Assembly (NCBI GenBank): GCA_019694955.1
Contig: JAIBAX010000010.1
Location: 1 to 64,000 of the forward strand
DNA length: 64,000 nt
Source: Chitinophagales bacterium
Lineage (GTDB): Bacteria > Bacteroidota > Bacteroidia > Chitinophagales > JADIYW01
Reading direction: 5' to 3'
Positions 1 through 64,000 of the stretch are shown piece by piece; position 1 is the first letter of the stretch, and each line of letters starts with the position of its first letter. The position numbers were made by a program, and so were the translations under genes. Under the pieces are notes generated by a model. The model searched no databases, had not been told where the DNA came from, and saw only the letters and a list, made by a program, of their open reading frames with translations.

Positions 1-109
1 GTTGATGTCTATCGTTTCCGGCAATAAAATGCATATCTTATTTTTTTATCAAGATACGAAAAAGTTAAGTTGATTTATGCTATTTTTACCAACAGATTGT
101 GGGAGGTAT
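1..109 (-). repeat. Outer end of an intron-remnant repeat block
   Basis: This stretch matches 4265-4373: both contain CAATAAAATGC or TAATAAAATGC, then a T-rich run, ATCAAGATA, GATTTATGCTATTTTTACC and AGATTGTGG. At the second site the block lies directly beyond a group II intron-like 3' end, so the window probably begins inside another copy of that unit. Strand follows the intron-like reading direction. Confidence 0.5.
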
Positions 110-149
110 TTTCACAGTCTGCCGTTAGCGGCATTTTTAGACAGACCAT

Positions 150-797
150 ATGAACAATCATCTATTTACTGAAATTGATAAATTTGACAAATGGGCTCAA
201 TCTCAATATGACATACCACAAGATGACATTGGCGGTGAATGGGAGTGCAATTATAACGATTGGGAAAATATCTACAAAACATTTGAAACATTTATCAATA
301 CTACTGACCCAAACAAGTTGACATCAATTGAAAAAGACAGACTTCTATACATTATAGCAAGGGACAACGAAATGGAAAACTTGTCAAGACTTTTGGACGA
401 ACAATTCTTAATAGTTTTATCAGAGCATTCAATTTCCCATGGACATAGAGATGATAAATGGCAATTAGCTGTTCAACTTTACAAATTGACAGACAAGAAA
501 AAGGCGATATCACTTTTAGATAAATTAGTTAACGATGAAGAAGAATATGTAAATAGACGGTCTTTGATGGAGCTTGCAAAGTTAAAGTCAGACAAAGTGG
601 AACATTATGCTGAGAGGTTTTGGAACAAGGACAAATATGCAGACATGGAAGAGTATCAAAAGATTGCAGTTCTTCATTCTTTAAAAATGGTTAATTCAAA
701 GCTATTAGACAATTACCTAAAATTAGCACAACAGAGTGGACAGAAATATTTGATACAAAATGCAAATCAAATTGAAAAAGAGAAAAACTGCCTGTAA
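150..797 (+). CDS. Hypothetical helical (HEAT-like) protein
   Basis: The 215-aa product is rich in acidic and lysine residues, with alternating amphipathic helices from about residue 55 onwards. This suggests a short HEAT- or TPR-like solenoid, but I cannot name a family with certainty. It has no signal peptide or membrane segment, so it should be cytoplasmic. It is the first of a set of unrelated short plus-strand genes, each ending against a group II intron-like fragment; its TAA stop at 795-797 overlaps the first bases of the fragment (TAATCGAG). No Shine-Dalgarno sequence is visible before the ATG. A role in defence or immunity is possible from the accessory setting, but that is only inference. 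Confidence 0.6.
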   Translation: MNNHLFTEIDKFDKWAQSQYDIPQDDIGGEWECNYNDWENIYKTFETFINTTDPNKLTSIEKDRLLYIIARDNEMENLSRLLDEQFLIVLSEHSISHGHRDDKWQLAVQLYKLTDKKKAISLLDKLVNDEEEYVNRRSLMELAKLKSDKVEHYAERFWNKDKYADMEEYQKIAVLHSLKMVNSKLLDNYLKLAQQSGQKYLIQNANQIEKEKNCL

Positions 798-1062
798 TCG
801 AGTAGACGGCCCTGCCGATTTCTCGACAGGGTGCGCGGCTCACACCACCGTACGTACGGGTCACATATACGGCGGTTCGCCAATAGATGGGGATAGTTGT
901 AAGTATAACGCTAAAAAGGATACATAACCTCGCTTTCTTAGTCGCTCCAAAGTAATGGTCGTTCCTGTTCGTCAGTACCGACCTTTGCAGTCTTGCTTCC
1001 TTCAGTGCATGGCTCACCCATACCACCTCTTCGCCAACTGCCAAACCGTTGTGGTAATGCAT
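796..1062 (-). mobile_element. Group II intron 3'-end remnant (domains V-VI), copy A
   Basis: Read on the minus strand, 876-844 forms a domain V-like hairpin. Its 9-bp basal stem is ACCGCCGTA pairing with TACGGTGGT, with a CGC/GTG triad position containing the G-U wobble, and the distal strand has the GTACGTACGG segment typical of domain V. A CCCTG/CAGGG stem follows, resembling domain VI, and the fragment ends in CTACTCGAT. No reverse-transcriptase reading frame is present, so this is a 5'-truncated, non-coding remnant. It is the longest of six copies. Small frames through it are spurious. Confidence 0.55.
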
Positions 1063-1123
1063 CCAAATGACTTCAACAGAAATAAAACTTGTGTGCCAGG
1101 CTAAAAATTTGTAACTTTAGAGA

Positions 1124-1282
1124 ATGAAAAAAAGTGTAAAAATAGGACTTGATTTTATTATTGACAAACTGACCAATTCTATTGAAAATGTAGTAACAGG
1201 TGCAATGCATGTTGGTGGACGAATTATGATTATTGACACAATTGCCGCATTAAAATTGTTAAATAAATATTTTCCATTATGA
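1124..1282 (+). pseudogene. Internally deleted toxin/acetyltransferase-like remnant
   Basis: The 52-aa frame joins an N-terminal piece (FIIDKLTNSIENVVTG) to a C-terminal piece (GGRIMIIDTIAALKLLNKYF). From memory, these resemble the two ends of a Bacteroidota protein of roughly 170 residues that is GNAT-like and often paired with a small antitoxin-like partner. The middle appears to be missing in frame. The stop overlaps the next start (ATGA at 1279-1282), so the pair is translationally coupled like a toxin-antitoxin operon. The family assignment needs a database search. If it is wrong, this is simply a 52-aa unknown. Confidence 0.45.
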
Positions 1283-1446
1283 AAACAAAATCCAAAGAAT
1301 TAGATGTAGATTTTATTGGTGGACAAGATAAACCGCTGACAAAAGAAGAACAATCTGCTATTACTGCTTTTATCAAGCAACTAAAAGAGAAACAAAATAA
1401 AAGTGGCAAACAAAAGTCTTTAAAATCAGACAAAGAACTTGCATAA
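1279..1446 (+). CDS. Small antitoxin-like partner protein
   Basis: The 55-aa product has the core VDFIGGQDKPLTKEEQSAI followed by a lysine-rich tail. The 'DFIGGQ...LTKEE' pattern is one I associate with the short partner of the preceding family in Bacteroidota. It starts inside the stop codon of the upstream remnant (ATGA overlap). If the partner is inactive, this may be an orphan antitoxin still being kept. It is followed 13 nt later by another intron fragment. No membrane or secretion signal is seen. The function is inferred, not shown. Confidence 0.5.
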   Translation: MKTKSKELDVDFIGGQDKPLTKEEQSAITAFIKQLKEKQNKSGKQKSLKSDKELA

Positions 1447-1459
1447 CAACACTACCGCT

Positions 1460-1540
1460 AATCGAGTAGACAAGCCCTGCCGTCTACTCAACAGGGTGCC
1501 AGGTCACGTATACGGCGGTTCGCCAACGGATAAGAATAGT
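1460..1540 (-). mobile_element. Group II intron remnant, copy B (domain V damaged)
   Basis: This copy shares AATCGAGTAGAC, the domain VI-like stem and GGTCACGTATACGGCGGTTC with copy A. About 24 bases covering one arm of domain V are missing between CAGGGTGC and AGGTCAC, so the hairpin can no longer form. It is a dead fragment. Confidence 0.5.
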
Positions 1541-1855
1541 TGTTGTTACTAAAAAATTTACCACCTTGCAACTTGCTAAACCTTTGGGGCTAAGGGACTT
1601 TAACCCTCCGGAAAATAAAAGAACACACCCACTAATAAGCCACCAAAAAAATTGAATCCTCCAAATAAATTTGCATCTTTAAATTTTTTCAATAACTTTA
1701 ACAAGCGTGTGGCGAAGCGCACACAAGCGCTTGGCAAAAAAGCGGGTTCAATGGTTGATTGAACATTCTACCTCGTATCAACGTTTGTACTTGGTCGACA
1801 GTTTAGTACTTCGAAATCCGCTTCTTCGCCAAGCCCCAAACCTTTAGACGTAGCT
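1541..1855. other. Gap of 315 bases with inverted repeats
   Basis: I see no gene here. Near 1700-1845 there are GC-rich inverted segments (GCGTGTGGCGAAGCGCACAC, a hairpin, then GCGCTTGGC, matched later by CTTCGCCAAGC) immediately upstream of the next gene. They look like a recombination-site or hairpin remnant at a cassette boundary, but they do not give a clean integron attC site by eye. No convincing promoter is visible. Confidence 0.35.
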
Positions 1856-2152
1856 ATGAAAGAGCCTAGACTATATGTAGATTTTAACGAAATGATTGAG
1901 GATGATTTGGTTCTTCTTTCCAAAACTGACTTTAAACTTGATTCCGATGGAAATAGGATTGAGTTAATTGCTGGTGCAAAAGTAAAAATTTACATGGATG
2001 ATATAGATGACAATGGAGAGGAAGATAATTTGATTGCGGATGGTATTGTTGAGGAAAATATTTATAGAGAGAAATATAGCTGGACTTCAGTATGTAAATG
2101 GAATTGTCGAATAGATAAAAAAGGTATATTTCACGAATCTGATTTAGATTAA
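1856..2152 (+). CDS. Hypothetical small acidic protein
   Basis: The 98-aa product is strongly acidic (DDIDDNGEEDN) and begins with a beta-rich stretch (LYVDFNEMIEDDLVLLSKTD). I do not recognise the family. It carries no signal peptide or membrane helix. It lies 3 nt upstream of the DUF2199 gene, so the two are very probably co-transcribed and may act together. The start at ATG 1856 is the first in frame, and the beta-strand-like content begins directly after it. It belongs to the accessory gene block with intron remnants. Confidence 0.6.
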   Translation: MKEPRLYVDFNEMIEDDLVLLSKTDFKLDSDGNRIELIAGAKVKIYMDDIDDNGEEDNLIADGIVEENIYREKYSWTSVCKWNCRIDKKGIFHESDLD

Positions 2153-2155
2153 AAT

Positions 2156-2689
2156 ATGTTTTGGAAAAAGTCAAAGAATAGAAAAAGCTTCAAATGTTCA
2201 AAATGCGGAGAAGTGCATGATCAGTTACCAGCGCTTGCATTTTTGACACCTGATTATTACGGGTATTTGAATGACGAGGACAAAAAGAATATTGCTGAAA
2301 TTTCAGATGATTTTTGTGTAATAAAACACCCCGAACAGACTGACAGATTTATTCGCACAACAATGACTCTTCAAATTATCGATGCATGTGAGGATTTAGA
2401 TTATGGAATTTGGGTTTCTGTAAGTGAAAAAACCTTTGACGAATACAAAACTGATTTTAAAAATAACATTGAAGGAAAAACATACTTTGGACGGATATGT
2501 AATGAAATTCCTGAATACAGAGAAAGTACACTTGGACTTCATGTAAATGTCGTGACAAAATCAAATGGAATTCGACCAGAAATAATACCGCATGAATCGG
2601 GACATGAATTGATTAAAGATTGGGAAAAAGGAATTACAATTTCAGAAGCAGAAAGAAGAGTTCAAAACATGATGAATAACGTTGGGTAA
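2156..2689 (+). CDS. DUF2199 domain protein
   Basis: The 177-aa product begins with a zinc-ribbon-like CSKCGEVHDQLPALAF segment. It continues through YYGYLNDEDKKN, DFCVIKHPEQTDRFIR and YGIWVSVSEKTFDEY, which are hallmarks of DUF2199, a family of unknown function seen in many bacteria. Length agrees with the family. Only one CxxC pair is present, so metal binding is uncertain. It follows the 98-aa gene with a 3-nt gap. Its last codons (AACGTTGGG) and TAA stop run directly into an intron-like fragment starting TAATCGAG, which suggests capture or insertion at the very 3' end of the gene. Confidence 0.85.
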   Translation: MFWKKSKNRKSFKCSKCGEVHDQLPALAFLTPDYYGYLNDEDKKNIAEISDDFCVIKHPEQTDRFIRTTMTLQIIDACEDLDYGIWVSVSEKTFDEYKTDFKNNIEGKTYFGRICNEIPEYRESTLGLHVNVVTKSNGIRPEIIPHESGHELIKDWEKGITISEAERRVQNMMNNVG

Positions 2690-2937
2690 TCGAGTAAACG
2701 GCTCTGCCAAAACTCGACAGGGTGCGCAGCTCGCAACATCGTACGTACAGGTCACATATACGGCGGTTCGCTAATGGATGGGGATACAGCTCTAATGAGG
2801 ATACAGCTAATAAGGATAATCGTAAATGAAGGTTTGTAGCCTGCTTCAACTTTTCGTGTAACTTGACAGAAAATCACCCGCAATCCCTTGCTGACCATGC
2901 CGCCACCGATAGCCTTCATGCTAAAAAATCTCTGCAA
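2688..2937 (-). mobile_element. Group II intron remnant, copy C
   Basis: It has the same order as copy A on the minus strand: a segment reading CTGTATCCCCATCCATT, then GCGAACCGCC, a domain V-like hairpin with GTACGTACGA, a domain VI-like stem and TTACTCGATTA. The hairpin has substitutions that break basal pairs, so it is decayed. The distal part beyond about 2800 is not shared with copy A. Confidence 0.5.
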
Positions 2938-2940
2938 ATA

Positions 2941-2970
2941 TTGTTAATTGTACCATAATTTGTATTTTTG
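2941..2970 (+). promoter_or_regulatory. Bacteroidota promoter of the fic gene
   Basis: TTG at 2941-2943 and TATTTTTG at 2963-2970 are separated by 19 nt, an exact match to the TTG/TAnnTTTG pattern. The ATG of the Fic gene follows 17 nt downstream, with no other gene between. This suggests that the fic gene carries its own promoter inside the accessory block. Confidence 0.7.
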
Positions 2971-2987
2971 GGACAAATAAAGAGAAT

Positions 2988-4067
2988 ATGGGACAAAATG
3001 CACCACTTTATCATTTGGAAAAACTTCCACCGCTAAGAGAAAAAGTGGAAACCATTGAAATTCTTAGACAAACAAACAAATCCACTGCTGCACTAGCTGA
3101 ATTGAAAGGTATTGCCAAGACAATTCCAAACCAAGCAATGCTGATTAATGCTATAGTTTTACAGGAAGCGAAAGATAGTTCAGAAATAGAAAATATTATT
3201 ACAACCCAAGATGAGCTTTATAAAGCATTGACTGCTAATAAGGCTCGTATTTCTCCAGAGACCAAAGAAGTTGTAAATTATCTTAGAGCAATATTTCATG
3301 GATATGACCTTGCTAAAAGTCAAGGATTTTTAAGAGTAAATGACATTATTCGTATTCAGCAAGAACTCGTTGATAATACAGCAGGGATTAGAAGTACTCC
3401 TGGAACTGTTTTAAAAAATGATACGACTGGGGAAATAGTTTATACCCCACCACAAGACAAAACAGAAATACTTGACTTACTGACAAATTTTATTTACCAC
3501 TTTAATCAACAAGATGATTTGTCCCCATTGATAAACTTGGCAATATTGCATTACCAGTTTGAAAGCATCCACCCCTTTTATGACGGTAATGGTAGGACTG
3601 GTCGGATTTTAAACATCTTGTATTTGATACTTAACGAATTGATTGATGTTCCAATTTTATATTTGAGTTCCTATATAATTGCTAATAAACCAGAATACTA
3701 TCGGTTGTTGAATCAAACTAATCGGAAAGGAAAATGGGAAGAATGGATAATGTTTATGCTTAAAGCAGTCGAAAGTACTTCAAAAGATACCATCACAAGG
3801 ATTACTAATATTAAAAACCTCCTTGATTCGACAATAATTATCGTTCAAGAAAAAACTCCAAAGTTATATAGAAAAGAACTGGTTGAATTACTATTCGAGC
3901 AACCATATTCGAAAATTGAATTTGTGGTAAATAAATTAGGTGTGGAAAGAAAAGCCGCTTCCCGATATTTAAAAGAACTTGAAAATATCGGAATTGTTGA
4001 ATCTCAGAAAGTTGGTAGAGAAACTTTGTATATAAATAATGAATTAATTGAAATACTGAAACAATAA
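2988..4067 (+). CDS. Fic family protein (AMPylase-type) with C-terminal winged helix
   Basis: Fic enzymes transfer AMP or related groups to protein hydroxyls. The 359-aa protein has the complete catalytic motif HPFYDGNGRTGR (about residues 195-206), with the catalytic His and the nucleotide-binding Asn/Arg intact. SSEIEN at 64-69 fits the N-terminal auto-inhibitory helix motif ([ST]xxxE[GN]) of self-inhibited class II Fic proteins. Residues about 285-350 look like a winged helix-turn-helix, as in Fic proteins that may regulate their own transcription. A single polypeptide therefore contains toxin-like activity, inhibition and a DNA-binding module. The target is unknown. It sits between two intron remnants and has its own promoter. 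Confidence 0.92.
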   Translation: MGQNAPLYHLEKLPPLREKVETIEILRQTNKSTAALAELKGIAKTIPNQAMLINAIVLQEAKDSSEIENIITTQDELYKALTANKARISPETKEVVNYLRAIFHGYDLAKSQGFLRVNDIIRIQQELVDNTAGIRSTPGTVLKNDTTGEIVYTPPQDKTEILDLLTNFIYHFNQQDDLSPLINLAILHYQFESIHPFYDGNGRTGRILNILYLILNELIDVPILYLSSYIIANKPEYYRLLNQTNRKGKWEEWIMFMLKAVESTSKDTITRITNIKNLLDSTIIIVQEKTPKLYRKELVELLFEQPYSKIEFVVNKLGVERKAASRYLKELENIGIVESQKVGRETLYINNELIEILKQ

Positions 4068-4080
4068 TACACAAACCACC

Positions 4081-4373
4081 AATCGAGTAGTTCGGCTCAC
4101 CACTGCACATATACTGTGGTTCGCCCATGGATGGGGATACAGCTCTAAGGTTCATACCATTTGGCAATAAAACCAAGTTTTGCTAAGTCCATTGATCTAC
4201 GAAAGCATCCATGAACCAAATAGGATTATTTGCCGCAATCCTATCGTCGAGGGAGTGGAATTGGCGTTCTGTCTATGTCTCTGGTAATAAAATGCGTGTT
4301 TCTTTTATTATCAAGATATGAAAAAGTAAAGATGATTTATGCTATTTTTACCATGAGATTGTGGTGGTTTTTC
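4081..4373 (-). mobile_element. Group II intron remnant, copy D, with distal block
   Basis: AATCGAGTAG starts at 4081 and is followed by a shortened domain V/VI region (CACATATACTGTGGTTCGCC) and the shared ATGGATGGGGATACAGCTCTAA segment. The unit continues to about 4373, where the block shared with 1-109 lies. A small hairpin (AGGATT/AATCCT) sits near 4220-4243. No coding sequence is visible inside. Confidence 0.45.
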
Positions 4374-4429
4374 AACAAACTATCCCGCTAAAGTGGAGTC
4401 TGAGTTTTGCCCAATTTTAAATCGACAAC

Positions 4430-4942
4430 ATGGACATTAAAGAAATACCGATTGACAAGCTAAAGGACATTGAACTTTTTGACATTATTATTTTGCATCA
4501 CGGTTTTGAAACATACAACCCTGACTATTATTTTATAGTTGAAACGGGAACTAAGGAAAATGTCGGACGATTTAAAATCCAATTCACCCATTGCTTTGAC
4601 CTGACCTATAGACACAAATTTGCCGACATTAAATTCCCTGACCTAATTCGTAAGTCTTGGACGGATGACTTAATTTCCTCTGATGTTCCTCAAAATGAAA
4701 ATGCCTATTGGTGGGGACAAGGTTTTACAAATGCTTATCCAGGGTTTTCTTACGATCCCGATAACGTAAAAGCAAAAGAAATGGCAGAAATTACAGGCAG
4801 ACCTATGTATGCGATCCATTTGGAAACAGACCATTATGAAATAAATTTTGTGTTCCACGACTTTAGATATATATTTCTAAATCCAGACACATCTATTTCA
4901 GACAAAGTATTTATTCCGACCAAAGACTTTAAATTCAAGTGA
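4430..4942 (+). CDS. Hypothetical protein (170 aa)
   Basis: I do not recognise this family. The product is rich in aromatic residues, with conserved-looking clusters such as NAYWWGQGFTNAYPGFSYDP and HDFRYIFLNP. It has no signal peptide, transmembrane segment or obvious nucleotide-binding motif. Its alternating beta-strand pattern is like that of small immunity or toxin-neutralising proteins, but that is only an impression. It lies between two intron-like fragments in the accessory block, and its upstream region carries the same distal block as the gene at 150. The start is the first in-frame ATG, with no clear ribosome binding site. Confidence 0.6.
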   Translation: MDIKEIPIDKLKDIELFDIIILHHGFETYNPDYYFIVETGTKENVGRFKIQFTHCFDLTYRHKFADIKFPDLIRKSWTDDLISSDVPQNENAYWWGQGFTNAYPGFSYDPDNVKAKEMAEITGRPMYAIHLETDHYEINFVFHDFRYIFLNPDTSISDKVFIPTKDFKFK

Positions 4943-4956
4943 GAAAAACTTAGCAC

Positions 4957-4979
4957 AATCGAGTAGAAGGCCCTGCCAA
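4957..4979 (-). mobile_element. Group II intron remnant, copy E (terminal stub)
   Basis: Only AATCGAGTAGAAGGCCCTGCC is left, corresponding to the extreme 3' end and one arm of the domain VI-like stem. The rest has been replaced by a truncated gene tail. Confidence 0.4.
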
Positions 4980-4988
4980 AACCACCAA

Positions 4989-5147
4989 CTGGCAACTAAT
5001 TATCTAGAAGAACAATTTAGAGCAGAAACAGAAGAATGTGATATTCGTTATACATATTTTGAGAGAATTTGTAAAATATGTGAAACAAAACAATTAAACC
5101 CTGAAAAAGCGTTAGACTTTGTAGCGAAAGGAAATTATACAAAATAG
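4989..5147 (+). pseudogene. Truncated gene tail, end supplied by a MITE-like repeat
   Basis: An open frame without a start codon encodes about 52 residues (containing YLEEQFRAETEECDIRY and FERICKICETKQL) and stops at 5145-5147. The last 16 residues (PEKALDFVAKGNYTK and stop) are encoded inside the inverted-repeat element at 5097-5272. The same C-terminal reading is found, with small changes, in the second copy of that element on the minus strand near 31229-31279. The 5' part of the gene was lost against intron copy E. Function unknown. Confidence 0.5.
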
Positions 5148-5272
5148 CTATGAGGCACGGAATTTTTCTCCCGCAGACGTAGTATAACTACGTTGAGGAC
5201 AGAAAAATGAGTACAGAAATAGATATGAAGTAGAATTTTCTTGCAGTAAATTTCTAATGCATTTTCTGGGTT
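5097..5272 (+). mobile_element. MITE-like element with inverted ends and nested hairpin
   Basis: The left end AACCCTGAAAAAGCGTTAGA is matched as an inverted repeat by the right end TCTAATGCATTTTCTGGGTT. Compared with the 119-bp copy at 31161-31279, this one holds an extra segment of about 57 bp (about 5150-5207) inserted between GCTATG and AGTACAG. The insert is itself a hairpin: ATTTTTCT pairs with AGAAAAAT, and inside it ACGTAGT pairs with ACTACGT. TTAA flanks both ends. There is no transposase gene, so it would need to be moved by a partner elsewhere. Confidence 0.6.
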
Positions 5273-5414
5273 AATAAATGATATCCTGAACGAAAGTATC
5301 TAACTTGTATTTTACCTGCTATAACATATCGAAAATGTGATAAAGGGATTTACAATTCACTACACATTCGCTGCTTATCGCATTAATATAAAAAATGTCA
5401 ATAAAACAGCACAT

Positions 5415-7973
5415 CTACTCTACAACAAACTTACCCCAAGCGTATCCTTGCGGACTCTCCAAAACATACATATACATACCACTACCCCAATCCTGAACAT
5501 CTATTGCAGTAAATCCTCCTGAAACTTTCCTGCTCATCAGGTTTGTTCCATTCATGCTATAAACACTCAATACCATCTCTGCTGAACTAGATTTATCCCA
5601 TTCTATCAAGGCTTTATTTTTGGTAGGATTCGGATAAATTTTGGAAGAAATCTTAGGAAGTTCTTGTTCAATAACTTTAGTTAGTATTGCGAGTTCATTC
5701 AATGTTTCATTTGTCGTAATCGGTGGGTTGAAATCAAAATATATATCGGCCTTATTGGTGAGTTGCGTGCCGGGTTGTGCACCTTCTTTGAGTTGTATCT
5801 TATACTTTAAATATCCCTGGCTTCTCAAGTCATCTTCAGAAGAGGGCGATAAACTTATATTATTTAAGGCAAACCTAACCACATTGTTCTCAATAAATAA
5901 GTGACGATTCATGTATTCATGATTATAATCGGGAGATGCACCTACTACCTCAAAGGTACGCATGTCAAATTGCTCGTCGATGGTATCTATAATCAAGACG
6001 TTGGAAGCGTTATAATTGCCCGTATTTTGAAATCGGATCGTATAAGTAAATTCCTTGTTTTCAATATCAGTAAGACCTTGCTCACCCATTCCTTCCGGAC
6101 TTACCAATTTATCATTGGGATCCCATGAGCCAACCACGACTTCTTTCAACTCGACGAAATTATTGGATGGTTGTGCATCGTTTTTCGGAAGCAATTCATA
6201 ATAGCTTTTCAAGGTATCGCCAATACTGACTGTTGTAGGTACTTTAACGGTACAATCCAATACCCATTTCTGTAATGGGTCACTTTCAACAGTAAAATAA
6301 TATGCCCCGTCAACAATTGAATCAATATCTGGGTAGGTTTCTAAATTGGTTAATCTTTCATCCGGCTTCCATATCAATGTGTTTGTTTGGACTGAATCCG
6401 TAAAATTATTTACAAGAACGTGTTGAACGTGTTCAAAACCGGGACGTGCAACATTCTCGGTAGTTGCTTCAAGGGACATATCTTCCTTTCCATCGATACA
6501 ATGAATAACAAAATCCTGATAAACCACCGAATCTACCCCTTCTACAGCTTCTACTTCTATATATTCTGGACTTGACACCCATCCCTCTTCCAATCTCGGA
6601 TAAATCTTATTTAACCCGTTGTGTAAGTTGACATCAAAATCATATTGAACAGAATATGTTACTGGGTCATAATCTATTTTTGGCCAATACACTCTAGGAT
6701 TAGGTTCTATTAGTAAAGGAGAATATAAGCTTGTTCCGTTTTCATTCTTTATTTCACCCACAAATTTATATTTTGAAAGATTGTTCTTTATCCAAAGAAA
6801 AGCCTGATAATCTGGAGTTAACGTAAATGTTCTTTCACGAAATACATAGATTACATCCATGTCCTTATCTTGATCAATATCTTCCAATACTAAAAGAGCC
6901 GTTTGCCAATATCCTGAAGAAATAAATTCCATATGTGCCATGGTATCTGGTTTCGGATTAAACTTGATATCATTACCAATAGATTCATTCACAATAAATC
7001 CAGCAAATATATCATAATACATATCTCCTTGATCTTCATGGTTAAACTTTTGATCAGAGAATCCAAGGTCAAGATCACCATCCTTATCATAATCAAAATA
7101 TCCAGTGAAATCAGCAACATTAGGTAACTCAACTATTTGTGGGTGAAGTAGATCAAAAACAGGTTGTGTATTATCCCCAATATTTATATTTATCCTTAAA
7201 TTACTTGAAGCCTTTATAAAATCAATATTTCCATCATTATTTATGTCAACAGATTTCCATCGATTTTCTAAACTATCCACCTCAAATGTAGGAATGGTAT
7301 CAAACTTTGCTAATCCATTTTCTATATATTGTGGATATATTTTAAGGTCATAGTAGCTACCATAATTAGGACGAGTTGTAACCTCAAGGTCTAATAATCC
7401 ATCTCCATTGGCATCTATCAACCCAAGATAAATGATTCCTTGGCTGTATATTTCCGGGTCGTCATTTAGCAATATTTTATCAAAATTATGATTAATTAGT
7501 TGGGTGGAATCTTGTAAATAATCAAGATCATAAACCTCCACGTGAAAAATTGGAAATTGACTATTTGATATGTTCTTACCAAAATAAAATAGAGTCTCTT
7601 CAGGTCCGCCGTAATAGGCATCTGTAATTTCTGTTTGAATAAAATCTAAGTCTCCATCCAAATCCAAATCTATATATAAGAGTCTAGGCGGAATACTGCC
7701 GTCGCCCTCTGACGCAAACATATAGTCTAATTCCCACCAATAATTACTCACCTCTATCACCTGCGCTTTACCATCTACCTGCACCAACGAAAGTGCCGCC
7801 AACAACCCTACCGCCATCTTGCTTTTCTGATAGAATGATGGCATTTGCCCCATCTTTAACCGCAACTTACCCAGTAAATGAAGTTTCAATACATCATCAG
7901 TAACATTTCTTATTTGTCTAAACAAGTAGCGACATTGCCGCAATATCCGTTGGAAGTGGTAATTTTTCCTCAT
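5415..7973 (-). CDS. T9SS-secreted FG-GAP/VCBS-like protein
   Basis: I place the start at ATG 7973, giving 852 aa, because a promoter ends just upstream of it. The N-terminus has an unusually long basic region before a hydrophobic stretch (MAVGLLAALSLVQVDGKAQ), probably the signal peptide. The middle contains at least five calcium-binding DxDxDGDxD-type motifs (DLDLDGDLD, DANGDGLLD, DINNDGNID, DYDKDGDLD, DIDQDKDMD) as in FG-GAP/VCBS propellers. A domain with SWDPNDK and YTIRFQNTGNYNA (DUF7619-like) precedes the end. The C-terminus (KIYPNPTKNKALIEW, SVYSMNGTNLMSRK) is a type A T9SS sorting domain. It should be cell-surface or secreted. The gene at 50475 shares its C-terminal architecture. Confidence 0.88.
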   Translation of the reverse strand: MRKNYHFQRILRQCRYLFRQIRNVTDDVLKLHLLGKLRLKMGQMPSFYQKSKMAVGLLAALSLVQVDGKAQVIEVSNYWWELDYMFASEGDGSIPPRLLYIDLDLDGDLDFIQTEITDAYYGGPEETLFYFGKNISNSQFPIFHVEVYDLDYLQDSTQLINHNFDKILLNDDPEIYSQGIIYLGLIDANGDGLLDLEVTTRPNYGSYYDLKIYPQYIENGLAKFDTIPTFEVDSLENRWKSVDINNDGNIDFIKASSNLRININIGDNTQPVFDLLHPQIVELPNVADFTGYFDYDKDGDLDLGFSDQKFNHEDQGDMYYDIFAGFIVNESIGNDIKFNPKPDTMAHMEFISSGYWQTALLVLEDIDQDKDMDVIYVFRERTFTLTPDYQAFLWIKNNLSKYKFVGEIKNENGTSLYSPLLIEPNPRVYWPKIDYDPVTYSVQYDFDVNLHNGLNKIYPRLEEGWVSSPEYIEVEAVEGVDSVVYQDFVIHCIDGKEDMSLEATTENVARPGFEHVQHVLVNNFTDSVQTNTLIWKPDERLTNLETYPDIDSIVDGAYYFTVESDPLQKWVLDCTVKVPTTVSIGDTLKSYYELLPKNDAQPSNNFVELKEVVVGSWDPNDKLVSPEGMGEQGLTDIENKEFTYTIRFQNTGNYNASNVLIIDTIDEQFDMRTFEVVGASPDYNHEYMNRHLFIENNVVRFALNNISLSPSSEDDLRSQGYLKYKIQLKEGAQPGTQLTNKADIYFDFNPPITTNETLNELAILTKVIEQELPKISSKIYPNPTKNKALIEWDKSSSAEMVLSVYSMNGTNLMSRKVSGGFTAIDVQDWGSGMYMYVLESPQGYAWGKFVVE

Positions 7974-7990
7974 AGAAAGTAGTTTTTGTA

Positions 7991-8021
7991 CAAAGATAAC
8001 ACCTAACAAACACTTGTTCAA
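7991..8021 (-). promoter_or_regulatory. Promoter of the T9SS protein gene
   Basis: On the minus strand, TTG (8021-8019) is followed after 20 nt by TATCTTTG (7998-7991). The ATG at 7973 lies 17 nt after the box. This decides the start, because the longer frame beginning at 8027 would start upstream of the promoter. Confidence 0.7.
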
Positions 8022-8140
8022 TGACAAATTTTTGCATTTGTCGAAAAAAAATACACACTTTACTAAGTAAATAGTATGGAGATTTTAGTATTGAGTACGG
8101 GTGTGTATGTCTAATCCCCATTTTCGTATCGCCCCAATAT

Positions 8141-8170
8141 AAAACAAAAAAGGCTACCTCGTGAGTAGCC
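8141..8170 (-). terminator. Rho-independent terminator of the DUF2795 gene
   Basis: GGCTAC (8152-8157) pairs with GTAGCC (8165-8170). Read on the minus strand, the stem is followed by a T run, 25 nt after the DUF2795 stop. Confidence 0.75.
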
Positions 8171-8194
8171 CTGCAAAACTTCGATTATAACATC

Positions 8195-8416
8195 TTAATA
8201 CTCGTCTTCGTTGAAGAGGAAGTCTTCCTTGGTAGGATAATCCGGCCAGATGTCTTCTATGCCTTCATATAATTCTTCTTCGTCTTCCAACTCTTGCAAG
8301 TTTTCAATTACTTCGATAGGTGCACCGCTTCTGATGGCAAAATCTATCAATTCATCCTTGGTGGATGGCCAGGGCGCATCTTCTAAGTAAGTGGCTAATT
8401 CAAGCGTCCAATACAT
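8195..8416 (-). CDS. DUF2795 domain protein
   Basis: The 73-aa acidic protein matches the Bacteroidota form of DUF2795 along its whole length: WTLELATYLEDAPWPSTKDE, then LIDFAIRSGAPIEVIENL, an acidic middle and WPDYPTKEDFLFNEDEY. The family is small, cytoplasmic and of unknown biochemical role; it is often found in single copy in this phylum. It has its own terminator. A box reading AAAATTTG on the minus strand lies exactly 4 nt before the ATG, like the short-leader genes elsewhere in the window, though the first base deviates from TAnnTTTG. Confidence 0.9.
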   Translation of the reverse strand: MYWTLELATYLEDAPWPSTKDELIDFAIRSGAPIEVIENLQELEDEEELYEGIEDIWPDYPTKEDFLFNEDEY

Positions 8417-8516
8417 ACTACAAATTTTTAAAACTTTAATTTACAATTTTTCTTCCTATTTTTTAAAAGTATATATCAAATCTTATGCACAAATGCATTT
8501 TTGGCAGAAAAAAAAT

Positions 8517-9059
8517 TTAGGAAGTTTTCCACGCTACTTCTTCTACCATATACACCTTCGCAAAATAGCGGGCGAATGTAAAAAGAAAATCTGATAAACG
8601 ATTTAAATATTTTACTATATTTTTATCCACACCCTCCAATTCATCCAACGCCACTACTACCCTTTCGGCTCTTCTACACACACAACGCGCCACATGACAA
8701 TGCGATACAGAAGCATGACCACTAGGCAATATAAAAAATTTCAACTCCGGCAAAATCTGGTCCAACTCGTCAATAGCCGCTTCCAACTCGCTGATAAAAG
8801 TTTCTTTTATCTCCGGCAATGGGTAAGTATTATCCGAGCCTGCCGCCAAATGAGACCCAATGATAAACAACTCGTTTTGAATAGCAATAAAATATTCCAA
8901 CCATTCCGCATCTTCAATATAACCCATCACCACCCCCAAGCAGGAATTTAGTTCATCCACATTTCCATAGGATTCAATACGAATATGCGCTTTCGATATC
9001 CTGGTACCGCCTACCAAAGAAGTAGTACCACCATCGCCTTGTTTTGTGTATATCTTCAT
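8517..9059 (-). CDS. pduO: Cob(I)yrinic acid a,c-diamide adenosyltransferase (PduO type)
   Basis: The enzyme adenosylates cob(I)alamin using ATP to make coenzyme B12, in the cytoplasm. The 180-aa protein begins MKIYTKQGDGGTTSLVGG, the ATP-binding N-terminus of the family, and has ESYGNVDELNS, LPSGHASVSHCHVARCVCRR (HVAR being the usual R-x-x-x-R(RA)E region with RRAER) and a YLNRLSDFLF helix. An upstream in-frame ATG at 9122 would lie in the repeat field and add 21 atypical residues, so the start at 9059 is preferred. No other B12 gene is adjacent. The start is directly next to the repeat field. Confidence 0.92.
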   Translation of the reverse strand: MKIYTKQGDGGTTSLVGGTRISKAHIRIESYGNVDELNSCLGVVMGYIEDAEWLEYFIAIQNELFIIGSHLAAGSDNTYPLPEIKETFISELEAAIDELDQILPELKFFILPSGHASVSHCHVARCVCRRAERVVVALDELEGVDKNIVKYLNRLSDFLFTFARYFAKVYMVEEVAWKTS

Positions 9060-9089
9060 TTTATTAAATTTGTCAATAGTCAGTTTGGT

Positions 9090-10022
9090 TTGCCACGAAT
9101 GCACGAATAAGTTTTTAGTCATTAGTCATAAGTCATTAGTAACAAAAGCCAGTGAACAGTAAGCGACATTCCCAATGCGAACCATCTTCAAATGCTCACA
9201 TTCCCAAATTTTCAAATTCCCACATCCCACTAAACTATCTTTGCCACGAATGCACGAATGAGTTTTAGTCATTGGTCATAAGTCATTAGTAACAAAAGCC
9301 AGTGAACAGTACAGCAACATTCCTAACGCACATTGTGACAGTTGTCAAAACCCAAATTTCCGCAAACTGTGAACCGTGAACATTTTCCCATTCTCAAATT
9401 TCCAAATTTCCATGAACTGTGAACCGTCAACCGTGAACAAAATTCGTCCAGCGATATTCGTATTGCACACTGCGACTGTTGTCAAAACGCAAATCGCCGT
9501 GAACCGTCATCCGTGAACATTCCCACATTTTCACATTCTCAAATTCCCACATCTCCAAATTGCCATGAACTGTGAACCATGAACAAAATTCGTCCAGCGA
9601 TATTCGTATTGCGTCTTGCGACTGTTGTCAAAACGCAAATCGCCATGAACCGTCATCCGTGAACATTTTCACATTTTCACATTCTCAAATTCCCACATCT
9701 CCAAATTGCCATGAACTGTGAACCATGAACAAAATTCGTCCAGCGATATTCGTATTGCGTCTTGCGACTGTTGTCAAAACGCAAATCGCCATGAACCGTC
9801 ATCCGTGAACATTTTCACATTCTCAAATTCCCACATTTCCAAATCTCCATGAACTGTGAACCGTGAACCGTGAACCGTGAACATTCCCACATTTCCAAAT
9901 CTCCAAATTGCCATGAACCGTGAACCGTCAACAAAATTCGTACAGCGATATTCGTATTGCACACTGCGACTGTTGTCAAAACGCAAATCACCGTGAACCG
10001 TCAACCGTGAACCGTGAACAAC
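9090..10022. repeat. Composite repeat field, about 0.9 kb
   Basis: This gap carries no gene. It holds two copies, about 151 bp apart, of a block starting TGCCACGAATGCACGAAT (9091, 9242) with AGTCATTAGTCATAAGTCAT. These are followed by four blocks containing GCGATATTCGTATTGC (starting 9451, 9597, 9743 and 9945; spacing 146, 146 and 202). Between them lie strings of CCGTGAAC words and CACATCTCCAAATTCCCA words. The same words recur near 35000, 48400-48800 and 61380. The last bases form the end of the ABC ATPase gene. A minus-strand frame through 9774-10004 is only a read-through of the repeat. Confidence 0.85.
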
Positions 10023-10729
10023 TTGTCCACTTTCCGAATCTGATCATTTGCCTTGTCCGTTTCTATCAAACCATCCCTCATGCGAATAATCCGATGCGTA
10101 TGCAGGGCAATATCTTCCTCATGTGTAACTACTACCAACGTATTCCCGGCTTCATGTATTTGTTGGAATAACTCCATAATTTCGTACGAAGTTTTTGTGT
10201 CCAAATTCCCTGTAGGCTCATCGGCAAGTATTAACGAAGGCTTGTTCACCAATGCCCTCGCCACTGCTACACGCTGCCGCTGCCCACCGGAAAGTTCATT
10301 GGGTCGGTGCTTCATCCTGTCGCCCAAACCAACCGATTCACAAGCCTGCTCCGCCCGCTCCCGACGTTCCTTTTTTCCCATACCGGCATAAATCAACGGC
10401 AAAGCCACATTATCTACTGCCGATAACCTCGGAATAAGGTTAAAAGTTTGAAAAATAAACCCTATTTCTTCATTGCGTACCTTCGCCAACTCATTATCCG
10501 ACAACTTGCTCACATCGCGCTGCCGCAAAAAATAACGACCCGCAGTAGGCGTATCCAAACATCCTATCAGGTTCATCAGCGTAGATTTACCACTTCCGGA
10601 AGGACCCATTAAGGCGACATACTCATTTTTAAGAATCACCATATCAATACCTTTCAACACGGTAAGCACTTCTCTACCCATGTAAAAATCTCTTCTAATA
10701 TCCTCTAAACGGATGATTTCTTCTTGCAT
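10001..10729 (-). CDS. ABC transporter ATP-binding protein (MacB/LolD type)
   Basis: The 242-aa ATPase has Walker [10 protein letters not shown] (about 42-50), Q-loop FQTFN, signature [10 protein letters not shown], Walker [10 protein letters not shown] and the switch His in VVVTHEED. The order and spacing match the MacB/LolD/FtsE-like group that works with FtsX-type permeases; no permease gene is next to it. It overlaps the gatC stop by one base (TAATG), so it is translationally coupled to gatC. Its final codons (LFTVHG and stop) are read from the CCGTGAAC repeat, so the natural C-terminus has been replaced or extended by repeat sequence. The catalytic core is complete and should be functional. 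Confidence 0.92.
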
Positions 10730-11022
10730 TATGTTCTTTTTACAAATTTGGGTACTTTAAAAAACTGCTCATCTTTCAGTGGTGCATTCATCAGCGCCTC
10801 TTCCCTTGTAATCTCCTGTTTTACAACATCTTCTCTAAACACATTTACCGCTTCATTCACATAAATAAGCGGTTCTATTCCTTCGGTATCAATCTCATTC
10901 AACTTTTCCATGAAGTTGAACATCTTCTCCAAATCTCGCTTAATTTCTTCCTTGCCTTCCTCAGAAAACGCCAATTTGGAGAGCCTCGCCAACTTATCTA
11001 TCAATGCATCATCTACTTTCAT
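10729..11022 (-). CDS. gatC: Asp-tRNA(Asn)/Glu-tRNA(Gln) amidotransferase subunit C
   Basis: GatC stabilises the GatA amidase in the GatCAB complex, which amidates mischarged tRNAs. The 97-aa protein has the usual family length and pattern: [20 protein letters not shown] at the start, a [20 protein letters not shown] helix, EPL, then FREDVV and a C-terminal FKVPKFV. gatA and gatB are not in the window. A glnS gene is present downstream, so GatCAB probably serves tRNA(Asn), or is redundant for tRNA(Gln). The ATG is preceded at 4 nt by TATTTTTA (minus strand 11034-11027), predicting a very short or absent leader. Confidence 0.93.
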
Positions 11023-11074
11023 TGCATAAAAATAAGGGTATTTTGGTTCTGTACAAGTTAAAAAGTGTTTTCAT

Positions 11075-11103
11075 ATATGCCACACTTTCGAAGTGCGGCA
11101 TAT
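11075..11103. repeat. Palindromic GCCACACTT repeat, copy 1
   Basis: ATATGCCACACTT (11075-11087) and AAGTGCGGCATAT (11091-11103) form a 13-bp stem with one mismatch and a 3-nt loop. It is a diverged relative of the palindrome at 11832, and the two flank the gene at 11345. The rest of the 11023-11344 gap contains no gene; only a -7-like TATCTTTG at 11292-11299 stands out. Confidence 0.65.
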
Positions 11104-11291
11104 TTAGTTTTATTAGATATAGATTATGATGTTTTAGCAGCTTATAATTATTTGGGTGCCTGCTACGCACCGCGCTATCCGCCATACACGGTATTGGCTC
11201 CTATCGCTGGCACAAATACATCGTTTACAAAATACTGCTCTCAAAAATAGCATGTTGCTTTCAAGAATATATTTTATTGACACATATTCCT

Positions 11292-11299
11292 TATCTTTG
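11292..11299 (+). promoter_or_regulatory. -7 element of the secreted-protein gene
   Basis: TATCTTTG matches TAnnTTTG exactly, 45 nt before the ATG at 11345. No well-placed TTG is found at the -33 position, so the promoter is only partly supported. Confidence 0.4.
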
Positions 11300-11344
11300 G
11301 GTGAGATAACCTTAAAAATTGTCCCCCTAATAAGAAAATACAAA

Positions 11345-11812
11345 ATGAAAAATAGTATACTATTCGTTTTTATAATATTCTCCTTTCAAGCATATGCCCA
11401 GTCAGGTTGGCATTCATTAAATGAAATTCCTAAAAACTGGACAATGGTGGAGCGAGACAGTTTAGGCTACTTAGTGTATAATCCTTGTAACGGGAACACC
11501 CCAAAGATCACCATAGATAGCGGATATATAACCATATTTTGGCAACTAGATGCTCCTACTAAACTATCCATCGATAAATTCGCTATAATAATCGGCAATA
11601 AATCATTCTATATCAATACATATGATGATGGTGAAAGCACAGAATTTACAGCATCATTAAAGGATAACCAACAACAATTAGTACTTTGGACTTTCGGAGA
11701 TTTTAAATGGGTAATGATTCCCGCGGAACTTGAAAATAGTTTTAGGACAATAGACAATCCATGTCCAAATGAAATGAAACAGGAGAAATCTTTCCTTCCA
11801 TTAGAATTTTAA
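11345..11812 (+). CDS. Hypothetical secreted protein (155 aa)
   Basis: The chosen start at 11345 gives a clear type I signal peptide (MKNSILFVFIIFSFQAYAQ). An upstream in-frame start at 11156 would bury this peptide 63 residues inside and lie before the -7 element. The mature part (about 136 aa) is beta-rich, with paired cysteines in NPCNG and NPCPN. I do not recognise a domain. It has no T9SS tail, so it is likely periplasmic or secreted by another route. It stands alone between two related palindromes (11075 and 11832), which may act as terminators or be mobile repeats. Confidence 0.65.
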   Translation: MKNSILFVFIIFSFQAYAQSGWHSLNEIPKNWTMVERDSLGYLVYNPCNGNTPKITIDSGYITIFWQLDAPTKLSIDKFAIIIGNKSFYINTYDDGESTEFTASLKDNQQQLVLWTFGDFKWVMIPAELENSFRTIDNPCPNEMKQEKSFLPLEF

Positions 11813-11831
11813 TAAACATTAAATATTCTTC

Positions 11832-11864
11832 AGATGTGCCACACTTTGAAAGTGTGGCACATCT
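11832..11864. repeat. Palindromic GCCACACTT repeat, copy 2 (possible terminator)
   Basis: AGATGTGCCACACTT and AAGTGTGGCACATCT form a perfect 15-bp stem with loop TGA, 19 nt after the secreted-protein stop. No T run follows, so it may be a REP-like element rather than a terminator. Confidence 0.7.
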
Positions 11865-11946
11865 ATACTAACAACAAATCCATATAATTTTGAATTTTGA
11901 ACCCTAAATCACCAATGATATTACAGCTTTTTCCTATTTTCGCAAC

Positions 11947-12948
11947 ATGGAACGCGTATTAAGTGGCATTAGGTCAACAGGTCAACTACATTTAGGCAAT
12001 TATTTTGGTGCCGTAAAGAATTTTATAGAGCTTCAAAATACGCATGAGTGCTATTTTTTTGTAGCGAATCTACATGCATTAACCACCCACCCTGACCCAA
12101 AACAGCTCGCCAAAAGTGTCAAAACGGTTTTGGCAGAATACATTGCCTGTGGTATCGACCCAAACAAAGCAACCCTATTTGTTCAAAGTGATGTGCCGGA
12201 AATAAGCGAACTTTATACGCTGTTGAACTCGATGGCATACAAAGGCGAACTGGAGAAATGTACTTCTTTCAAGGAAAAAATTAAAAAACACCACGAAAAC
12301 ATCAACGCCGGGTTGCTCACGTATCCCGTACTGATGGCGGCAGATATCCTCATACACCGTGCGCATAAGGTGCCCGTTGGTAAAGACCAAGAGCAGCATC
12401 TAGAAATGACCCGTAATTTTGCCGTTCGCTTCAATCACCGCTATGGTGTAGATTTCTTCCCTGAACCACAAGCTTTTGATTTCTCCGGCAAACTGGTGAA
12501 AGTACCCGGCTTAGACGGCTCTGGAAAAATGGGCAAATCGGAAGGAGCCGGTAATGCCATCTTCTTAAGTGATGATGACGAAACAATAAGGGATAAGGTA
12601 AAAGCGGCAAAAACAAATTCGGGACCTACTGAACCAAATTCAATAAAATCAATCGAAATAGAGAATCTGTTTACTTTGATGAAACTCGTTTCCACCCCAG
12701 ATGTAGTGAAGTTTTACGACGACAAATACAATGATTGCACCATAAGGTACGGCGACCTAAAAAAACAACTCGGTGAAGATATCATCAAATTCGTACAACC
12801 AATTAGAGAAAAAATCGTAGATTTCGAAAATAATGATGCCCTGTTGGCAGAAATTGCGCAACATGGAGCAGAAAAAGCCAGAAAAAGTGCCAAAGCAACT
12901 TTAGATGGCGTTAGGGAAATAATGGGTTTAACAAGCATTTGGCAATAG
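11947..12948 (+). CDS. trpS: Tryptophanyl-tRNA synthetase
   Basis: The class I synthetase charges tRNA(Trp). At 333 aa it has normal length. The HIGH-type motif is HLGN (15-18) after GIRSTGQL. The KMSKS loop appears as KMGKS (194-198) within PGLDGSGKMGKSEG, a variant known in this enzyme group. The intermediate part has AADILIHRAHKVPVGKDQEQ, the tryptophan pocket helix region. The ATG is preceded exactly 4 nt upstream by TATTTTCG, a -7-like box with one change. The deoxynucleoside kinase gene follows after 7 nt, suggesting one transcript. Confidence 0.96.
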   Translation: MERVLSGIRSTGQLHLGNYFGAVKNFIELQNTHECYFFVANLHALTTHPDPKQLAKSVKTVLAEYIACGIDPNKATLFVQSDVPEISELYTLLNSMAYKGELEKCTSFKEKIKKHHENINAGLLTYPVLMAADILIHRAHKVPVGKDQEQHLEMTRNFAVRFNHRYGVDFFPEPQAFDFSGKLVKVPGLDGSGKMGKSEGAGNAIFLSDDDETIRDKVKAAKTNSGPTEPNSIKSIEIENLFTLMKLVSTPDVVKFYDDKYNDCTIRYGDLKKQLGEDIIKFVQPIREKIVDFENNDALLAEIAQHGAEKARKSAKATLDGVREIMGLTSIWQ

Positions 12949-12955
12949 AAAAGGT

Positions 12956-13597
12956 ATGGCTACTAAAAAAGGAAAAACAATCAAGCACATCGCCGTTGCG
13001 GGTAACATCGGTTCAGGAAAATCAACACTTACTGAAATGTTGGCCAAACATTACGGATGGACACCACGGTATGAGGATGTGGAAAACAACCCTTACCTCA
13101 ATGATTTTTATGGCGACATGCCCCGATGGTCGTTCAACCTCCAAGTGTATTTCCTGAATAGTCGCTTACAACAAATCGTTGAAATACAACAAGGAGACGA
13201 AACAGTTATTCAAGATAGAACCATCTATGAAGATGCCCATATCTTTGCACCCAACCTACATGAATTGGGCTTAATGTCGAAAAGAGATTTTGAAAACTAT
13301 ATCAACCTTTTCAGAACCATTTGCCGACAAATCAGCCCACCGGATTTATTGATTTTCTTAAATTCTTCCCTTTCAACGTTGGTAACGCAAATTGAAAAAA
13401 GAGGTAGACCCTATGAAGACAATATCCGTTTGGATTACCTCAAACAACTCAACCAATACTATAATAACTGGATTGAAAATTATAAGGAAGGTCCTCTTTT
13501 AATCATCAATGTTGATGAGCTAAAATTTGCCGACAACCCCGAAGACTTTGGCGAAGTCATCAATAAAATTGATGCTGAGTTGTTTGGCTTGTTCTAA
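12956..13597 (+). CDS. Deoxynucleoside kinase
   Basis: The protein should phosphorylate deoxynucleosides for salvage in the cytoplasm. Its 213 aa include a P-loop AGNIGSGKST (about residues 15-24), QDRTIYEDAHIF in place of the ERS motif, and the LID arginines in KRGRPYEDNIRLDYL. NPYLNDFYGD and WSFNLQVYFL match the dNK/dCK/dGK family. Substrate choice (dA/dG/dC) cannot be told from sequence alone. It starts 7 nt after the trpS stop. A separate thymidine kinase of the unrelated TDK family lies at 28745, so together they cover pyrimidine and purine salvage. Confidence 0.9.
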   Translation: MATKKGKTIKHIAVAGNIGSGKSTLTEMLAKHYGWTPRYEDVENNPYLNDFYGDMPRWSFNLQVYFLNSRLQQIVEIQQGDETVIQDRTIYEDAHIFAPNLHELGLMSKRDFENYINLFRTICRQISPPDLLIFLNSSLSTLVTQIEKRGRPYEDNIRLDYLKQLNQYYNNWIENYKEGPLLIINVDELKFADNPEDFGEVINKIDAELFGLF

Positions 13598-13675
13598 CTA
13601 TCAGGCGACTGGCTTTTATTCTAGCAAGTAGACTTCTTTGCTATTTTTTAAAATAAGAATAGGGATTCTTTTTAT

Positions 13676-13683
13676 TACCTTTG
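13676..13683 (+). promoter_or_regulatory. -7 element of lepA with 4-nt spacing to ATG
   Basis: TACCTTTG is an exact TAnnTTTG match and is followed by CACC and the ATG at 13688. A start site placed as usual for this box would fall on or beside the ATG, implying a leaderless mRNA. Confidence 0.55.
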
Positions 13684-13687
13684 CACC

Positions 13688-15478
13688 ATGGAAAATATCC
13701 GCAACTTCTGTATTATCGCTCATATCGACCACGGCAAAAGTACTTTGGCCGACCGTTTATTGGAAATCACAAAAACGGTTTCAGACCGTGATCTTCAAGC
13801 GCAAACTTTAGATGATATGGATCTTGAACGTGAACGCGGTATCACCATAAAAAGTCATGCCATCCAAATGGATTATGTTTCTCGTGGTACAAAATGGGTT
13901 TTCAACCTCATAGATACCCCCGGACATGTGGACTTTTCCTATGAAGTTTCTCGTTCTATTGCCGCTTGCGAAGGGGCACTTCTGTTAGTTGATGCCACTC
14001 AAGGTATTCAAGCACAGACCATTTCAAATTTATACCTCGCCATTGACAATGATTTGGAAATCATCCCTGTCGTCAATAAAATTGATATGGACGGTGCAAT
14101 GGTGGAAGAAGTGAAAGATCAAATTGTTGAATTAATCGGTTGTAAACACGAAGATATCCTCGAAGCCAGCGGAAAAACCGGAAAAGGTGTACAAGAACTT
14201 CTTGAAGCCATCATCGACCGCGTTCCTGCACCAAAAGGCGACCCAAATGCACCGCTGCAAGCCCTGATTTTCGACTCAGTCTTCAATTCTTTCAGAGGCG
14301 TTATTGCCTATGTAAAAATTATCAATGGCACACTAAAAAAATCTGATAAAATAAAATTCGTCAATACCGGAAAAGAGTATGCTGCTGATGAAGTGGGCAT
14401 TCTCCGAATGAAACCGGAGCAACGCGATGCCATCAGCGCCGGAAATGTTGGCTATATCATCACCGGAATAAAAGTCTCCAAGGAAATAAAAGTGGGTGAT
14501 ACAGTCACTTTGACGAATAACCCGTGCGCTACTGCCATTCAGGGCTTTGAAGATGTGAAGCCAATGGTTTTCGCCGGTATTTATCCCGTTGATACCGAAG
14601 ACTATGAAGACTTAAGAGACTCTTTGGAAAAACTACAACTGAATGACGCCTCCTTGGTATGGGAACCTGAAACTTCTTTAGCATTAGGATTCGGATTCCG
14701 TTGCGGATTCCTAGGTCTTCTACACCTTGAAATTGTTCAGGAAAGGTTGGACAGGGAATTCGATATGTCAGTAATTACTACTGTTCCGAATGTTTCTTAC
14801 TATGCTTACCTGAAAGACAAAACAAAAATCGTTATCAACAATCCTTCCGAGCTTCCTGAACCCAATTATTTGGATTATGTGGAAGAACCTTTCATAAAAG
14901 CACAAATCATCTCAAAACCCGATTATATCGGCAGCATTATGAAGTTGTGCATGGACAAACGCGGTATCCTAAAAAATCAAGTGTACCTCACTCCTACTAA
15001 AATCGAACTTACCTTCGAGATGCCGTTGGCAGAGATTGTATTTGATTTCTACGATATTCTAAAATCTATCTCCAAAGGATATGCCTCTTTTGATTATCAT
15101 ATGATTGACTTCCGCGAATCAGATTTGATAAAATTAGATATTAAACTCAATAACGAAAATGTTGATGCCTTATCAGCACTAATTCATAGAAGCAAAGCTT
15201 ATGATTTCGGTCGCAGACTTTGTGAAAAATTGAAAGAGTTGATACCCAGACAACAATTCATGATTGCCATTCAAGCGGCGATTGGTCAAAAAGTCATCGC
15301 AAGAGAAACCATCAGTGCCATGCGTAAAGACGTTACCGCCAAATGTTATGGTGGTGATATCAGTCGGAAGCGCAAGTTGCTGGAAAAACAAAAGAAAGGT
15401 AAAAAGAAAATGCGCCAAATAGGAAAAGTGGAAGTACCACAACAGGCATTTTTGGCGGTTCTTAAACTCAACGACTAA
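13688..15478 (+). CDS. lepA: Elongation factor 4 (LepA)
   Basis: LepA is a ribosome-associated GTPase that acts in translation and initiation quality. The 596-aa protein has the full set of GTPase motifs: [13 protein letters not shown] (G1), RGITIK (G2), DTPGHVDF (G3), NKIDMD (G4) and SGKTGKG (G5). The family C-terminal domain is present, ending in [20 protein letters not shown], the lysine-rich region that enters the peptidyl-transferase centre. Length equals that of the E. coli protein. It is monocistronic by position, with a -7 box 4 nt from the ATG. Confidence 0.97.
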
Positions 15479-15562
15479 CCAAAAACATGGAAATATCTCA
15501 CCAATAGCAGTGTTTTTTACACAAAAAATTCTTGTTGGTACATCATTTGTCGGAAATTGCCC

Positions 15563-16372
15563 ATGAGAAAATTACTGTTTAGCGTAATTCTAATATGCGC
15601 CATTGTACCATGCTTTGCTACGAATGGCATGGCAAGACCATTTATCAATAAGGACACCACCTTATATACCGGAAGCAATGATTCCTCCTTTTTGATAATT
15701 GCCTTCACGGGTGGATTTACAGGAAAAGGTGAAGTAAAGCCGGAAATAGGTGACTATGCCGGAACGACGGGTAAAATTGTCAATAAGGTTAGGCGATTCT
15801 CTTATCATAAAGACATAGACTTTCATGGGCTTGTTATTGGCAGTGGTCTGACGCAACGCAAATCAATAAAGAATGCTATTCATTACATCGAGACACATGC
15901 TGATACAAATACGGTCATTTATGCTTATGGCTATAGCTGGGGTGGTGATTTTGCGGTGGAGTTGGCAGAAAAATTGCACAAAAAACATCAATCAATAGAA
16001 CTGCTTTTTACGGTGGATGCCACAGATGGTCCTTTCCAAAACCTTACCGTACAGACAAAAATTCCGGATAATGTCCGTACGAACTACAATTACTATCAGA
16101 CAATGAATTTAGGAAGTTCTAGTGCTTCAAATTTTGTATTAAAAAGTAGGAAAGGTCTCAATGTAGGTTCGCTAAACTTACCCGGCTCCAATGGAAAACC
16201 TAATAAAGCAAGAAATAAAGAAAAAACTGCCGTGGTAAATTGCAATATGACCAAAAGAGATGGTACTTACCACACGAATATTGATGAAAAAGTGCAGGAA
16301 AAAATTGAAGGCGAGATCATAAAAAACATCTCTTGGCGTTTAAAAAATCATGCCCTCTCCTCCCGCAAATAA
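15563..16372 (+). CDS. Secreted alpha/beta hydrolase-like protein
   Basis: Starting at ATG 15563 (269 aa), the protein opens with a signal peptide (MRKLLFSVILICAIVPCFA). After about 100 residues it has AYGYSWGGDFAVELAEKL, a nucleophile elbow of type GxSxG (GYSWG) followed by a helix, and later FTVDATDG as a candidate acid region. A late conserved His is plausible in GTYHTN. This fits a lipase/esterase-like alpha/beta hydrolase exported to the periplasm. The substrate is unknown. The gene converges on udk and overlaps it by 25 bp at the 3' ends, so both stop codons lie inside the other gene. Confidence 0.72.
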   Translation: MRKLLFSVILICAIVPCFATNGMARPFINKDTTLYTGSNDSSFLIIAFTGGFTGKGEVKPEIGDYAGTTGKIVNKVRRFSYHKDIDFHGLVIGSGLTQRKSIKNAIHYIETHADTNTVIYAYGYSWGGDFAVELAEKLHKKHQSIELLFTVDATDGPFQNLTVQTKIPDNVRTNYNYYQTMNLGSSSASNFVLKSRKGLNVGSLNLPGSNGKPNKARNKEKTAVVNCNMTKRDGTYHTNIDEKVQEKIEGEIIKNISWRLKNHALSSRK

Positions 16373-16977
16373 TTTTCTATAAACCCACTAATCACCATCA
16401 AGGCATTTTCGAAAGTTTTGTTGTTGTTGATGATAAGATCAACATTATCAATAAAAGGTTGGATATAACTTTCATAACTTGGAAAAACATGCTTCTCGTA
16501 GCGATACAATACGTCCTCCAAAGGATAGTTCCTTTCTATCTGATCTCTTTTAATCCTTCTAATTAATTTTAAATGCTCTTTTACATCAATAAAGAGTTTC
16601 AAATCCATTAAATCGGCAACTTCCTTGAAGTGAAAGATAAAAATCCCCTCCACAATGAGAATGGGTGCATGCCTATATGTGAGCATCTTCGGTGTCACCA
16701 AAGCATTATTAAAGGTATATTCCTTAATAGTCAAATCCTCACCGGATGCCAAGCGCAACAAATCCTGAAAAAACCGCTCCCGTTCAAAGGATTCCGGTAA
16801 GTCAAAGTTCTTCTCATCATTCTCATCGATGACTTGCTCTTCTCTGGGCTTGTAATAGTTATCTTGGGAAAAAACGCAAATCTGAGATGCTCCAAATGTC
16901 TCACGAAGTCTATTGATGAAGGTTGTCTTCCCAGAACCACTTCCACCTGTAATACCAATAATATACGGCTTTACCAT
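16348..16977 (-). CDS. udk: Uridine kinase
   Basis: The enzyme phosphorylates uridine/cytidine with ATP or GTP in pyrimidine salvage. The 209-aa protein has P-loop GITGGSGSGKTT (about 8-19), the uridine-binding SQDNYYKP, NFDLPESF (the family's NFDHP region with L for H), and RRIKRD with ERNYPLEDVLYRYE as lid. Length matches. On the minus strand TTTCTTTG occurs 4 nt before the ATG, similar to the short-leader class. It overlaps the neighbouring hydrolase gene tail-to-tail by 25 bp. Confidence 0.94.
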   Translation of the reverse strand: MVKPYIIGITGGSGSGKTTFINRLRETFGASQICVFSQDNYYKPREEQVIDENDEKNFDLPESFERERFFQDLLRLASGEDLTIKEYTFNNALVTPKMLTYRHAPILIVEGIFIFHFKEVADLMDLKLFIDVKEHLKLIRRIKRDQIERNYPLEDVLYRYEKHVFPSYESYIQPFIDNVDLIINNNKTFENALMVISGFIENYLREERA

Positions 16978-17054
16978 ACAGCAAAGAAACGCAATTTCTA
17001 TAATTTTTTAAAACAGTTGCTCAAACTATTCCTAAAAAAATATATTTTTACATA

Positions 17055-17585
17055 ATGACACGACCTATAGTAAAAGTTCCTACATCAGCAATGGAGGTAT
17101 TTCACATGCTTCCGGAAGGAACGATGTGTCAGGTAATTCAAAAACAACTTGTAATGAGTCCTGCTCCGGAAACCCAACATCAGAAAGTATGTGCAGATAT
17201 CTATTTTAATATCAGACTTTCCTTAAATAATACGACTTCACAACTCTTCTTCTCGCCCATAGATGTATATCTTGGAAATGATCATATACTTCAGCCAGAT
17301 ATACTATTGATTACCGATAAAAATACCCGTTGTACCGTTAAAGATAAAGGTATTTTTGGCGCACCCGACATTATAATTGAAGTGCTTTCCCCTTCGAGCA
17401 AACAAATAGACTTACAAAAGAAGAAGAGAATATATGAAAAATTTGGGGTTCAAGAATATTTTGCCGTTGAGCCAAAAAGCAAAGAAGTTTTACATTTTTT
17501 CTTAAATAATGGCAAATATGCTCCAGAATATGTTACCAATAACTTCATTCACTCAAAAGTTTTAGGAAAAGATATCCATTTTTAA
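17055..17585 (+). CDS. Uma2 family endonuclease-fold protein (DUF820)
   Basis: The 176-aa product fits Uma2/DUF820, a PD-(D/E)xK nuclease-fold family. The catalytic core is visible as [12 protein letters not shown] (the D) and [20 protein letters not shown] (the E-x-K-like pair with a following lysine helix), then [14 protein letters not shown]. The true function is unknown; members are abundant in cyanobacteria and some Bacteroidota. It stands alone between udk and folD. The ATG is preceded exactly 4 nt upstream by TATTTTTA. No secretion signal is present. Confidence 0.88.
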
Positions 17586-17595
17586 CTTTTTGCAT

Positions 17596-17625
17596 TGATT
17601 TATCTTGTACTCTTCCGTACTTTTG
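17596..17625 (+). promoter_or_regulatory. Promoter of folD
   Basis: TTG at 17596-17598 and TACTTTTG at 17618-17625 are 19 nt apart; the folD ATG follows 13 nt later. Confidence 0.65.
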
Positions 17626-17638
17626 CAAAAAATTATCT

Positions 17639-18523
17639 ATGCAACTGCTGGACGGTAAATTACTCTCCCAACAAATTAAACTTGAAATTGCCGAACAGGT
17701 GCGTACTATCAAAATAAATGGCGGTAAGAAACCTTGCTTAGCCGCCATTCTGGTTGGAAACAACGGTGCCAGTGAAACTTATGTTGCCAGCAAGGTAAAA
17801 TCCTGTCAGGAAGTGGGCTTTGATTCAAAACTCATCAAACTACCAGCAGATACCACTGAACGTGAACTGCTCACCGAAATCAATAAACTAAACAACGATG
17901 ACCAAGTAGATGGTTTCATTGTTCAGCTGCCACTTCCCAAGCATATACGAGAACAGAAAATCATTGAAGCCATCTCTCCTGAAAAAGATGTCGATGGCTT
18001 TCATCCCAACAATATGGGTAAACTGGCATTAGGACTCGATGGCTTTGTATCTGCAACACCAAATGGCATTATTGAAATGCTTAAACGGTACAATATTCCT
18101 ACCGAAGGGAAGAACTGCGTAGTATTGGGCAGGAGTAATATCGTCGGCACCCCTATGTCATTGCTAATGAGTAGGAAGGCTTATCCTGGAAATGCAACCG
18201 TCACGTTGTTACACAGCAAATCAGAACAACTTAGGGAACATTTAAAGAATGCTGATATCATCATCGCCGCCATCGGCATTCCAGAATTCCTCAAAGGTAA
18301 TATGGTAAAAGAAGGTGCCGTTGTTGTAGATGTAGGCATTTCCCGAGTACCCGATGCCTCAAAAAAGAGTGGCTTCACACTAAAAGGCGATGTCAAATTT
18401 GATGAGGTGGCTCCAAAATGCAGTTATATCTCACCTGTTCCCGGTGGTGTTGGCTTGATGACCGTAACTTCATTACTGCTCAACACCCTAAAGGCCGCAA
18501 CTAGGCGTCATGCTGATAAGTGA
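17639..18523 (+). CDS. folD: Methylenetetrahydrofolate dehydrogenase/cyclohydrolase
   Basis: This bifunctional enzyme interconverts 5,10-methylene-THF and 10-formyl-THF. At 294 aa it has family length. Visible signatures are [16 protein letters not shown] (with the catalytic lysine of the YxxxK region), [14 protein letters not shown], the NADP-binding [13 protein letters not shown], and the closing [15 protein letters not shown]. It has its own promoter. It ends one base before the stop of the convergently read cysQ (18523/18524), leaving no spacer and no visible terminator. folP is elsewhere in the window (34178). Confidence 0.97.
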
Positions 18524-19297
18524 TTATAAATCCGGGTGCTTGACAATAAAATAAGGATTTAGCAAATCCTCCTTGTTGTATGCCAAAGGTTCATTATTTT
18601 CAAATACCAATACTTCCGCACCGGCTTCCATTGCCACCATTTGCCCTGCAGCAGTATCCCATTCCATAGTAGGACCTAAACGCGGATAAACGTCTGCAAC
18701 ACCATCGGCGATAAGGCAAAATTTTAATGAACTTCCGGCAGCAACAAAATCTACTTCAAAATTTGCTTTTTGCTTCTCTACATATGCTAACAGTTCGGGT
18801 GTTTGATGGGAACGGCTGCCAACGATTTTCAACAAGCCGTCCGCAGCCAATGCTCTTATTTTCAGTAAAGATGTGTGACCATTCTCTATTTTATATGCTC
18901 CCTTTCCTTGCTCGGCATAATAGGTGATGCCTTTCACGGGTACATCAACCACCCCAAAAACAGGCTTTCCGAGGTGTATTAAAGCTATATTTACCGTAAA
19001 TTCTCCATTTTTCTTAATGAACTCTTTGGTTCCATCCAATGGATCTACCAACCAACAATAGGTCCAGTCTTTGCGTTCAGAATAGTCTAGCAACTTATTT
19101 TCTTCTGAGATAATCGGTATTTCGGGATACTTTTCTTGCAGTCCCTTTATGATTACGGCATTGGATTTTTTGTCTGCTTGCGTCAAGGGTGAGTTATCCC
19201 CTTTTATTTCTACATCAAAATCTTGGTCGTAGATGGCCAAAGTTGCTTTTCCCGCAGCTTGTGCCAGCGCCACTAAGAAAGGAATGTCTAATTGCAT
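18524..19297 (-). CDS. cysQ: 3'(2'),5'-bisphosphate nucleotidase CysQ
   Basis: CysQ removes the 3' phosphate of PAP(S) and belongs to the lithium-sensitive inositol-phosphatase fold. The 257-aa protein shows the metal sites: EEN in IISEENKLLD, DPLDGTKEF, and WDTAAGQMVAMEAG near the end. It is the last gene of the six-gene polysaccharide operon: it begins 2 nt after the rfbC stop. In that setting it may remove PAP made by sulfotransferases acting on the polysaccharide, but no sulfotransferase is visible here. Length and motifs are complete. Confidence 0.94.
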   Translation of the reverse strand: MQLDIPFLVALAQAAGKATLAIYDQDFDVEIKGDNSPLTQADKKSNAVIIKGLQEKYPEIPIISEENKLLDYSERKDWTYCWLVDPLDGTKEFIKKNGEFTVNIALIHLGKPVFGVVDVPVKGITYYAEQGKGAYKIENGHTSLLKIRALAADGLLKIVGSRSHQTPELLAYVEKQKANFEVDFVAAGSSLKFCLIADGVADVYPRLGPTMEWDTAAGQMVAMEAGAEVLVFENNEPLAYNKEDLLNPYFIVKHPDL

Positions 19298-19299
19298 AA

Positions 19300-19875
19300 T
19301 TATTTGGTTAATGTAAATTGTTCAAAAGGAAAATTAAAATGGGCGTTTTCAACGGTAGGATTTTCCAGATCCTTCTGACTAAGGACAAGGTCTTTTTCTG
19401 GTATCTTCCAATCAATTCCTAATGCAGCATCATTAAAAATGATGCCCCCTTCAGATGCCTTATGATAGAAATTATCGCACTTATAAAGGAACTCTACTTC
19501 TTCACTTAGCACGACAAAGCCGTGAGCGAATCCTTGAGGAATAAGCAATTGTGTCTTATTCTCTGCGGAGAGTTCTATGGCCACATGCTGCAAATATGTA
19601 GGCGAACCTTGACGAATATCCACCGCCACATCTAATACGCTGCCCTTAATTACTCTAACCAACTTGGTTTGAGCGTAAGGAGGAAGTTGGTAATGAAGAC
19701 CTCGAAGTACGCCATAACTTGATTTTGAATGGTTATCTTGCACGAATTTATAAGGGATGCCATTTTCAGTAAAAACTCGTTCGCTATAACTTTCGTAAAA
19801 AAAACCTCTTTCATCTTCAAACACCCTCGGCTGAATGATCTTCAGATCCGGTATCTTCGTTGGGACTAATTGCAT
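19300..19875 (-). CDS. rfbC: dTDP-4-dehydrorhamnose 3,5-epimerase
   Basis: RfbC/RmlC epimerises dTDP-4-keto-6-deoxyglucose on the way to dTDP-rhamnose. The 191-aa cupin has RGLHYQLPPYAQTKLVRV (catalytic His in HYQ and the conserved K), VAVDIRQGSPTY, and PQGFAHGFVVLSE. The start is inside the wzz reading frame, a 59-nt overlap in a different frame, which suggests coupling. rfbB is three genes upstream; rfbA and rfbD are not in this window, so the pathway is completed elsewhere or the sugar product differs. Confidence 0.95.
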   Translation of the reverse strand: MQLVPTKIPDLKIIQPRVFEDERGFFYESYSERVFTENGIPYKFVQDNHSKSSYGVLRGLHYQLPPYAQTKLVRVIKGSVLDVAVDIRQGSPTYLQHVAIELSAENKTQLLIPQGFAHGFVVLSEEVEFLYKCDNFYHKASEGGIIFNDAALGIDWKIPEKDLVLSQKDLENPTVENAHFNFPFEQFTLTK

Positions 19876-20950
19876 CTCTCAAGAATTTTATTGTATTTTT
19901 TCCGTATTTTCTAAATACCCATATCATTACGACAATGATTATATTCATTACTATACCTGCAAAAATGGCTAGGACGAAATATATCCTCTTTGTTTTCTTG
20001 TCCCAAGGTAAAGGGTAATATGGCTGATCTATCACCTGAAATACGGGCGTAATATTGGAGAGGTTGATTTTCGCCGCTTCAAAACTTTGAGATGTTGCAA
20101 AAAACAAGTTGTTTAAATACTCCTTTTCTTTTAACATTCGATTGGGTTCTACCAAGGGTCTTGCCATGGAAAGATTATGGTTTCTATCTTGAAAATTGGC
20201 TATTGCATATTCTAGTTGATATAACCTGCTACGAATGGAGTCCATGCGTTCACTCAGGAAACCGTAGGTCAACTTAGCCTTTTCTGTTGTTTTTTGAATA
20301 TAAAATTCGCTGATGGCTTGATATAATGCATTACACATTTCGTAGGAAAGTTCCTCGTCTTTTGTATTTACAACGATGGTAAATATCTTTGACTCGTCGT
20401 AAGAAATCATAAAATTATTCCCTCTCACATATGATTGTATCAATCCCAATGCACTTACCTGCTCTCTGGTAAATTTATCTACACCTTGAAAATTCTTAAA
20501 ATACCCTGACTTAAATCCTAAGCCGTAAATAACGGAATAATGATTGGCAAGGTAATCTTCCTGTCCGTAGAGATTGACAGTTTTAAAAAGTGCGTTGGTA
20601 ATAATTTTATTCGTTCTCGCAAATTGCCGGATTTTCTCCGGATTAAAGATAAGATTTTGTGAACCAAAATTTCCCAAACCAGCTTGAGTTGGAGTAATAC
20701 TTCCCAGTGCACTGGGGTCTCCCATTTCCTGATTGATTAAAAAGGTAATTTTAGCAGTGTAGTTTGTCTCAAAATTTTTGGTGTATTTATTAGCAAAAAA
20801 CAAAAATAACAAAGGCATGACGGGCATCATCCACCATAATCGAAGCCCTAAGCGGAATACATCCCAAAATATGCGTATGGCATTTTTCAGGGTATCCTGA
20901 AAATTGCTATTTTCTTCTTCTACATATTCTATATCTGAATGATCTTCCAA
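19817..20950 (-). CDS. Wzz-type polysaccharide chain-length/copolymerase protein
   Basis: The 377-aa inner-membrane protein has an N-terminal helix (about 38-52, MMPVMPLLFLFFANKY) and a C-terminal helix (about 325-347, IYFVLAIFAGIVMNIIIVV), with a long periplasmic coiled region between them. A proline-containing PYYPLPWDKK stretch precedes the second helix, as in PCP/Wzz proteins. No C-terminal tyrosine-kinase domain is fused. It probably sets polymer length and links to the SLBB export protein encoded 1 nt upstream. The C-terminus overlaps rfbC by 59 nt. Confidence 0.88.
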   Translation of the reverse strand: MEDHSDIEYVEEENSNFQDTLKNAIRIFWDVFRLGLRLWWMMPVMPLLFLFFANKYTKNFETNYTAKITFLINQEMGDPSALGSITPTQAGLGNFGSQNLIFNPEKIRQFARTNKIITNALFKTVNLYGQEDYLANHYSVIYGLGFKSGYFKNFQGVDKFTREQVSALGLIQSYVRGNNFMISYDESKIFTIVVNTKDEELSYEMCNALYQAISEFYIQKTTEKAKLTYGFLSERMDSIRSRLYQLEYAIANFQDRNHNLSMARPLVEPNRMLKEKEYLNNLFFATSQSFEAAKINLSNITPVFQVIDQPYYPLPWDKKTKRIYFVLAIFAGIVMNIIIVVMIWVFRKYGKNTIKFLRDAISPNEDTGSEDHSAEGV

Positions 20951-20951
20951 T

Positions 20952-23900
20952 CTAATCTTTTGAATTTTTAATTAAGAAATATAATGTCAGCACAGATGCC
21001 GTTGTTGCTACCGTTGATTGGAAAAATGCCAAAAAGTCAAACCGCTTTTTCTGTTTTCCCGGAGAACCGCTGACGTGTTGAATTTCATTTTTTGTCTTCT
21101 TCGGCATTTTTTGAGGAACGACAATGGTTGCGCCTGATTCAACCCTCGGAAACATGCGTTTTATAAAAATAAAACGGGTATCTTTTATTTCACCATTTTG
21201 GTATAATACGTAAGTATCTTTCTTCCGAGACAAGGAATGGAATCCTGCTGCATATTTCTTAACATAATAGCTGGCATTTCTCCTACCAATATAGGGAACC
21301 TTTATAGTATTGTCTGGAAAATTCACTTTATTTGACCGAAGTATATCTACGTTCATAGTCGAATCCAAATAATAAACCAATGAATCATGGGAAAGGTAGT
21401 TTAATCCTTTATTAGGATCGTCCATTCTTAGTTTATCATAGGTATATTGAGTGGCGCCCATGATGGTTACAACATTCTTAACAGTAGGAATTATAATAGT
21501 GTCACCTTCTTTCAATACGAAATTGTATTTGGATTTCTTTCTTCTTAAAGCCATGTTTAAATCCATGACAATTCTACCAATATTATCTTCTTTGCGAATC
21601 ACTTTAGCACCTTCCGGAAAGGCATATGCTGTTAATCCTCCCGCTCTTTCAATGATGGCTGCTAGTTTATCATTTTTGGTTTCTAAGGAATACTCTCCCG
21701 GATAGGTTACCTCTCCTACCAGCACTACATTCTTCTGAAGGTCAAATTCAGGTATCGAGCGTACAAAAATCTGGTCATAAGGGGATAGCTTATATGAAGT
21801 GGCAACTGCATCTGAAGCATAGTCTTGACCAATTTTAAGGATTTCTATTTTTATCTTTGTTGGCGTAGATTCCATGACCGATTCTTCAAAATTTGAGATT
21901 CTGGATATCTCTACTCTGTTTACTGCTGCTTCTAACTTCAACCCACCCGACAAAGTAAGCACATCTGCCAAGGTCATGTTATCTGTGTAAGAGTAAGTGC
22001 CTGCCTGCTTAACCGCACCGAATGTCTTTACATTAAAATACTCCAGAAATTGGGCGTTGGAGAATATAACCACATGATCCTTTCTTTGAAGTTTTATGTC
22101 AGCCAAATTTCCAAAATTGTTATCTGGATCTAGGCTAAAGGATATCACTTCCTTAGATTGGTCAGGCTTTAATCTGTAAATAAAACCTTTATTCAAGTAA
22201 GCAGACTCATTTACACCGCCGCATAATAACAATAAATCTCGCAATGATAGGTCTTTCCATAATTCGAAAATACCTGCATTTCTCACTGAACCTGCTATGC
22301 TAACGACATTTTCCAGTTGGAAGGATAAGTTTGACAAAATATTTACCTCATCATTTTCCTGAAGTGTTATCTTGTTCAAAGCTAGTAACTGATTGGAAGT
22401 ATCAAGTTTTACTGGTATATAAGAAACAGTATTATTAGCCTTATTCGTTCTGGTAATATATGCCCTTTCCAAATAGGCAGAAGGTTGTAATCCACCGGAT
22501 AAGAGAATAACATCTCTTAATGTTAACGACTCCTGCATCGGAAATACTCGTGGATTCCTTACTGCACCTTTAACAGATATTCCGGATAAATCTGTGAAAT
22601 AGGAACTTGAGAATACCTCCAACTTATCTCGTCTTACTAAAGACAAGTTATTGGAGGAAGCAGGGTTTTGTAAGATTTCCTTTAAATTGATTTTAAAGAT
22701 ATCTTTAGAATAATCGTCATTGGTTCTAGTAAGATATGCAACATCTAAATATACATCATCTTTTAGGCCTTGGGCTTTCGCAATGACATCCGTAACGCGC
22801 TCTCCTTCTACAAACTCATAGTCTCCCGGCATTAGCACTGCACCTACAACATTAACATAGTTTTTAATGCCTTCCGGTATTTGGCGTACAAAAATCTCAT
22901 CTCCATTAAGCAATGGCACTCTGCCTTTTATTTTACGGATACTGTCAAGATTAGCATCTAATAAAACGGCCTTATCATTCACATACCTTTTTATCTGTAT
23001 GCTTCCGGTAAAAGCATTTGCCTTAAATCCGGCAGCATAAGTGATCAGATCTTCAAATGCCTCATTTTCAAGCAATTCATAAATTGCCGGACGCATCACT
23101 TCTCCGTATATCTTTACCAGTTTCTTTGCGGGTGGTACATATAAATAGTCGTTATTTTCAAGATAAATATTCCCTACTTTGTCTGGCTCCAACAAGTATT
23201 TGTATAAGTCAAACCGTTTTACAATTTCACCATTTCTTTTTATTTGAATATTTCTAACACTTCCAATTTTAGTTGGTCCTCCGACATACGATAAGATATT
23301 ATAAGCACTGTTTAGTGCAGGAACTGAATATGTTCCGGGTTGTTCAACTTCTCCGACGATATTTACATTAATGACCCTCGAATAAACCAACGTAATATCT
23401 ATTTGGCTGCCATTTAAGTTATAAAACTGAGAATACCTGTTGGCAATAATTTCCTTAGCCTTCTTATAAGTAATGCCTTTTAAATATATTTTGCCGATGA
23501 ACTGTGGTTGAATATATCCTTCTCTTTCTACTTCGAAGACCTGATTATAATCTGTATACCCCCAAATAACGATATTAATGATATCTCCGGCACCAATAAT
23601 ATAATCTTCTGAAGGTCTGATATCAGTAGCACTCTGATATATTTTTTGTTTAGTGTTCCTAAGATAGTCCAAACCAAATATTCCGGTAGAGTCTTTGGTT
23701 TGTACAGAATTATGGTTGGAGTATACATTCTCGATATCCTTTGCGATATTTTCTAGGACATCGTTTCCATTATTGATAATTTCGAAATTAATCTTCTGAT
23801 TCTCAGGGTTATTCCTTTCAAACTCAATATCTTTGCTTAACCCGTATCTTTGATATAAGTTCATTTTGTCAAACAGTGGGTTTAACTTCTTATCCAACAT

Positions 23901-24086
23901 TTCTTGTTGCGAATTTTCATTTATGACCTTATTACCTTGAATGGTATCTTGAAGCATGTTTACAAACTTCATAGCCCCAGTATCAGCGGGCAATTTTTGA
24001 TTTGATGGCGGTATACTCTGTCCAAAGCTATATCCGGACAGGAAACAAAGTATAATGCTCACCCATATTGCTTTAAGCAATTTCAT
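20952..24086 (-). CDS. Very large SLBB-domain polysaccharide export protein (Wza-like)
   Basis: The 1044-aa protein starts with a type I signal peptide (MKLLKAIWVSIILCFLSGYS). It has a polysaccharide-export domain near residues 140-230 (DYIIGAGDIINIVIWGYTD, GYIQPQFIGKIYLKG) followed by repeated SLBB units. Each unit shows a G-x-V-x-x-P-G-x-Y/F pattern, for example VNIVGEVEQPGTYSVPA, VVGAVLMPGDYEF, VKGAVRNPRVFPM, VVLVGEVTYPGEYSLE. I count six or more. The C-terminus has a hydrophobic helix (FFQSTVATTASVLTLYFLIK) in the position of Wza's outer-membrane helix. It is nearly three times the length of E. coli Wza and has no lipobox. It should form the outer-membrane/periplasmic channel. Confidence 0.9.
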   Translation of the reverse strand: MKLLKAIWVSIILCFLSGYSFGQSIPPSNQKLPADTGAMKFVNMLQDTIQGNKVINENSQQEMLDKKLNPLFDKMNLYQRYGLSKDIEFERNNPENQKINFEIINNGNDVLENIAKDIENVYSNHNSVQTKDSTGIFGLDYLRNTKQKIYQSATDIRPSEDYIIGAGDIINIVIWGYTDYNQVFEVEREGYIQPQFIGKIYLKGITYKKAKEIIANRYSQFYNLNGSQIDITLVYSRVINVNIVGEVEQPGTYSVPALNSAYNILSYVGGPTKIGSVRNIQIKRNGEIVKRFDLYKYLLEPDKVGNIYLENNDYLYVPPAKKLVKIYGEVMRPAIYELLENEAFEDLITYAAGFKANAFTGSIQIKRYVNDKAVLLDANLDSIRKIKGRVPLLNGDEIFVRQIPEGIKNYVNVVGAVLMPGDYEFVEGERVTDVIAKAQGLKDDVYLDVAYLTRTNDDYSKDIFKINLKEILQNPASSNNLSLVRRDKLEVFSSSYFTDLSGISVKGAVRNPRVFPMQESLTLRDVILLSGGLQPSAYLERAYITRTNKANNTVSYIPVKLDTSNQLLALNKITLQENDEVNILSNLSFQLENVVSIAGSVRNAGIFELWKDLSLRDLLLLCGGVNESAYLNKGFIYRLKPDQSKEVISFSLDPDNNFGNLADIKLQRKDHVVIFSNAQFLEYFNVKTFGAVKQAGTYSYTDNMTLADVLTLSGGLKLEAAVNRVEISRISNFEESVMESTPTKIKIEILKIGQDYASDAVATSYKLSPYDQIFVRSIPEFDLQKNVVLVGEVTYPGEYSLETKNDKLAAIIERAGGLTAYAFPEGAKVIRKEDNIGRIVMDLNMALRRKKSKYNFVLKEGDTIIIPTVKNVVTIMGATQYTYDKLRMDDPNKGLNYLSHDSLVYYLDSTMNVDILRSNKVNFPDNTIKVPYIGRRNASYYVKKYAAGFHSLSRKKDTYVLYQNGEIKDTRFIFIKRMFPRVESGATIVVPQKMPKKTKNEIQHVSGSPGKQKKRFDFLAFFQSTVATTASVLTLYFLIKNSKD

Positions 24087-24089
24087 GCT

Positions 24090-25142
24090 TTATATTTGAT
24101 ATTGTTTACTATAATAATTCTTATACGCTCCACTCGTCACGTGGTTCAACCACTCTTCATTATTCAAATACCAATCTACCGTTTTCTCCAGACCTTCTTC
24201 AAATTGTAAGGAAGGTTTCCATCCTAATTCTTGGTTCAACTTCGTTGCATCAATGGCATATCGCTTATCATGTCCCGGTCGATCTTTGATATACGTTATC
24301 AATTGCTCACTGGTTCCGGGTGCTCTATTGAGTTTTTTATCCATGACTGTACATAATACCCGAATGAGGTCTATATTCTGCCACTCATTAAATCCACCGA
24401 TATTATACGTTTCTCCATTCTTTCCCTTATGAAAGATTAAATCTATTGCGGCGGCATGATCTTCCACCCACAACCAATCTCTGGTGTATTTACCATCTCC
24501 ATATACGGGTAATGGTTTATTATTTCTGATATTATGAATGAACAACGGTATCAACTTTTCAGGGAACTGATAAGAGCCGTAGTTATTTGAACAATTAGAT
24601 ACTATAATTGGTAGCCCATAAGTATTTTCATATGCGCGAACAAAATGATCTGAACTAGCTTTTGAAGCAGAATAAGGTGATCTCGGATCGTAAGGGGTAG
24701 TCTCTTGAAATAATCCCTCTTCGCCTAATGAACCATACACTTCATCGGTAGACACATGGTAAAACAATTTCCCACCATACTGCTCTTTCCACGCTTCTTT
24801 GGCGGCATTCAATAGGTTAACTGTGCCTACCACATTTGTCATGATAAACTCCAGCGGATTAGTAATAGAACGATCTACATGTGATTCTGCTGCAAGATGA
24901 ATCACGCCATCGAAACTGTGTTTCGCAAACAATTCATTAATAAATCCAGCGTCAACAATATCACCTAAAACAAAATTATAGCGCTCATTATCCTCAATAT
25001 CCCTCAAGTTTTCTAGGTTTCCGGCATAGGTGAGCTTATCGAGGTTGTAAATGATGTAATCTGGATAGTTATTTACCATCCTTCTAACAACATGTGAGCC
25101 AATAAATCCAGCTCCCCCGGTAATCAATATTTTTTTTGCCAT
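24090..25142 (-). CDS. rfbB: dTDP-glucose 4,6-dehydratase
   Basis: RfbB oxidises and dehydrates dTDP-glucose. From ATG 25142 it has 350 aa; an alternative ATG at 25157 would overlap the upstream gene. Motifs are the Rossmann GGAGFIGSH (at the N-terminus), HLAAESHVDRSI, STDEVYGSLGE, YSASKASSDHFVRAY (the catalytic YxxxK) and RDWLWVEDHAAAID. The start follows the upstream dehydrogenase stop by 2 nt. Together with rfbC this supplies a deoxysugar precursor for the surface polysaccharide. Confidence 0.97.
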   Translation of the reverse strand: MAKKILITGGAGFIGSHVVRRMVNNYPDYIIYNLDKLTYAGNLENLRDIEDNERYNFVLGDIVDAGFINELFAKHSFDGVIHLAAESHVDRSITNPLEFIMTNVVGTVNLLNAAKEAWKEQYGGKLFYHVSTDEVYGSLGEEGLFQETTPYDPRSPYSASKASSDHFVRAYENTYGLPIIVSNCSNNYGSYQFPEKLIPLFIHNIRNNKPLPVYGDGKYTRDWLWVEDHAAAIDLIFHKGKNGETYNIGGFNEWQNIDLIRVLCTVMDKKLNRAPGTSEQLITYIKDRPGHDKRYAIDATKLNQELGWKPSLQFEEGLEKTVDWYLNNEEWLNHVTSGAYKNYYSKQYQI

Positions 25143-25144
25143 AA

Positions 25145-26443
25145 CTACAGGGTCCAATGGGTTAGTTCATTAATTTTACCTTTAAAGACATTCTTCAGGT
25201 CTATAATAATGCCATCCTTGGTACAAATTGTTTTTAGATATGTTTCGTCAATTCCTTGATAAGAACTGTGATTTACAGCTACGATTACAGCATCATAGCC
25301 GGATGAGATACTTTCACTGAGTTGCACTCCATACTCATGCGCCACTTCATCCGCTTCAGCATAAGGATCGACTATCTCCAATTGTACACCAAACTCCTTC
25401 AACTCCCTATATAGGTCAAAAACTTTTGAGTTTCTGATATCACTAACATTCTCTTTAAAAGTAGCGCCCATTATCAAGACTTTGCAGTTTTTAGGATTTT
25501 TATCGATATTTAATAGCAATTGAACTAATTTCTTTGCCACCCAAGCGGACATGCCATCGTTGATTCTTCTGCCGCTGAGTATTATTTGAGGCTCGTATCC
25601 TAGTGACATCGACTTATATGTTAGGTAATAAGGGTCGACACCGATACAATGCCCTCCAACTAAACCCGGTTGAAATTTTAGAAAATTCCATTTTGTTCCG
25701 GCAGCCTCCAAAACATCATATGTATTGATGCCCATTTTATTAAAAATCTGAGACAATTCATTCATCAACGCAATATTGAGGTCGCGCTGCGTATTCTCAA
25801 TCACTTTTGCGGCTTCAGCGACTTTAATCGTAGCAGCCTTATGAACACCTGGCTCAATAATCGAGCCATATATTTTTGAAATCAAGTCCAAAGACGTTTC
25901 ATCACAACCTGAAACAATTTTCATCACTTTAGTGAGTGTATGCTGCGTATCTCCCGGATTTATACGCTCAGGACTATAGCCCACTTTAAAATCTGTATAA
26001 CCTTTTAGACCGGAAATCTTTTCAACTATCGGAACACAATCGTCCTCGGTACATCCCGGATAAACGGTTGATTCATAAACAACTGTATCTCCTTTTTTGA
26101 GGACTTTACCCAACGTTTCGCTTGCTTTAACAAGTGGGGTCAAATCAGGAACTTTGTGATCATCAACAGGTGTAGGTACCGCAACTATATAGAAAGAAGC
26201 TTGTTTGAGATCTTCCAAGTCGGCAGTAAAAAATATATCCGCACCTTCAAAGGCAGCAGTAGGCAGCTCATTACTGGGGTCTACCTTATTGCGCATCATC
26301 TCTACACGTTTTTGACTTATGTCAAACCCTACTACTTTAAATTTCCTTGCCAGCTCTAATGCAATGGGTAATCCTACGTAACCTAAACCAATAACCGCAA
26401 GTTGTTGTTTCTTTTGTTGATAATCTTCAAAAGTATGACTCAT
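25145..26443 (-). CDS. UDP-N-acetyl-hexosamine (TviB/WbpA-type) dehydrogenase
   Basis: The 432-aa protein belongs to the UDP-glucose/GDP-mannose dehydrogenase family, most like the TviB/WbpA group that makes UDP-N-acetyl-glucosaminuronate/galactosaminuronate. The N-terminal NAD site is LAVIGLGYVGLPIALELARK. YESTVYPGCTED and YSPERINPGD mark the family, the catalytic Cys lies in LVGGHCIGVDPYYLT, and the C-terminal domain has MGATFKENVSDIRNSK. The start at 26443 is preferred because the longer frame begins with residues foreign to the family. It is the first gene of the six-gene operon that runs to cysQ. Confidence 0.92.
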   Translation of the reverse strand: MSHTFEDYQQKKQQLAVIGLGYVGLPIALELARKFKVVGFDISQKRVEMMRNKVDPSNELPTAAFEGADIFFTADLEDLKQASFYIVAVPTPVDDHKVPDLTPLVKASETLGKVLKKGDTVVYESTVYPGCTEDDCVPIVEKISGLKGYTDFKVGYSPERINPGDTQHTLTKVMKIVSGCDETSLDLISKIYGSIIEPGVHKAATIKVAEAAKVIENTQRDLNIALMNELSQIFNKMGINTYDVLEAAGTKWNFLKFQPGLVGGHCIGVDPYYLTYKSMSLGYEPQIILSGRRINDGMSAWVAKKLVQLLLNIDKNPKNCKVLIMGATFKENVSDIRNSKVFDLYRELKEFGVQLEIVDPYAEADEVAHEYGVQLSESISSGYDAVIVAVNHSSYQGIDETYLKTICTKDGIIIDLKNVFKGKINELTHWTL

Positions 26444-26473
26444 CCTTTTACCTAAATTTTCCCTAAAAACCCA

Positions 26474-26481
26474 CAAATATA
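26474..26481 (-). promoter_or_regulatory. -7 element of the polysaccharide operon
   Basis: TATATTTG on the minus strand matches TAnnTTTG, 30 nt before the ATG at 26443. A TTTG further upstream is 24 nt away, slightly too far, so the -33 element is uncertain. It would drive all genes from 26443 down to 18524. Confidence 0.45.
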
Positions 26482-26606
26482 AGATAGTTCCTTCAAAAAA
26501 TATTCCAAATGTGAAAAAACTATCTTAATTAAAGTACTTGTTTTTAATTGAATGGTTGTTTCGAAGAAATAAAAAAATTAAAAATTGTAGTTTTACCCAA
26601 GAAATT

Positions 26607-27812
26607 ATGATGTATATCCTATATAAAATAGCAATCTTTCTCCTGCCTATTGCATTCAAAATCTCAGGCTTTCTGGGAAACAAAAAGGTATTGGAACGAA
26701 AAAAAATATTGAAACATCAACAAATTCAACACACTGTAAGAACTATTTGGGTACATGCCGCCTCTTCCGGAGAAATGATGACTGCAATTCCCTTGTTAGA
26801 GAAACTTCAAGAAAAAACAGGCTTGCCAATTGTTTGTAGTTTTTTTTCACCTTCAGGTTATAATTTTTTTTTAACCCATCCCCTTCCACAGAAATGCCTG
26901 ATTTTACCCTTGCCAACGGAAACGAATATTGCCCAATTTATTCAACAAATTAATCCAGAAATTTGCCTTTGGATGAAAAATGAATTCTGGTTGGAATATC
27001 TGCAAAAAATCCATAAAATGAATATTCCACTGTACTGGATTGATGTTAATTTAAAAAATAAATTAAACATTTTTAATAAATTAATTTTCAGTAATTTATA
27101 TTTATTTAATAAAATATTTACATTAAATAAAAATTTGCCAAATTCTCCTCAAATCATGCAAACAAATACCCTTAAATTTGATAGCGTTTTACCACTGTTT
27201 GACAATATCTTTGAACACCCAAAATTGGAAAAGTACGCAAAAAACAAAACAACGATTATACTTGGGAGTTGCCATGCTAAAGATATAAATATCTGGATTG
27301 ATTATGCTTTTAAATATCCAAAGCAGTTTTCCAATATCAACTGGATAATAGCACCACATGAACCGCAAGATATTTCTATAAAAAACATGCTGCGAAGATT
27401 CCCTTATTATACCTACTCATCTGCTAATTTTTTGTCCAATATAATTTACGTTGACACCATCGGCGATTTACGATATTTATACAAATTTACCGATGGAGCC
27501 TTTATTGGCGGGGGCTTTAATAAAGGTGTTCATAACGTTTTGGAAGCGGCTATTTATAGTGTATCTGTATGTTTTGGTCCTCACTACAAATCTTTTCCTG
27601 AGGCAACAACCCTACTAGAAAATAATTTGGCCATGGAAATACATTCCGTAGAAGATTTCTCGCTGTTTATCGAAAAGTTCATCCCTGAAAAGAAAACAAC
27701 CTCAAATGCACTGGCACATACAAATCCTTCATTTTTCGGAAGCACACATCATGTATTTTCAGAGATAATGGTTGATTATGAACGACTATCCGCCAAATTT
27801 CTTCGCCACTAA
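26607..27812 (+). CDS. waaA: 3-deoxy-D-manno-octulosonic-acid transferase
   Basis: WaaA/KdtA adds Kdo to lipid A at the inner membrane. From ATG 26607 the protein has 401 aa, beginning with a membrane-anchoring helix (MMYILYKIAIFLLPIAFKIS), which decides the start against a longer frame from 26538. The family pattern TIWVHAASSGEMMTAIPLLE carries the catalytic Glu. The C-terminal GT-B half has DGAFIGGGFNKGVHNVLEAA, the nucleotide-binding region. Codon use is more AT-rich in the central part (lysine/asparagine runs). The 3' end overlaps the convergent gene at 27786 by 27 bp. Confidence 0.93.
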   Translation: MMYILYKIAIFLLPIAFKISGFLGNKKVLERKKILKHQQIQHTVRTIWVHAASSGEMMTAIPLLEKLQEKTGLPIVCSFFSPSGYNFFLTHPLPQKCLILPLPTETNIAQFIQQINPEICLWMKNEFWLEYLQKIHKMNIPLYWIDVNLKNKLNIFNKLIFSNLYLFNKIFTLNKNLPNSPQIMQTNTLKFDSVLPLFDNIFEHPKLEKYAKNKTTIILGSCHAKDINIWIDYAFKYPKQFSNINWIIAPHEPQDISIKNMLRRFPYYTYSSANFLSNIIYVDTIGDLRYLYKFTDGAFIGGGFNKGVHNVLEAAIYSVSVCFGPHYKSFPEATTLLENNLAMEIHSVEDFSLFIEKFIPEKKTTSNALAHTNPSFFGSTHHVFSEIMVDYERLSAKFLRH

Positions 27813-28697
27813 TTCATAAAATCTGCTGGCAGTTTGCGTTTTTTCTTTCCATTTGTACTGCTCAAAGTATTGCGCATTAATAAAATTTATGGCCTCTTCC
27901 TCGGAATTCAACTGATCAATAGTCGTAATAGCGGCAGCAAAAAGTTCAGCATTGCCATCAAACAAGTCCTTTAGAAAAGAAATCTTATCATTAAATGTAA
28001 CTGAATCCTTAAAAGGCTTTGTTATCAGTGAATTAAAATCCTTTTCCTTACCCTTCTTTTCCCTTAGCAAATCATTCATGGTTGGAACATATTCTTCTTC
28101 CTTCGCAAGCACATGCTTTACTTCCGGTATTTTTTCTTCAGTTGGGACATTAGGGATTTTTAAATCTTGATTATCAACGATTTCCACAGCCTTATCTACG
28201 ATACTCTCTTCTCCGGGTTCAATAAAAAGATGTGTTTCCTTTTTAATTTCCTTCTTTTGCTTTAGCAACTCAAATATCTCATCAGCGGCGGTTTTTTCAA
28301 TAATTTTTTCTTCTTTTTCTACCTCATTAACTTGCTTTTGTATTTCTACAACTTCTTTATCTTCCGGCTTCCGATCTGCAAAAGGTGCGTACTTCTTGTC
28401 GATTGTTTCGTTAAAAGCAGATTGCAAATCCTTCCATTCCTCCTGCTTAGGTGTCACAATTAATGTCGGTTCCTTTTCTTTATGCACCTTCTGCACCACG
28501 ATTTCTTGTTCATCATCATTTGCAACGCCACTGACTTTTGCAATTTCTTGGTATTTAAGCAGAATTTTTTTCAAATAGTCTTTGATCAGCTCCTTTTCTG
28601 CCATTGAAATCTGTCCCTCATCAGCAATAGTACGATTGATATTCGTAATTAATTGAAAAAGATTTTCAATTTTAGCTATTTCTTGTTTGATATCCAT
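27786..28697 (-). CDS. Hypothetical charged protein with conserved C-terminal helical domain
   Basis: The 303-aa product has no known enzyme motif. Residues 1-60 are helical (YQEIAKV), residues about 70-215 are low-complexity and very rich in Glu, Lys and Val, probably disordered, and the last 70 residues (FNDKISFLKDLFDGNAELFA, then EEAINFINAQYFEQYKWKEK) form a compact helical module that I recognise as recurring in Bacteroidota proteins of unknown function. It has no signal peptide. It converges on waaA with a 27-bp overlap and is divergent from tdk. The linker plus small domain suggests a scaffold or adaptor, but that is speculation. Confidence 0.7.
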   Translation of the reverse strand: MDIKQEIAKIENLFQLITNINRTIADEGQISMAEKELIKDYLKKILLKYQEIAKVSGVANDDEQEIVVQKVHKEKEPTLIVTPKQEEWKDLQSAFNETIDKKYAPFADRKPEDKEVVEIQKQVNEVEKEEKIIEKTAADEIFELLKQKKEIKKETHLFIEPGEESIVDKAVEIVDNQDLKIPNVPTEEKIPEVKHVLAKEEEYVPTMNDLLREKKGKEKDFNSLITKPFKDSVTFNDKISFLKDLFDGNAELFAAAITTIDQLNSEEEAINFINAQYFEQYKWKEKTQTASRFYELVAKKFGG

Positions 28698-28716
28698 ATC
28701 TTTTTTAATAGTTTTG
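28686..28716 (+). promoter_or_regulatory. Promoter of tdk
   Basis: TTTG at 28686-28689 and TAGTTTTG at 28709-28716 are separated by 19 nt. The -33 element overlaps the first codons of the divergent gene ending upstream at 28697. Confidence 0.65.
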
Positions 28717-28744
28717 GCTAAAATACAAAGTTTCCGGAATAATC

Positions 28745-29317
28745 ATGTTTATAGAACCGCAAAGAAATATTAAATCTGGTTGGATAGAAGTCGTTTGTGG
28801 CTCCATGTTCTCCGGAAAAACAGAAGAATTGATACGCAGACTCAAAAGAGCTATGATTGCGAATCAGAAAGTTGAAATTTTTAAGCCCGCTATAGATACA
28901 AGATATGATGAAACGAACATTGTTTCTCACAATGCTAACCTCATTCCATCTACACCTGTTCCAAATTCGCAGAGTATATTATTACTTACGGGAGATGTCG
29001 AAGTAATTGGCATTGATGAAGCACAATTTTTTGATAATCAACTAGCAGAAGTCTGTGAAACACTTGCTAATAGAGGTATTAGAGTAATTGTTGCTGGTTT
29101 GGATATGGATTTCAAAGGCAATCCTTTTGGACCCATCCCAGCATTACTCGCAAAAGCTGAATATGTAACAAAGGTACATGCCATTTGCATGCGTTGTGGT
29201 GGTATTGCCAGCTATTCGTTTCGCCTTGTAAAAGAAGACAGCACCGTATTATTAGGAGAAAAGGAAAGTTATGAACCTCGGTGTAGACAATGTTTTGTCG
29301 AAGGCATTTCAACCTAG
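28745..29317 (+). CDS. tdk: Thymidine kinase
   Basis: Tdk phosphorylates thymidine in the salvage pathway. The 190-aa protein is a standard type II TK: P-loop [19 protein letters not shown] (about 21-39), Walker B-like [11 protein letters not shown] with the catalytic Glu region, lasso segment, and a zinc ribbon with CMRCGG and CRQCF. The TAG stop (29315-29317) directly abuts a partial copy of the MITE-like repeat (GCATTAGAAATTTACTGC). It has its own promoter. Confidence 0.96.
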
Positions 29318-29343
29318 CATTAGAAATTTACTGCAAGAAAATT
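29317..29343 (+). repeat. Partial copy of the MITE-like element
   Basis: GCATTAGAAATTTACTGCAA and the next 7 bases are identical to the inner left end of the element at 31161 (31173-31199). Its outer end is shortened to AACCTA. The element breaks off after 27 bp. Confidence 0.65.
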
Positions 29344-29367
29344 CTAAAGCTGGATTCAAATTAAATT

Positions 29368-29400
29368 AACCTCGAGGGTTGAAAACAACCTCGGAGGTTA
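29368..29400. repeat. CCTCGAGG-type palindrome, copy 1
   Basis: AACCTCGAGGGTTG and CAACCTCGGAGGTT form a hairpin with an AAAA loop. It lies in the convergent gap between tdk and aroK and may act as a bidirectional terminator, though it lacks a long T run. Confidence 0.6.
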
Positions 29401-29481
29401 TATTCCATCCAAACATAAAAATAAATAATTAATATTCAGTTAGTTGTAAAAATATCAGTGCATAAAAATCTAACGACGACA

Positions 29482-29544
29482 GTCAACCCTCGAGGTTGAC
29501 TATATATATCAACCTCCGAGGTTGATTCCATTCAACCCTCGAGG
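29482..29544. repeat. CCTCGAGG-type palindromes, three further arms overlapping aroK
   Basis: GTCAACCCTCGAGGTTGAC (29482-29500, self-complementary apart from its middle), TCAACCTCCGAGGTTGA (29509-29525) and CAACCCTCGAGG (29533-29544) follow each other. The last one supplies the final codons (LEG and stop) of the minus-strand aroK gene. Confidence 0.7.
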
Positions 29545-30032
29545 TGCAGCAATTTCACTAAGTCTTCGGCATACATATCTCCAGCTTTTATCTTAGCTTG
29601 CTCATAGTATCGACTTCTTTCTGCGAGTTTCATATCATAAAATGTAGAGACTTCCTCATCAGTCATACCCTTTAACAGCGGTCTTTTATGCTTCCCTTTC
29701 AGCAATTGCTGTAATGCTCTTTCTTTATTTCTGTTTAAATAGATGGTGATACCTTTGCTGTTCATGATATCCATATTATTGAAAAAACAAGGGGCACCGC
29801 CACCAGTTGCAATAACTAATCGTTGATTTTCAGCCACTTCCTCTATATATTTCTTTTCAAGCGCACGAAAATACATCTCACCATGTCGTTCAAATATTTC
29901 AGGAATACTCATTTTTTCCTGCTCTTCAATGTACTTATCCATATCTACAAACGAATAATCCAGCATTTGCGCCAAACTCTTTCCGGTATAAGATTTACCA
30001 CAACCCATAAAACCAACCAAAAAAATAAGCAT
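29532..30032 (-). CDS. aroK: Shikimate kinase
   Basis: The enzyme phosphorylates shikimate in aromatic amino-acid synthesis. The 166-aa protein has P-loop GFMGCGKSYTGKSLA (about 7-21), the shikimate-binding DMDKYIEEQ, the RxxE-type FRALEKKYIEE and the ATGGGAPCF loop. The lid includes HKRPLLKG. Its last residues, LHLEG, come from a CCTCGAGG palindrome, so the native end has been replaced or extended by repeat sequence. The start is 12 nt downstream of the permease stop, so the two may be one transcript. Confidence 0.94.
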   Translation of the reverse strand: MLIFLVGFMGCGKSYTGKSLAQMLDYSFVDMDKYIEEQEKMSIPEIFERHGEMYFRALEKKYIEEVAENQRLVIATGGGAPCFFNNMDIMNSKGITIYLNRNKERALQQLLKGKHKRPLLKGMTDEEVSTFYDMKLAERSRYYEQAKIKAGDMYAEDLVKLLHLEG

Positions 30033-30044
30033 GTTGAATATTTA

Positions 30045-31100
30045 CTATTTCACAGATATACGCGGATCCAGAACAGCATATAAAATATCCACTAAGATAT
30101 TGATGATCACAAAGATAAACGCTGTATATAAAACGGCACCCATAGTGATGGGAAAATCAAATTTCAATAGTGAATCTACGGCTTCCAAACCTAATCCTCT
30201 GATACCAAACTGATACTCCACAAAGAATGCCCCTGCTAAAAGCGCTGCAAACCAACCCGAAACGGTTGTTACAACAGGATTCAACGCATTTCTAAGTGCA
30301 TGTTTATATAATATTTTGCCAAAAGCCAAACCCTTTGCCTTCGCCGTCCGAATATAATCCTGATTCAACACCTCTAGCATAGAAGTCCTCGTCAGCTGAA
30401 AAATAATCCCGATAGGTCTTGTTCCAAGGGCGATAGTTGGCAAAATCAGGTTCTTTATCGATAAAAAGCGATTGCCGAAATCATCCATTTCAAACAGTCC
30501 TCCCGTCTGGTTCAAACCTGTAATATCTGCCAAAACATTTCCAAAAAAATGACTTAGCAGAATGGCAGAAAGATAGGAAGGGATAGAAATACCCAGCTGA
30601 GAAAATGCCATTAAAAAACTATCTAGCCATGAATGTTGACGTATCGCAGCAATGATACCGAACAAAATTCCTAAGAAAGTAGCAATTAACATAGATGCTA
30701 CCGCCAAAATTATAGTTTGCGGCATTGCCTCTCCCAAGACTTCTGACACAGGTCTTTTCGTTTGATATGATCTTCTTAAGTAAGGCGCTTTTAATACCAA
30801 TGCTTCTTTTCCAAAGGGAATCAACTTCAAGTACTTATATTTTTCTTTGGCTTCCAAATTGTTCTCATGAATAGCGATTGGGCTGATATCATTCAGATAC
30901 ATCGCAAACTGAACAGGCATAGGTTTATCCAAACCTAATTCCTTATTAATCGCCTCCACGGACTCGACATCCGCACGTTGCCCTAACGTCAACCGTGCCG
31001 GATCAACTGGTAAGATATTAAACAAGGTAAAAACTACCGTAACAACTCCAACCATTACTAATATCCCGTATCCCAAACGTTTAAGTATGAATTGTATCAT
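30045..31100 (-). CDS. ABC transporter permease, oligopeptide/dipeptide (DppB/OppB) type
   Basis: The 351-aa inner-membrane protein has the first helix typical of DppB/OppB (MIQFILKRLGYGILVMVGVV), the sequence FNILPVDPARLTLGQRAD near the N-terminus, five further helices and the coupling-helix motif RTAKAKGLAFGKILYKHALR (EAA-like, with G) in the C-terminal half, ending in LVDILYAVLDPRI. Substrate-binding protein, ATPase and second permease are not adjacent, so it is an orphan half of a peptide importer. The minus-strand ATG is preceded by TACATTCG at 4 nt. aroK follows. Confidence 0.93.
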   Translation of the reverse strand: MIQFILKRLGYGILVMVGVVTVVFTLFNILPVDPARLTLGQRADVESVEAINKELGLDKPMPVQFAMYLNDISPIAIHENNLEAKEKYKYLKLIPFGKEALVLKAPYLRRSYQTKRPVSEVLGEAMPQTIILAVASMLIATFLGILFGIIAAIRQHSWLDSFLMAFSQLGISIPSYLSAILLSHFFGNVLADITGLNQTGGLFEMDDFGNRFLSIKNLILPTIALGTRPIGIIFQLTRTSMLEVLNQDYIRTAKAKGLAFGKILYKHALRNALNPVVTTVSGWFAALLAGAFFVEYQFGIRGLGLEAVDSLLKFDFPITMGAVLYTAFIFVIINILVDILYAVLDPRISVK

Positions 31101-31160
31101 GCAACGAATGTACGAAGATTTTATAAAATTACAATACGATAGGATTTCATACCTTCATCC

Positions 31161-31279
31161 AACCCTGAAAAAGCATTAGAAATTTACTGCAAGAAAATTT
31201 TACTTCATATCTATTTCTGTACTCATAGCTATTTTGTATAATTTCCTTTCGTCACAAAGTCTAACACTTTTTCTGGGTT
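31161..31279 (-). mobile_element. MITE-like element, 119 bp, intact ends
   Basis: The ends AACCCTGAAAAAGCATTAGA and TCTAACACTTTTTCTGGGTT are inverted repeats of about 20 bp. The interior matches 5097-5272 in reverse (GCATAGCTATTTTGTATAAT region near 31225-31245) but lacks the nested hairpin. On the minus strand it encodes the same short C-terminal reading (PEKVLDFVTKGNYTK then stop). It sits between two divergently placed genes, upstream of the pectinacetylesterase-like gene. The flanking bases give no clear target duplication. Confidence 0.65.
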
Positions 31280-31317
31280 CAATTTTGTTTATTTATTTCA
31301 GAAAATATCACAAAAAT

Positions 31318-31347
31318 TTTGTTCTATAATTAAAAAATCTATATTTG
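31318..31347 (+). promoter_or_regulatory. Promoter of the pectinacetylesterase-like gene
   Basis: TTTG at 31318-31321 and TATATTTG at 31340-31347 are separated by 18 nt; the ATG at 31374 is 26 nt downstream. Confidence 0.65.
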
Positions 31348-31373
31348 TAACCATTACCAACTAATTAAAAATA

Positions 31374-32477
31374 ATGAGAAGACAACATGTAATTTGGTGT
31401 TTACTTTCTCTTTTGCTGATTACCTGTAAAAAAGAAGAGGAAACTACTTTCGACCATCCATTTCTAAATTTTGAAAATGAATATAAGCAAACGCATTGGG
31501 TAGATGTACCCGGTATGATTTGTAGGGATAGTTCTCCTACTGGTGTCGGAGTTCGCTTAGCGAATACAAAAAAACTTGCCATTTACATCAATGGTGGTGG
31601 GGCATGCTTCAATGCCGAAACTTGTGCCGGAAACCCTTATAAATTTACTGAAACTGACTGGACAAATCTACAAAATAATGTAGGCAATCCCGGAATATTC
31701 AATCCGGATGATGAACGCAATCCACTGAAGGATTTTTCCTTAATTTTTGTTCCCTATTGCACTGGAGATGTACACAGTGGTACGCTGCTCAATGGCAAAG
31801 CAATCGATGTGCCGGGCAAACAGCGCTACGTAGGTGCCATCAACTTTCAAAAAGCTATGGATTTTATTGAACCTTATTTCCAGCATGAGGGAGTTGACGA
31901 GATTGTCTTGTTTGGTCTAAGTGCAGGTGGTTATGGCGTATATATTAATTTTCTGGAAGTCATTAAAAGGTTTCCAGGAGTAAAAATTACCGTCATCAAT
32001 GATTCTGGACCCTTATTCAGTGATGCTCAGGCATTCTCCCCATGCCTTCAAGCAGGTTTTACGCTCGTATTTGGACTACCACTACCCAAAGATTTATTAG
32101 GTTGCTGTGGAAACCCTTCTTTAGGACTGGCAAATGTGTATGAATACTCTGGAACTAAATATCCTGATGCCAATTTCGGATTTCTTTCCGCTTACGAAGA
32201 TGCTACTTCACGATTCTTCCTCAGTTTTGGGTATGATAATTGCCAAGGCGCTCCCGGCAATCAGCTTCCGGCAGACGTATTCCACCATGCACTCATTTCC
32301 CTAACCGAAGATATCATCAAACCCAAAAGTACTTGGTCGACATTTTTTATAAACGGAACATCGCATACTATGTTAGCAGATGATGCCTTATTTTATGAAA
32401 AGAAAGTCGGTGGTATGTATTTATATGAATGGGTAGATAAATTAATGAAGGGAGAACGCATGCATGTAACAGAATAG
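31374..32477 (+). CDS. Pectinacetylesterase/Notum-family lipoprotein
   Basis: The 367-aa protein is predicted to be an outer lipoprotein: the signal peptide ends in LLLITC, with the lipidated Cys near residue 18 followed by KKEEE. The mature part matches the PAE/Notum esterase family: INGGGACFNAETCAGNP (oxyanion loop with disulfide cysteines), the nucleophile in LFGLSAGGYGVYINF, and a late NGTSHTMLADD with the catalytic His. In plants the family deacetylates pectin; in bacteria substrates vary, so an acetyl-ester polysaccharide hydrolase is a reasonable guess. It is monocistronic with its own promoter. Confidence 0.85.
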   Translation: MRRQHVIWCLLSLLLITCKKEEETTFDHPFLNFENEYKQTHWVDVPGMICRDSSPTGVGVRLANTKKLAIYINGGGACFNAETCAGNPYKFTETDWTNLQNNVGNPGIFNPDDERNPLKDFSLIFVPYCTGDVHSGTLLNGKAIDVPGKQRYVGAINFQKAMDFIEPYFQHEGVDEIVLFGLSAGGYGVYINFLEVIKRFPGVKITVINDSGPLFSDAQAFSPCLQAGFTLVFGLPLPKDLLGCCGNPSLGLANVYEYSGTKYPDANFGFLSAYEDATSRFFLSFGYDNCQGAPGNQLPADVFHHALISLTEDIIKPKSTWSTFFINGTSHTMLADDALFYEKKVGGMYLYEWVDKLMKGERMHVTE

Positions 32478-32494
32478 AAAAGTTACTACCTTTT

Positions 32495-33049
32495 CTAATT
32501 TTCTTCTCCAATTTTAATCATGGCAAATATGCTGTAATTCACTATATCTTGATAATGACCTTCCACCCCTTCGGAAACCAGTGTTTTTCCCATATTGTCC
32601 TCGATCTGCTTGATGCGATGGAGTTTTGTCAAAATCATATCCGTATCTGAACTGATACGCATTTCGCGCCATGCTTCGCCATAATCGTGGTTTTTTGCCA
32701 GCATAAGATCTTTGACAACCTGATATTGCTCGTCATACAATTCCATAACACGCTCTTCACTCAACTCTATGGGCTCCGAGTCGTTGATTTTCAACTGAAT
32801 AAGTGCCATTATGCCGTAGTTCACACAAGCTTCAAAAGCCGCTTCTATGGACTCATCTACTTTCTGTGTTCCCTTTTCATCAATGGTTCTGATGCGTTTT
32901 GCCTTGATATACAACTGGTCAGTAATAGATTTTGGTCGCAACATCCGCCAAGAAGTGCCATAATCCCTAGTTTTCTTTACAAAAACATCACGACATTTGG
33001 CAAAAGCTGCATCATACTGTTTTAGCGTGCGTTGAACATTCCTTTCCAT
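32495..33049 (-). CDS. DUF1599 (nucleotide-modification-associated) protein, duplicated
   Basis: The 184-aa protein contains two copies of the same helical unit: residues about 8-90 (VFVKKTRDYGTSWRMLRPKS, then YIKAKRIRTIDE) and about 100-180 (LMLAKNHDYGEAWREMRISS, then LTKLHRIKQIED). Each has the K-x-x-DYG-x-x-W-R-x-M/L-R core of DUF1599. I recall this Pfam family being linked to nucleotide modification, possibly under the name Nmad1, but here the gene is in a housekeeping context in Bacteroidota. It begins 3 nt after the DUF3817 stop and shares its promoter. Confidence 0.88.
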   Translation of the reverse strand: MERNVQRTLKQYDAAFAKCRDVFVKKTRDYGTSWRMLRPKSITDQLYIKAKRIRTIDEKGTQKVDESIEAAFEACVNYGIMALIQLKINDSEPIELSEERVMELYDEQYQVVKDLMLAKNHDYGEAWREMRISSDTDMILTKLHRIKQIEDNMGKTLVSEGVEGHYQDIVNYSIFAMIKIGEEN

Positions 33050-33052
33050 AAC

Positions 33053-33349
33053 TTATCCTACCAATCTTCTTAGAAAAAATGTACCAAAGGGAATGATGGA
33101 ATACAATACAGCCATCAAGGAGTTTTTTATGGATATTTGCTTATTTTGATAGAGAATAACGATCGTTATCATGAAAAGAATGAATAAAAAACCATGCAAC
33201 ATTCCAGCGATACGCACTGCCTCCGGGTGGTGGAAAACATACTTTAACGGCATTGCAATAAATAATAATACCAAAAAGCTATATCCTTCTAATTTTCCTA
33301 TTGTAAGAAAATTCTTGAGCGCATCTTCTTTGCCAAATACCTTCTCCAT
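33053..33349 (-). CDS. DUF3817 membrane protein
   Basis: From ATG 33349 the protein has 98 aa with three membrane helices (SFLVLLFIAMPLKYVF; AGMLHGFLFILFMITIVIL; SLMAVLYSIIPFGTFFL) and the family's KLEGYSFL, HxxEA and HGFLF motifs. Its role is unknown; the family sits in the inner membrane. The longer frame from 33436 would start upstream of the promoter, so it is rejected. An exact TTTG-N18-TACCTTTG promoter ends 4 nt before the ATG, so the mRNA is probably leaderless. It is the first gene of a two-gene operon with DUF1599. Confidence 0.88.
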   Translation of the reverse strand: MEKVFGKEDALKNFLTIGKLEGYSFLVLLFIAMPLKYVFHHPEAVRIAGMLHGFLFILFMITIVILYQNKQISIKNSLMAVLYSIIPFGTFFLRRLVG

Positions 33350-33353
33350 GTTG

Positions 33354-33383
33354 CAAAGGTAGGATAATTGGAGTTGAAACAAA
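33354..33383 (-). promoter_or_regulatory. Promoter of DUF3817-DUF1599, 4 nt from ATG
   Basis: Minus strand TTTG (33383-33380) is followed after 18 nt by TACCTTTG (33361-33354) and then only GCAAC-type spacing of 4 nt to the ATG at 33349. It is the best-formed member of the short-leader class because both elements match. Confidence 0.7.
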
Positions 33384-33391
33384 AAAATATT

Positions 33392-33420
33392 AAAAAAAAA
33401 GCAGGACATACATCCTGCTT
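33392..33420 (-). terminator. Terminator after the lipoprotein gene
   Basis: Minus strand GCAGGA/TCCTGC stem (33418-33413 with 33406-33401) followed by a run of T (33400-33392). It ends the gene stopping at 33444 and lies against the DUF3817 promoter. Confidence 0.8.
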
Positions 33421-33443
33421 CAACAATTTTGTACATTATAACC

Positions 33444-34004
33444 TTATTGCTCGCCCATTTTTATTGGTCTATTGGGTTGATCAGCAACACCTATTTGCAA
33501 TACAGTACCATTTGAACCATTTTGATGTTTTACTTTTGCCCAACAATAATGCACACTATTCTCTGATCCTAACTTAGCCTTAAATGACATAAAGTAAGTT
33601 TTTTCTTCACTGAAATTAAAAAACTGCACATTATTACTCCATTTTGAGTTAACAATCTGTCCTCCGCCAAGTTCTCCAAAGGTAAGCCTTCTAATACCTT
33701 GTTCTTCCGAAGTAACATCTAAAACCGGAATGCCATATGCCAACACTCCACCAGATGCCCATGCAGTTGCCTCTGTTGAAAATGAATTACCTCCGATAAT
33801 TTTAAAATCATCGTCACCATCACTATCTAAGTCATAATTTAAATTATTACCACCAAAAATAAAGTCCCAATACCATTCTTCATTTACATTGATTACAGTA
33901 ACACTACTACCTTCTCCCGGAGAAATATCTGGTAAGTTCACACAAGAGTTAAATAAAAACATTGCAACGATTAAATACGTTAAATTTCGAATCCCCTTTT
34001 TCAT
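33444..34004 (-). CDS. Hypothetical lipoprotein
   Basis: The 186-aa product has a lipoprotein signal (MKKGIRNLTYLIVAMFLFNSC), with the lipidated Cys at residue 21. The mature part is beta-rich and has a calcium-loop-like DLDSDGDDDFKI, then GGGQIVNSKW and FMSFKAKLG. I do not recognise the domain; the pattern resembles small Bacteroidota surface lipoproteins of unknown role. On the minus strand TATCTTTG (34062-34055) is about 50 nt upstream of the ATG and could be its -7 element. It has a clear terminator. Confidence 0.7.
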   Translation of the reverse strand: MKKGIRNLTYLIVAMFLFNSCVNLPDISPGEGSSVTVINVNEEWYWDFIFGGNNLNYDLDSDGDDDFKIIGGNSFSTEATAWASGGVLAYGIPVLDVTSEEQGIRRLTFGELGGGQIVNSKWSNNVQFFNFSEEKTYFMSFKAKLGSENSVHYCWAKVKHQNGSNGTVLQIGVADQPNRPIKMGEQ

Positions 34005-34155
34005 AAATTGTAGTTTTAGTTAAAAAAATATTCACTTAATATCTAAGAATAATACAAAGATATATAGCTAAAATTAATCTTCCACTTACATTTTTAAGTT
34101 AAAATCGGATTTTTTTACACACTTTAAGGCATGTAAAAATATCAAGCAAGTCTGT

Positions 34156-34163
34156 TACTTTTG
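34156..34163 (+). promoter_or_regulatory. -7 element of folP
   Basis: TACTTTTG matches TAnnTTTG, 14 nt before the ATG at 34178. No good -33 TTG is seen. Confidence 0.45.
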
Positions 34164-34177
34164 TAACAAATACATAT

Positions 34178-34999
34178 ATGTCGATAAATACAAAAGGATT
34201 GCTCCTCGACTTTCGAGTTCCACAGGTAATGGCTATCATAAACCTCACCCCTGATTCTTTTTATGCCAATAGCAGAAAAATGGATGCTACTGCCCTATTG
34301 AGCGCAATAGAAAAACTCCTTCATGAAGGTGCTGCCATCATCGACATAGGTGCGGTGTCTTCTCGTCCAGGAGCAACATCCGTCTCGGAAGACGTTGAAT
34401 ATCAACGACTCATTCCGATAATAATACAGGTTGTTAAAGAATTTCCACAGGCAATCCTTTCTATTGACACTTTTCGTTCAAACATTGCAAAGGAAGCAAT
34501 CCTTCATGGCGCCGCTATCATTAACGATATCAGTGGCGGAGATTTAGACCCTGAAATGATACCAACCGTAGGTTCCTTAAATGTGCCTTACATATGTATG
34601 CATATGAAAGGTGTACCACAAAATATGCAAGACCAACCGGAATACGACAATCTTCTGCCGGAAATAAGCAATTATTTTATACGGAAAATTCAACAGTGTC
34701 GCGAATCCGGTATCAAAGATATCATACTAGATCCGGGATTTGGATTTGGAAAAACGATAGAACACAATTATGCGCTTTTAAAAAACCTACAAGCTTTTGA
34801 TTGGTTAGGTTGCCCGCTTCTTGTGGGCATTTCTCGAAAATCTATGATATATAAACTACTGGATATAACACCGGAAGAAAGTTTACCAGCCACAACAGCC
34901 TTACATCTTGCGGCATTGCAAAATGGTGCTTCCATCTTAAGGGTACATGATGTCAAAGAAGCTGTACAAGTTATAAAACTTTGGAAGTGTATAGCGTAG
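34178..34999 (+). CDS. folP: Dihydropteroate synthase
   Basis: FolP joins p-aminobenzoate to 6-hydroxymethyl-dihydropterin diphosphate. The 273-aa TIM barrel has MAIINLTPDSFYANSRK (loop 1, with N in place of G in the common DSF-x-DG), GAAIIDIGAVSSRPGA, SIDTFRSNIAKEA, INDISGGDLDPEM, CMHMKG, DPGFGFGKT and GISRKSMI. All catalytic regions are visible. The reading stops at 34999, just before the next repeat field. Confidence 0.95.
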   Translation: MSINTKGLLLDFRVPQVMAIINLTPDSFYANSRKMDATALLSAIEKLLHEGAAIIDIGAVSSRPGATSVSEDVEYQRLIPIIIQVVKEFPQAILSIDTFRSNIAKEAILHGAAIINDISGGDLDPEMIPTVGSLNVPYICMHMKGVPQNMQDQPEYDNLLPEISNYFIRKIQQCRESGIKDIILDPGFGFGKTIEHNYALLKNLQAFDWLGCPLLVGISRKSMIYKLLDITPEESLPATTALHLAALQNGASILRVHDVKEAVQVIKLWKCIA

Positions 35000-35240
35000 G
35001 GCAGTTATTAGTACAGCGATGTTCGTATTTCGTTTTGCAACCATTCTCACATTTCCAAATTCCCAAATTTTCAAATCTCCACATCTTCAAATTCCCAAAT
35101 CTCCGTGAACCGTGAACAAAATTCGTCCAGCGATATTCGTAATGCGTCTTGCGACCATTCTCACATCTCCAAATTCCCAAATTCCCACATCTCCAAATTC
35201 CCACATCTCCAAATCTCCCTGAACTGTGAACTTCTCAAAC
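34995..35240. repeat. Composite repeat field, two units
   Basis: Two units of CAGCGATGTTCGTATT/CAGCGATATTCGTAAT, then GCGACCATTCTCACATCTCC-type strings, TTCCCAAAT words and CCGTGAACCGTGAAC. This is the same vocabulary as in 9400-10020, in the same orientation. It lies between folP and the atpD promoter. Confidence 0.8.
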
Positions 35241-35335
35241 TGTCTCCAATACCAACTACACTTTACCTCAATATTATATTTTGTTTAAGTGCAATGGTAT
35301 CGATGTTTTTTTGTGGATAACATACCGGTATGCGT

Positions 35336-35366
35336 TTTGATTATAACAAGGTATTTCCTATTTTTG
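35336..35366 (+). promoter_or_regulatory. Promoter of atpD-atpC
   Basis: TTTG (35336-35339) and TATTTTTG (35359-35366) are 19 nt apart. The leader to the ATG at 35400 is about 30 nt. Having its own promoter explains how these two ATP synthase genes stand apart from the rest of the complex. Confidence 0.75.
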
Positions 35367-35399
35367 CACCGCTTTTTAGAACAAGTCAAATTAAAATAA

Positions 35400-36905
<1,506 letters not shown>

Positions 36906-36911
36906 CACACA

Positions 36912-37157
36912 ATGGAATTAACGATTATCACTCCAGAAAGAAAGGTATTTAGCGGAGAGGCTGAATCAGTAAACTTGCCCGGCGTGGAAGGACGCTTTCA
37001 AATATTGAATAACCACGCTGCAATGATTTGCGCTTTGGGTGACGGTGAATTGAGGGTAAAATCCGGAAACGAACAATTAAAATTCCAAATCAAAAGCGGT
37101 ATCGTTGAGGTTGTTAAAAACAAAATTTCCGTATTGACAGAAGGTGTTATAGAGTAA
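36912..37157 (+). CDS. atpC: F1 ATP synthase subunit epsilon (short form)
   Basis: The 81-aa protein covers only the N-terminal beta-sandwich of subunit epsilon: MELTIITPERKVFSGEAES, then VNLPGVEGRFQILNNHAAMI and a closing SVLTEG strand. The C-terminal helical hairpin that inhibits the motor in E. coli is absent, as is common in Bacteroidota. It would connect the rotor to F1 without that type of self-inhibition. It is co-transcribed with atpD and followed by a strong terminator. Confidence 0.95.
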   Translation: MELTIITPERKVFSGEAESVNLPGVEGRFQILNNHAAMICALGDGELRVKSGNEQLKFQIKSGIVEVVKNKISVLTEGVIE

Positions 37158-37175
37158 ACATTCTTTCAATTTGCA

Positions 37176-37214
37176 TAAAAGAGGCTATCCATTTTTAGGT
37201 AGCCTCTTTTTTAT
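37176..37214 (+). terminator. Terminator of atpD-atpC
   Basis: AAAAGAGGCTA (37177-37187) pairs with TAGCCTCTTTT (37200-37210) with an internal loop ATTTTTAGG-type, followed by more T residues. It lies 20 nt after the atpC stop. Confidence 0.85.
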
Positions 37215-37337
37215 TTGTAAAAACCTGCGCACATAGCCTTAGTTACATTTGTTAAATATTGCCTTAAAATCGTTAAAAATTCTAATCATACGCGAATAAT
37301 ATATAAAACTGTTTAGTTTTACGACAAATTATTGTTT

Positions 37338-38255
37338 ATGAGAAAATTATTACTTGCTATTCTAACTTGTTCATTTCTATATGCCTCAGCAACTGAACCC
37401 GGATATTTGGGTATTGTCATCAATACCAATACGGATAATCAAGTGGCGGGAGTGAGAATTGTTGACGCCATCAAAAATGGCGCTGCAGAGGAATTTGGCC
37501 TGCAAGCAGATGATATCATTACAAGTATTAACAAAACTCCTGTAAAAACAAAAGAAGAAATGCTTGCCGTTATGGCAACATTGATATTGGGAGAAAAGAT
37601 TGCCGTTTCCTACGTCCGCAATGGAAACGCTGCTACAAAAGAAGTCATCTTAGGTCAGTCTGCACAAAAAACCACTATTAAAGTAAGTAAATCAGATCAA
37701 CCAGATGGCGAACATTGGACATTCGGCGATGATCAAACAGAACTAATTATTGAAGCAGATAAAAAAACATACCGCTTTATCAGGCATACTGAACCAGGCG
37801 TTGAAGAAATATTTTTTTCTGACGGAGAATTATTTCCAGATAATCAAACAATTACATCGAATGCGTTACAAAAATTGGCCTATGTTAGAAAAATCAAACA
37901 TGATAGGGAGAAATGCAGTTGCAGTTGCCCAATTACGCAATATACCTTTTATAATATTCCTGCCAAACCTGTATCGGTAAAAACCGATAATACTTTAACA
38001 TTAGCTAAATTCAACGTTTACCCGAATCCAAATTCCGGCGTTTTTAATCTTGAGTTTGCCACACAAGAGAAGGGTAAAGCGCAAGTAACCATTATGGACA
38101 TTTCTGGCAAATTGGTTCGTACAGAAGAAATATCGATAGGTGAAAATGGCACATTCTCCAAACAAATCAATCTTGAAAACCTCGGCAAAGGCGCTTATTT
38201 CGTTAGAATAAAAGTCGGCGATAAATGGCAGACTAAGCAGATTGTCGTACAATAA
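37338..38255 (+). CDS. PDZ-domain T9SS-secreted protein
   Basis: From ATG 37338 (305 aa) a short signal peptide (MRKLLLAILTCSFLYASA) leads into a PDZ domain: YLGIVINTNTDNQ, then GAAEEFGLQADDIITSIN (residues about 45-62) and KTPVKTKEEMLAVM. A middle segment with a CSCSC cluster is of unknown fold. The last 80 residues (FNVYPNPNSGVFNLEF, GKAQVTIMDISGKLVR, KGAYFVRIKVG) are a type A T9SS sorting domain. It should be surface-exposed, perhaps binding peptides or another surface protein. The trmN6 gene starts 9 nt downstream. Confidence 0.88.
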   Translation: MRKLLLAILTCSFLYASATEPGYLGIVINTNTDNQVAGVRIVDAIKNGAAEEFGLQADDIITSINKTPVKTKEEMLAVMATLILGEKIAVSYVRNGNAATKEVILGQSAQKTTIKVSKSDQPDGEHWTFGDDQTELIIEADKKTYRFIRHTEPGVEEIFFSDGELFPDNQTITSNALQKLAYVRKIKHDREKCSCSCPITQYTFYNIPAKPVSVKTDNTLTLAKFNVYPNPNSGVFNLEFATQEKGKAQVTIMDISGKLVRTEEISIGENGTFSKQINLENLGKGAYFVRIKVGDKWQTKQIVVQ

Positions 38256-38264
38256 GTCTTACTT

Positions 38265-38972
38265 TTGGAATTTAAATTCAAACAATTCAATATTTTACAA
38301 TCAGCGTCGGTGTTCAAAATTGGAACCGACGCTGTCATTTTAGGTGCTTGGGCAAACATTGAAAAAGATACAAACATCTTAGATATTGGATCCGGGACTG
38401 GCATCGTTAGCCTTATGATGGCACAAAGAAACTCCATGTCCCAAATTACCGCTATTGATATACAACACGATGCCGCCCAACTAACTGCACTCAATTTTCA
38501 AAATAGTATATTTAAAGATCGCCTGCAAAGTTTCCATAGTGATTTACACTCCTTTACCGAAAATAATACACGCACGTTTGACCACATCGTTGCTAACCCA
38601 CCATATTTCTCGACAGGAAAGAAATCCACCCAACCCCATCTCGGCATAGCCAGACACAATGATAGCTTACCGATGCATACATTTTGGGAGAAAACTATAC
38701 AATTGTCAACACCAACAACAAAAATTACCGTTATATATCCTCCAACAGAAGCGAAAGCATTTGTATTGAAAGGACTCGAATTGGGGTGGAATTTAAATAG
38801 GCGGTTAAACATATTTTCTACTGCGGCAGCAAAAATACCCATCCGAGTAGCACTCCAATGGTCTCAGCAACACACACCAATAATAATCGAACACTTGACC
38901 ATTCAAGATAAAAATGGCATTTTTACACCTGAATTCATCCATTTAACTAAGGATTTTTATTTAGCATTTTAA
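38265..38972 (+). CDS. trmN6: tRNA1(Val) (adenine(37)-N6)-methyltransferase
   Basis: TrmN6 (YfiC) methylates A37 of tRNA(Val) with SAM. The 235-aa protein has the SAM site LDIGSGTGIVSLMMAQR, the acidic ITAIDIQ, the catalytic NPPYFSTGKK and the N-terminal FKIGTDAVILGAWA. Translation probably begins at the TTG at 38265, since no in-frame ATG lies before the family's first conserved residues (FKFKQFNILQSASVFKIGTD). It follows the PDZ/T9SS gene by 9 nt, so the two are likely co-transcribed. Confidence 0.93.
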   Translation: MEFKFKQFNILQSASVFKIGTDAVILGAWANIEKDTNILDIGSGTGIVSLMMAQRNSMSQITAIDIQHDAAQLTALNFQNSIFKDRLQSFHSDLHSFTENNTRTFDHIVANPPYFSTGKKSTQPHLGIARHNDSLPMHTFWEKTIQLSTPTTKITVIYPPTEAKAFVLKGLELGWNLNRRLNIFSTAAAKIPIRVALQWSQQHTPIIIEHLTIQDKNGIFTPEFIHLTKDFYLAF

Positions 38973-39008
38973 AAACTACGCTCTATAAAAAAGTGGATAA
39001 ATAAACAT

Positions 39009-39185
39009 TCAACATTTACCGCTCTTGTCTTCTAGTTTCTTGTCTGACACGTTATCATCTAAAAAAGCATTTATCTTATCGATATTCATAGAAGAAATAA
39101 TCTCGCCAAAGCTATTGATTTCGATGTTAAAACCTTTTAATTCTTCATGTACTTTCGGTTCGTCTTTTTCCTTTTTCTTTGCCAT
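39009..39185 (-). CDS. Small conserved protein after glnS (58 aa)
   Basis: A 58-codon frame reads MAKKKEKDEPKVHEELKGFN, then IEINSFGEIISSMNIDKINA and FLDDNVSDKKL. I have seen closely similar short proteins in Bacteroidota, with the conserved core HEELKGF-I-x-INxFGEI...I-K-N-FL. No function is known to me. It starts 10 nt after the glnS stop, in the same operon, and the 3' gap to trmN6 is 36 nt. The basic N-terminus and conserved acidic C-terminus suggest an RNA- or ribosome-linked protein, but that is only a guess. Confidence 0.75.
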   Translation of the reverse strand: MAKKKEKDEPKVHEELKGFNIEINSFGEIISSMNIDKINAFLDDNVSDKKLEDKSGKC

Positions 39186-39195
39186 TTCCTGTATA

Positions 39196-40866
39196 TTAAC
39201 TTTGGTTCATTTTCGCCCAAGAATCTTTCAATCCTACTGTTTTATTGAAAACTAATTTTTCGGAAGTGCTGTCTCTATCCAAACAAAAATATCCCAATCG
39301 CAGAAACTGAAATCTGTCTGAAGGCTTTGCTTCCAACAAGGCAGGTTCAATTTTAGCATGCTCCACTACTTTTAGAGAACCTGAATGGATATACTCCAAA
39401 ATATCTCCCTCTTCCATTCCTGGGTTTTCTACTGTAAACAACCTATCGTATAAACGTACTTCGGCTTCTTTCGCAGTTGCACTATCTAACCAATGTATAG
39501 TTCCTTTTACTTTTATGCCGCTGGTATCATGACCGCTCTTGCTTTCCGGGAAATAGCGGCAGAAAACGGTGGTTATATTTCCAAGCTCATCTTTCTCAAA
39601 TCGTTCACATTCAACGATAAATGCATGCTTTAACCGCACCATCAAACCGGGTCCTAACCGGAAATATTTCTTGGGCGGTTCTTCCATGAAGTCATCCCGC
39701 TCAATCCATAGTTCACGACTAAAACTCAATATGCGTTGTCCAGCATGCTCATCCTCGGGATTATTCTCTGCCAATAGACTTTCAGTTTGCCCCTCCGGAA
39801 AATTGGTAATCACTAACTTAATCGGATCGACCACTACCATCCTACGGATAGCCGTTTTATTGAGTTCTTCCCGAATACAGAATTCCAATAAGCCTATATC
39901 TATCAAGTTATCGCGCTTAGCAATTCCCGCCTTCTCCCAAAATGTTCTAATACTCGATGGTGTGTAACCTTTTCTTCTAAAACCGCTAATAGTAGGCATT
40001 CGGGGGTCGTCCCAACCTGTTACAATACCCTCTCTTACCAGCTTCAAGAGATTCCTTTTAGAGGTAATCGCATAACTTAGGTTGCCCCGCGCAAACTCAT
40101 ATTGCTTGGAAGGAAAAATTTCCAATTTTTCGATAAACCAATCGTATAATTCACGATGTGGGACAAACTCAAGCGTACAAATGCTATGGGTAATCTTTTC
40201 GATGCTATCACTTTGACCATGTGCAAAGTCGTACATGGGATAAATACACCATTTATCTCCCGTACGGTGATGGTGGGCATGTTTTATACGGTAAATGATA
40301 GGGTCACGCATCAACATATTGATATGACTCATATCTATTTTAGCACGCAAAACACGTTCTCCGGTTTCGAATTTTCCGGCTTTCATATCTTCAAAAAGCG
40401 CTAAATTCTGCGCTATTCCTCGATTTCTATATGGACTATCCTGCCCTGGAGTGGTAGGTGTACCTTTTAACGCTGCTATTTCTTCGCTATTACTATCGTC
40501 AACATACGCTAAACCCTTCTTAATAAGGTCAACAGCATAGCCATATAATGTTTCAAAATAGTCACTGGCATATAATTCCTCATCCCAAGTAAACCCTAAC
40601 CACTTGATATCTTCTTTAATGGCATTTACATAATCTGTTTCTTCTGTTTCAGGATTCGTATCATCAAAACGAAGGTTTGTCTTGCCTCCAAATTTCTGCG
40701 TCAGCCCAAAATTTAAACAGATGGATTTCGCATGACCGATATGTAAATACCCATTTGGTTCAGGTGGAAAACGCGTAATGATGGAAGCATATTTCCCCGA
40801 TTTTAAATCATTGTCAACGATTTCTTCGATAAAATTGAGACTCTTTTCTTCTTTATTCTCTTCCAT
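39196..40866 (-). CDS. glnS: Glutaminyl-tRNA synthetase
   Basis: GlnS charges tRNA(Gln) directly. From ATG 40866 it has 556 aa, close to E. coli length; the longer start at 40917 would overlap gltX by 31 nt and add a foreign N-terminus. Signature PPEPNGYLHIGHAKSICLNF contains the HIGH motif; the KMSKS site is AITSKRNLLKLV. The anticodon-binding beta-barrels (EDHAGQRILSFSRELWIERD; FNKTVGLKDSWA) complete it. Having both glnS and gatC implies that GatCAB is used mainly for Asn, or that both routes exist. The gene follows gltX by 20 nt. Confidence 0.96.
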   Translation of the reverse strand: MEENKEEKSLNFIEEIVDNDLKSGKYASIITRFPPEPNGYLHIGHAKSICLNFGLTQKFGGKTNLRFDDTNPETEETDYVNAIKEDIKWLGFTWDEELYASDYFETLYGYAVDLIKKGLAYVDDSNSEEIAALKGTPTTPGQDSPYRNRGIAQNLALFEDMKAGKFETGERVLRAKIDMSHINMLMRDPIIYRIKHAHHHRTGDKWCIYPMYDFAHGQSDSIEKITHSICTLEFVPHRELYDWFIEKLEIFPSKQYEFARGNLSYAITSKRNLLKLVREGIVTGWDDPRMPTISGFRRKGYTPSSIRTFWEKAGIAKRDNLIDIGLLEFCIREELNKTAIRRMVVVDPIKLVITNFPEGQTESLLAENNPEDEHAGQRILSFSRELWIERDDFMEEPPKKYFRLGPGLMVRLKHAFIVECERFEKDELGNITTVFCRYFPESKSGHDTSGIKVKGTIHWLDSATAKEAEVRLYDRLFTVENPGMEEGDILEYIHSGSLKVVEHAKIEPALLEAKPSDRFQFLRLGYFCLDRDSTSEKLVFNKTVGLKDSWAKMNQS

Positions 40867-40886
40867 TGGTGAAGTAGTTTTGCTGC

Positions 40887-42425
40887 TTAGTGTATATTTT
40901 TCAGTTGTTCCATGCATGCTGACAACCGCTTATTGACGGTTTCGGCGCCTAATAGTATCATCAATTCGGGTACAGATGGCCCCGATAACTCTCCTACTAT
41001 GCTGATTCTCAGAAATTTCATCATATCGCCTGCTTTTACTTGCTCCTCGCCAGCGAGTGCTTTTAATTCGATTTCCAATAACTCCGGATGATGGGAAGTA
41101 TTCTTTTCCAACAGGTTTTGCAACTTACTTACAAAATCACCCTGAATAGAAGGTGCTATCTTCGCAAGATTCTCTGATGAGTACTGTGGATGTTCAAAGA
41201 AGAAATGTCCTTTTGTTACGACCTCTTCTGCATAGGTAATTCGATCCTTCATCAAGGAACATACCTTTGTCAGGAAGTTTATTTCTGGAGTTTTCTCCGG
41301 ATATTTTTGCCGCACAAATGGCAACACTCTTTCTGTCAATGCTTCGTTGCTCAATCCACGTAAAAATTGTTCGTTGAACCATTTCGTCTTCTCAAAGTCA
41401 AATTTTGCTCCCGATTTACTGATTTTCTCTATTGAAAATGCTTGAATTAGCGCTTCTTTTGAAAAAATCTCCTGATCAGTGCCCGGACTCCATCCCAACA
41501 ACGCTAAAAAGTTGACAAAAGCTTCCGACTCAAAGCCTCTTTCACGATAGCCTTGCGACGCTTCTCCCGTTTCGGGGCTTGTCCAATTCAACGGAAAAAC
41601 AGGAAAACCCAGCCTATCACCATCTCGCTTGCTCAATTTACCATTTCCGTCCGGCTTTAGAATCAGGGGCAAGTGTGCAAACTGAGGCATTTTCTCCTCC
41701 CAACCCAAATATCGGTACAACAAAACGTGGATAGGTGTCGAGGATAACCATTCTTCACCACGAATTACATGAGAAATCTCCATAAGGTAGTCATCTACAA
41801 CATTCGCCAAGTGATACGTTGGCATGCCATCAGATTTAAAAATCACCTTATCATCCACCTGGCTACTATTGAAAACGACATAATCGCGGATCAAATCTTG
41901 GAAGCCAATTTCTTCATTTAAGGGCACTTTTATGCGGACAACATAAGGTTCTCCATTGGCAATGCGTGTTTCAACTTCTTTAGCGTTGATTGTCAACGAG
42001 TTTTGCATCGTCATGCGGGTAGTATAATTATAACTCGGCGAAGGATTATCGTGTGTGGCAAACGTTGCCTTCATCGTTTCTAATGCTTCTTTCGTATCAA
42101 AAGCAATATAGGCATGTCCCGAAGCGATGAGTTGGTCGGCATAAGTTTTGTACAAATGTTTCCGGTCGCTTTGTTTGTAGGGGCCATAATTTCCACCATA
42201 GATATCTCCTTCTGTCGGTTCGATACCTGCCCATTTCAATGATTCGGTAATATAGGCTTCCGCACCCGGTACGAAACGGTTTTGGTCGGTATCTTCGATG
42301 CGCAAGATAAAAGTGCCGCCCATTTTACGGGCAAACAAATAGTTGTATAAAGCCGTCCGCATTCCACCCAAGTGAAGTGGTCCGGTAGGGCTTGGTGCAA
42401 AACGAACACGTACTGGTCGATTCAT
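40887..42425 (-). CDS. gltX: Glutamyl-tRNA synthetase
   Basis: GltX charges tRNA(Glu). The 512-aa protein begins RVRFAPSPTGPLHLGGMRTA with the HIGH-type motif (HLGG), has the KLSKRDGD loop (KMSKS) and an alpha-helical anticodon domain. A -7-like TATTTTTG lies on the minus strand at 42451-42444, 18 nt upstream of the ATG. It is the first gene of the gltX-glnS-58-aa operon. Length and motifs are typical. Confidence 0.97.
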   Translation of the reverse strand: MNRPVRVRFAPSPTGPLHLGGMRTALYNYLFARKMGGTFILRIEDTDQNRFVPGAEAYITESLKWAGIEPTEGDIYGGNYGPYKQSDRKHLYKTYADQLIASGHAYIAFDTKEALETMKATFATHDNPSPSYNYTTRMTMQNSLTINAKEVETRIANGEPYVVRIKVPLNEEIGFQDLIRDYVVFNSSQVDDKVIFKSDGMPTYHLANVVDDYLMEISHVIRGEEWLSSTPIHVLLYRYLGWEEKMPQFAHLPLILKPDGNGKLSKRDGDRLGFPVFPLNWTSPETGEASQGYRERGFESEAFVNFLALLGWSPGTDQEIFSKEALIQAFSIEKISKSGAKFDFEKTKWFNEQFLRGLSNEALTERVLPFVRQKYPEKTPEINFLTKVCSLMKDRITYAEEVVTKGHFFFEHPQYSSENLAKIAPSIQGDFVSKLQNLLEKNTSHHPELLEIELKALAGEEQVKAGDMMKFLRISIVGELSGPSVPELMILLGAETVNKRLSACMEQLKNIH

Positions 42426-42443
42426 GAAAATTTTTTAGTGGCA

Positions 42444-42451
42444 CAAAAATA
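42444..42451 (-). promoter_or_regulatory. -7 element of the gltX operon
   Basis: TATTTTTG on the minus strand, 18 nt before the gltX ATG. No TTG at the right distance is visible. Confidence 0.45.
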
Positions 42452-42489
42452 AGTATTTTTACCGTTCAGGAGAACAAAACGAGTGTTAT

Positions 42490-43083
42490 ATGAACATGAC
42501 CAAACCGCCATTTTTTGCCCGCTGGATATATCCCGAAGCGATTTTTGAGAAAAAATCGGCGGATAAAAAACTATTGCTCACCTTTGATGACGGTCCACAT
42601 CCGGAGATAACGCCACAAGTATTGGAAACTTTAGCTGAGCACAACATAAAAGCTACCTTTTTTTGTTTGGGAGAAAGGGCTAAACAGTATCCGGAAATCA
42701 TACAAATGATCCGTGATCAAGGGCATGATATCGGCAACCACGGTTATCGGCATTTAAATGGCTGGCAAACGGACAACGACACTTATATTAAAAATGTAGA
42801 GAAAGGTAAAGACATTTTACAAACAAATTTGTTCCGCCCACCCTACGGACGTTTAACGCCTGGACAATATCATTCCCTAAAGAAAGAAAACAGCATCATC
42901 TTTTGGAACCTCATGTTGTATGATTTCGATGCGCGATTTCGTGTGGATGAAGCCCTAAAAATTGCTAATAAATCGCTGAACGAGCGCTCCATCATCGTAC
43001 TGCACGATAATGAAAAGTCGGGAAAAAATCTTGTAAAATTATTAAAACCTTTAATTGAATTAATTAAATATAATTATTTATAA
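42490..43083 (+). CDS. NodB-type polysaccharide deacetylase
   Basis: The 197-aa protein has all five motifs of the NodB carbohydrate esterase family 4: LTFDDGPH (metal Asp), HGYRHLN (HxxxH-like, metal His residues), RPPYGR (catalytic Arg), an FWNLMLYDFD segment (motif 4) and IIVLHDN (motif 5 His). It likely deacetylates N-acetylated glycans such as peptidoglycan or surface polysaccharide. The N-terminus lacks a clear signal peptide, so a cytoplasmic or non-classically exported enzyme is possible. An alternative start at 42496 cannot be ruled out. The AT-rich run after the stop (43084-43180) has no gene. Confidence 0.92.
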   Translation: MNMTKPPFFARWIYPEAIFEKKSADKKLLLTFDDGPHPEITPQVLETLAEHNIKATFFCLGERAKQYPEIIQMIRDQGHDIGNHGYRHLNGWQTDNDTYIKNVEKGKDILQTNLFRPPYGRLTPGQYHSLKKENSIIFWNLMLYDFDARFRVDEALKIANKSLNERSIIVLHDNEKSGKNLVKLLKPLIELIKYNYL

Positions 43084-43194
43084 ATCTGTTTATTATAATA
43101 TATTATTTAATTTAAAAATATAAATAAATAAATATTCCATTTTTTGTTTTCCTAAATTATTATTGTAACTTTAAAACTAATAATTATTGAAACA

Positions 43195-43383
43195 TTGGAA
43201 AAAGTTGTCAAAATACTTACATTAAAAGAAAAACAAACTGATTTCAGTTTTTGGCAGCTTAAAAATTATCAAGAACGATTAGAAGCAATAGAATTGCTTC
43301 GTATTGAATACATGAAATATCGTAAAAATGCTCAGTCAAGACTTCAAAGAGTTTGTAGAATTACTAATTCAACATCAGGTTGA
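43195..43383 (+). CDS. Small partner of nucleotidyltransferase (62 aa), TTG start
   Basis: The 62-residue protein reads (M)EKVVKILTLKEKQTDFSFWQ, then LKNYQERLEAIELLRIEY and ends RLQRVCRITNSTSG. No in-frame ATG or GTG is close, so the TTG at 43195 is the likely start. The FWQLK...ERLEAIELLR pattern recurs in Bacteroidota upstream of small nucleotidyltransferases. It overlaps the next gene by 56 nt in a different frame, so the two are tightly coupled, as in toxin-antitoxin or antiviral nucleotidyltransferase modules. The role as antitoxin or adaptor is inference. Confidence 0.65.
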   Translation: MEKVVKILTLKEKQTDFSFWQLKNYQERLEAIELLRIEYMKYRKNAQSRLQRVCRITNSTSG

Positions 43384-43765
43384 ATATATAATTGTTGGAG
43401 GATATGCCGTTGGCATTCATGGCTATCCAAGATATACTGGTGATTTAGATATTTGGCTAAACCCAACTAAAGAAAATGCAACCAAAATTCTTGTTTGTGT
43501 CAATGCATTTGGCTTTGCATCATTTAATTTAAGTATAGAAGATTTTACCAAGATAGGAAATATTATACAACTAGGTTATCCTCCACTAAGAATAGACTTA
43601 TTAACAGAAATTGATGGTGTTACTTTTACAGAATGTTATCAAAATAAAATAGAAGTTGAAATTGATGACCTTGTAATCAATTTCATTGGCTACCACGATC
43701 TTATCCAAAACAAGCTATCTACAGGACGTTTAAAGGATTTGGGTGATATAGAACATTTACAATAA
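43328..43765 (+). CDS. Nucleotidyltransferase-fold protein (MNT/DUF6036-like)
   Basis: The 145-aa product has the pol-beta superfamily core: YIIVGGYAVGIHGYPRYTGD, then LDIWLN, giving the GG/GS helix and DxD metal motif (TGDLDIWL), and a third acidic residue in LRIDLLTEIDG. Residues after 115 (FIGYHDLIQNKLSTGRLKDL) match the closing helix with a lysine. It is smaller than AbiEii toxins and resembles MNT/DUF6036 proteins. Known relatives either nucleotidylate tRNA or partner proteins, or act as antitoxins to HEPN proteins; here the partner is the 62-aa gene. Start overlaps that gene by 56 nt. Confidence 0.8.
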   Translation: MLSQDFKEFVELLIQHQVEYIIVGGYAVGIHGYPRYTGDLDIWLNPTKENATKILVCVNAFGFASFNLSIEDFTKIGNIIQLGYPPLRIDLLTEIDGVTFTECYQNKIEVEIDDLVINFIGYHDLIQNKLSTGRLKDLGDIEHLQ

Positions 43766-43777
43766 CAACTTCATATA

Positions 43778-44575
43778 ATGCAACCAAAACTTATAGACAC
43801 ACATAGCCATTTATACCTCGACCATTTTAAGGATGATATTACAAATGTCATGCAACGATGTTTGGAGAATGGTGTTGAACAGTTTTTTTTACCGAATATA
43901 GACCTGGCATCTGTACCACCTTTGGCACAACTTTGTCAACAATTTCCGAAACAATGTTTCCCGATGTTGGGATTACATCCTTGTGATGTAAAAGTTGATT
44001 ATCAACGTGTATTGGAAGAAATCAAGCAGATGATAGATACCAAATTGTCCATTTTTCCTGAAAATAAAATCTACGCCATCGGCGAATGTGGGTTGGATTA
44101 TTTTTGGGATAAAACCTTTGTTGCGGAGCAGAAAACGGCATTAAACATTCAGGCGGAATGGGCGTTAGCGTTGAAATTGCCGATCGTCTTACATACGAGA
44201 AACTCTTTTTATGACACTTTTGTAGCCATGAAACCCTACGCCAAACAAGGGCTTACGGGTGTATTTCACTGCTTTACCGGCTCATGGGAAGAGGCACAGC
44301 AGGTCATTAGTTTAGAAAACTTCTATATGGGCATTGGAGGAGTACTCACCTATAAAAACGCAGGAATTGCAGATGTAGTGAAACAAATTCCCCTAGAAAA
44401 ACTGGTATTAGAAACGGATAGCCCTTACCTGACACCTGTACCTTTTCGAGGGAAACGCAATGAGAGCAGCTATACACGTATCATTGCGGAGAAATTGGCA
44501 GAAATAAAAGAAATTTCCTTAGAGGAAGTGGCAGCCGTAACCACCGCCAATGCGATGCGGTTATTTGGGCTTTAA
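43778..44575 (+). CDS. tatD: TatD family metal-dependent hydrolase
   Basis: The 265-aa TIM-barrel protein has IDTHSHLYLDHF (metal His pair), GECGLDYFWD (Glu), LPIVLHTR, GVFHCFTGSWEEA (His) and LETDSPYLTPVPFRGKRNE (Asp). All metal ligands of the TatD/YcfH DNase family are present. Cellular role is DNA 3'-end processing or turnover in known members. It begins 12 nt after the nucleotidyltransferase gene, so it may be in the same transcript by chance or by function. Confidence 0.94.
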   Translation: MQPKLIDTHSHLYLDHFKDDITNVMQRCLENGVEQFFLPNIDLASVPPLAQLCQQFPKQCFPMLGLHPCDVKVDYQRVLEEIKQMIDTKLSIFPENKIYAIGECGLDYFWDKTFVAEQKTALNIQAEWALALKLPIVLHTRNSFYDTFVAMKPYAKQGLTGVFHCFTGSWEEAQQVISLENFYMGIGGVLTYKNAGIADVVKQIPLEKLVLETDSPYLTPVPFRGKRNESSYTRIIAEKLAEIKEISLEEVAAVTTANAMRLFGL

Positions 44576-44737
44576 TCCAACTCCTGAATCTTCCAGACAG
44601 ATTTGGCGTCTTTGAGCAATAAACAAATAAGCATGTACTAGGTTTTGTCATTTTGTTAATTGATTAGTAGCTTGCCACAAAATGCACATGTATGTTATTA
44701 TCAGAAAAAAAGCTTATTTTAGTGTAAATTTCATGCC

Positions 44738-45955
44738 ATGCGGTCATTATTTTTTGTTATTGGTCTATTCCTTCTCTTTTCTTGCAAAAAGGAAACGGCT
44801 ACCATCCAGGAAGATATCACTTACTGGAAGGAAAATATCGGTGCTTCGCCGGAAGTGCCTTTGTTGCCGGATGCTAATGTCAATTACTACCTATATGTTT
44901 TCAAACGCAAAAAAGGAGACGCCATCGCCATTCGTATCAAAGGACAGTATGGATATGCGCGGTATATGGGTTTTAATGTTTATGACAACACAACCCTCAG
45001 CAGTGTCAACAGCCTAATAGACACCAGAATCGTTCCCGATGCTGGCAGCATCAACCCCTACCACAGTGATGCCGACCCAACAGCCATCAATAGGAACTAT
45101 ACCATTCAGGTGTTGCCGCGCGGTGTAAAGGACTCCGGCACTTACGAGAATGAACTTTTCTACGATGACAACTTAGAAGAAATCGCCATTATTCTTCGCT
45201 ACTATATTCCACAAAACAATCCTAAGGCGAATGTTCCTCTTCCAGAAGTAGAAGCCTTTGATATGCAAACAGGAAACGCCGTTACGCCGCCATCACCCTT
45301 GACGACCAGCTTCGAGGGGCAGTTTGCAGATAAAAAAGAAACCGTCAGCAACTTACTCCATCTAACTGATGTTTTGGAGCAACCTAAAAACATCAGTTTC
45401 TATCGGTTTTCAGGTGCCTTTCTATACCCCAATAAAGACAATTACTACCTATTCACTCCGATTACCTTCGACGAGGATAAGGTCATCATGCTGCGGTTTA
45501 AAGCCGTTTCATTTGCCAAGGACAATACGCAAAATGATGCTGCCGATGTGCGTTATTTCTCTATTTGTACCTGTGATGCAGACACCTACACTTACTCTAC
45601 CAATTCCGATGAATACTTAAAGGCTGCCGACAGTGATGGCTATATCAACATAGTGATTGCCGAAGACCTACCTGAACTGAGAGCAAAGGCTGAAGGGCTC
45701 AACTTCATTCCGCTATCTTCTGGCTTACAACCCCGGAAAAAAGGACTGATTATCTATCGACATTTGCTCACACGACCGGGTTTTGAAGGCGATTTCGGAC
45801 AAGTACCTGATCTTGCCAGCGACTTGTTAGACAATATCCTGAATCCTGAAAACTTGCAAGCAGAAACACATGTCGCCCCCTACGCTCCCATCGGCAAAAA
45901 GATGAGCAAAGCCGATTATTTGGAAAACTTCGGCGGCATGGAAGTTAGTTATTGA
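44738..45955 (+). CDS. Hypothetical lipoprotein (405 aa)
   Basis: The N-terminus is a lipoprotein signal (MRSLFFVIGLFLLFSC, lipidated Cys at residue 16, then KKETA). The rest is beta-rich with repeated aromatic strands (YYLYVFKRKKGDAIAIRIKG; YARYMGFNVYDN). The pattern DADPTAINRNYTIQVLPRG and FSICTCDADTYTYSTNSDEY is not one I can assign, although it has the look of a substrate-binding or DUF1214-like surface protein. It is probably outer-membrane anchored. The 162-nt gap upstream holds no gene. Confidence 0.65.
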   Translation: MRSLFFVIGLFLLFSCKKETATIQEDITYWKENIGASPEVPLLPDANVNYYLYVFKRKKGDAIAIRIKGQYGYARYMGFNVYDNTTLSSVNSLIDTRIVPDAGSINPYHSDADPTAINRNYTIQVLPRGVKDSGTYENELFYDDNLEEIAIILRYYIPQNNPKANVPLPEVEAFDMQTGNAVTPPSPLTTSFEGQFADKKETVSNLLHLTDVLEQPKNISFYRFSGAFLYPNKDNYYLFTPITFDEDKVIMLRFKAVSFAKDNTQNDAADVRYFSICTCDADTYTYSTNSDEYLKAADSDGYINIVIAEDLPELRAKAEGLNFIPLSSGLQPRKKGLIIYRHLLTRPGFEGDFGQVPDLASDLLDNILNPENLQAETHVAPYAPIGKKMSKADYLENFGGMEVSY

Positions 45956-46216
45956 GTCGTCTAACCGTCTTGCGTTTTTCGTATGTCGTAGTGCGACAGG
46001 TTTTTTTGTTAGTTATTGAGAGAATTTTCCACGTCTCTAATATTTTCACATTTTTTGTACCAAAAAATCATCTCTCTTATCATACATCATAAAAAGATAA
46101 GCTTATTTTTGAATAAAAATAAATTGCTATTGAGTAGCACATATTTAACCCTATTGTGTTGGATATGTGAAATTTTGTGGTAGATTTAAATAAGTTATAG
46201 TATATTGAAAACGACT

Positions 46217-46933
46217 ATGAGAAAGCCAATCAAAATAGGAGAAATTGAATTTGATACTAAAAAGGACGCACTAATTTATTATAAGACGATTTTGAATGCT
46301 TATGACCTTGGAAAAGAATTAAATACAACCGACTTTAATAAAATCATGAGCTTACTTGAAACTCATCCTAGGGTAAAAGAAAAAATTGGAGTTGGTATCG
46401 ATAAAGTAAGAGTTGCAAAAGTTCAATTCAACACGAAATCTTTTGAGCTGGTAAGAACAGATGGCTCTACAGCGTTTTTCTCATATATAAAAAGAATAAA
46501 CGCGCCAAAAACAAATTTTACAAAGTTTAGTGAAGCGTGCAGACAGGCAATTCAAGACGATTTAAGAAGTGTAAAACTTGAATATTTTGAAAAACACTCA
46601 AAAAATGGACAAGTTAAATGCCAAGAATCAAAAGAACTTGCCAAATATTCAGAACTATATATTGACCATAGACAACCCAATACTTTTTCAGTAATTGTCG
46701 ACAGATTTGTAGAATTAAACAGCATTGACATTGAGAAAATAGAATATATCCTAGTTGATGGTGGACCAAATGAACTCAAAGACGAGAAACTAAAACAGGA
46801 GTTTAGAAAGTATCATAAAGACAAAGCGAATCTGAGAATCGTAAAAAAGGATTTAAATTTAGGTCGTTCATTTCAAGCGAAAGTAAATAGACAGAAAAAG
46901 GACTTGACAATTAAGGATTTAAAGATGAAATAA
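46217..46933 (+). CDS. DCL (DUF3223) plus HNH-like protein
   Basis: The 238-aa protein starts with a DCL/DUF3223 domain (residues about 1-90: IGEIEFDTKKDALIYYKTIL, then LLETHPRVKEKIGVGIDKV and the FELVRTDGSTAFFSYIKRI pattern). The second half has YSELYIDHRQPNTFSVIVDR, which resembles the DH-x-P core of HNH-like nuclease domains. This combination is frequent in mobile or defence-linked bacterial proteins. ATG 46217 is preferred to the TTG at 46205. Directly downstream lies a decayed group II intron fragment, as in the block at 1-5000, so this gene probably belongs to the same class of captured accessory genes. Confidence 0.75.
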   Translation: MRKPIKIGEIEFDTKKDALIYYKTILNAYDLGKELNTTDFNKIMSLLETHPRVKEKIGVGIDKVRVAKVQFNTKSFELVRTDGSTAFFSYIKRINAPKTNFTKFSEACRQAIQDDLRSVKLEYFEKHSKNGQVKCQESKELAKYSELYIDHRQPNTFSVIVDRFVELNSIDIEKIEYILVDGGPNELKDEKLKQEFRKYHKDKANLRIVKKDLNLGRSFQAKVNRQKKDLTIKDLKMK

Positions 46934-46934
46934 A

Positions 46935-47025
46935 AAAAACGGCTTCTAATTGACTATACCACCATCAAAATCCAACAGAGTGCGCAACCCACACCACCAT
47001 CCGTAAGGGTCATGTACATGACTAC
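46935..47025 (-). mobile_element. Group II intron remnant, copy F (strongly decayed)
   Basis: ACGGCTTCTAATTGACT..., AACAGAGTGCGCAACCCACA and CCACCATCCGTAAGGGTCAT align with copies A and C (GGGTGCGCGGCTCACACCACCG, GTACGGGTCA). The domain V hairpin is broken by changes. The remaining gap to dinB (47026-47171) has no gene. Confidence 0.4.
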
Positions 47026-47171
47026 CCTAATTAATGAAAATTACTACACAATTGAGCAATAAATGCAATTTTTTGTAGCTAAATTTGAAATCAAATGGCA
47101 CACAACTTCACGCCCACCCTTTACCGCACCATTCGTGTTTCCGCGAATGGCTACACAACGCATACACTAAA

Positions 47172-48359
47172 ATGAACAAAAGTATTGTACATATTGATTT
47201 AGATACCTTTTTCGTTTCTGTAGAGCGATTGGTGAATGCACGTTTAATAGGGAAGCCTGTACTCGTTGGTGGTACGGGCGACCGTGGCGTGGTGGCATCT
47301 TGCAGCTATGAAGCCCGACAGTTCGGCATACACAGCGCCATGCCCATGAAAACAGCCCGACAGCTCTGCCCGGAAGCCATTGTAGTACGTGGAGATGCCG
47401 AGCAGTACAGCAAATACTCCAATATCATCACCGATATCATCCGTGAAGATGTACCCCTCTTTGAAAAAACATCCATCGACGAGTTTTATATGGATCTCAG
47501 CGGTATGGACAAGTTTTTTGGCTGCTATAAACTGGCAACGGAAATACGGCAACGCATCATCCGAGAAACGGGTCTCCCGATTTCTTTCGCTTTATCCGGC
47601 AATAAGACGGTTTCTAAAGTAGGCACAGGAGAAGCAAAACCCAATGGACAAAAGGAAATCCCTTTCGGTACGGAAAAACCCTTCCTTGCACCCTTATCCA
47701 TCCGTAAAATACCGATGGTTGGCGATAAAACCTATCACCTGCTGCGCAGCATGGGCGTAGAGCGCATCAAAACGCTACAAGAAATGCCGCAGGAAGTGAT
47801 AGAGAAAGTATTGGGACAAAACGGCACCATCATCTGGAAAAAAGCCAACGGCATCGACAACTCCCCAGTGATACCCTACTCCGAGCGCAAGTCCATCTCC
47901 ACAGAACGCACCTTCGACAAAGACACCATCGACGTTGCACATCTCAGTGCCATCGTATTGAGCATGACGGAAAAACTCGCCTTCCAACTGCGAGAAGAAG
48001 AGAAACTCACCAGTTGCATCACCGTAAAAATTCGCTATTCCGATTTCAATACTTACACGTTGCAGGCAAAAATACCCTATACTTCACTCGACCATGTACT
48101 GATGACCAAAGCAAAAGAACTCTTTGAAAAACTCTACCAAAAACGCATGTTGGTCAGGCTGATTGGTATCCGCCTCAGCCATTTAGTACATGGCACCTAC
48201 CAGTTTCAACTCTTTGAAGACATAGAAGAAATGGTACAACTCTACCGAGCGATGGATAAAATCCGCCAAAAACACGGCAAACAAGCCATCCAAAGAGCCA
48301 CCGGCATGAACATGATGAAGCACGATTTCCTAAATCCTTTTAGTGGAAAAACTACTTGA
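47172..48359 (+). CDS. dinB: DNA polymerase IV (DinB)
   Basis: The Y-family polymerase copies damaged DNA. From ATG 47172 it has 395 aa, and the protein begins MNKSIVHIDLDTFFVSVERL with the first catalytic Asp; a longer frame from 47085 has an unrelated N-terminus. The palm includes YEARQFGIHSAMPMKTARQL and KTSIDEFYMDLSG (the D-E pair). The little-finger domain is present (ERTFDKDTIDVAHL). In Bacteroidota, dinB is often next to the DnaE2-like gene found here at 53618, but 5.2 kb of other DNA lies between. No lexA-like gene or SOS box is seen upstream. Confidence 0.94.
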   Translation: MNKSIVHIDLDTFFVSVERLVNARLIGKPVLVGGTGDRGVVASCSYEARQFGIHSAMPMKTARQLCPEAIVVRGDAEQYSKYSNIITDIIREDVPLFEKTSIDEFYMDLSGMDKFFGCYKLATEIRQRIIRETGLPISFALSGNKTVSKVGTGEAKPNGQKEIPFGTEKPFLAPLSIRKIPMVGDKTYHLLRSMGVERIKTLQEMPQEVIEKVLGQNGTIIWKKANGIDNSPVIPYSERKSISTERTFDKDTIDVAHLSAIVLSMTEKLAFQLREEEKLTSCITVKIRYSDFNTYTLQAKIPYTSLDHVLMTKAKELFEKLYQKRMLVRLIGIRLSHLVHGTYQFQLFEDIEEMVQLYRAMDKIRQKHGKQAIQRATGMNMMKHDFLNPFSGKTT

Positions 48360-48361
48360 TT

Positions 48362-48930
48362 TGAGAAGTTTACAGAGATTTGGAAATTTGGAGATTTGAG
48401 AATGGTCGCAAGACGCAATACGAATATCGCTGGACGAATTTTGTTCACGGTTCACGGAGATTTGGGAATTTGGAGATGTGGAGATGTGGAGATGTGGAGA
48501 TGTGGAGATGTGGAGATGTGGAGATGTGAGAATGAAAAAATGTACGGTTCACGGAGATTTAGAGATGTGAGAATGGATTTGGAAATGTGAAAATGTGGGA
48601 ATTTGGAGATGTGGAGATGTGGAGATGTGAGAATGGGTCGAATTACGCAATACGAATATCGCAAGACGAATTTTGTTCACAGTTCACAGATGACGGTTCA
48701 CGGACGATTTGGAATTTCGAGATTTGAGAATTTGGAGATGTGAGAATTTGGAAATGTGGAGATGTGAAAATGCAAATGACTTCTTGATCGCAATACGCTG
48801 TACTGTGGACGTCCCGATATATCGATAAATCGGGATATGGACAAAATTTAAAAAAGTCGCAATACGCATTACGCTGTATAAAAATCTCTGTGAACTTTGT
48901 GTATAAACTTCGTGAACGTTGTGGTTAAGC
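48362..48930. repeat. Composite repeat field with octamer run
   Basis: This 0.6 kb gap has no gene. It carries the same words as at 9400-10020 but in the opposite sense (GATGTGGAGATGTG, AATACGAATATCGC, GTTCACGGTTCACGG). At 48472-48527 the octamer GGAGATGT is repeated seven times without a break. Near 48812-48836 there is a CCCGATATATCGATAAATCGGG-like palindrome. From 48840 to 48930 a block ending GTGAACGTTGTGGTTAA is the reverse complement of 61330-61395. Confidence 0.85.
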
Positions 48931-48951
48931 CTAAAAACCCAAAATTAACCA

Positions 48952-50358
48952 CTATAATTTCCCCACCATTTCCATCACCCATTCTTTCTCAAAAAGGTTG
49001 CTTTCGCTTTCTGCCTGTTGTAGCAGCAGTGCCTTTTGTTGTTTGTTGCAACCGGTGTATTTTATAAGCTTCAAGCAGTATTTTATCAGCCTGATATAAC
49101 TCTCTTTATAAACCCCCAGTTCCTTTTGGCGATTCAGGTACAACCTAAAACTACTGCATAAAGCGATTAAGCTTTCATACTCCTGCTCCTCATAATACAT
49201 GCGTAGCAGCATACTTTTGGCGTTGATATTCCAAAGCACATCTTCAAATTCTATGGTTTGGAGGATGGGCATGGCTTTTTCGTACCTTTTTTGCTCCACA
49301 AAAAGCGTCGCCATATTGAACATCACCGTACCTTCTCTGTAATTGTCATGCAAATAATGCTGATAGTTATGGATAAATGCCAACACACCATCATAATCTT
49401 TCAGCTTTTTAATGCCGATAAAGGCAATATTTTTAAAGGTAAAGCGACTCAACATGCCATTTTCTAATAGGAAACCCTTTTCAAGACCCCGCAAATACAG
49501 GCGGTAGGCGTGTTGGGCATAGAGGCTTTTGCCCACATTGAGTTCTTTTATACAGTGATTTAGGGCAATGATAAAAACATCCTTTATCTCGGATTGCGTA
49601 AAATGTGCTTCGTAGTGATTCAAGAGGGCATCCAGTTCTTCAAAATTATCATCACCGCCGTAAACAGAAAGCCGATAACACACAAAATACATATAAATAG
49701 CCGGAATTTCCTTTAACGTCGGCGTTTCCTCCACCAAGGCAAGGCATGATTTTAACAACGGAAAGTCGAAACTCTGTGCCGACACGCGCTCAATAGAAAT
49801 GGCGATGCAAGCCTGCTTTAAGATTTCGGCTATGGTAAAATAGTGGAGTTGATTAGAGACCTCTTGCAAGTTAAAGTCTATGTTGCGCTTATTTTTGCTC
49901 GACAAATTATACTGCTCTACTTCCAATTGGAAGGCGTGCCAATAATGCTGACTGTTGCGCAAGGGTTGCTGCTTCATTTGGTGGCGCACTTCCACAATTT
50001 GTTGACGGCAATAGCTATTGAGTTGCTTTTCGTTGATATAGTGGATTTTATCTATTTCCATCTGTGGCGTTTGCTGCCAATTGAAATAGGCGAAAAAGCT
50101 TTCGAGGCATTTGGTGGCGAAGCTCATCAGGTAGCGCATTTTTTGTTCCTCGTACGGCTCTTGGGGGTAAACAAAGGCAAAAACAGTTCTTTTATCTGTA
50201 TTTTCTTTTGTAATTTCACGTTTGCTAAACAGGTATTGGAATAAAGAAACGACATCCTCACGGGCATTGGCAATGGGCGAATTGACCCAAAGTTTGAGGT
50301 TCTGCCTTTCTCTCCTATCTAATTGCAAAAAAAATTGGATGAATTTGGATGAAAACAT
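48952..50358 (-). CDS. Hypothetical helical-repeat protein (468 aa)
   Basis: The protein starts at ATG 50358; a longer frame from 50448 has a poor N-terminus and crosses the promoter. Residues 1-60 (IQFFLQLDRRERQNLKLWVN) and the whole later part are alpha-helical with many Gln, Tyr and His. TPR-like units appear near residues 330-400 (YDGVLAFIHNYQHYLHDNY, MFNMATLFVEQKRYEKAMPI). No signal peptide or catalytic motif is seen. The family recurs in Chitinophagales-type genomes near T9SS genes. It probably mediates protein contacts. On the minus strand TATATTTG at 50388-50381 is a likely -7 element. Confidence 0.7.
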   Translation of the reverse strand: MFSSKFIQFFLQLDRRERQNLKLWVNSPIANAREDVVSLFQYLFSKREITKENTDKRTVFAFVYPQEPYEEQKMRYLMSFATKCLESFFAYFNWQQTPQMEIDKIHYINEKQLNSYCRQQIVEVRHQMKQQPLRNSQHYWHAFQLEVEQYNLSSKNKRNIDFNLQEVSNQLHYFTIAEILKQACIAISIERVSAQSFDFPLLKSCLALVEETPTLKEIPAIYMYFVCYRLSVYGGDDNFEELDALLNHYEAHFTQSEIKDVFIIALNHCIKELNVGKSLYAQHAYRLYLRGLEKGFLLENGMLSRFTFKNIAFIGIKKLKDYDGVLAFIHNYQHYLHDNYREGTVMFNMATLFVEQKRYEKAMPILQTIEFEDVLWNINAKSMLLRMYYEEQEYESLIALCSSFRLYLNRQKELGVYKESYIRLIKYCLKLIKYTGCNKQQKALLLQQAESESNLFEKEWVMEMVGKL

Positions 50359-50474
50359 TTTTAAAAATAAGAATTTTTTACAAATATACGACAAAAAATA
50401 TTTGATAAGTTGTGTTTTTTGATATGAAAATTGAAATAAAGCAGACATATCTTTACCATATTAATTTTATGATT

Positions 50475-53400
50475 ATGAAAGTATTAAAACTGTTCGTGGT
50501 GCTATTGCTACAAATTCTCTTGTATAATAATATAATAGCCCAACCTGAGACCGCCATCTCATCACAAATAGGCTTAGGAGGTGCTAGTAGCGATTTATTT
50601 ACTACTCTTAAGCAAACAAATGATGGCGGATTTATTATAGGTGGATACTCAAATTCAAATACATCTGGAACAAAGAATGAAGACTCTAAAGGCAATTACG
50701 ACTATTGGATAATAAAATTAGATCATTCTTTAACTCCCGTTTTTCAAAAAACAATTGGAGGATCAAATTATGATGATTTAAGAGTAATTATCCCTACTGA
50801 AGATGAAGGTTATTTATTAGGTGGATATTCTAATTCAAATATTTCTGGAGATAAAACAGAAGATTCCAGAGGGGGATATGATGTGTGGATCATTAAAATA
50901 GATAAAAATGGTGAGATTGAATGGCAAAAAACAATTGGGGGAAATGGCGATGATGTTCTTTATGCTTTAAACCAATCTAGTGACGGAGGTTTTATTTTAG
51001 GAGCTCATTCAAAGTCAATTATATCAGGAGAAAAGACAGAATCTTTGTTTGGAAATTATGATTATTGGATAATAAAAATTGATGCATCGGGAAATATCGA
51101 ATGGCAAAAAACATACGGCGGAGTAAACGATGATATTCTTAGATCTATAGAAACTACTATGGATGGCGGGTATATTATTGGTGGAAATTCAAAATCAGGA
51201 CAATCCGGCAATAAACTAGAAGAAAATCAGGGAAATTGGGATATTTGGGTCTTAAAAGTAGACGGATTAGGAAATATCGAATGGCAAAACAACATTGGTG
51301 GAAATCATGAAGATTATGCGAATAAAACAATAGAATTAAGCAATAATGACTTTTTTATTGGAGGTGGTTCCTATTCCCCTATTTCCGGCGACAAAACAGA
51401 ATCATCATTTAATGGCAATGCCGATTTATGGTTATTAAAATTAGACGAGAATGGAAACATTATTTGGCAATCAACAATAGGTGGGGATTTATGGGACATG
51501 ACCTATGATATTTGCACAGGAAAAAATAATAGTGTGATTATTGGCGCAAATTCCTCTTCAAATCTTTCTATTGATAAAACTGAACCCACTGAGGGGTCAG
51601 TTGATTTTTGGATTCTAAAAATCAATTCAGATGGTAATATCGATTGGCAAAACAATATTGGTGGCTCCGGGGGTGACTATCTTAACTCAATAATTAAAAC
51701 TTCAAGCAATCAATTTATAATTGGAGGCTACTCAAATTCAGGTTTCTCCGGAGAAAAAAATCAACCTTCCTATGGCTCTCAAGACTTTTGGATCTTAAAA
51801 CTTTTCGAAGACCCGCTCACCATTACTGGCAATATCTTTTACGATGAAAACAATAACTGCAATCTTAGTACAGAAAACTCAGTTTTTAAAAACTTCTCTC
51901 TCCGTGCCAATAATACTGATGGTGATGCCTTTTATACCTCTACCGATACTACCGGAAAATATCTTCTATCCGTAGATGACACCGGAAGTTATGCGTTTCA
52001 ATTATTACCAAATGAATCATTCAATTTATATCAACCATCTGCCTGCAATAACTACAACCTTCATTTAACAGACACCATCGACACCCTCAACTTCGGCATG
52101 CATCCCACCAAATCATGTCTATTCAATACGGTCAACATCTCTACCAACTCTTTGTTCCGAAGGTGCATGGAAAATACCTTTTATGTCCAATATGCCAATA
52201 ATGGTACGATATCATCGCCCAATACCTATATAGATGTTCATTTGGACGACCTTTTAGCCTTTAATAGTGCTTCTATTCCATACCAGGATTTGGGCAATAA
52301 TGTCTACCGCTTTGAATTGGGTACGGTTGATTTGCTAGAAAGTGGTCAATTTACCTTTAACGCTACACCCATTTGCGACTTAACCACCAATGGTCAGACG
52401 CTCTGTGTGGAAGCACATATTTACCCCGACTCCGTTTGCACTTTGGTGGACTATCGCGGTGCCAATATTTCGGCATCCGGTGAGTGTTTAGGAGATTCTG
52501 TAAGATTCATCTTGCGCAACAGAGGCGGTAATATGGCAGAACCAAAAGTGTATATCGTCATCGAAGGTGATGTGGTAAGAATCAGAGAAGATTATCAACT
52601 CGCAGCGAATGAGGAATTAGAAGTAAAAATAAAAGCCGTAAATGGCGCCACTTATCGCATCATTGCCGAACAACCTACCGATTTCCCTTCCGAATTGGGT
52701 GATAATTTTACTACCGCCGTAGTGGAAGGCTGTCGCCCGAACCCCGACGACCCTTTTGAAACAGGATTTGTCAACCAGTTCTCCAATTATGATGGAGAAC
52801 CGTATAGTAGCGTAAGTTGCAATACCCTCATCGGCAGCTACGACCCCAATGATAAGTCGGCATTCCCTGTCGGCGTTGGTAATCAACATTTTGTCGAAGT
52901 AAATACCGATATAGACTACCTCATACGCTTCCAAAATACAGGCAACGATACTGCCTTCAAAGTGGTATTGGTTGATACCATTTCTAACTTCTTAGACATC
53001 AACAGCATTGAATTAGGTGCTTCTTCACATCCTTATAATTTTGAACGCATCGACTCCAATGTAGTGCAGTTTGTCTTCTCTCCTATCTATTTAATAGATA
53101 GCTTCACTAATGAACCTGCGTCAAACGGTTTTGTCAAATTCAAAATACATCAAAAGAAAGATGTGCCTGTTGGTACAACAATCAACAATACTGCGGATAT
53201 TTATTTCGACTTCAACGCACCCATCCGCACCAACACGACCATGCACACGATTGGAAAAGATTTTCTGCAAATACAGTTGACAGATATTAAAAATCATACA
53301 CAACAATCGGTGACAATAAAAGCATTTCCGAATCCTTTCAAAGACAAAACCTTTATTTATATCACCTCCGGAAATATTGAAGATGCCGTTCTAGTGTTAA

Positions 53401-53552
53401 CCAATATACAAGGACAGGTGATTAAAACCATACCCGTCAACAATGGAAATCAGTTTGAGATCCATCGCAATGACTTACCTGTTGGTGTTTACTTTTTCTC
53501 CATACTTTCCCAAAATAAAATCCTCTCCTCAGGCAAATTGATTGCGGAATAA
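50475..53552 (+). CDS. T9SS-secreted seven-repeat propeller protein
   Basis: From ATG 50475 (1025 aa), a signal peptide (MKVLKLFVVLLLQILLYNNI) leads into seven repeats of about 61 residues. Each has the pattern DGGFIIGGYSNSN...SGDK-E....YD-WIIKID..GNIEWQKTIGG; the regular period suggests a seven-bladed beta-propeller. A Cna-B/SdrD-like segment follows (ITGNIFYDENNNCNLST), then a domain with SYDPNDKSA and YLIRFQNTGNDT (DUF7619-like), and finally a type A T9SS sorting domain (IKAFPNPFKDKTFIYI, IQGQVIKTI). It is secreted or surface-bound. It shares the last two domains with the gene at 5415. Its terminator overlaps the dnaE start region. Confidence 0.9.
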   Translation: MKVLKLFVVLLLQILLYNNIIAQPETAISSQIGLGGASSDLFTTLKQTNDGGFIIGGYSNSNTSGTKNEDSKGNYDYWIIKLDHSLTPVFQKTIGGSNYDDLRVIIPTEDEGYLLGGYSNSNISGDKTEDSRGGYDVWIIKIDKNGEIEWQKTIGGNGDDVLYALNQSSDGGFILGAHSKSIISGEKTESLFGNYDYWIIKIDASGNIEWQKTYGGVNDDILRSIETTMDGGYIIGGNSKSGQSGNKLEENQGNWDIWVLKVDGLGNIEWQNNIGGNHEDYANKTIELSNNDFFIGGGSYSPISGDKTESSFNGNADLWLLKLDENGNIIWQSTIGGDLWDMTYDICTGKNNSVIIGANSSSNLSIDKTEPTEGSVDFWILKINSDGNIDWQNNIGGSGGDYLNSIIKTSSNQFIIGGYSNSGFSGEKNQPSYGSQDFWILKLFEDPLTITGNIFYDENNNCNLSTENSVFKNFSLRANNTDGDAFYTSTDTTGKYLLSVDDTGSYAFQLLPNESFNLYQPSACNNYNLHLTDTIDTLNFGMHPTKSCLFNTVNISTNSLFRRCMENTFYVQYANNGTISSPNTYIDVHLDDLLAFNSASIPYQDLGNNVYRFELGTVDLLESGQFTFNATPICDLTTNGQTLCVEAHIYPDSVCTLVDYRGANISASGECLGDSVRFILRNRGGNMAEPKVYIVIEGDVVRIREDYQLAANEELEVKIKAVNGATYRIIAEQPTDFPSELGDNFTTAVVEGCRPNPDDPFETGFVNQFSNYDGEPYSSVSCNTLIGSYDPNDKSAFPVGVGNQHFVEVNTDIDYLIRFQNTGNDTAFKVVLVDTISNFLDINSIELGASSHPYNFERIDSNVVQFVFSPIYLIDSFTNEPASNGFVKFKIHQKKDVPVGTTINNTADIYFDFNAPIRTNTTMHTIGKDFLQIQLTDIKNHTQQSVTIKAFPNPFKDKTFIYITSGNIEDAVLVLTNIQGQVIKTIPVNNGNQFEIHRNDLPVGVYFFSILSQNKILSSGKLIAE

Positions 53553-53566
53553 GCAATCACCAGCAC

Positions 53567-53615
53567 AAGCTACATTTTATAGCAAAAAATCTATAAAATG
53601 TAGCTTATTTTTATT
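53567..53615 (+). terminator. Terminator with T tract that doubles as dnaE -7 box
   Basis: AAGCTACATTTTATAG (53567-53582) and CTATAAAATGTAGCTT (53591-53606) form a perfect 16-bp stem with an 8-nt loop, followed by ATTTTTATT. The T tract overlaps TATTTTTA at 53606-53613, which lies exactly 4 nt before the dnaE ATG. Confidence 0.75.
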
Positions 53616-53617
53616 GC

Positions 53618-56593
53618 ATGCTGCTCAACTGCCACACATACTACAGCCTTTGCTATGGAACTTTCTCCATTGATAAACTATTAAAATCGTTGAAAATCAA
53701 CGGTTATGATAGATTTGCGCTGACGGATATCAATAATACATCTGCCACGATTGATACCTTTCGCATGGTTAAAGATTATGGATTATCTCCTATCGTTGGC
53801 ATCGACTTCCGCAACGGCATACAACAGCAATATGTAGGTTTGGCGAAAAACAACCGCGGCTACAAAATACTCAATGACCATCTTTCCTATCACCAACACA
53901 ACCAAAAGGATTTTGCGGCGCAAGCGCCGCACCTGGAAGATGTCTTCATCATCTATCCCTATCGGACATATGCCGGATGGCTCTTGAAGGATTACGAATA
54001 TATTGGTATAAGTTATAGTGATCTCACAAAATTCCAACTAGACAACAAACATTTGAGTGATAAGAAGATTGTCATACTTCAACCGGTTTCATTTCCTGAC
54101 AAGAAGGGCTTTAATGCGCATCGATTACTACGTGCTATTGATAAAAACATGCTACTCAGCAAACTCCCTCCCGAAGAACAGGGAACACAACAGGAGGTCA
54201 TCCTCCCATACGATACCTTAAGAACCTATTTCGCAGAACATCCGCTTTGGATAAACAACACGGAAAAAATACTAGCATCCTGTCATTTCCATATCGAATT
54301 TGGCAAATTTGCCAACAAAAACCTACACCATTATACCGATAGCGTTGAGGAAGATATTGCGTTACTCAAAAAGATCTCGACCGAAGGCCTCCATTACAGA
54401 TACAAGCATCCTTCTCCGGAAGTGCTGAGTCGGCTGGAGAAAGAAATAGACATCATCGCACAAATGGACTTTGCCGCGTACTTCCTCATCAACTGGGATA
54501 TCGTACAATATGCACAGCGCAAAAACTACTACTATGTAGGTCGGGGCAGCGGTGCCAATAGCTTAGTAGCCTATCTATTGCGCATTACCGATGTTGACCC
54601 GATAGCATTGGATCTCTACTTTGAGCGTTTTATTAATCCATTCCGAAGTACTCCGCCTGATTTCGACATAGATTTTTCGTGGACAGATCGCGATGATATC
54701 ACCCGCTATATTTTTGAACGCTTTGGTAAAGACGGAAAAGCCGCATTGCTCGGCTCATACAACACCATTCAGAAAGATGCCGTTATTAGAGAACTCGGCA
54801 AAGTATTCGGTTTACCGCCACATGAAATCGACAAACTCCAAGCGAACAACGACTCTTCTGAACAAGATGAAATCGGCAGATTGGTGTTGCGTTACAGCGA
54901 ATGGATACACGGCTTCCCCAGTCACCTCAGCATACATGCCAGCGGCATACTGATTTCTGAAGAACCCATCACCACCTATACCGCCACTTTTATGCCCCCA
55001 AAAGGATATCCAACTACGCATTTCAGTATGTTGGAAGCAGAAGATATCGGATTGTTTAAATTCGACATCCTCAGCCAGCGAGGGTTGGGAAAGATAAAGG
55101 ATACACTTGACTTAGTACAACAAAACAAAGGCGTTACCATAGATATCCACGATATGCCCACCATCCTCCACGATGCCAAGGTAGCAGATTTGCTACGCAA
55201 AGGGAAAGCTATCGGTTGCTTTTATGTAGAATCTCCCGCCATGCGTATGCTATTATGCAAACTACAAGCCGATGATTATCTGCGCTTAGTGGCTGCCAGT
55301 TCGATTATACGTCCGGGTGTGGCACGCAGTGGTATGATGCAGGAATATATCCGCCGTTATCGCCATACATCGCTGAGAGAAAAAGCCAGAGAAATCCTAC
55401 CCGAACTGTACGATATCTTAGAAGAAACCTACGGCGTAATGGTATATCAGGAAGATGTTATCAAGGTGGCGCATATATTCGCCGGGCTTTCATTGGCAGA
55501 AGCCGATTATCTGCGGCGCGGTATGAGTTGGAAGTTCAAACAGCGCAATGAGTTTTGGCGGGTAAAGGAACTGTTTTTCAATAATTGCAGGAAAAAAGGC
55601 TATACAGAAAAAACCATCACCGACATCTGGTTTCAGATAGAGAGTTTTGCCAATTATGCCTTTTCAAAAGGACATTCTGCCAGTTATGCCGTGGAGAGTT
55701 ATCAGGCGTTGTACTTAAAAGCCTATTATCCCCTAGAGTATATGGTAGCAACCCTCAATAATGGTGGCGGATTCTATAGCAGAGAGGTTTATTTACACGA
55801 AGCTGCTCTACATGGCGGTATCATAGAACCGCCCTGCATCAACCAGAGCGAAGCACTCACCACCATCAAAGGGAATACCATACTCATTGGGTTGGGTCAT
55901 CTGGCAGAAGGAGAACAACAGGCATTAAATACCATCCTGCAAGAAAGAAATAAGCATGGTACTTTTTTATCTTTAGAAGATTTCGTCCGTCGCCTACCGA
56001 CTGTTTCCATCGAGCAACTCAGGTTGTATATTAGGATAGACGCTTTCCGGTTTACAGGCAAAAATAAGCGACATTTGCTTTGGGAGGCACATCTGATGCG
56101 GAATAAGGATGAGAAGAAAACAACTAAACAAACATTATTCTATGAACCTGTACAAGAATTTACCATACCTACGTTGGAGGAAAACTGGGTAAATGATGCC
56201 TTTGATGAAATTGAATTATTGGGTCATACCTTGCGGCTACCTTTTTTTCTTTTAAATGAGACAATTGAAGGAAATATCTTTGCCAAGGACTTGCCAAAAT
56301 ATCTCGGAAAAACAGTACATGTGCTTGGCTATTTGGTAACCAATAAACCTACCTCCACCCATAAGGGAGAGCGGATGAACTTTGGCACTTTCTTAGATGA
56401 ACACGGCGACTGGGTAGATACCGTTCATTTTCCGGATGCTGCCAAAGCATTCCCATTTTCCGGAAGGGGCATTTATCATATCATCGGCAAAGTAGTAGAA
56501 GAGTTTGATTTCATCTCCATAGAAGTAATGGAACAGCGGCGTTTGAAATATTATGATAGGGAAACATCGACAAGATTGAAAAAAATAGGATAA
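53618..56593 (+). CDS. dnaE2: DNA polymerase III alpha subunit, error-prone type
   Basis: The 991-aa protein has an N-terminal PHP domain (LNCHTYYSLCYGTFSIDKL, DINNTSATIDTFRMV), the C-family catalytic Asp pair in PPDFDIDFSW (about 346-355), a third Asp in the palm (LFKFDILSQRG), and the YQEDVIKVAHIFAG and FSKGHSASYAVESY fingers. It is shorter than the replicative DnaE and lacks a C-terminal tau-binding extension, as in DnaE2/ImuC. The label is by architecture; an alignment is needed to confirm the group. It is likely to work with DinB in translesion repair, although the usual partner gene is 5.2 kb away. The start is 2 nt after the terminator T tract. Confidence 0.85.
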   Translation: MLLNCHTYYSLCYGTFSIDKLLKSLKINGYDRFALTDINNTSATIDTFRMVKDYGLSPIVGIDFRNGIQQQYVGLAKNNRGYKILNDHLSYHQHNQKDFAAQAPHLEDVFIIYPYRTYAGWLLKDYEYIGISYSDLTKFQLDNKHLSDKKIVILQPVSFPDKKGFNAHRLLRAIDKNMLLSKLPPEEQGTQQEVILPYDTLRTYFAEHPLWINNTEKILASCHFHIEFGKFANKNLHHYTDSVEEDIALLKKISTEGLHYRYKHPSPEVLSRLEKEIDIIAQMDFAAYFLINWDIVQYAQRKNYYYVGRGSGANSLVAYLLRITDVDPIALDLYFERFINPFRSTPPDFDIDFSWTDRDDITRYIFERFGKDGKAALLGSYNTIQKDAVIRELGKVFGLPPHEIDKLQANNDSSEQDEIGRLVLRYSEWIHGFPSHLSIHASGILISEEPITTYTATFMPPKGYPTTHFSMLEAEDIGLFKFDILSQRGLGKIKDTLDLVQQNKGVTIDIHDMPTILHDAKVADLLRKGKAIGCFYVESPAMRMLLCKLQADDYLRLVAASSIIRPGVARSGMMQEYIRRYRHTSLREKAREILPELYDILEETYGVMVYQEDVIKVAHIFAGLSLAEADYLRRGMSWKFKQRNEFWRVKELFFNNCRKKGYTEKTITDIWFQIESFANYAFSKGHSASYAVESYQALYLKAYYPLEYMVATLNNGGGFYSREVYLHEAALHGGIIEPPCINQSEALTTIKGNTILIGLGHLAEGEQQALNTILQERNKHGTFLSLEDFVRRLPTVSIEQLRLYIRIDAFRFTGKNKRHLLWEAHLMRNKDEKKTTKQTLFYEPVQEFTIPTLEENWVNDAFDEIELLGHTLRLPFFLLNETIEGNIFAKDLPKYLGKTVHVLGYLVTNKPTSTHKGERMNFGTFLDEHGDWVDTVHFPDAAKAFPFSGRGIYHIIGKVVEEFDFISIEVMEQRRLKYYDRETSTRLKKIG

Positions 56594-56638
56594 AACGGGA
56601 ACTTTTTTTAATATTGAATTTTTATATACTAAAAACGA

Positions 56639-57769
56639 ATGGAAGACAATTTCAAACTCCCTAGGTTCTACAGAAATATTATCAAGATTATTTCCTTAGC
56701 CCTAGCATTACTTATCATTATTTGGTGTGGAAAAACTGCTTATGATATAGTTTTCAATCCTGTGAAAGTTCATAAGATTGAGATTATTCCGGGGAAGGCA
56801 ACGGCTGAAAGAGCCATAGAGTATTCGCTCAATATCTGGCAAGCTACGGTGGATAACTTAGGCAATGATATTGCCACTGTGGAAATAAGTTTGGCAATAG
56901 CCGGGATAGTGATTGCCTTTCTAGTGGCTTTGGGAGGATTTTACTTGAACCAACAAATCAAAACCAATAAAGAATCTATAGAATCCACTAAGCAGTTACT
57001 CACTCAATTAGACGAAAAAATTGGCGAAGTCAAAAAAAATATTGTGGAACTAGATGCCGACAAGGAACTTTTACGGGAGACATTATGGGACAGTATAAAT
57101 GGCATTTCTGCCTCCGTTCCTCATACGCAATTGTTCTCTAAAAATCCATTCTATAACCAGTCGTTACTGAGTTTTTATAGCTTACTCATTAAGTGGAAAT
57201 ATGCATTAACCCCGGAAATTGAAGAAGAAGAAAGCGACATTGAAAAGTTCTTGCTAGGCTGTTATGAGTTCAGCATTGGTAATCCTGAAAAGGCAATCAA
57301 ACAATATATGCGCATTGAAGACAGTATGGAAAACCAAAGAAAATTCCATTTATATTTCTATAAAGGGCTGGCATGCGATGAGATTAAAGAATATGATCGC
57401 GCAATTGATTTATACCAAAAAGAAATCGCACTAAATACCTCATTCAAGTCTGTCGCCTTGAGCAATATGGGTTTTACTTATTTAGAGATGGTGATAAATA
57501 ACAACCATGATCCGGCACACTTAAAGATTGCGGAAGAGTGGTTTACAGAGGCTCGTCTAATCAATAAAAGCGACCCATACCCTTATTTCGGGTTGGCCAT
57601 ATGCCATCATCGCAGTACAACCAACGACCCAACAAAAGTAGCGTCATTAATTAAGCAAGGTGAACGCTTAGAAGAACTCAACGAACACTACAAGGAAAAC
57701 TATACAAGGCATCAATTTGAAACCATGCTAAAAGAAATATATGATATCAAAGAAACGCAGGGTGTGTAG
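56639..57769 (+). CDS. Membrane protein with TPR domain
   Basis: The 376-aa protein has two N-terminal membrane helices (IIKIISLALALLIIIWC at about 14-30; ISLAIAGIVIAFLVALGGFYL at about 82-102) with an approximately 50-residue outside segment between them. A coiled-coil (KESIESTKQLLTQLDEKIGE) follows. The C-terminal half carries TPR-like units (GNPEKAIKQYMRIED; KEYDRAIDLYQKEIALN; LSNMGFTYLEMV). It is probably an inner-membrane scaffold with a cytoplasmic TPR domain. The start is 45 nt after dnaE, so possible operon membership is open. It converges on the gene at 57773 with 3 nt between stops. Confidence 0.75.
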   Translation: MEDNFKLPRFYRNIIKIISLALALLIIIWCGKTAYDIVFNPVKVHKIEIIPGKATAERAIEYSLNIWQATVDNLGNDIATVEISLAIAGIVIAFLVALGGFYLNQQIKTNKESIESTKQLLTQLDEKIGEVKKNIVELDADKELLRETLWDSINGISASVPHTQLFSKNPFYNQSLLSFYSLLIKWKYALTPEIEEEESDIEKFLLGCYEFSIGNPEKAIKQYMRIEDSMENQRKFHLYFYKGLACDEIKEYDRAIDLYQKEIALNTSFKSVALSNMGFTYLEMVINNNHDPAHLKIAEEWFTEARLINKSDPYPYFGLAICHHRSTTNDPTKVASLIKQGERLEELNEHYKENYTRHQFETMLKEIYDIKETQGV

Positions 57770-57772
57770 TAT

Positions 57773-59332
57773 TTATTTCAGAATAAAAGTACCAAATTGA
57801 TACTCCTTTCCTTTCATGTTATTGATAAGCAATCTATCTCCGTATTGATGTGTATAGGAAGGCACATAAAAACCTTCCGTTTCTGCTCCTGTAAACAGCG
57901 TTTCGATAGATTCTACCTCTCCATTCGCGCCAATTACTGCCAAATCTGAATAAAGTCCGGTTTTCGCTGACCCAAAAAGCCCTCCTTTATTACCAGCTTC
58001 CTTTTTCTCATTTCGAGATTTAGCATCATTGTATAATAAGTACAATTTGTCATTATAAACTGCAAGGCTATAAGAAGTAATCATAGACGATTGACTACCA
58101 AAATCCTTATCAACCTTAGCAATATTTCTCAAAGTACCATCCGCATTAAACCTTGGAATTAATATTTCATTGGTATAATAGTATGTTTTGGTAGAAGGCA
58201 CTGATCTTCCGTTAGAGTATGTATAAGTTGTAATTTGTCGTATATAAAACTCCTCCGCTATAAAAGAAAATGAACCGTCTGAAAAAGTAACGAAATTCCG
58301 AATTATGAAATTTCTGATGCCATCTCCTTTATCAATATCTTTCTCTTTTATAAGACCTTCCAACAAAGTAGGCGAAAAAGGAAAAGATTGGCTTTTAAAT
58401 ACACCAGTACTTGCATTAAGTGTGCTAAAAAAGGTGCCGTTATTCCCATCCGTATCTTTATCTCTATCCTTCGTAAAACCACCTATTCTTACTTCTTCGC
58501 TATTGGGAGAAATAAAGAGCCCTGCTGATGAGACAACATTATTTCCCGATAGACTTACATCATAATCTTTATAACCATCCTTGGATATTCTTAAAATCTT
58601 ATACTTATAATCGGGCAACCCTTTCTCCTTTTCTTTTCTTTCTTTATCTAAAGTAGCGGCCAAATAAACATCTCCATTGTTTGAAACCACAAAGTCTTGA
58701 ATATCAAATTTGCTGTCTTTATATGGAAAATCTTGAATTTTCTGCCATTTTACCTGCATATTTTCGTCAAATACAATAATGCTGATTTGGTCGGTTTGGG
58801 ATTTTTCCTTACTTGATAATGTCTGAATAGTAGCCACATGACTGGAGTCTGCACTCATTACAAAACCACCTGTTGCATCCGCATCTGTATATCCTGATAC
58901 ACCAAAATATATAAATTTGTACTGAACCAAGTAAGGTTGTCGTGCAATTTCTTTTACAGGTTTAAACTTGCCACTTGAAAACTCTGCCGCTTGTACGGTA
59001 AACGCATTCCCTTTTTTATCATAACTAGTGAAAATCCCAAAGGTTTTAGCTTTAGTATGAATAAATTCTTTGAGTATTAGATTATCACCATTATATTCAA
59101 AGGTGATAGGCGTTTCTGACACTAATTTATGGTTATAATCATATTTTAACAACGTATTCTCCTTCTTAGGGCGCATAATGAGGTAGTAATTTTTCTCGTC
59201 TCCTCCTACCAAGTAAAATGAAGAAAACATACCTCCTTCCTTCTTATAAACTGGCCCCCATTTGACTTGCATCTGTCCAAAAGAATAGCTTGTCAACAAC
59301 AGACACGCTAATAATACTGTGATTTTTTTCAT
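57773..59332 (-). CDS. Hypothetical secreted beta-propeller-like protein
   Basis: The 519-aa product starts with a signal peptide (MKKITVLLACLLLTSYSFG). It is beta-rich and made of repeating strand pairs (YYLIMRPKKENTLLKYDYN; GDVYLAATLDKERKEKE; DKLYLLYNDAKSRNE), resembling a beta-propeller-type exported protein. No T9SS tail, no lipobox and no enzyme motif are visible, so it may remain in the periplasm. I do not recognise a named family. It is downstream of, and possibly co-transcribed with, the aminotransferase gene (24-nt gap). Confidence 0.7.
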   Translation of the reverse strand: MKKITVLLACLLLTSYSFGQMQVKWGPVYKKEGGMFSSFYLVGGDEKNYYLIMRPKKENTLLKYDYNHKLVSETPITFEYNGDNLILKEFIHTKAKTFGIFTSYDKKGNAFTVQAAEFSSGKFKPVKEIARQPYLVQYKFIYFGVSGYTDADATGGFVMSADSSHVATIQTLSSKEKSQTDQISIIVFDENMQVKWQKIQDFPYKDSKFDIQDFVVSNNGDVYLAATLDKERKEKEKGLPDYKYKILRISKDGYKDYDVSLSGNNVVSSAGLFISPNSEEVRIGGFTKDRDKDTDGNNGTFFSTLNASTGVFKSQSFPFSPTLLEGLIKEKDIDKGDGIRNFIIRNFVTFSDGSFSFIAEEFYIRQITTYTYSNGRSVPSTKTYYYTNEILIPRFNADGTLRNIAKVDKDFGSQSSMITSYSLAVYNDKLYLLYNDAKSRNEKKEAGNKGGLFGSAKTGLYSDLAVIGANGEVESIETLFTGAETEGFYVPSYTHQYGDRLLINNMKGKEYQFGTFILK

Positions 59333-59356
59333 TGCTTTATACTTAATTTTTCTTTT

Positions 59357-60496
59357 TTACAAAACTTCTCCTAACGCCTTCATCAGCCTGTCGATATTTT
59401 CTTTATTCGATCCATAACCCATTAATCCGATTCTCCATAATTTTCCGAAACCTGCACCTAATCCTGCTCCAACTTCTATGCCAAATTCTAACAACAGTCT
59501 CTTTCGCAAAGCGGCATCATCCATACCTGCTTTTAATACTACCGTATTCAATTGTGGCAATCTATATGCTTCTGCTACAAAGAATTCCATCCCTATTTCT
59601 TGCATCTTCATAGCAAAGTAACGATGATTTTCTGTATGTCTGCTCCAAGAAACCTCCATACCTTCTTCCATGAGCATCACCAAGGACTCATGCACCGCAT
59701 AAAAGCTGTTTACAGGCGCCGTGTGGTGATAGGCGCGCTTCTCAAAACTTCCCCAGTAAGGCCATACGTTATTGATATCTAAAAACCAACTGCTAACAGG
59801 TTTGGTTCTGCGTTTAATTTTATCGATGGCAGCCTCGCTAAATGTAATCGGTGAAAGTCCGGGCACACTTCCCAAGCCTTTCTGGCTACAAGAATAAGCT
59901 ACATCTACTTGCCAATCATCTACATGGAATTCAATAGCCCCTAAAGTCGTTACAGCATCTACAATCGTAAGGCAGCCATTCGCTTTTGCCACTGCACAAA
60001 GTGCTTTTGTATCATTTCTTACACCTGTGGACGTTTCTGAACTGACAAAACCTACAATTTTAGTGTCCACATGATTTTTAAGTGCCGCTTCCAAATCTTG
60101 TGGGTCTATGGGTTTACCCCACTTGGAAGTCACCGCTATTACTTCTGCCCCAGCTCGCTCCGCCACTTGCTTCATCCTATCGCCAAAATATCCATTGGTA
60201 CAAATAACCACCTTATCGCCTGCCTCCACGAGGTTGACAAAGGAACATTCCATTCCTATAGAACCGGGTGCAGAAACCAGAAATGTATGTTCATTTTTGG
60301 TATCAAATGCAATTCGCAGCATGGCTTTGATTTCATCCATCATCCGTATAACATCCGGATCGAGATGTCCCAAGGTGGGTTGTGAGAGTGCTTGCAAAAC
60401 ACGTGGATGAATGGTTGTTGGACCCGGCCCTAACAAAAGTCTTTCTACTGCCTTAAAAGATGTAAATAGTTGTTTTTCAACGATATTATCAGTCAT
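59357..60496 (-). CDS. Alanine-glyoxylate aminotransferase family protein
   Basis: From ATG 60496 (379 aa) the protein fits the class V PLP aminotransferase family (serine-pyruvate/alanine-glyoxylate type): ERLLLGPGPTTIHPRVLQAL, then TNGYFGDRMKQVAERAGAE, VDAVTTLGAIEF, and the PLP Lys in YSCSQKGLGSVPGLS. The C-terminal GAGFGKLWRIGLMG is typical. It could transaminate glyoxylate, or act on phosphoserine-like substrates; sequence alone does not decide. An earlier frame start at 60691 lies in the divergent regulator region and is rejected. Confidence 0.92.
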   Translation of the reverse strand: MTDNIVEKQLFTSFKAVERLLLGPGPTTIHPRVLQALSQPTLGHLDPDVIRMMDEIKAMLRIAFDTKNEHTFLVSAPGSIGMECSFVNLVEAGDKVVICTNGYFGDRMKQVAERAGAEVIAVTSKWGKPIDPQDLEAALKNHVDTKIVGFVSSETSTGVRNDTKALCAVAKANGCLTIVDAVTTLGAIEFHVDDWQVDVAYSCSQKGLGSVPGLSPITFSEAAIDKIKRRTKPVSSWFLDINNVWPYWGSFEKRAYHHTAPVNSFYAVHESLVMLMEEGMEVSWSRHTENHRYFAMKMQEIGMEFFVAEAYRLPQLNTVVLKAGMDDAALRKRLLLEFGIEVGAGLGAGFGKLWRIGLMGYGSNKENIDRLMKALGEVL

Positions 60497-60606
60497 AAAT
60501 AACGATTTTAACCCTAAATATACGGACGTTTTCTTTTTGGCATCCACTTGTAACTGATTATTAAAGAAAATTTGACTTTGTGATGGAGAATATTTGAAAA
60601 TGTGTG

Positions 60607-60614
60607 TAGATTTG
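60607..60614 (+). promoter_or_regulatory. -7 element of the mntR-like gene
   Basis: TAGATTTG is an exact TAnnTTTG match, 17 nt before the ATG at 60632. It lies inside the longer alternative frame and so supports the shorter start. No -33 TTG at standard distance is seen. Confidence 0.45.
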
Positions 60615-60631
60615 GACACAGGAAATGCGCC

Positions 60632-61291
60632 ATGTACTCTACCGTTATTGAAAATTATATCAAAACCATTTACCACCTGCACCTTCAGCATGAACGTGTT
60701 TCTACAACTGAGCTCTCGCAGGCACTAAAAGTAAAATCTGCTTCTGTAACAGATATGTTGCAACGCTTAGAGGAAATGGAACTCATCGATTATAAGAAAT
60801 ACCAAGGTGCCATTCTTACGGAAAAAGGTCATCAGAAAGCGATTGAATTGGTTCGCAAGCACCGACTTTGGGAAGTGTTTTTAGTAGAAAAGCTACAATT
60901 CAATTGGAGTGAAGTACATGCTGTTGCCGAGCAATTGGAACATATTCAATCCGTAAAATTAATCGATAACCTTGAGGCATTTCTGGGCTATCCAAAATGG
61001 GATCCGCATGGCGACCCTATCCCGGATAAAGAAGGAAAGTTTGCACCTAGAGAACAGATTCCATTATTCGATTTAGGCATAGGCGAAACCGGAACAATTC
61101 TAGGTGTTACCGTGGACGATGAACAGTTTCTGCGTTTCTTGGAGCAAACGCAATTGATCATCGGCAAAACGATTACCATAAAAAATTTCCATCAATTTGA
61201 CGAATCCATACAAATAGTAATGGAGAAAACAACTATCAATTTATCTAAGAAGGTCGCTACCAGTATTTTGGTAAGAAGAATTGCTTTGTAA
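60632..61291 (+). CDS. DtxR/MntR family metal-dependent repressor
   Basis: The 219-aa regulator has an N-terminal winged helix (ENYIKTIYHLHLQHERVSTT, then VKSASVTDMLQRLEEMELI), a metal-binding dimer domain (LRKH-type EXXHXXAEQLEH: EVHAVAEQLEHIQS) and a C-terminal SH3/FeoA-like domain (IPLFDLGIGETGTILGVTV). The metal ligands HxxE appear in HAVAEQLEH, with CPxG-like residues replaced by YPKWDPHGDPIP. It should repress Mn or Fe transport genes, but none is adjacent. It is divergent from the aminotransferase gene. Confidence 0.93.
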   Translation: MYSTVIENYIKTIYHLHLQHERVSTTELSQALKVKSASVTDMLQRLEEMELIDYKKYQGAILTEKGHQKAIELVRKHRLWEVFLVEKLQFNWSEVHAVAEQLEHIQSVKLIDNLEAFLGYPKWDPHGDPIPDKEGKFAPREQIPLFDLGIGETGTILGVTVDDEQFLRFLEQTQLIIGKTITIKNFHQFDESIQIVMEKTTINLSKKVATSILVRRIAL

Positions 61292-61329
61292 GCGTATCTC
61301 CTATTGTGTGTATCGTTCGACCGTCAAAT

Positions 61330-61490
61330 TAACCACAAAGTCTGCGAAGTTTATACGCAAAGTTCACAGAGATTTTTGTACAGCGTATTGCGAAGTCAAT
61401 CTTCAAATTTCCAAATCTCCAAATCTCCGTGAACCGTAAATTTTTTCATTCTCACATCTCCAAATTCCCAAATATCTGTGAACCGTGAAC
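61330..61490. repeat. Composite repeat field
   Basis: TTAACCACAAAGTCTGCGAA starts a block that is the reverse complement of 48865-48930; it is followed by TACAGCGTATTGCGAAG, then TTCCAAATCTCCAAATCTCC and CCGTGAAC words. It ends a few bases before the stop of the CocE-type gene. Confidence 0.8.
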
Positions 61491-61494
61491 TTCC

Positions 61495-63279
61495 TTACAC
61501 CTCCACTGGTAAATTTAATACAGAAACCTGCATTGGATCCGTCCTGATATGAAATTTCTCAGGATTGCTATTTTGTTCGTCTAGGTGATGGAAGTGGTCA
61601 ATGTCGGCACCAGCAAAGCCCAACTTAATCCGGCTTCCTTTTTGCAGCTGATAAGAGACGGCAAATAAGTCAAAATGTATTTCATACCACGTATCCTTTT
61701 CCCACACCTGCGCATCTGCTTTGGCAAAGGTTCTATATGGAATCGGCAGAAGAAATGGATTCTCATCATAATGTTTTCTGTGGATGCCACGAATCATACC
61801 CTCCGTAATATAGCGTACTTTGCCATTTGGTAATTGTTCCTCTAAATAAGCAAAGAGTTGTAAATCCGTGGCATCAGATTTTACCTCAATAGATACCGTG
61901 GGATGCCCGGTAATGGTCAATGATTCCGTAAGCGGTTCAGACATGAAATTTATCATCTGTTTTGCCTTAATATGCCTATCGGTATACGCAATCTTTCTTT
62001 TATAGCGATACTTTATTGTAAGACTATTCCAACGTGCACCGCCTCCGGTTCCCAAGTTGCTGTTAATCAAATGCTCATACTCAAAAGCTTTGACGCTACC
62101 ATCCAGTATGAGTTGATGGTCTTTCGAGAGTTTCCAAGCTTGATTTACTATATTCTTTGGCGGCCAAATATTGGTTTCTTTCCATACTTCCGCACCAAAA
62201 GTATAGTATTGTAATTTTTTTTCTACAGGCTTTTCTGAAGAACCTTCTTTTAAAAACTTATCAAAAAATGCCATAATATCATCCAACACCTCATAATCAA
62301 GTTTATTGCTGCGAACAAATGGACTTACATTTTGCGCCGGCCCATGATCCCAAGGACCAATTTTTGCGAGGTGGGTATTTTCCGTTAGTTGGAATCCTTT
62401 TAATACAGAATTCGCCAGCCCACCGTCATACCAACCACCAATTCTCAGTATGGGCGTTTTTGATGCCGCAATCTTATCTGCATAATGATGCAAACTGAAA
62501 GTGTCTACAGGCATACCTACTTCCGGATCAATATCGTCGCGAAATTGAATGTTAAAAATGCCTTTGAAAATATCGAAATTTTCTAAGTGTTCCTCCTTTG
62601 CTGCATCGTATACTGTCTTTTTTTCTTTAGGGTTTCCAATCATCTTAGGCCCACGTGAAATCAACTTCAACACAGGGTTTATGTAGCCAAAATCGTTGGT
62701 ATCCAACGACTTAGTAGTATCTCGCCACACCTCAACAAACTTCCCTTGCCGCACACCCCCCGGCACAATCATATCGCCGTATAAATCAAAGATATTGCTT
62801 CTCACCACACATGCTTTCAAAGCTGGATGTTGGTTCACCAATATAAACTCTGCAGTTGTACCTAAATACGAAATCCCGGTTGTTCCAACAGCACCGTTTG
62901 ACCAACTTTGTTGTGTAATCCAATCTAAAATATCTTTACCATCTTCTACCTCTTGCGGACTAAACTCCATTTTTCTGGTGCCGTAGGAGGCGCCGGTTCC
63001 ACGTACATCTACTATAACCACCGCATAACCATTTTTCGTATAATGCGCCACTTCCTTTTTTTTCACCTGACCGAAAATAGGTCCTACAAACCCTAAGATA
63101 CGCTTCGGTTCAAATGTTCTGACATATCTTGTCAGAAACAAAATAGCGGGCACGGGTGCTCGCATATTTTTAGGTAGAAAAATATCGGATGCTAACCGCA
63201 CACCATCGCGCATTTCAATAAATTCCGAATGGTAAAGGTAATTTTTAGTAACTCGTATAGAAGTAGATGTATTGTCCAT
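61495..63279 (-). CDS. CocE/NonD family hydrolase (X-Pro dipeptidyl-peptidase type)
   Basis: The 594-aa protein has an alpha/beta hydrolase domain with the N-terminal VTKNYLYHSEFIEMRDGVRL, the charge pattern VIVDVRGTGASYG, and the nucleophile in GTTGISYLGTTAEF (GxSYxG). The catalytic Asp is probably in RIGGWYDGG, the His in WDHGPAQN. The C-terminal jelly-roll (PepX_C-like) has SLTITGHPTVSIEVKSDATD. Such enzymes cleave esters or X-Pro peptides; the substrate is not known here. There is no signal peptide. A TATATTCG box lies 22 nt upstream of the ATG on the minus strand. Confidence 0.92.
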   Translation of the reverse strand: MDNTSTSIRVTKNYLYHSEFIEMRDGVRLASDIFLPKNMRAPVPAILFLTRYVRTFEPKRILGFVGPIFGQVKKKEVAHYTKNGYAVVIVDVRGTGASYGTRKMEFSPQEVEDGKDILDWITQQSWSNGAVGTTGISYLGTTAEFILVNQHPALKACVVRSNIFDLYGDMIVPGGVRQGKFVEVWRDTTKSLDTNDFGYINPVLKLISRGPKMIGNPKEKKTVYDAAKEEHLENFDIFKGIFNIQFRDDIDPEVGMPVDTFSLHHYADKIAASKTPILRIGGWYDGGLANSVLKGFQLTENTHLAKIGPWDHGPAQNVSPFVRSNKLDYEVLDDIMAFFDKFLKEGSSEKPVEKKLQYYTFGAEVWKETNIWPPKNIVNQAWKLSKDHQLILDGSVKAFEYEHLINSNLGTGGGARWNSLTIKYRYKRKIAYTDRHIKAKQMINFMSEPLTESLTITGHPTVSIEVKSDATDLQLFAYLEEQLPNGKVRYITEGMIRGIHRKHYDENPFLLPIPYRTFAKADAQVWEKDTWYEIHFDLFAVSYQLQKGSRIKLGFAGADIDHFHHLDEQNSNPEKFHIRTDPMQVSVLNLPVEV

Positions 63280-63386
63280 AATGATTCCATTAAAATTCTA
63301 ACGAATATAAAAACAACCTATACATATCTATCTATAAAATAATTTTTTACAAAAACATTAACAAAAACTTGGATGAATGGTTAAAT

Positions 63387-63452
63387 GTCATTGGTTATTG
63401 GTCAATAGTCATTTGTCAATAGAAGCTACGCAAATGACCATTGACCAATGAC
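63387..63452. repeat. Inverted repeat of GTCATTGG/TTGACCA words
   Basis: GTCATTGG and GGTCAATAGTCATTTG (63387-63415) are matched on the other arm by CAAATGACCATTGACCAATGAC (63431-63452), with about 7 nt extra in the left arm. The words resemble the AGTCATTAGTCATAAG strings at 9110. The rest of the 63280-63580 gap has only a -7-like TAACTTTG at 63541. Confidence 0.65.
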
Positions 63453-63540
63453 TTCAACTGCACCACTGACAATTTGTCGCAAATTTACTCATGGAACGGG
63501 ATTTGAAACTAATTTCCCTGCAACTGTGTGCCAAATTGCT

Positions 63541-63548
63541 TAACTTTG
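63541..63548 (+). promoter_or_regulatory. -7 element of lon
   Basis: TAACTTTG fits TAnnTTTG and lies 32 nt before the ATG at 63581. A -33 TTG at 18-21 nt is not found, and no heat-shock-type element was recognised. Confidence 0.4.
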
Positions 63549-63580
63549 CACACTTTTTTGAAATTACACGATAATAATAT

Positions 63581-64000
63581 ATGTTTGAACAACTTGGTAT
63601 GCCCGGAATGATGGAAGAAGATGTTGAGATGGTTCCCATGCTTTCATTAGAAGAAGACGATGATAGCCCGAATGAAGAGATAAAAAACCCTGTCCCACTA
63701 TTACCGCTTAGAAACAATGTACTATTTCCCGGCGTAGTCATCCCTATCGCTGTGGGTAGAGACAAGTCTATCAGTGCCGTAAAAAAGGCTTATAAAGGAA
63801 ATAAATTTGTTGGTGTAATAGCCCAAAAAGATACCCAAATTGAAGAGCCGGAACCCAGCGATTTATACAATATTGGCACTGTCGCCCGTATAGTGAAGAT
63901 GTTGAAAATGCCTGATGGTGGCACAACATTGATAATACAAGGCGTCCGACGGTTTGAGTTACTAGAAATTGTTTCTAATGAGCCGCACTTCGAAGCAAAC
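63581..64000 (+). CDS. lon: Lon protease, N-terminal part (cut by window edge)
   Basis: The first 140 residues are present. They match the Lon substrate-recognition domain: PVPLLPLRNNVLFPGVVIPI (about residues 38-57), KKAYKGNKFVGVIAQKD, NIGTVARIVKMLKMPDGGTT and IQGVRRFELLEI. The first about 35 residues are acidic and variable (MEEDVEMVPMLSLEEDDDSP), as in Bacteroidota Lon. The ATPase and Ser-Lys protease domains lie beyond the window. Lon degrades damaged and regulatory proteins in the cytoplasm. Confidence 0.93.
   Translation, partial: MFEQLGMPGMMEEDVEMVPMLSLEEDDDSPNEEIKNPVPLLPLRNNVLFPGVVIPIAVGRDKSISAVKKAYKGNKFVGVIAQKDTQIEEPEPSDLYNIGTVARIVKMLKMPDGGTTLIIQGVRRFELLEIVSNEPHFEAN

Follow-up and report, generated by a model that had tools for sequence, protein, structure and literature searches.

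A gene of the DUF3223 (DCL) family, designated here unit F, is followed by a decayed copy of the repeat that stands behind each unit of an array 42 kb away, at 0.15–5 kb of the same 64,000-nucleotide stretch of Chitinophagales DNA (the window). The question is how such a gene-plus-repeat unit came to stand alone, and whether the repeat marks captured genes. Unit F is rather probably a single decayed integron-type cassette carrying the DUF3223 (DCL) gene, with an attC-like site invaded by an intron of the group IIC-attC type. Feature coordinates are collected in Table 1.

Table 1. Features of unit F and of the array in the window.
Feature	Positions	Strand	Evidence or remark
Array unit 1 gene, 215 aa	150–797	+	no Pfam family over cut-off; stop overlaps copy A boundary
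Intron copy A: domains VI–V 796–900, D1–D4 piece 924–1022	796–1022	−	nhmmer E 1.9e-34 with a profile that includes copy A; E 1.9e-19 with a relatives-only profile
Array unit 2, two small ORFs, 1124–1282 and 1279–1446	1124–1446	+	
Intron copy B, 3' end (1460–1543) to candidate 5' end	1460–1724	−	E 1.2e-14, B outside profile; 5' end by inspection
attC-like hairpin behind copy B	1725–1841	+	−45.1 kcal/mol for the bottom strand, long outer stem; no shuffled control
Array unit 3 genes: 98 aa; DUF2199, 177 aa	1856–2689	+	PF09965 E 2.4e-46
Intron copy C	2688–2818	−	BLAST with copy A, nhmmer
Array unit 4 gene, Fic family	2988–4067	+	PF13784, PF02661, PF21248
Intron copy D, partial	4081–4147	−	nhmmer E 4.8e-5 for 4106–4147
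Array unit 5 gene, YxiG-like	4430–4942	+	PF24712 E 2.4e-13
Intron copy E, about 26 nt of 3' end only	4957–4982	−	weak, nhmmer E 0.006
Possible cassette start of F, GTTATAGTATATTG..., 23 nt before ATG	46194–46221	+	weak; start matrix rank, pairing with own end
Unit F gene, DUF3223 (DCL family), 238 aa, GC 31.1%	46217–46933	+	Pfam PF11523 E 7.1e-18
Cassette-end sequence of F, AAAAAACGGCTTCTA	46934–46948	+	12.6 bits, matrix from 78 other ends
Decayed group IIC intron F, middle deleted	46949–47103	− (intron sense)	nhmmer E 1.8e-6, F outside profile
Intron F 3' end (domains VI–V)	46949–47020	−	
Intron F candidate 5' end, GGCACAC	47097–47103	−	by eye, found after inspection, no chance test

The preliminary description of this DNA held that remnant F follows its gene as copies A–E follow the array genes, and this stands. 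The remnant starts 15 nt past the gene stop, with its boundary at 46948. An nhmmer profile of the own-genome copies A, C, C6a, C6b, and C6c, which excludes F, matches 46945–47020 on the plus strand (E 1.8e-6, 23.3 bits), the fourth-ranked match in the window behind A, C, and B. A profile restricted to copies from other genomes recovers part of F (46980–47020, E 1.6e-3). The similarity could in principle be chance or low-complexity noise, given that F is strongly diverged and partial; when copy A serves as the query for plain BLAST against the own genome, F and D are both missing from the matches (E up to 1), and the Rfam intron models have no match at F. However, the best E in the reversed window is 2.8, so the alignment is far better than chance, and the match has the correct strand, position, and end motif. 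Noise is thus scarcely credible, and the failure of BLAST with copy A indicates instead that F is a decayed copy.

In minus-strand orientation, the repeat corresponds to the 3' end (domains V–VI) of a group II intron. No Rfam model matches the window at gathering thresholds. The own copy C6c reaches 30.7 bits (E 0.004) with RF00029 (domains V–VI), below the gathering score of 40, and the D1–D4 piece of copy A, upstream in the intron sense, reaches 22.5 bits (E 0.18) with RF02001, below the gathering score of 32. A search of the own genome for a maturase found none (best GIIM match E 0.38), and the own copies therefore look like remnants. Among seven relatives carrying the intron, three have a maturase domain over the cut-off. 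Two end types occur, which read AATCGAGTAGAG (AGAG) and AATCGAGTAGAC (AGAC) on the gene strand and whose 3' ends are otherwise nearly alike. The reverse transcriptases (RTs) of one relative with each type were compared against the PDB. The RT of the AGAG-type intron, from relative G054, scores 391.6 bits with the GsI-IIC RT, 164.1 with LtrA, and 123.7 with the 6me0 maturase; for the AGAC-type intron of Gelidibacter gilvus the corresponding values are 341.3, 135, and 112.8 bits. Since both RTs are closest to the GsI-IIC RT, the intron belongs to class IIC.

In the own genome, the copies form two rows, one on contig C42 (which holds this window) and one of three copies on contig C6. Single copies are found at F on C42 and on contigs C46, C9, and C92. 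Gene-plus-remnant units thus occupy several unlinked places, as had been proposed. Tabulating the genes 5' of the copies across the genome, as the preliminary description suggested, gave a plus-strand ORF ending ≤45 nt from the boundary for 10 of the 12 own copies, the exceptions being C9a and C92. These ORFs were called mechanically; copy B was counted by its small ORFs, and the ORF of C6a is a 92-aa frame. Genes named by Pfam before own copies are DUF2199, Fic, YxiG-like, DUF3223, SMI1/KNR4, and RelA/SpoT.

Some intron remnants are separated from the following cassette start by a second repeat (window 38–102 and 4300–4364), which recurs elsewhere in the genome (C6:85412–85531, C86:3103–3239, and C11:37369–37464). 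Its minus strand seems to encode the N-terminus of a transposase of the IS1182 type, as though these sites had also served an insertion sequence. A Flavo-1 RNA match (L002 1115–1252, on the own contig C6 near 85 kb; 38.5 bits, gathering score 42) adjoins the second cassette row. The end of contig C42 (105880–106006) is the reverse complement of its own bases 1–127 (100%), so that the assembly probably broke at this repeat and the array may continue. Related intergenic repeats, with 8-nt GGAGATGT-like and 146-nt units, occur at four places in the window (9113–10059, 35007–35231, 48360–48788, and 61389–61490).

The wider behavior of the intron was followed by a pattern scan of one genome per species in 84,980 species, which yielded a sample of at least 121 matches in at least 119 stretches. 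Among the matches listed, 80 of 82 AGAC-type ends come from Bacteroidota, whereas 35 of 37 AGAG-type ends come from Bacillota or Mycoplasmatota. One AGAC-type end (L176) lies in a record titled Robiginitomaculum (Pseudomonadota), reflecting either transfer or a misbinned contig. The two types also differ in their placement. An ORF points into the copy, with the intron antisense behind the gene, at 70 of the 76 scorable AGAC copies among the matches listed, and 45 of these 70 have the ORF ≤30 nt away. For the AGAG type the count is 15 of 36 among the matches listed, which is no gene-orientation preference. These counts omit copies with <250 nt upstream (6 AGAC, 1 AGAG) and two copies with other letters (A, T).

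The units before AGAC copies appear, from their sequences, to behave as integron-type cassettes. The last 7 nt before the intron plus AC were taken as the cassette end, and the reverse complement was sought within 3 kb upstream as a GTT start. A perfect 9-nt start matching the unit's own end was found for 32 of 72 AGAC units among the matches listed, against a mean of 0.99 and a maximum of 4 in 200 rounds with shuffled ends. The AGAG control gave 1 of 35 among the matches listed (shuffled mean 0.85). For the 43 AGAC units among the matches listed that have an ORF ending ≤60 nt away, to which this test was restricted, pairing averaged 9.9 of 13 positions; shuffled ends averaged 7.5 (0 of 500). 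In 45 units among the matches listed, selected for matching at 9 or more of 10 positions, pairing occurs at position 11 in 7% and at positions 12–14 in 62–78%. The R' consensus GTTRRRY is present in only 2 of the 32 paired starts among the matches listed. In the window, pairing over the six units is weak overall (own start and end, mean 8.0; foreign pairs, 7.2), and only units 1 and 5 reach at least 10. Even there, the start region of unit 1 pairs equally well with the end of unit 2, and the match of unit 5 lies outside the expected start.

Beyond the 5' end of the intron, ACA follows directly in 17 of 22 distinct cases among the matches listed, and the remaining cases are partly ambiguous through a 2-nt repeat. 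In the clearer cases, what follows folds into a long hairpin that terminates in AAACC|GTT or a similar sequence. This hairpin has an attC-like anatomy, with the intron in the R'' box. Its R''/L'' and L'/R' arms are clear behind copy B and at part of 18 relatives' loci but are not recognizable at F. The median folding z-score is −2.9 (n = 18 among the matches listed, single-base shuffles). Four of the 18 score above −1 (L121, L184, L190, and L198), and these hairpin cores, at least, were cut at the wrong GTT; the L045 core forms no outer stem. Under a permissive folding criterion, 17 of the 32 paired starts among the matches listed follow a hairpin arm, as do 164 of 640 GTT sites taken at random from these loci. 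At only about twice the background, this suggests that an attC-like site precedes part of the starts and probably not the rest. Walking downstream from 12 cassette starts beyond introns to a perfect 9-nt partner end succeeded for none of the 12 (shuffled mean 0.2), although 7 of the 12 had <2.3 kb left to search. This result counts against simple chains of these cassettes.

Unit F can be set against this background. Its gene was initially described as DCL/HNH-like; the DCL assignment is sound, and no HNH Pfam model matches at E up to 0.1. The gene is compositionally foreign. It has the lowest GC content among the 39 mechanically called ORFs of at least 200 aa in the window (mean 38.9%, sd 3.6), and its 31.1% compares with 30–35% for the array genes, 46% for the flanking umuC, and 44% for the 405-aa gene. 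The 15-nt sequence between stop and intron is of the cassette-end type. Its score is reached by a fraction of 2e-5 of window positions (about 2 per 100,000) and ranks first among 60 frame ends in the window, and the sequence played no part in finding F. The start is far less distinct. The best candidate ranks 68 among 2229 GTT sites by the start matrix and pairs with the F end at 7 of 13 positions, no better than with the ends of other units. For F, the 3' intron boundary alone is clear, and no attC arm, R', or GTT is recognizable between F and umuC. When five window proteins (F and four neighbors) were compared by tblastn with the umuC loci of six relatives, taken with 1.5 kb on each side, umuC alone was found, and hence no empty site was seen. 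DUF3223 relatives occur in two genomes besides the own among 298 searched, and their loci, where read, have no obvious intron or attC.

These gaps leave some room for a simpler history without any cassette: the DUF3223 gene of F would be resident or have been acquired separately, and a IIC intron would have inserted behind it at a transcription terminator, the usual target of class IIC introns. The AGAG copies fit such targeting, having neither an orientation preference nor cassette pairing among the matches listed, and in relative G007 the intron 5' end, by inspection, directly follows a terminator-like hairpin. The missing attC arm and the failed start pairing of F point the same way. However, the F end is the best cassette-type end among those frame ends, the gene is faced by the intron 3' end rather than the 5' end, and its base composition matches that of the array genes. 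An insertion behind an ordinary gene is therefore improbable. A foreign-looking lone gene that ends in the tail of an intron targeting cassette sites is most likely a stray cassette.

Under the cassette reading, F would have arrived as a cassette, presumably moved by a site-specific recombinase acting at G|TT. An intron of the group IIC-attC type would then have inserted antisense to the gene, at TGT|T just behind it, and later lost its middle. The array at 0.15–5 kb would consist of several such cassettes in succession, every one bearing an intron remnant, and more would lie on other contigs. The intron itself would move separately, by reverse splicing into the bottom-strand hairpin of attC. 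The moving unit is most plausibly an integron-type gene cassette, whose attC-like site the intron parasitizes.

An intron-driven capture model, cited from Leon and Roy (2009) in the portion of PMC7923331 available, has been proposed for IIC-attC introns. In this model, the intron inserts at a terminator and at attC, and recombination between copies makes a new cassette. A remnant accompanies each of the five array units in the window, as capture by the intron would predict, yet repeated invasion would leave remnants too, and the matching starts and ends that lie outside the intron in other genomes are not required by the model. Capture of this kind is very unlikely here; the intron more likely parasitizes cassette ends than captures genes. 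The earlier proposal that the remnant marks captured genes is partly supported, in that the gene of F is compositionally foreign. The intron as capture agent is unsupported, and the remnant would mark only those cassettes that were invaded.

The recombinase was sought through the integron integrase, IntI. The own genome has no TIGR02249 match over the cut-off (best E 8.3e-21), and none of 32 carrier genomes has IntI at E 1e-45 in a search that held no positive control. The only positive came from a search of 99 genomes, in which IntI was found in one, G029 (421.9 bits). In this relative from the same order (L074, contig C40, 113–185 and 3592–4530), an attC-like hairpin lies at the end of the contig, 3.4 kb from the integrase; a simple attC finder was too noisy on G029 to define an array. 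An overlooked cassette variant that another recombinase moves is therefore conceivable.

A broader proposal, doubtful at present, is that Bacteroidota carry a widespread and largely unrecognized integron-like system, with private complementary ends for each cassette, an R' other than GTTRRRY, sites that are single or in rows, and, in host genomes that lack a recognizable IntI, another recombinase. Cassette ends would then consist of GTT plus about six further nucleotides, with more pairing beyond; cassettes might sit singly at ordinary chromosomal GTT sites or in rows, and the group IIC intron remnants would be the tag that exposes them. If the cassette reading is true, F is a lone cassette beside a translesion-type polymerase gene, and intron remnants with the AGAC-type end provide a simple tag for Bacteroidota cassettes missed by the GTTRRRY consensus. 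The question of which recombinase moves these cassettes would also become testable. A literature search found no paper joining attC, integrons, or group II introns with Bacteroidetes or the term Flavobacteri.

Three known systems can be compared with this one. Group IIC introns of Bacillota target terminators, according to the part of PMC4424553 available, and have nearly the same 3' end as the AGAC type. Unlike the AGAC type, they have no orientation preference (15 of 36) and almost no pairing (1 of 35) among the matches listed. Group IIC-attC introns have TTGT/T within R'' as their insertion site, run in the orientation opposite to that of the genes, and occur also in CALINs, attC clusters without an integron integrase, as described in the accessible text of PMC7923331. 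As in these introns (S.ma.I2 type), the RT here is closest to a class IIC RT, insertion is beside an attC-like hairpin at TGT|T and antisense to the cassette gene, and the intron is present where no IntI is found. Unlike them, the present introns have Bacteroidota hosts (80 of 82 AGAC among the matches listed), and the own genome has remnants only, with no maturase. Few integrons are reported from Bacteroidetes by IntegronFinder 2.0, with a single complete one in Bacteroidetes proper, in Salinibacter, in the portion of PMC9024848 available. The present units depart from a complete integron in that the 32 carriers lack IntI at the E-value given above, and from integron cassettes and CALINs in the rarity of an R' of GTTRRRY (2 of 32 paired starts among the matches listed). 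They agree with integron cassettes and CALINs in that the array lines up small, unrelated genes that all point the same way, and in that some units of related genomes have GTT starts complementary to the unit's own cassette end, and some have attC-like hairpins.
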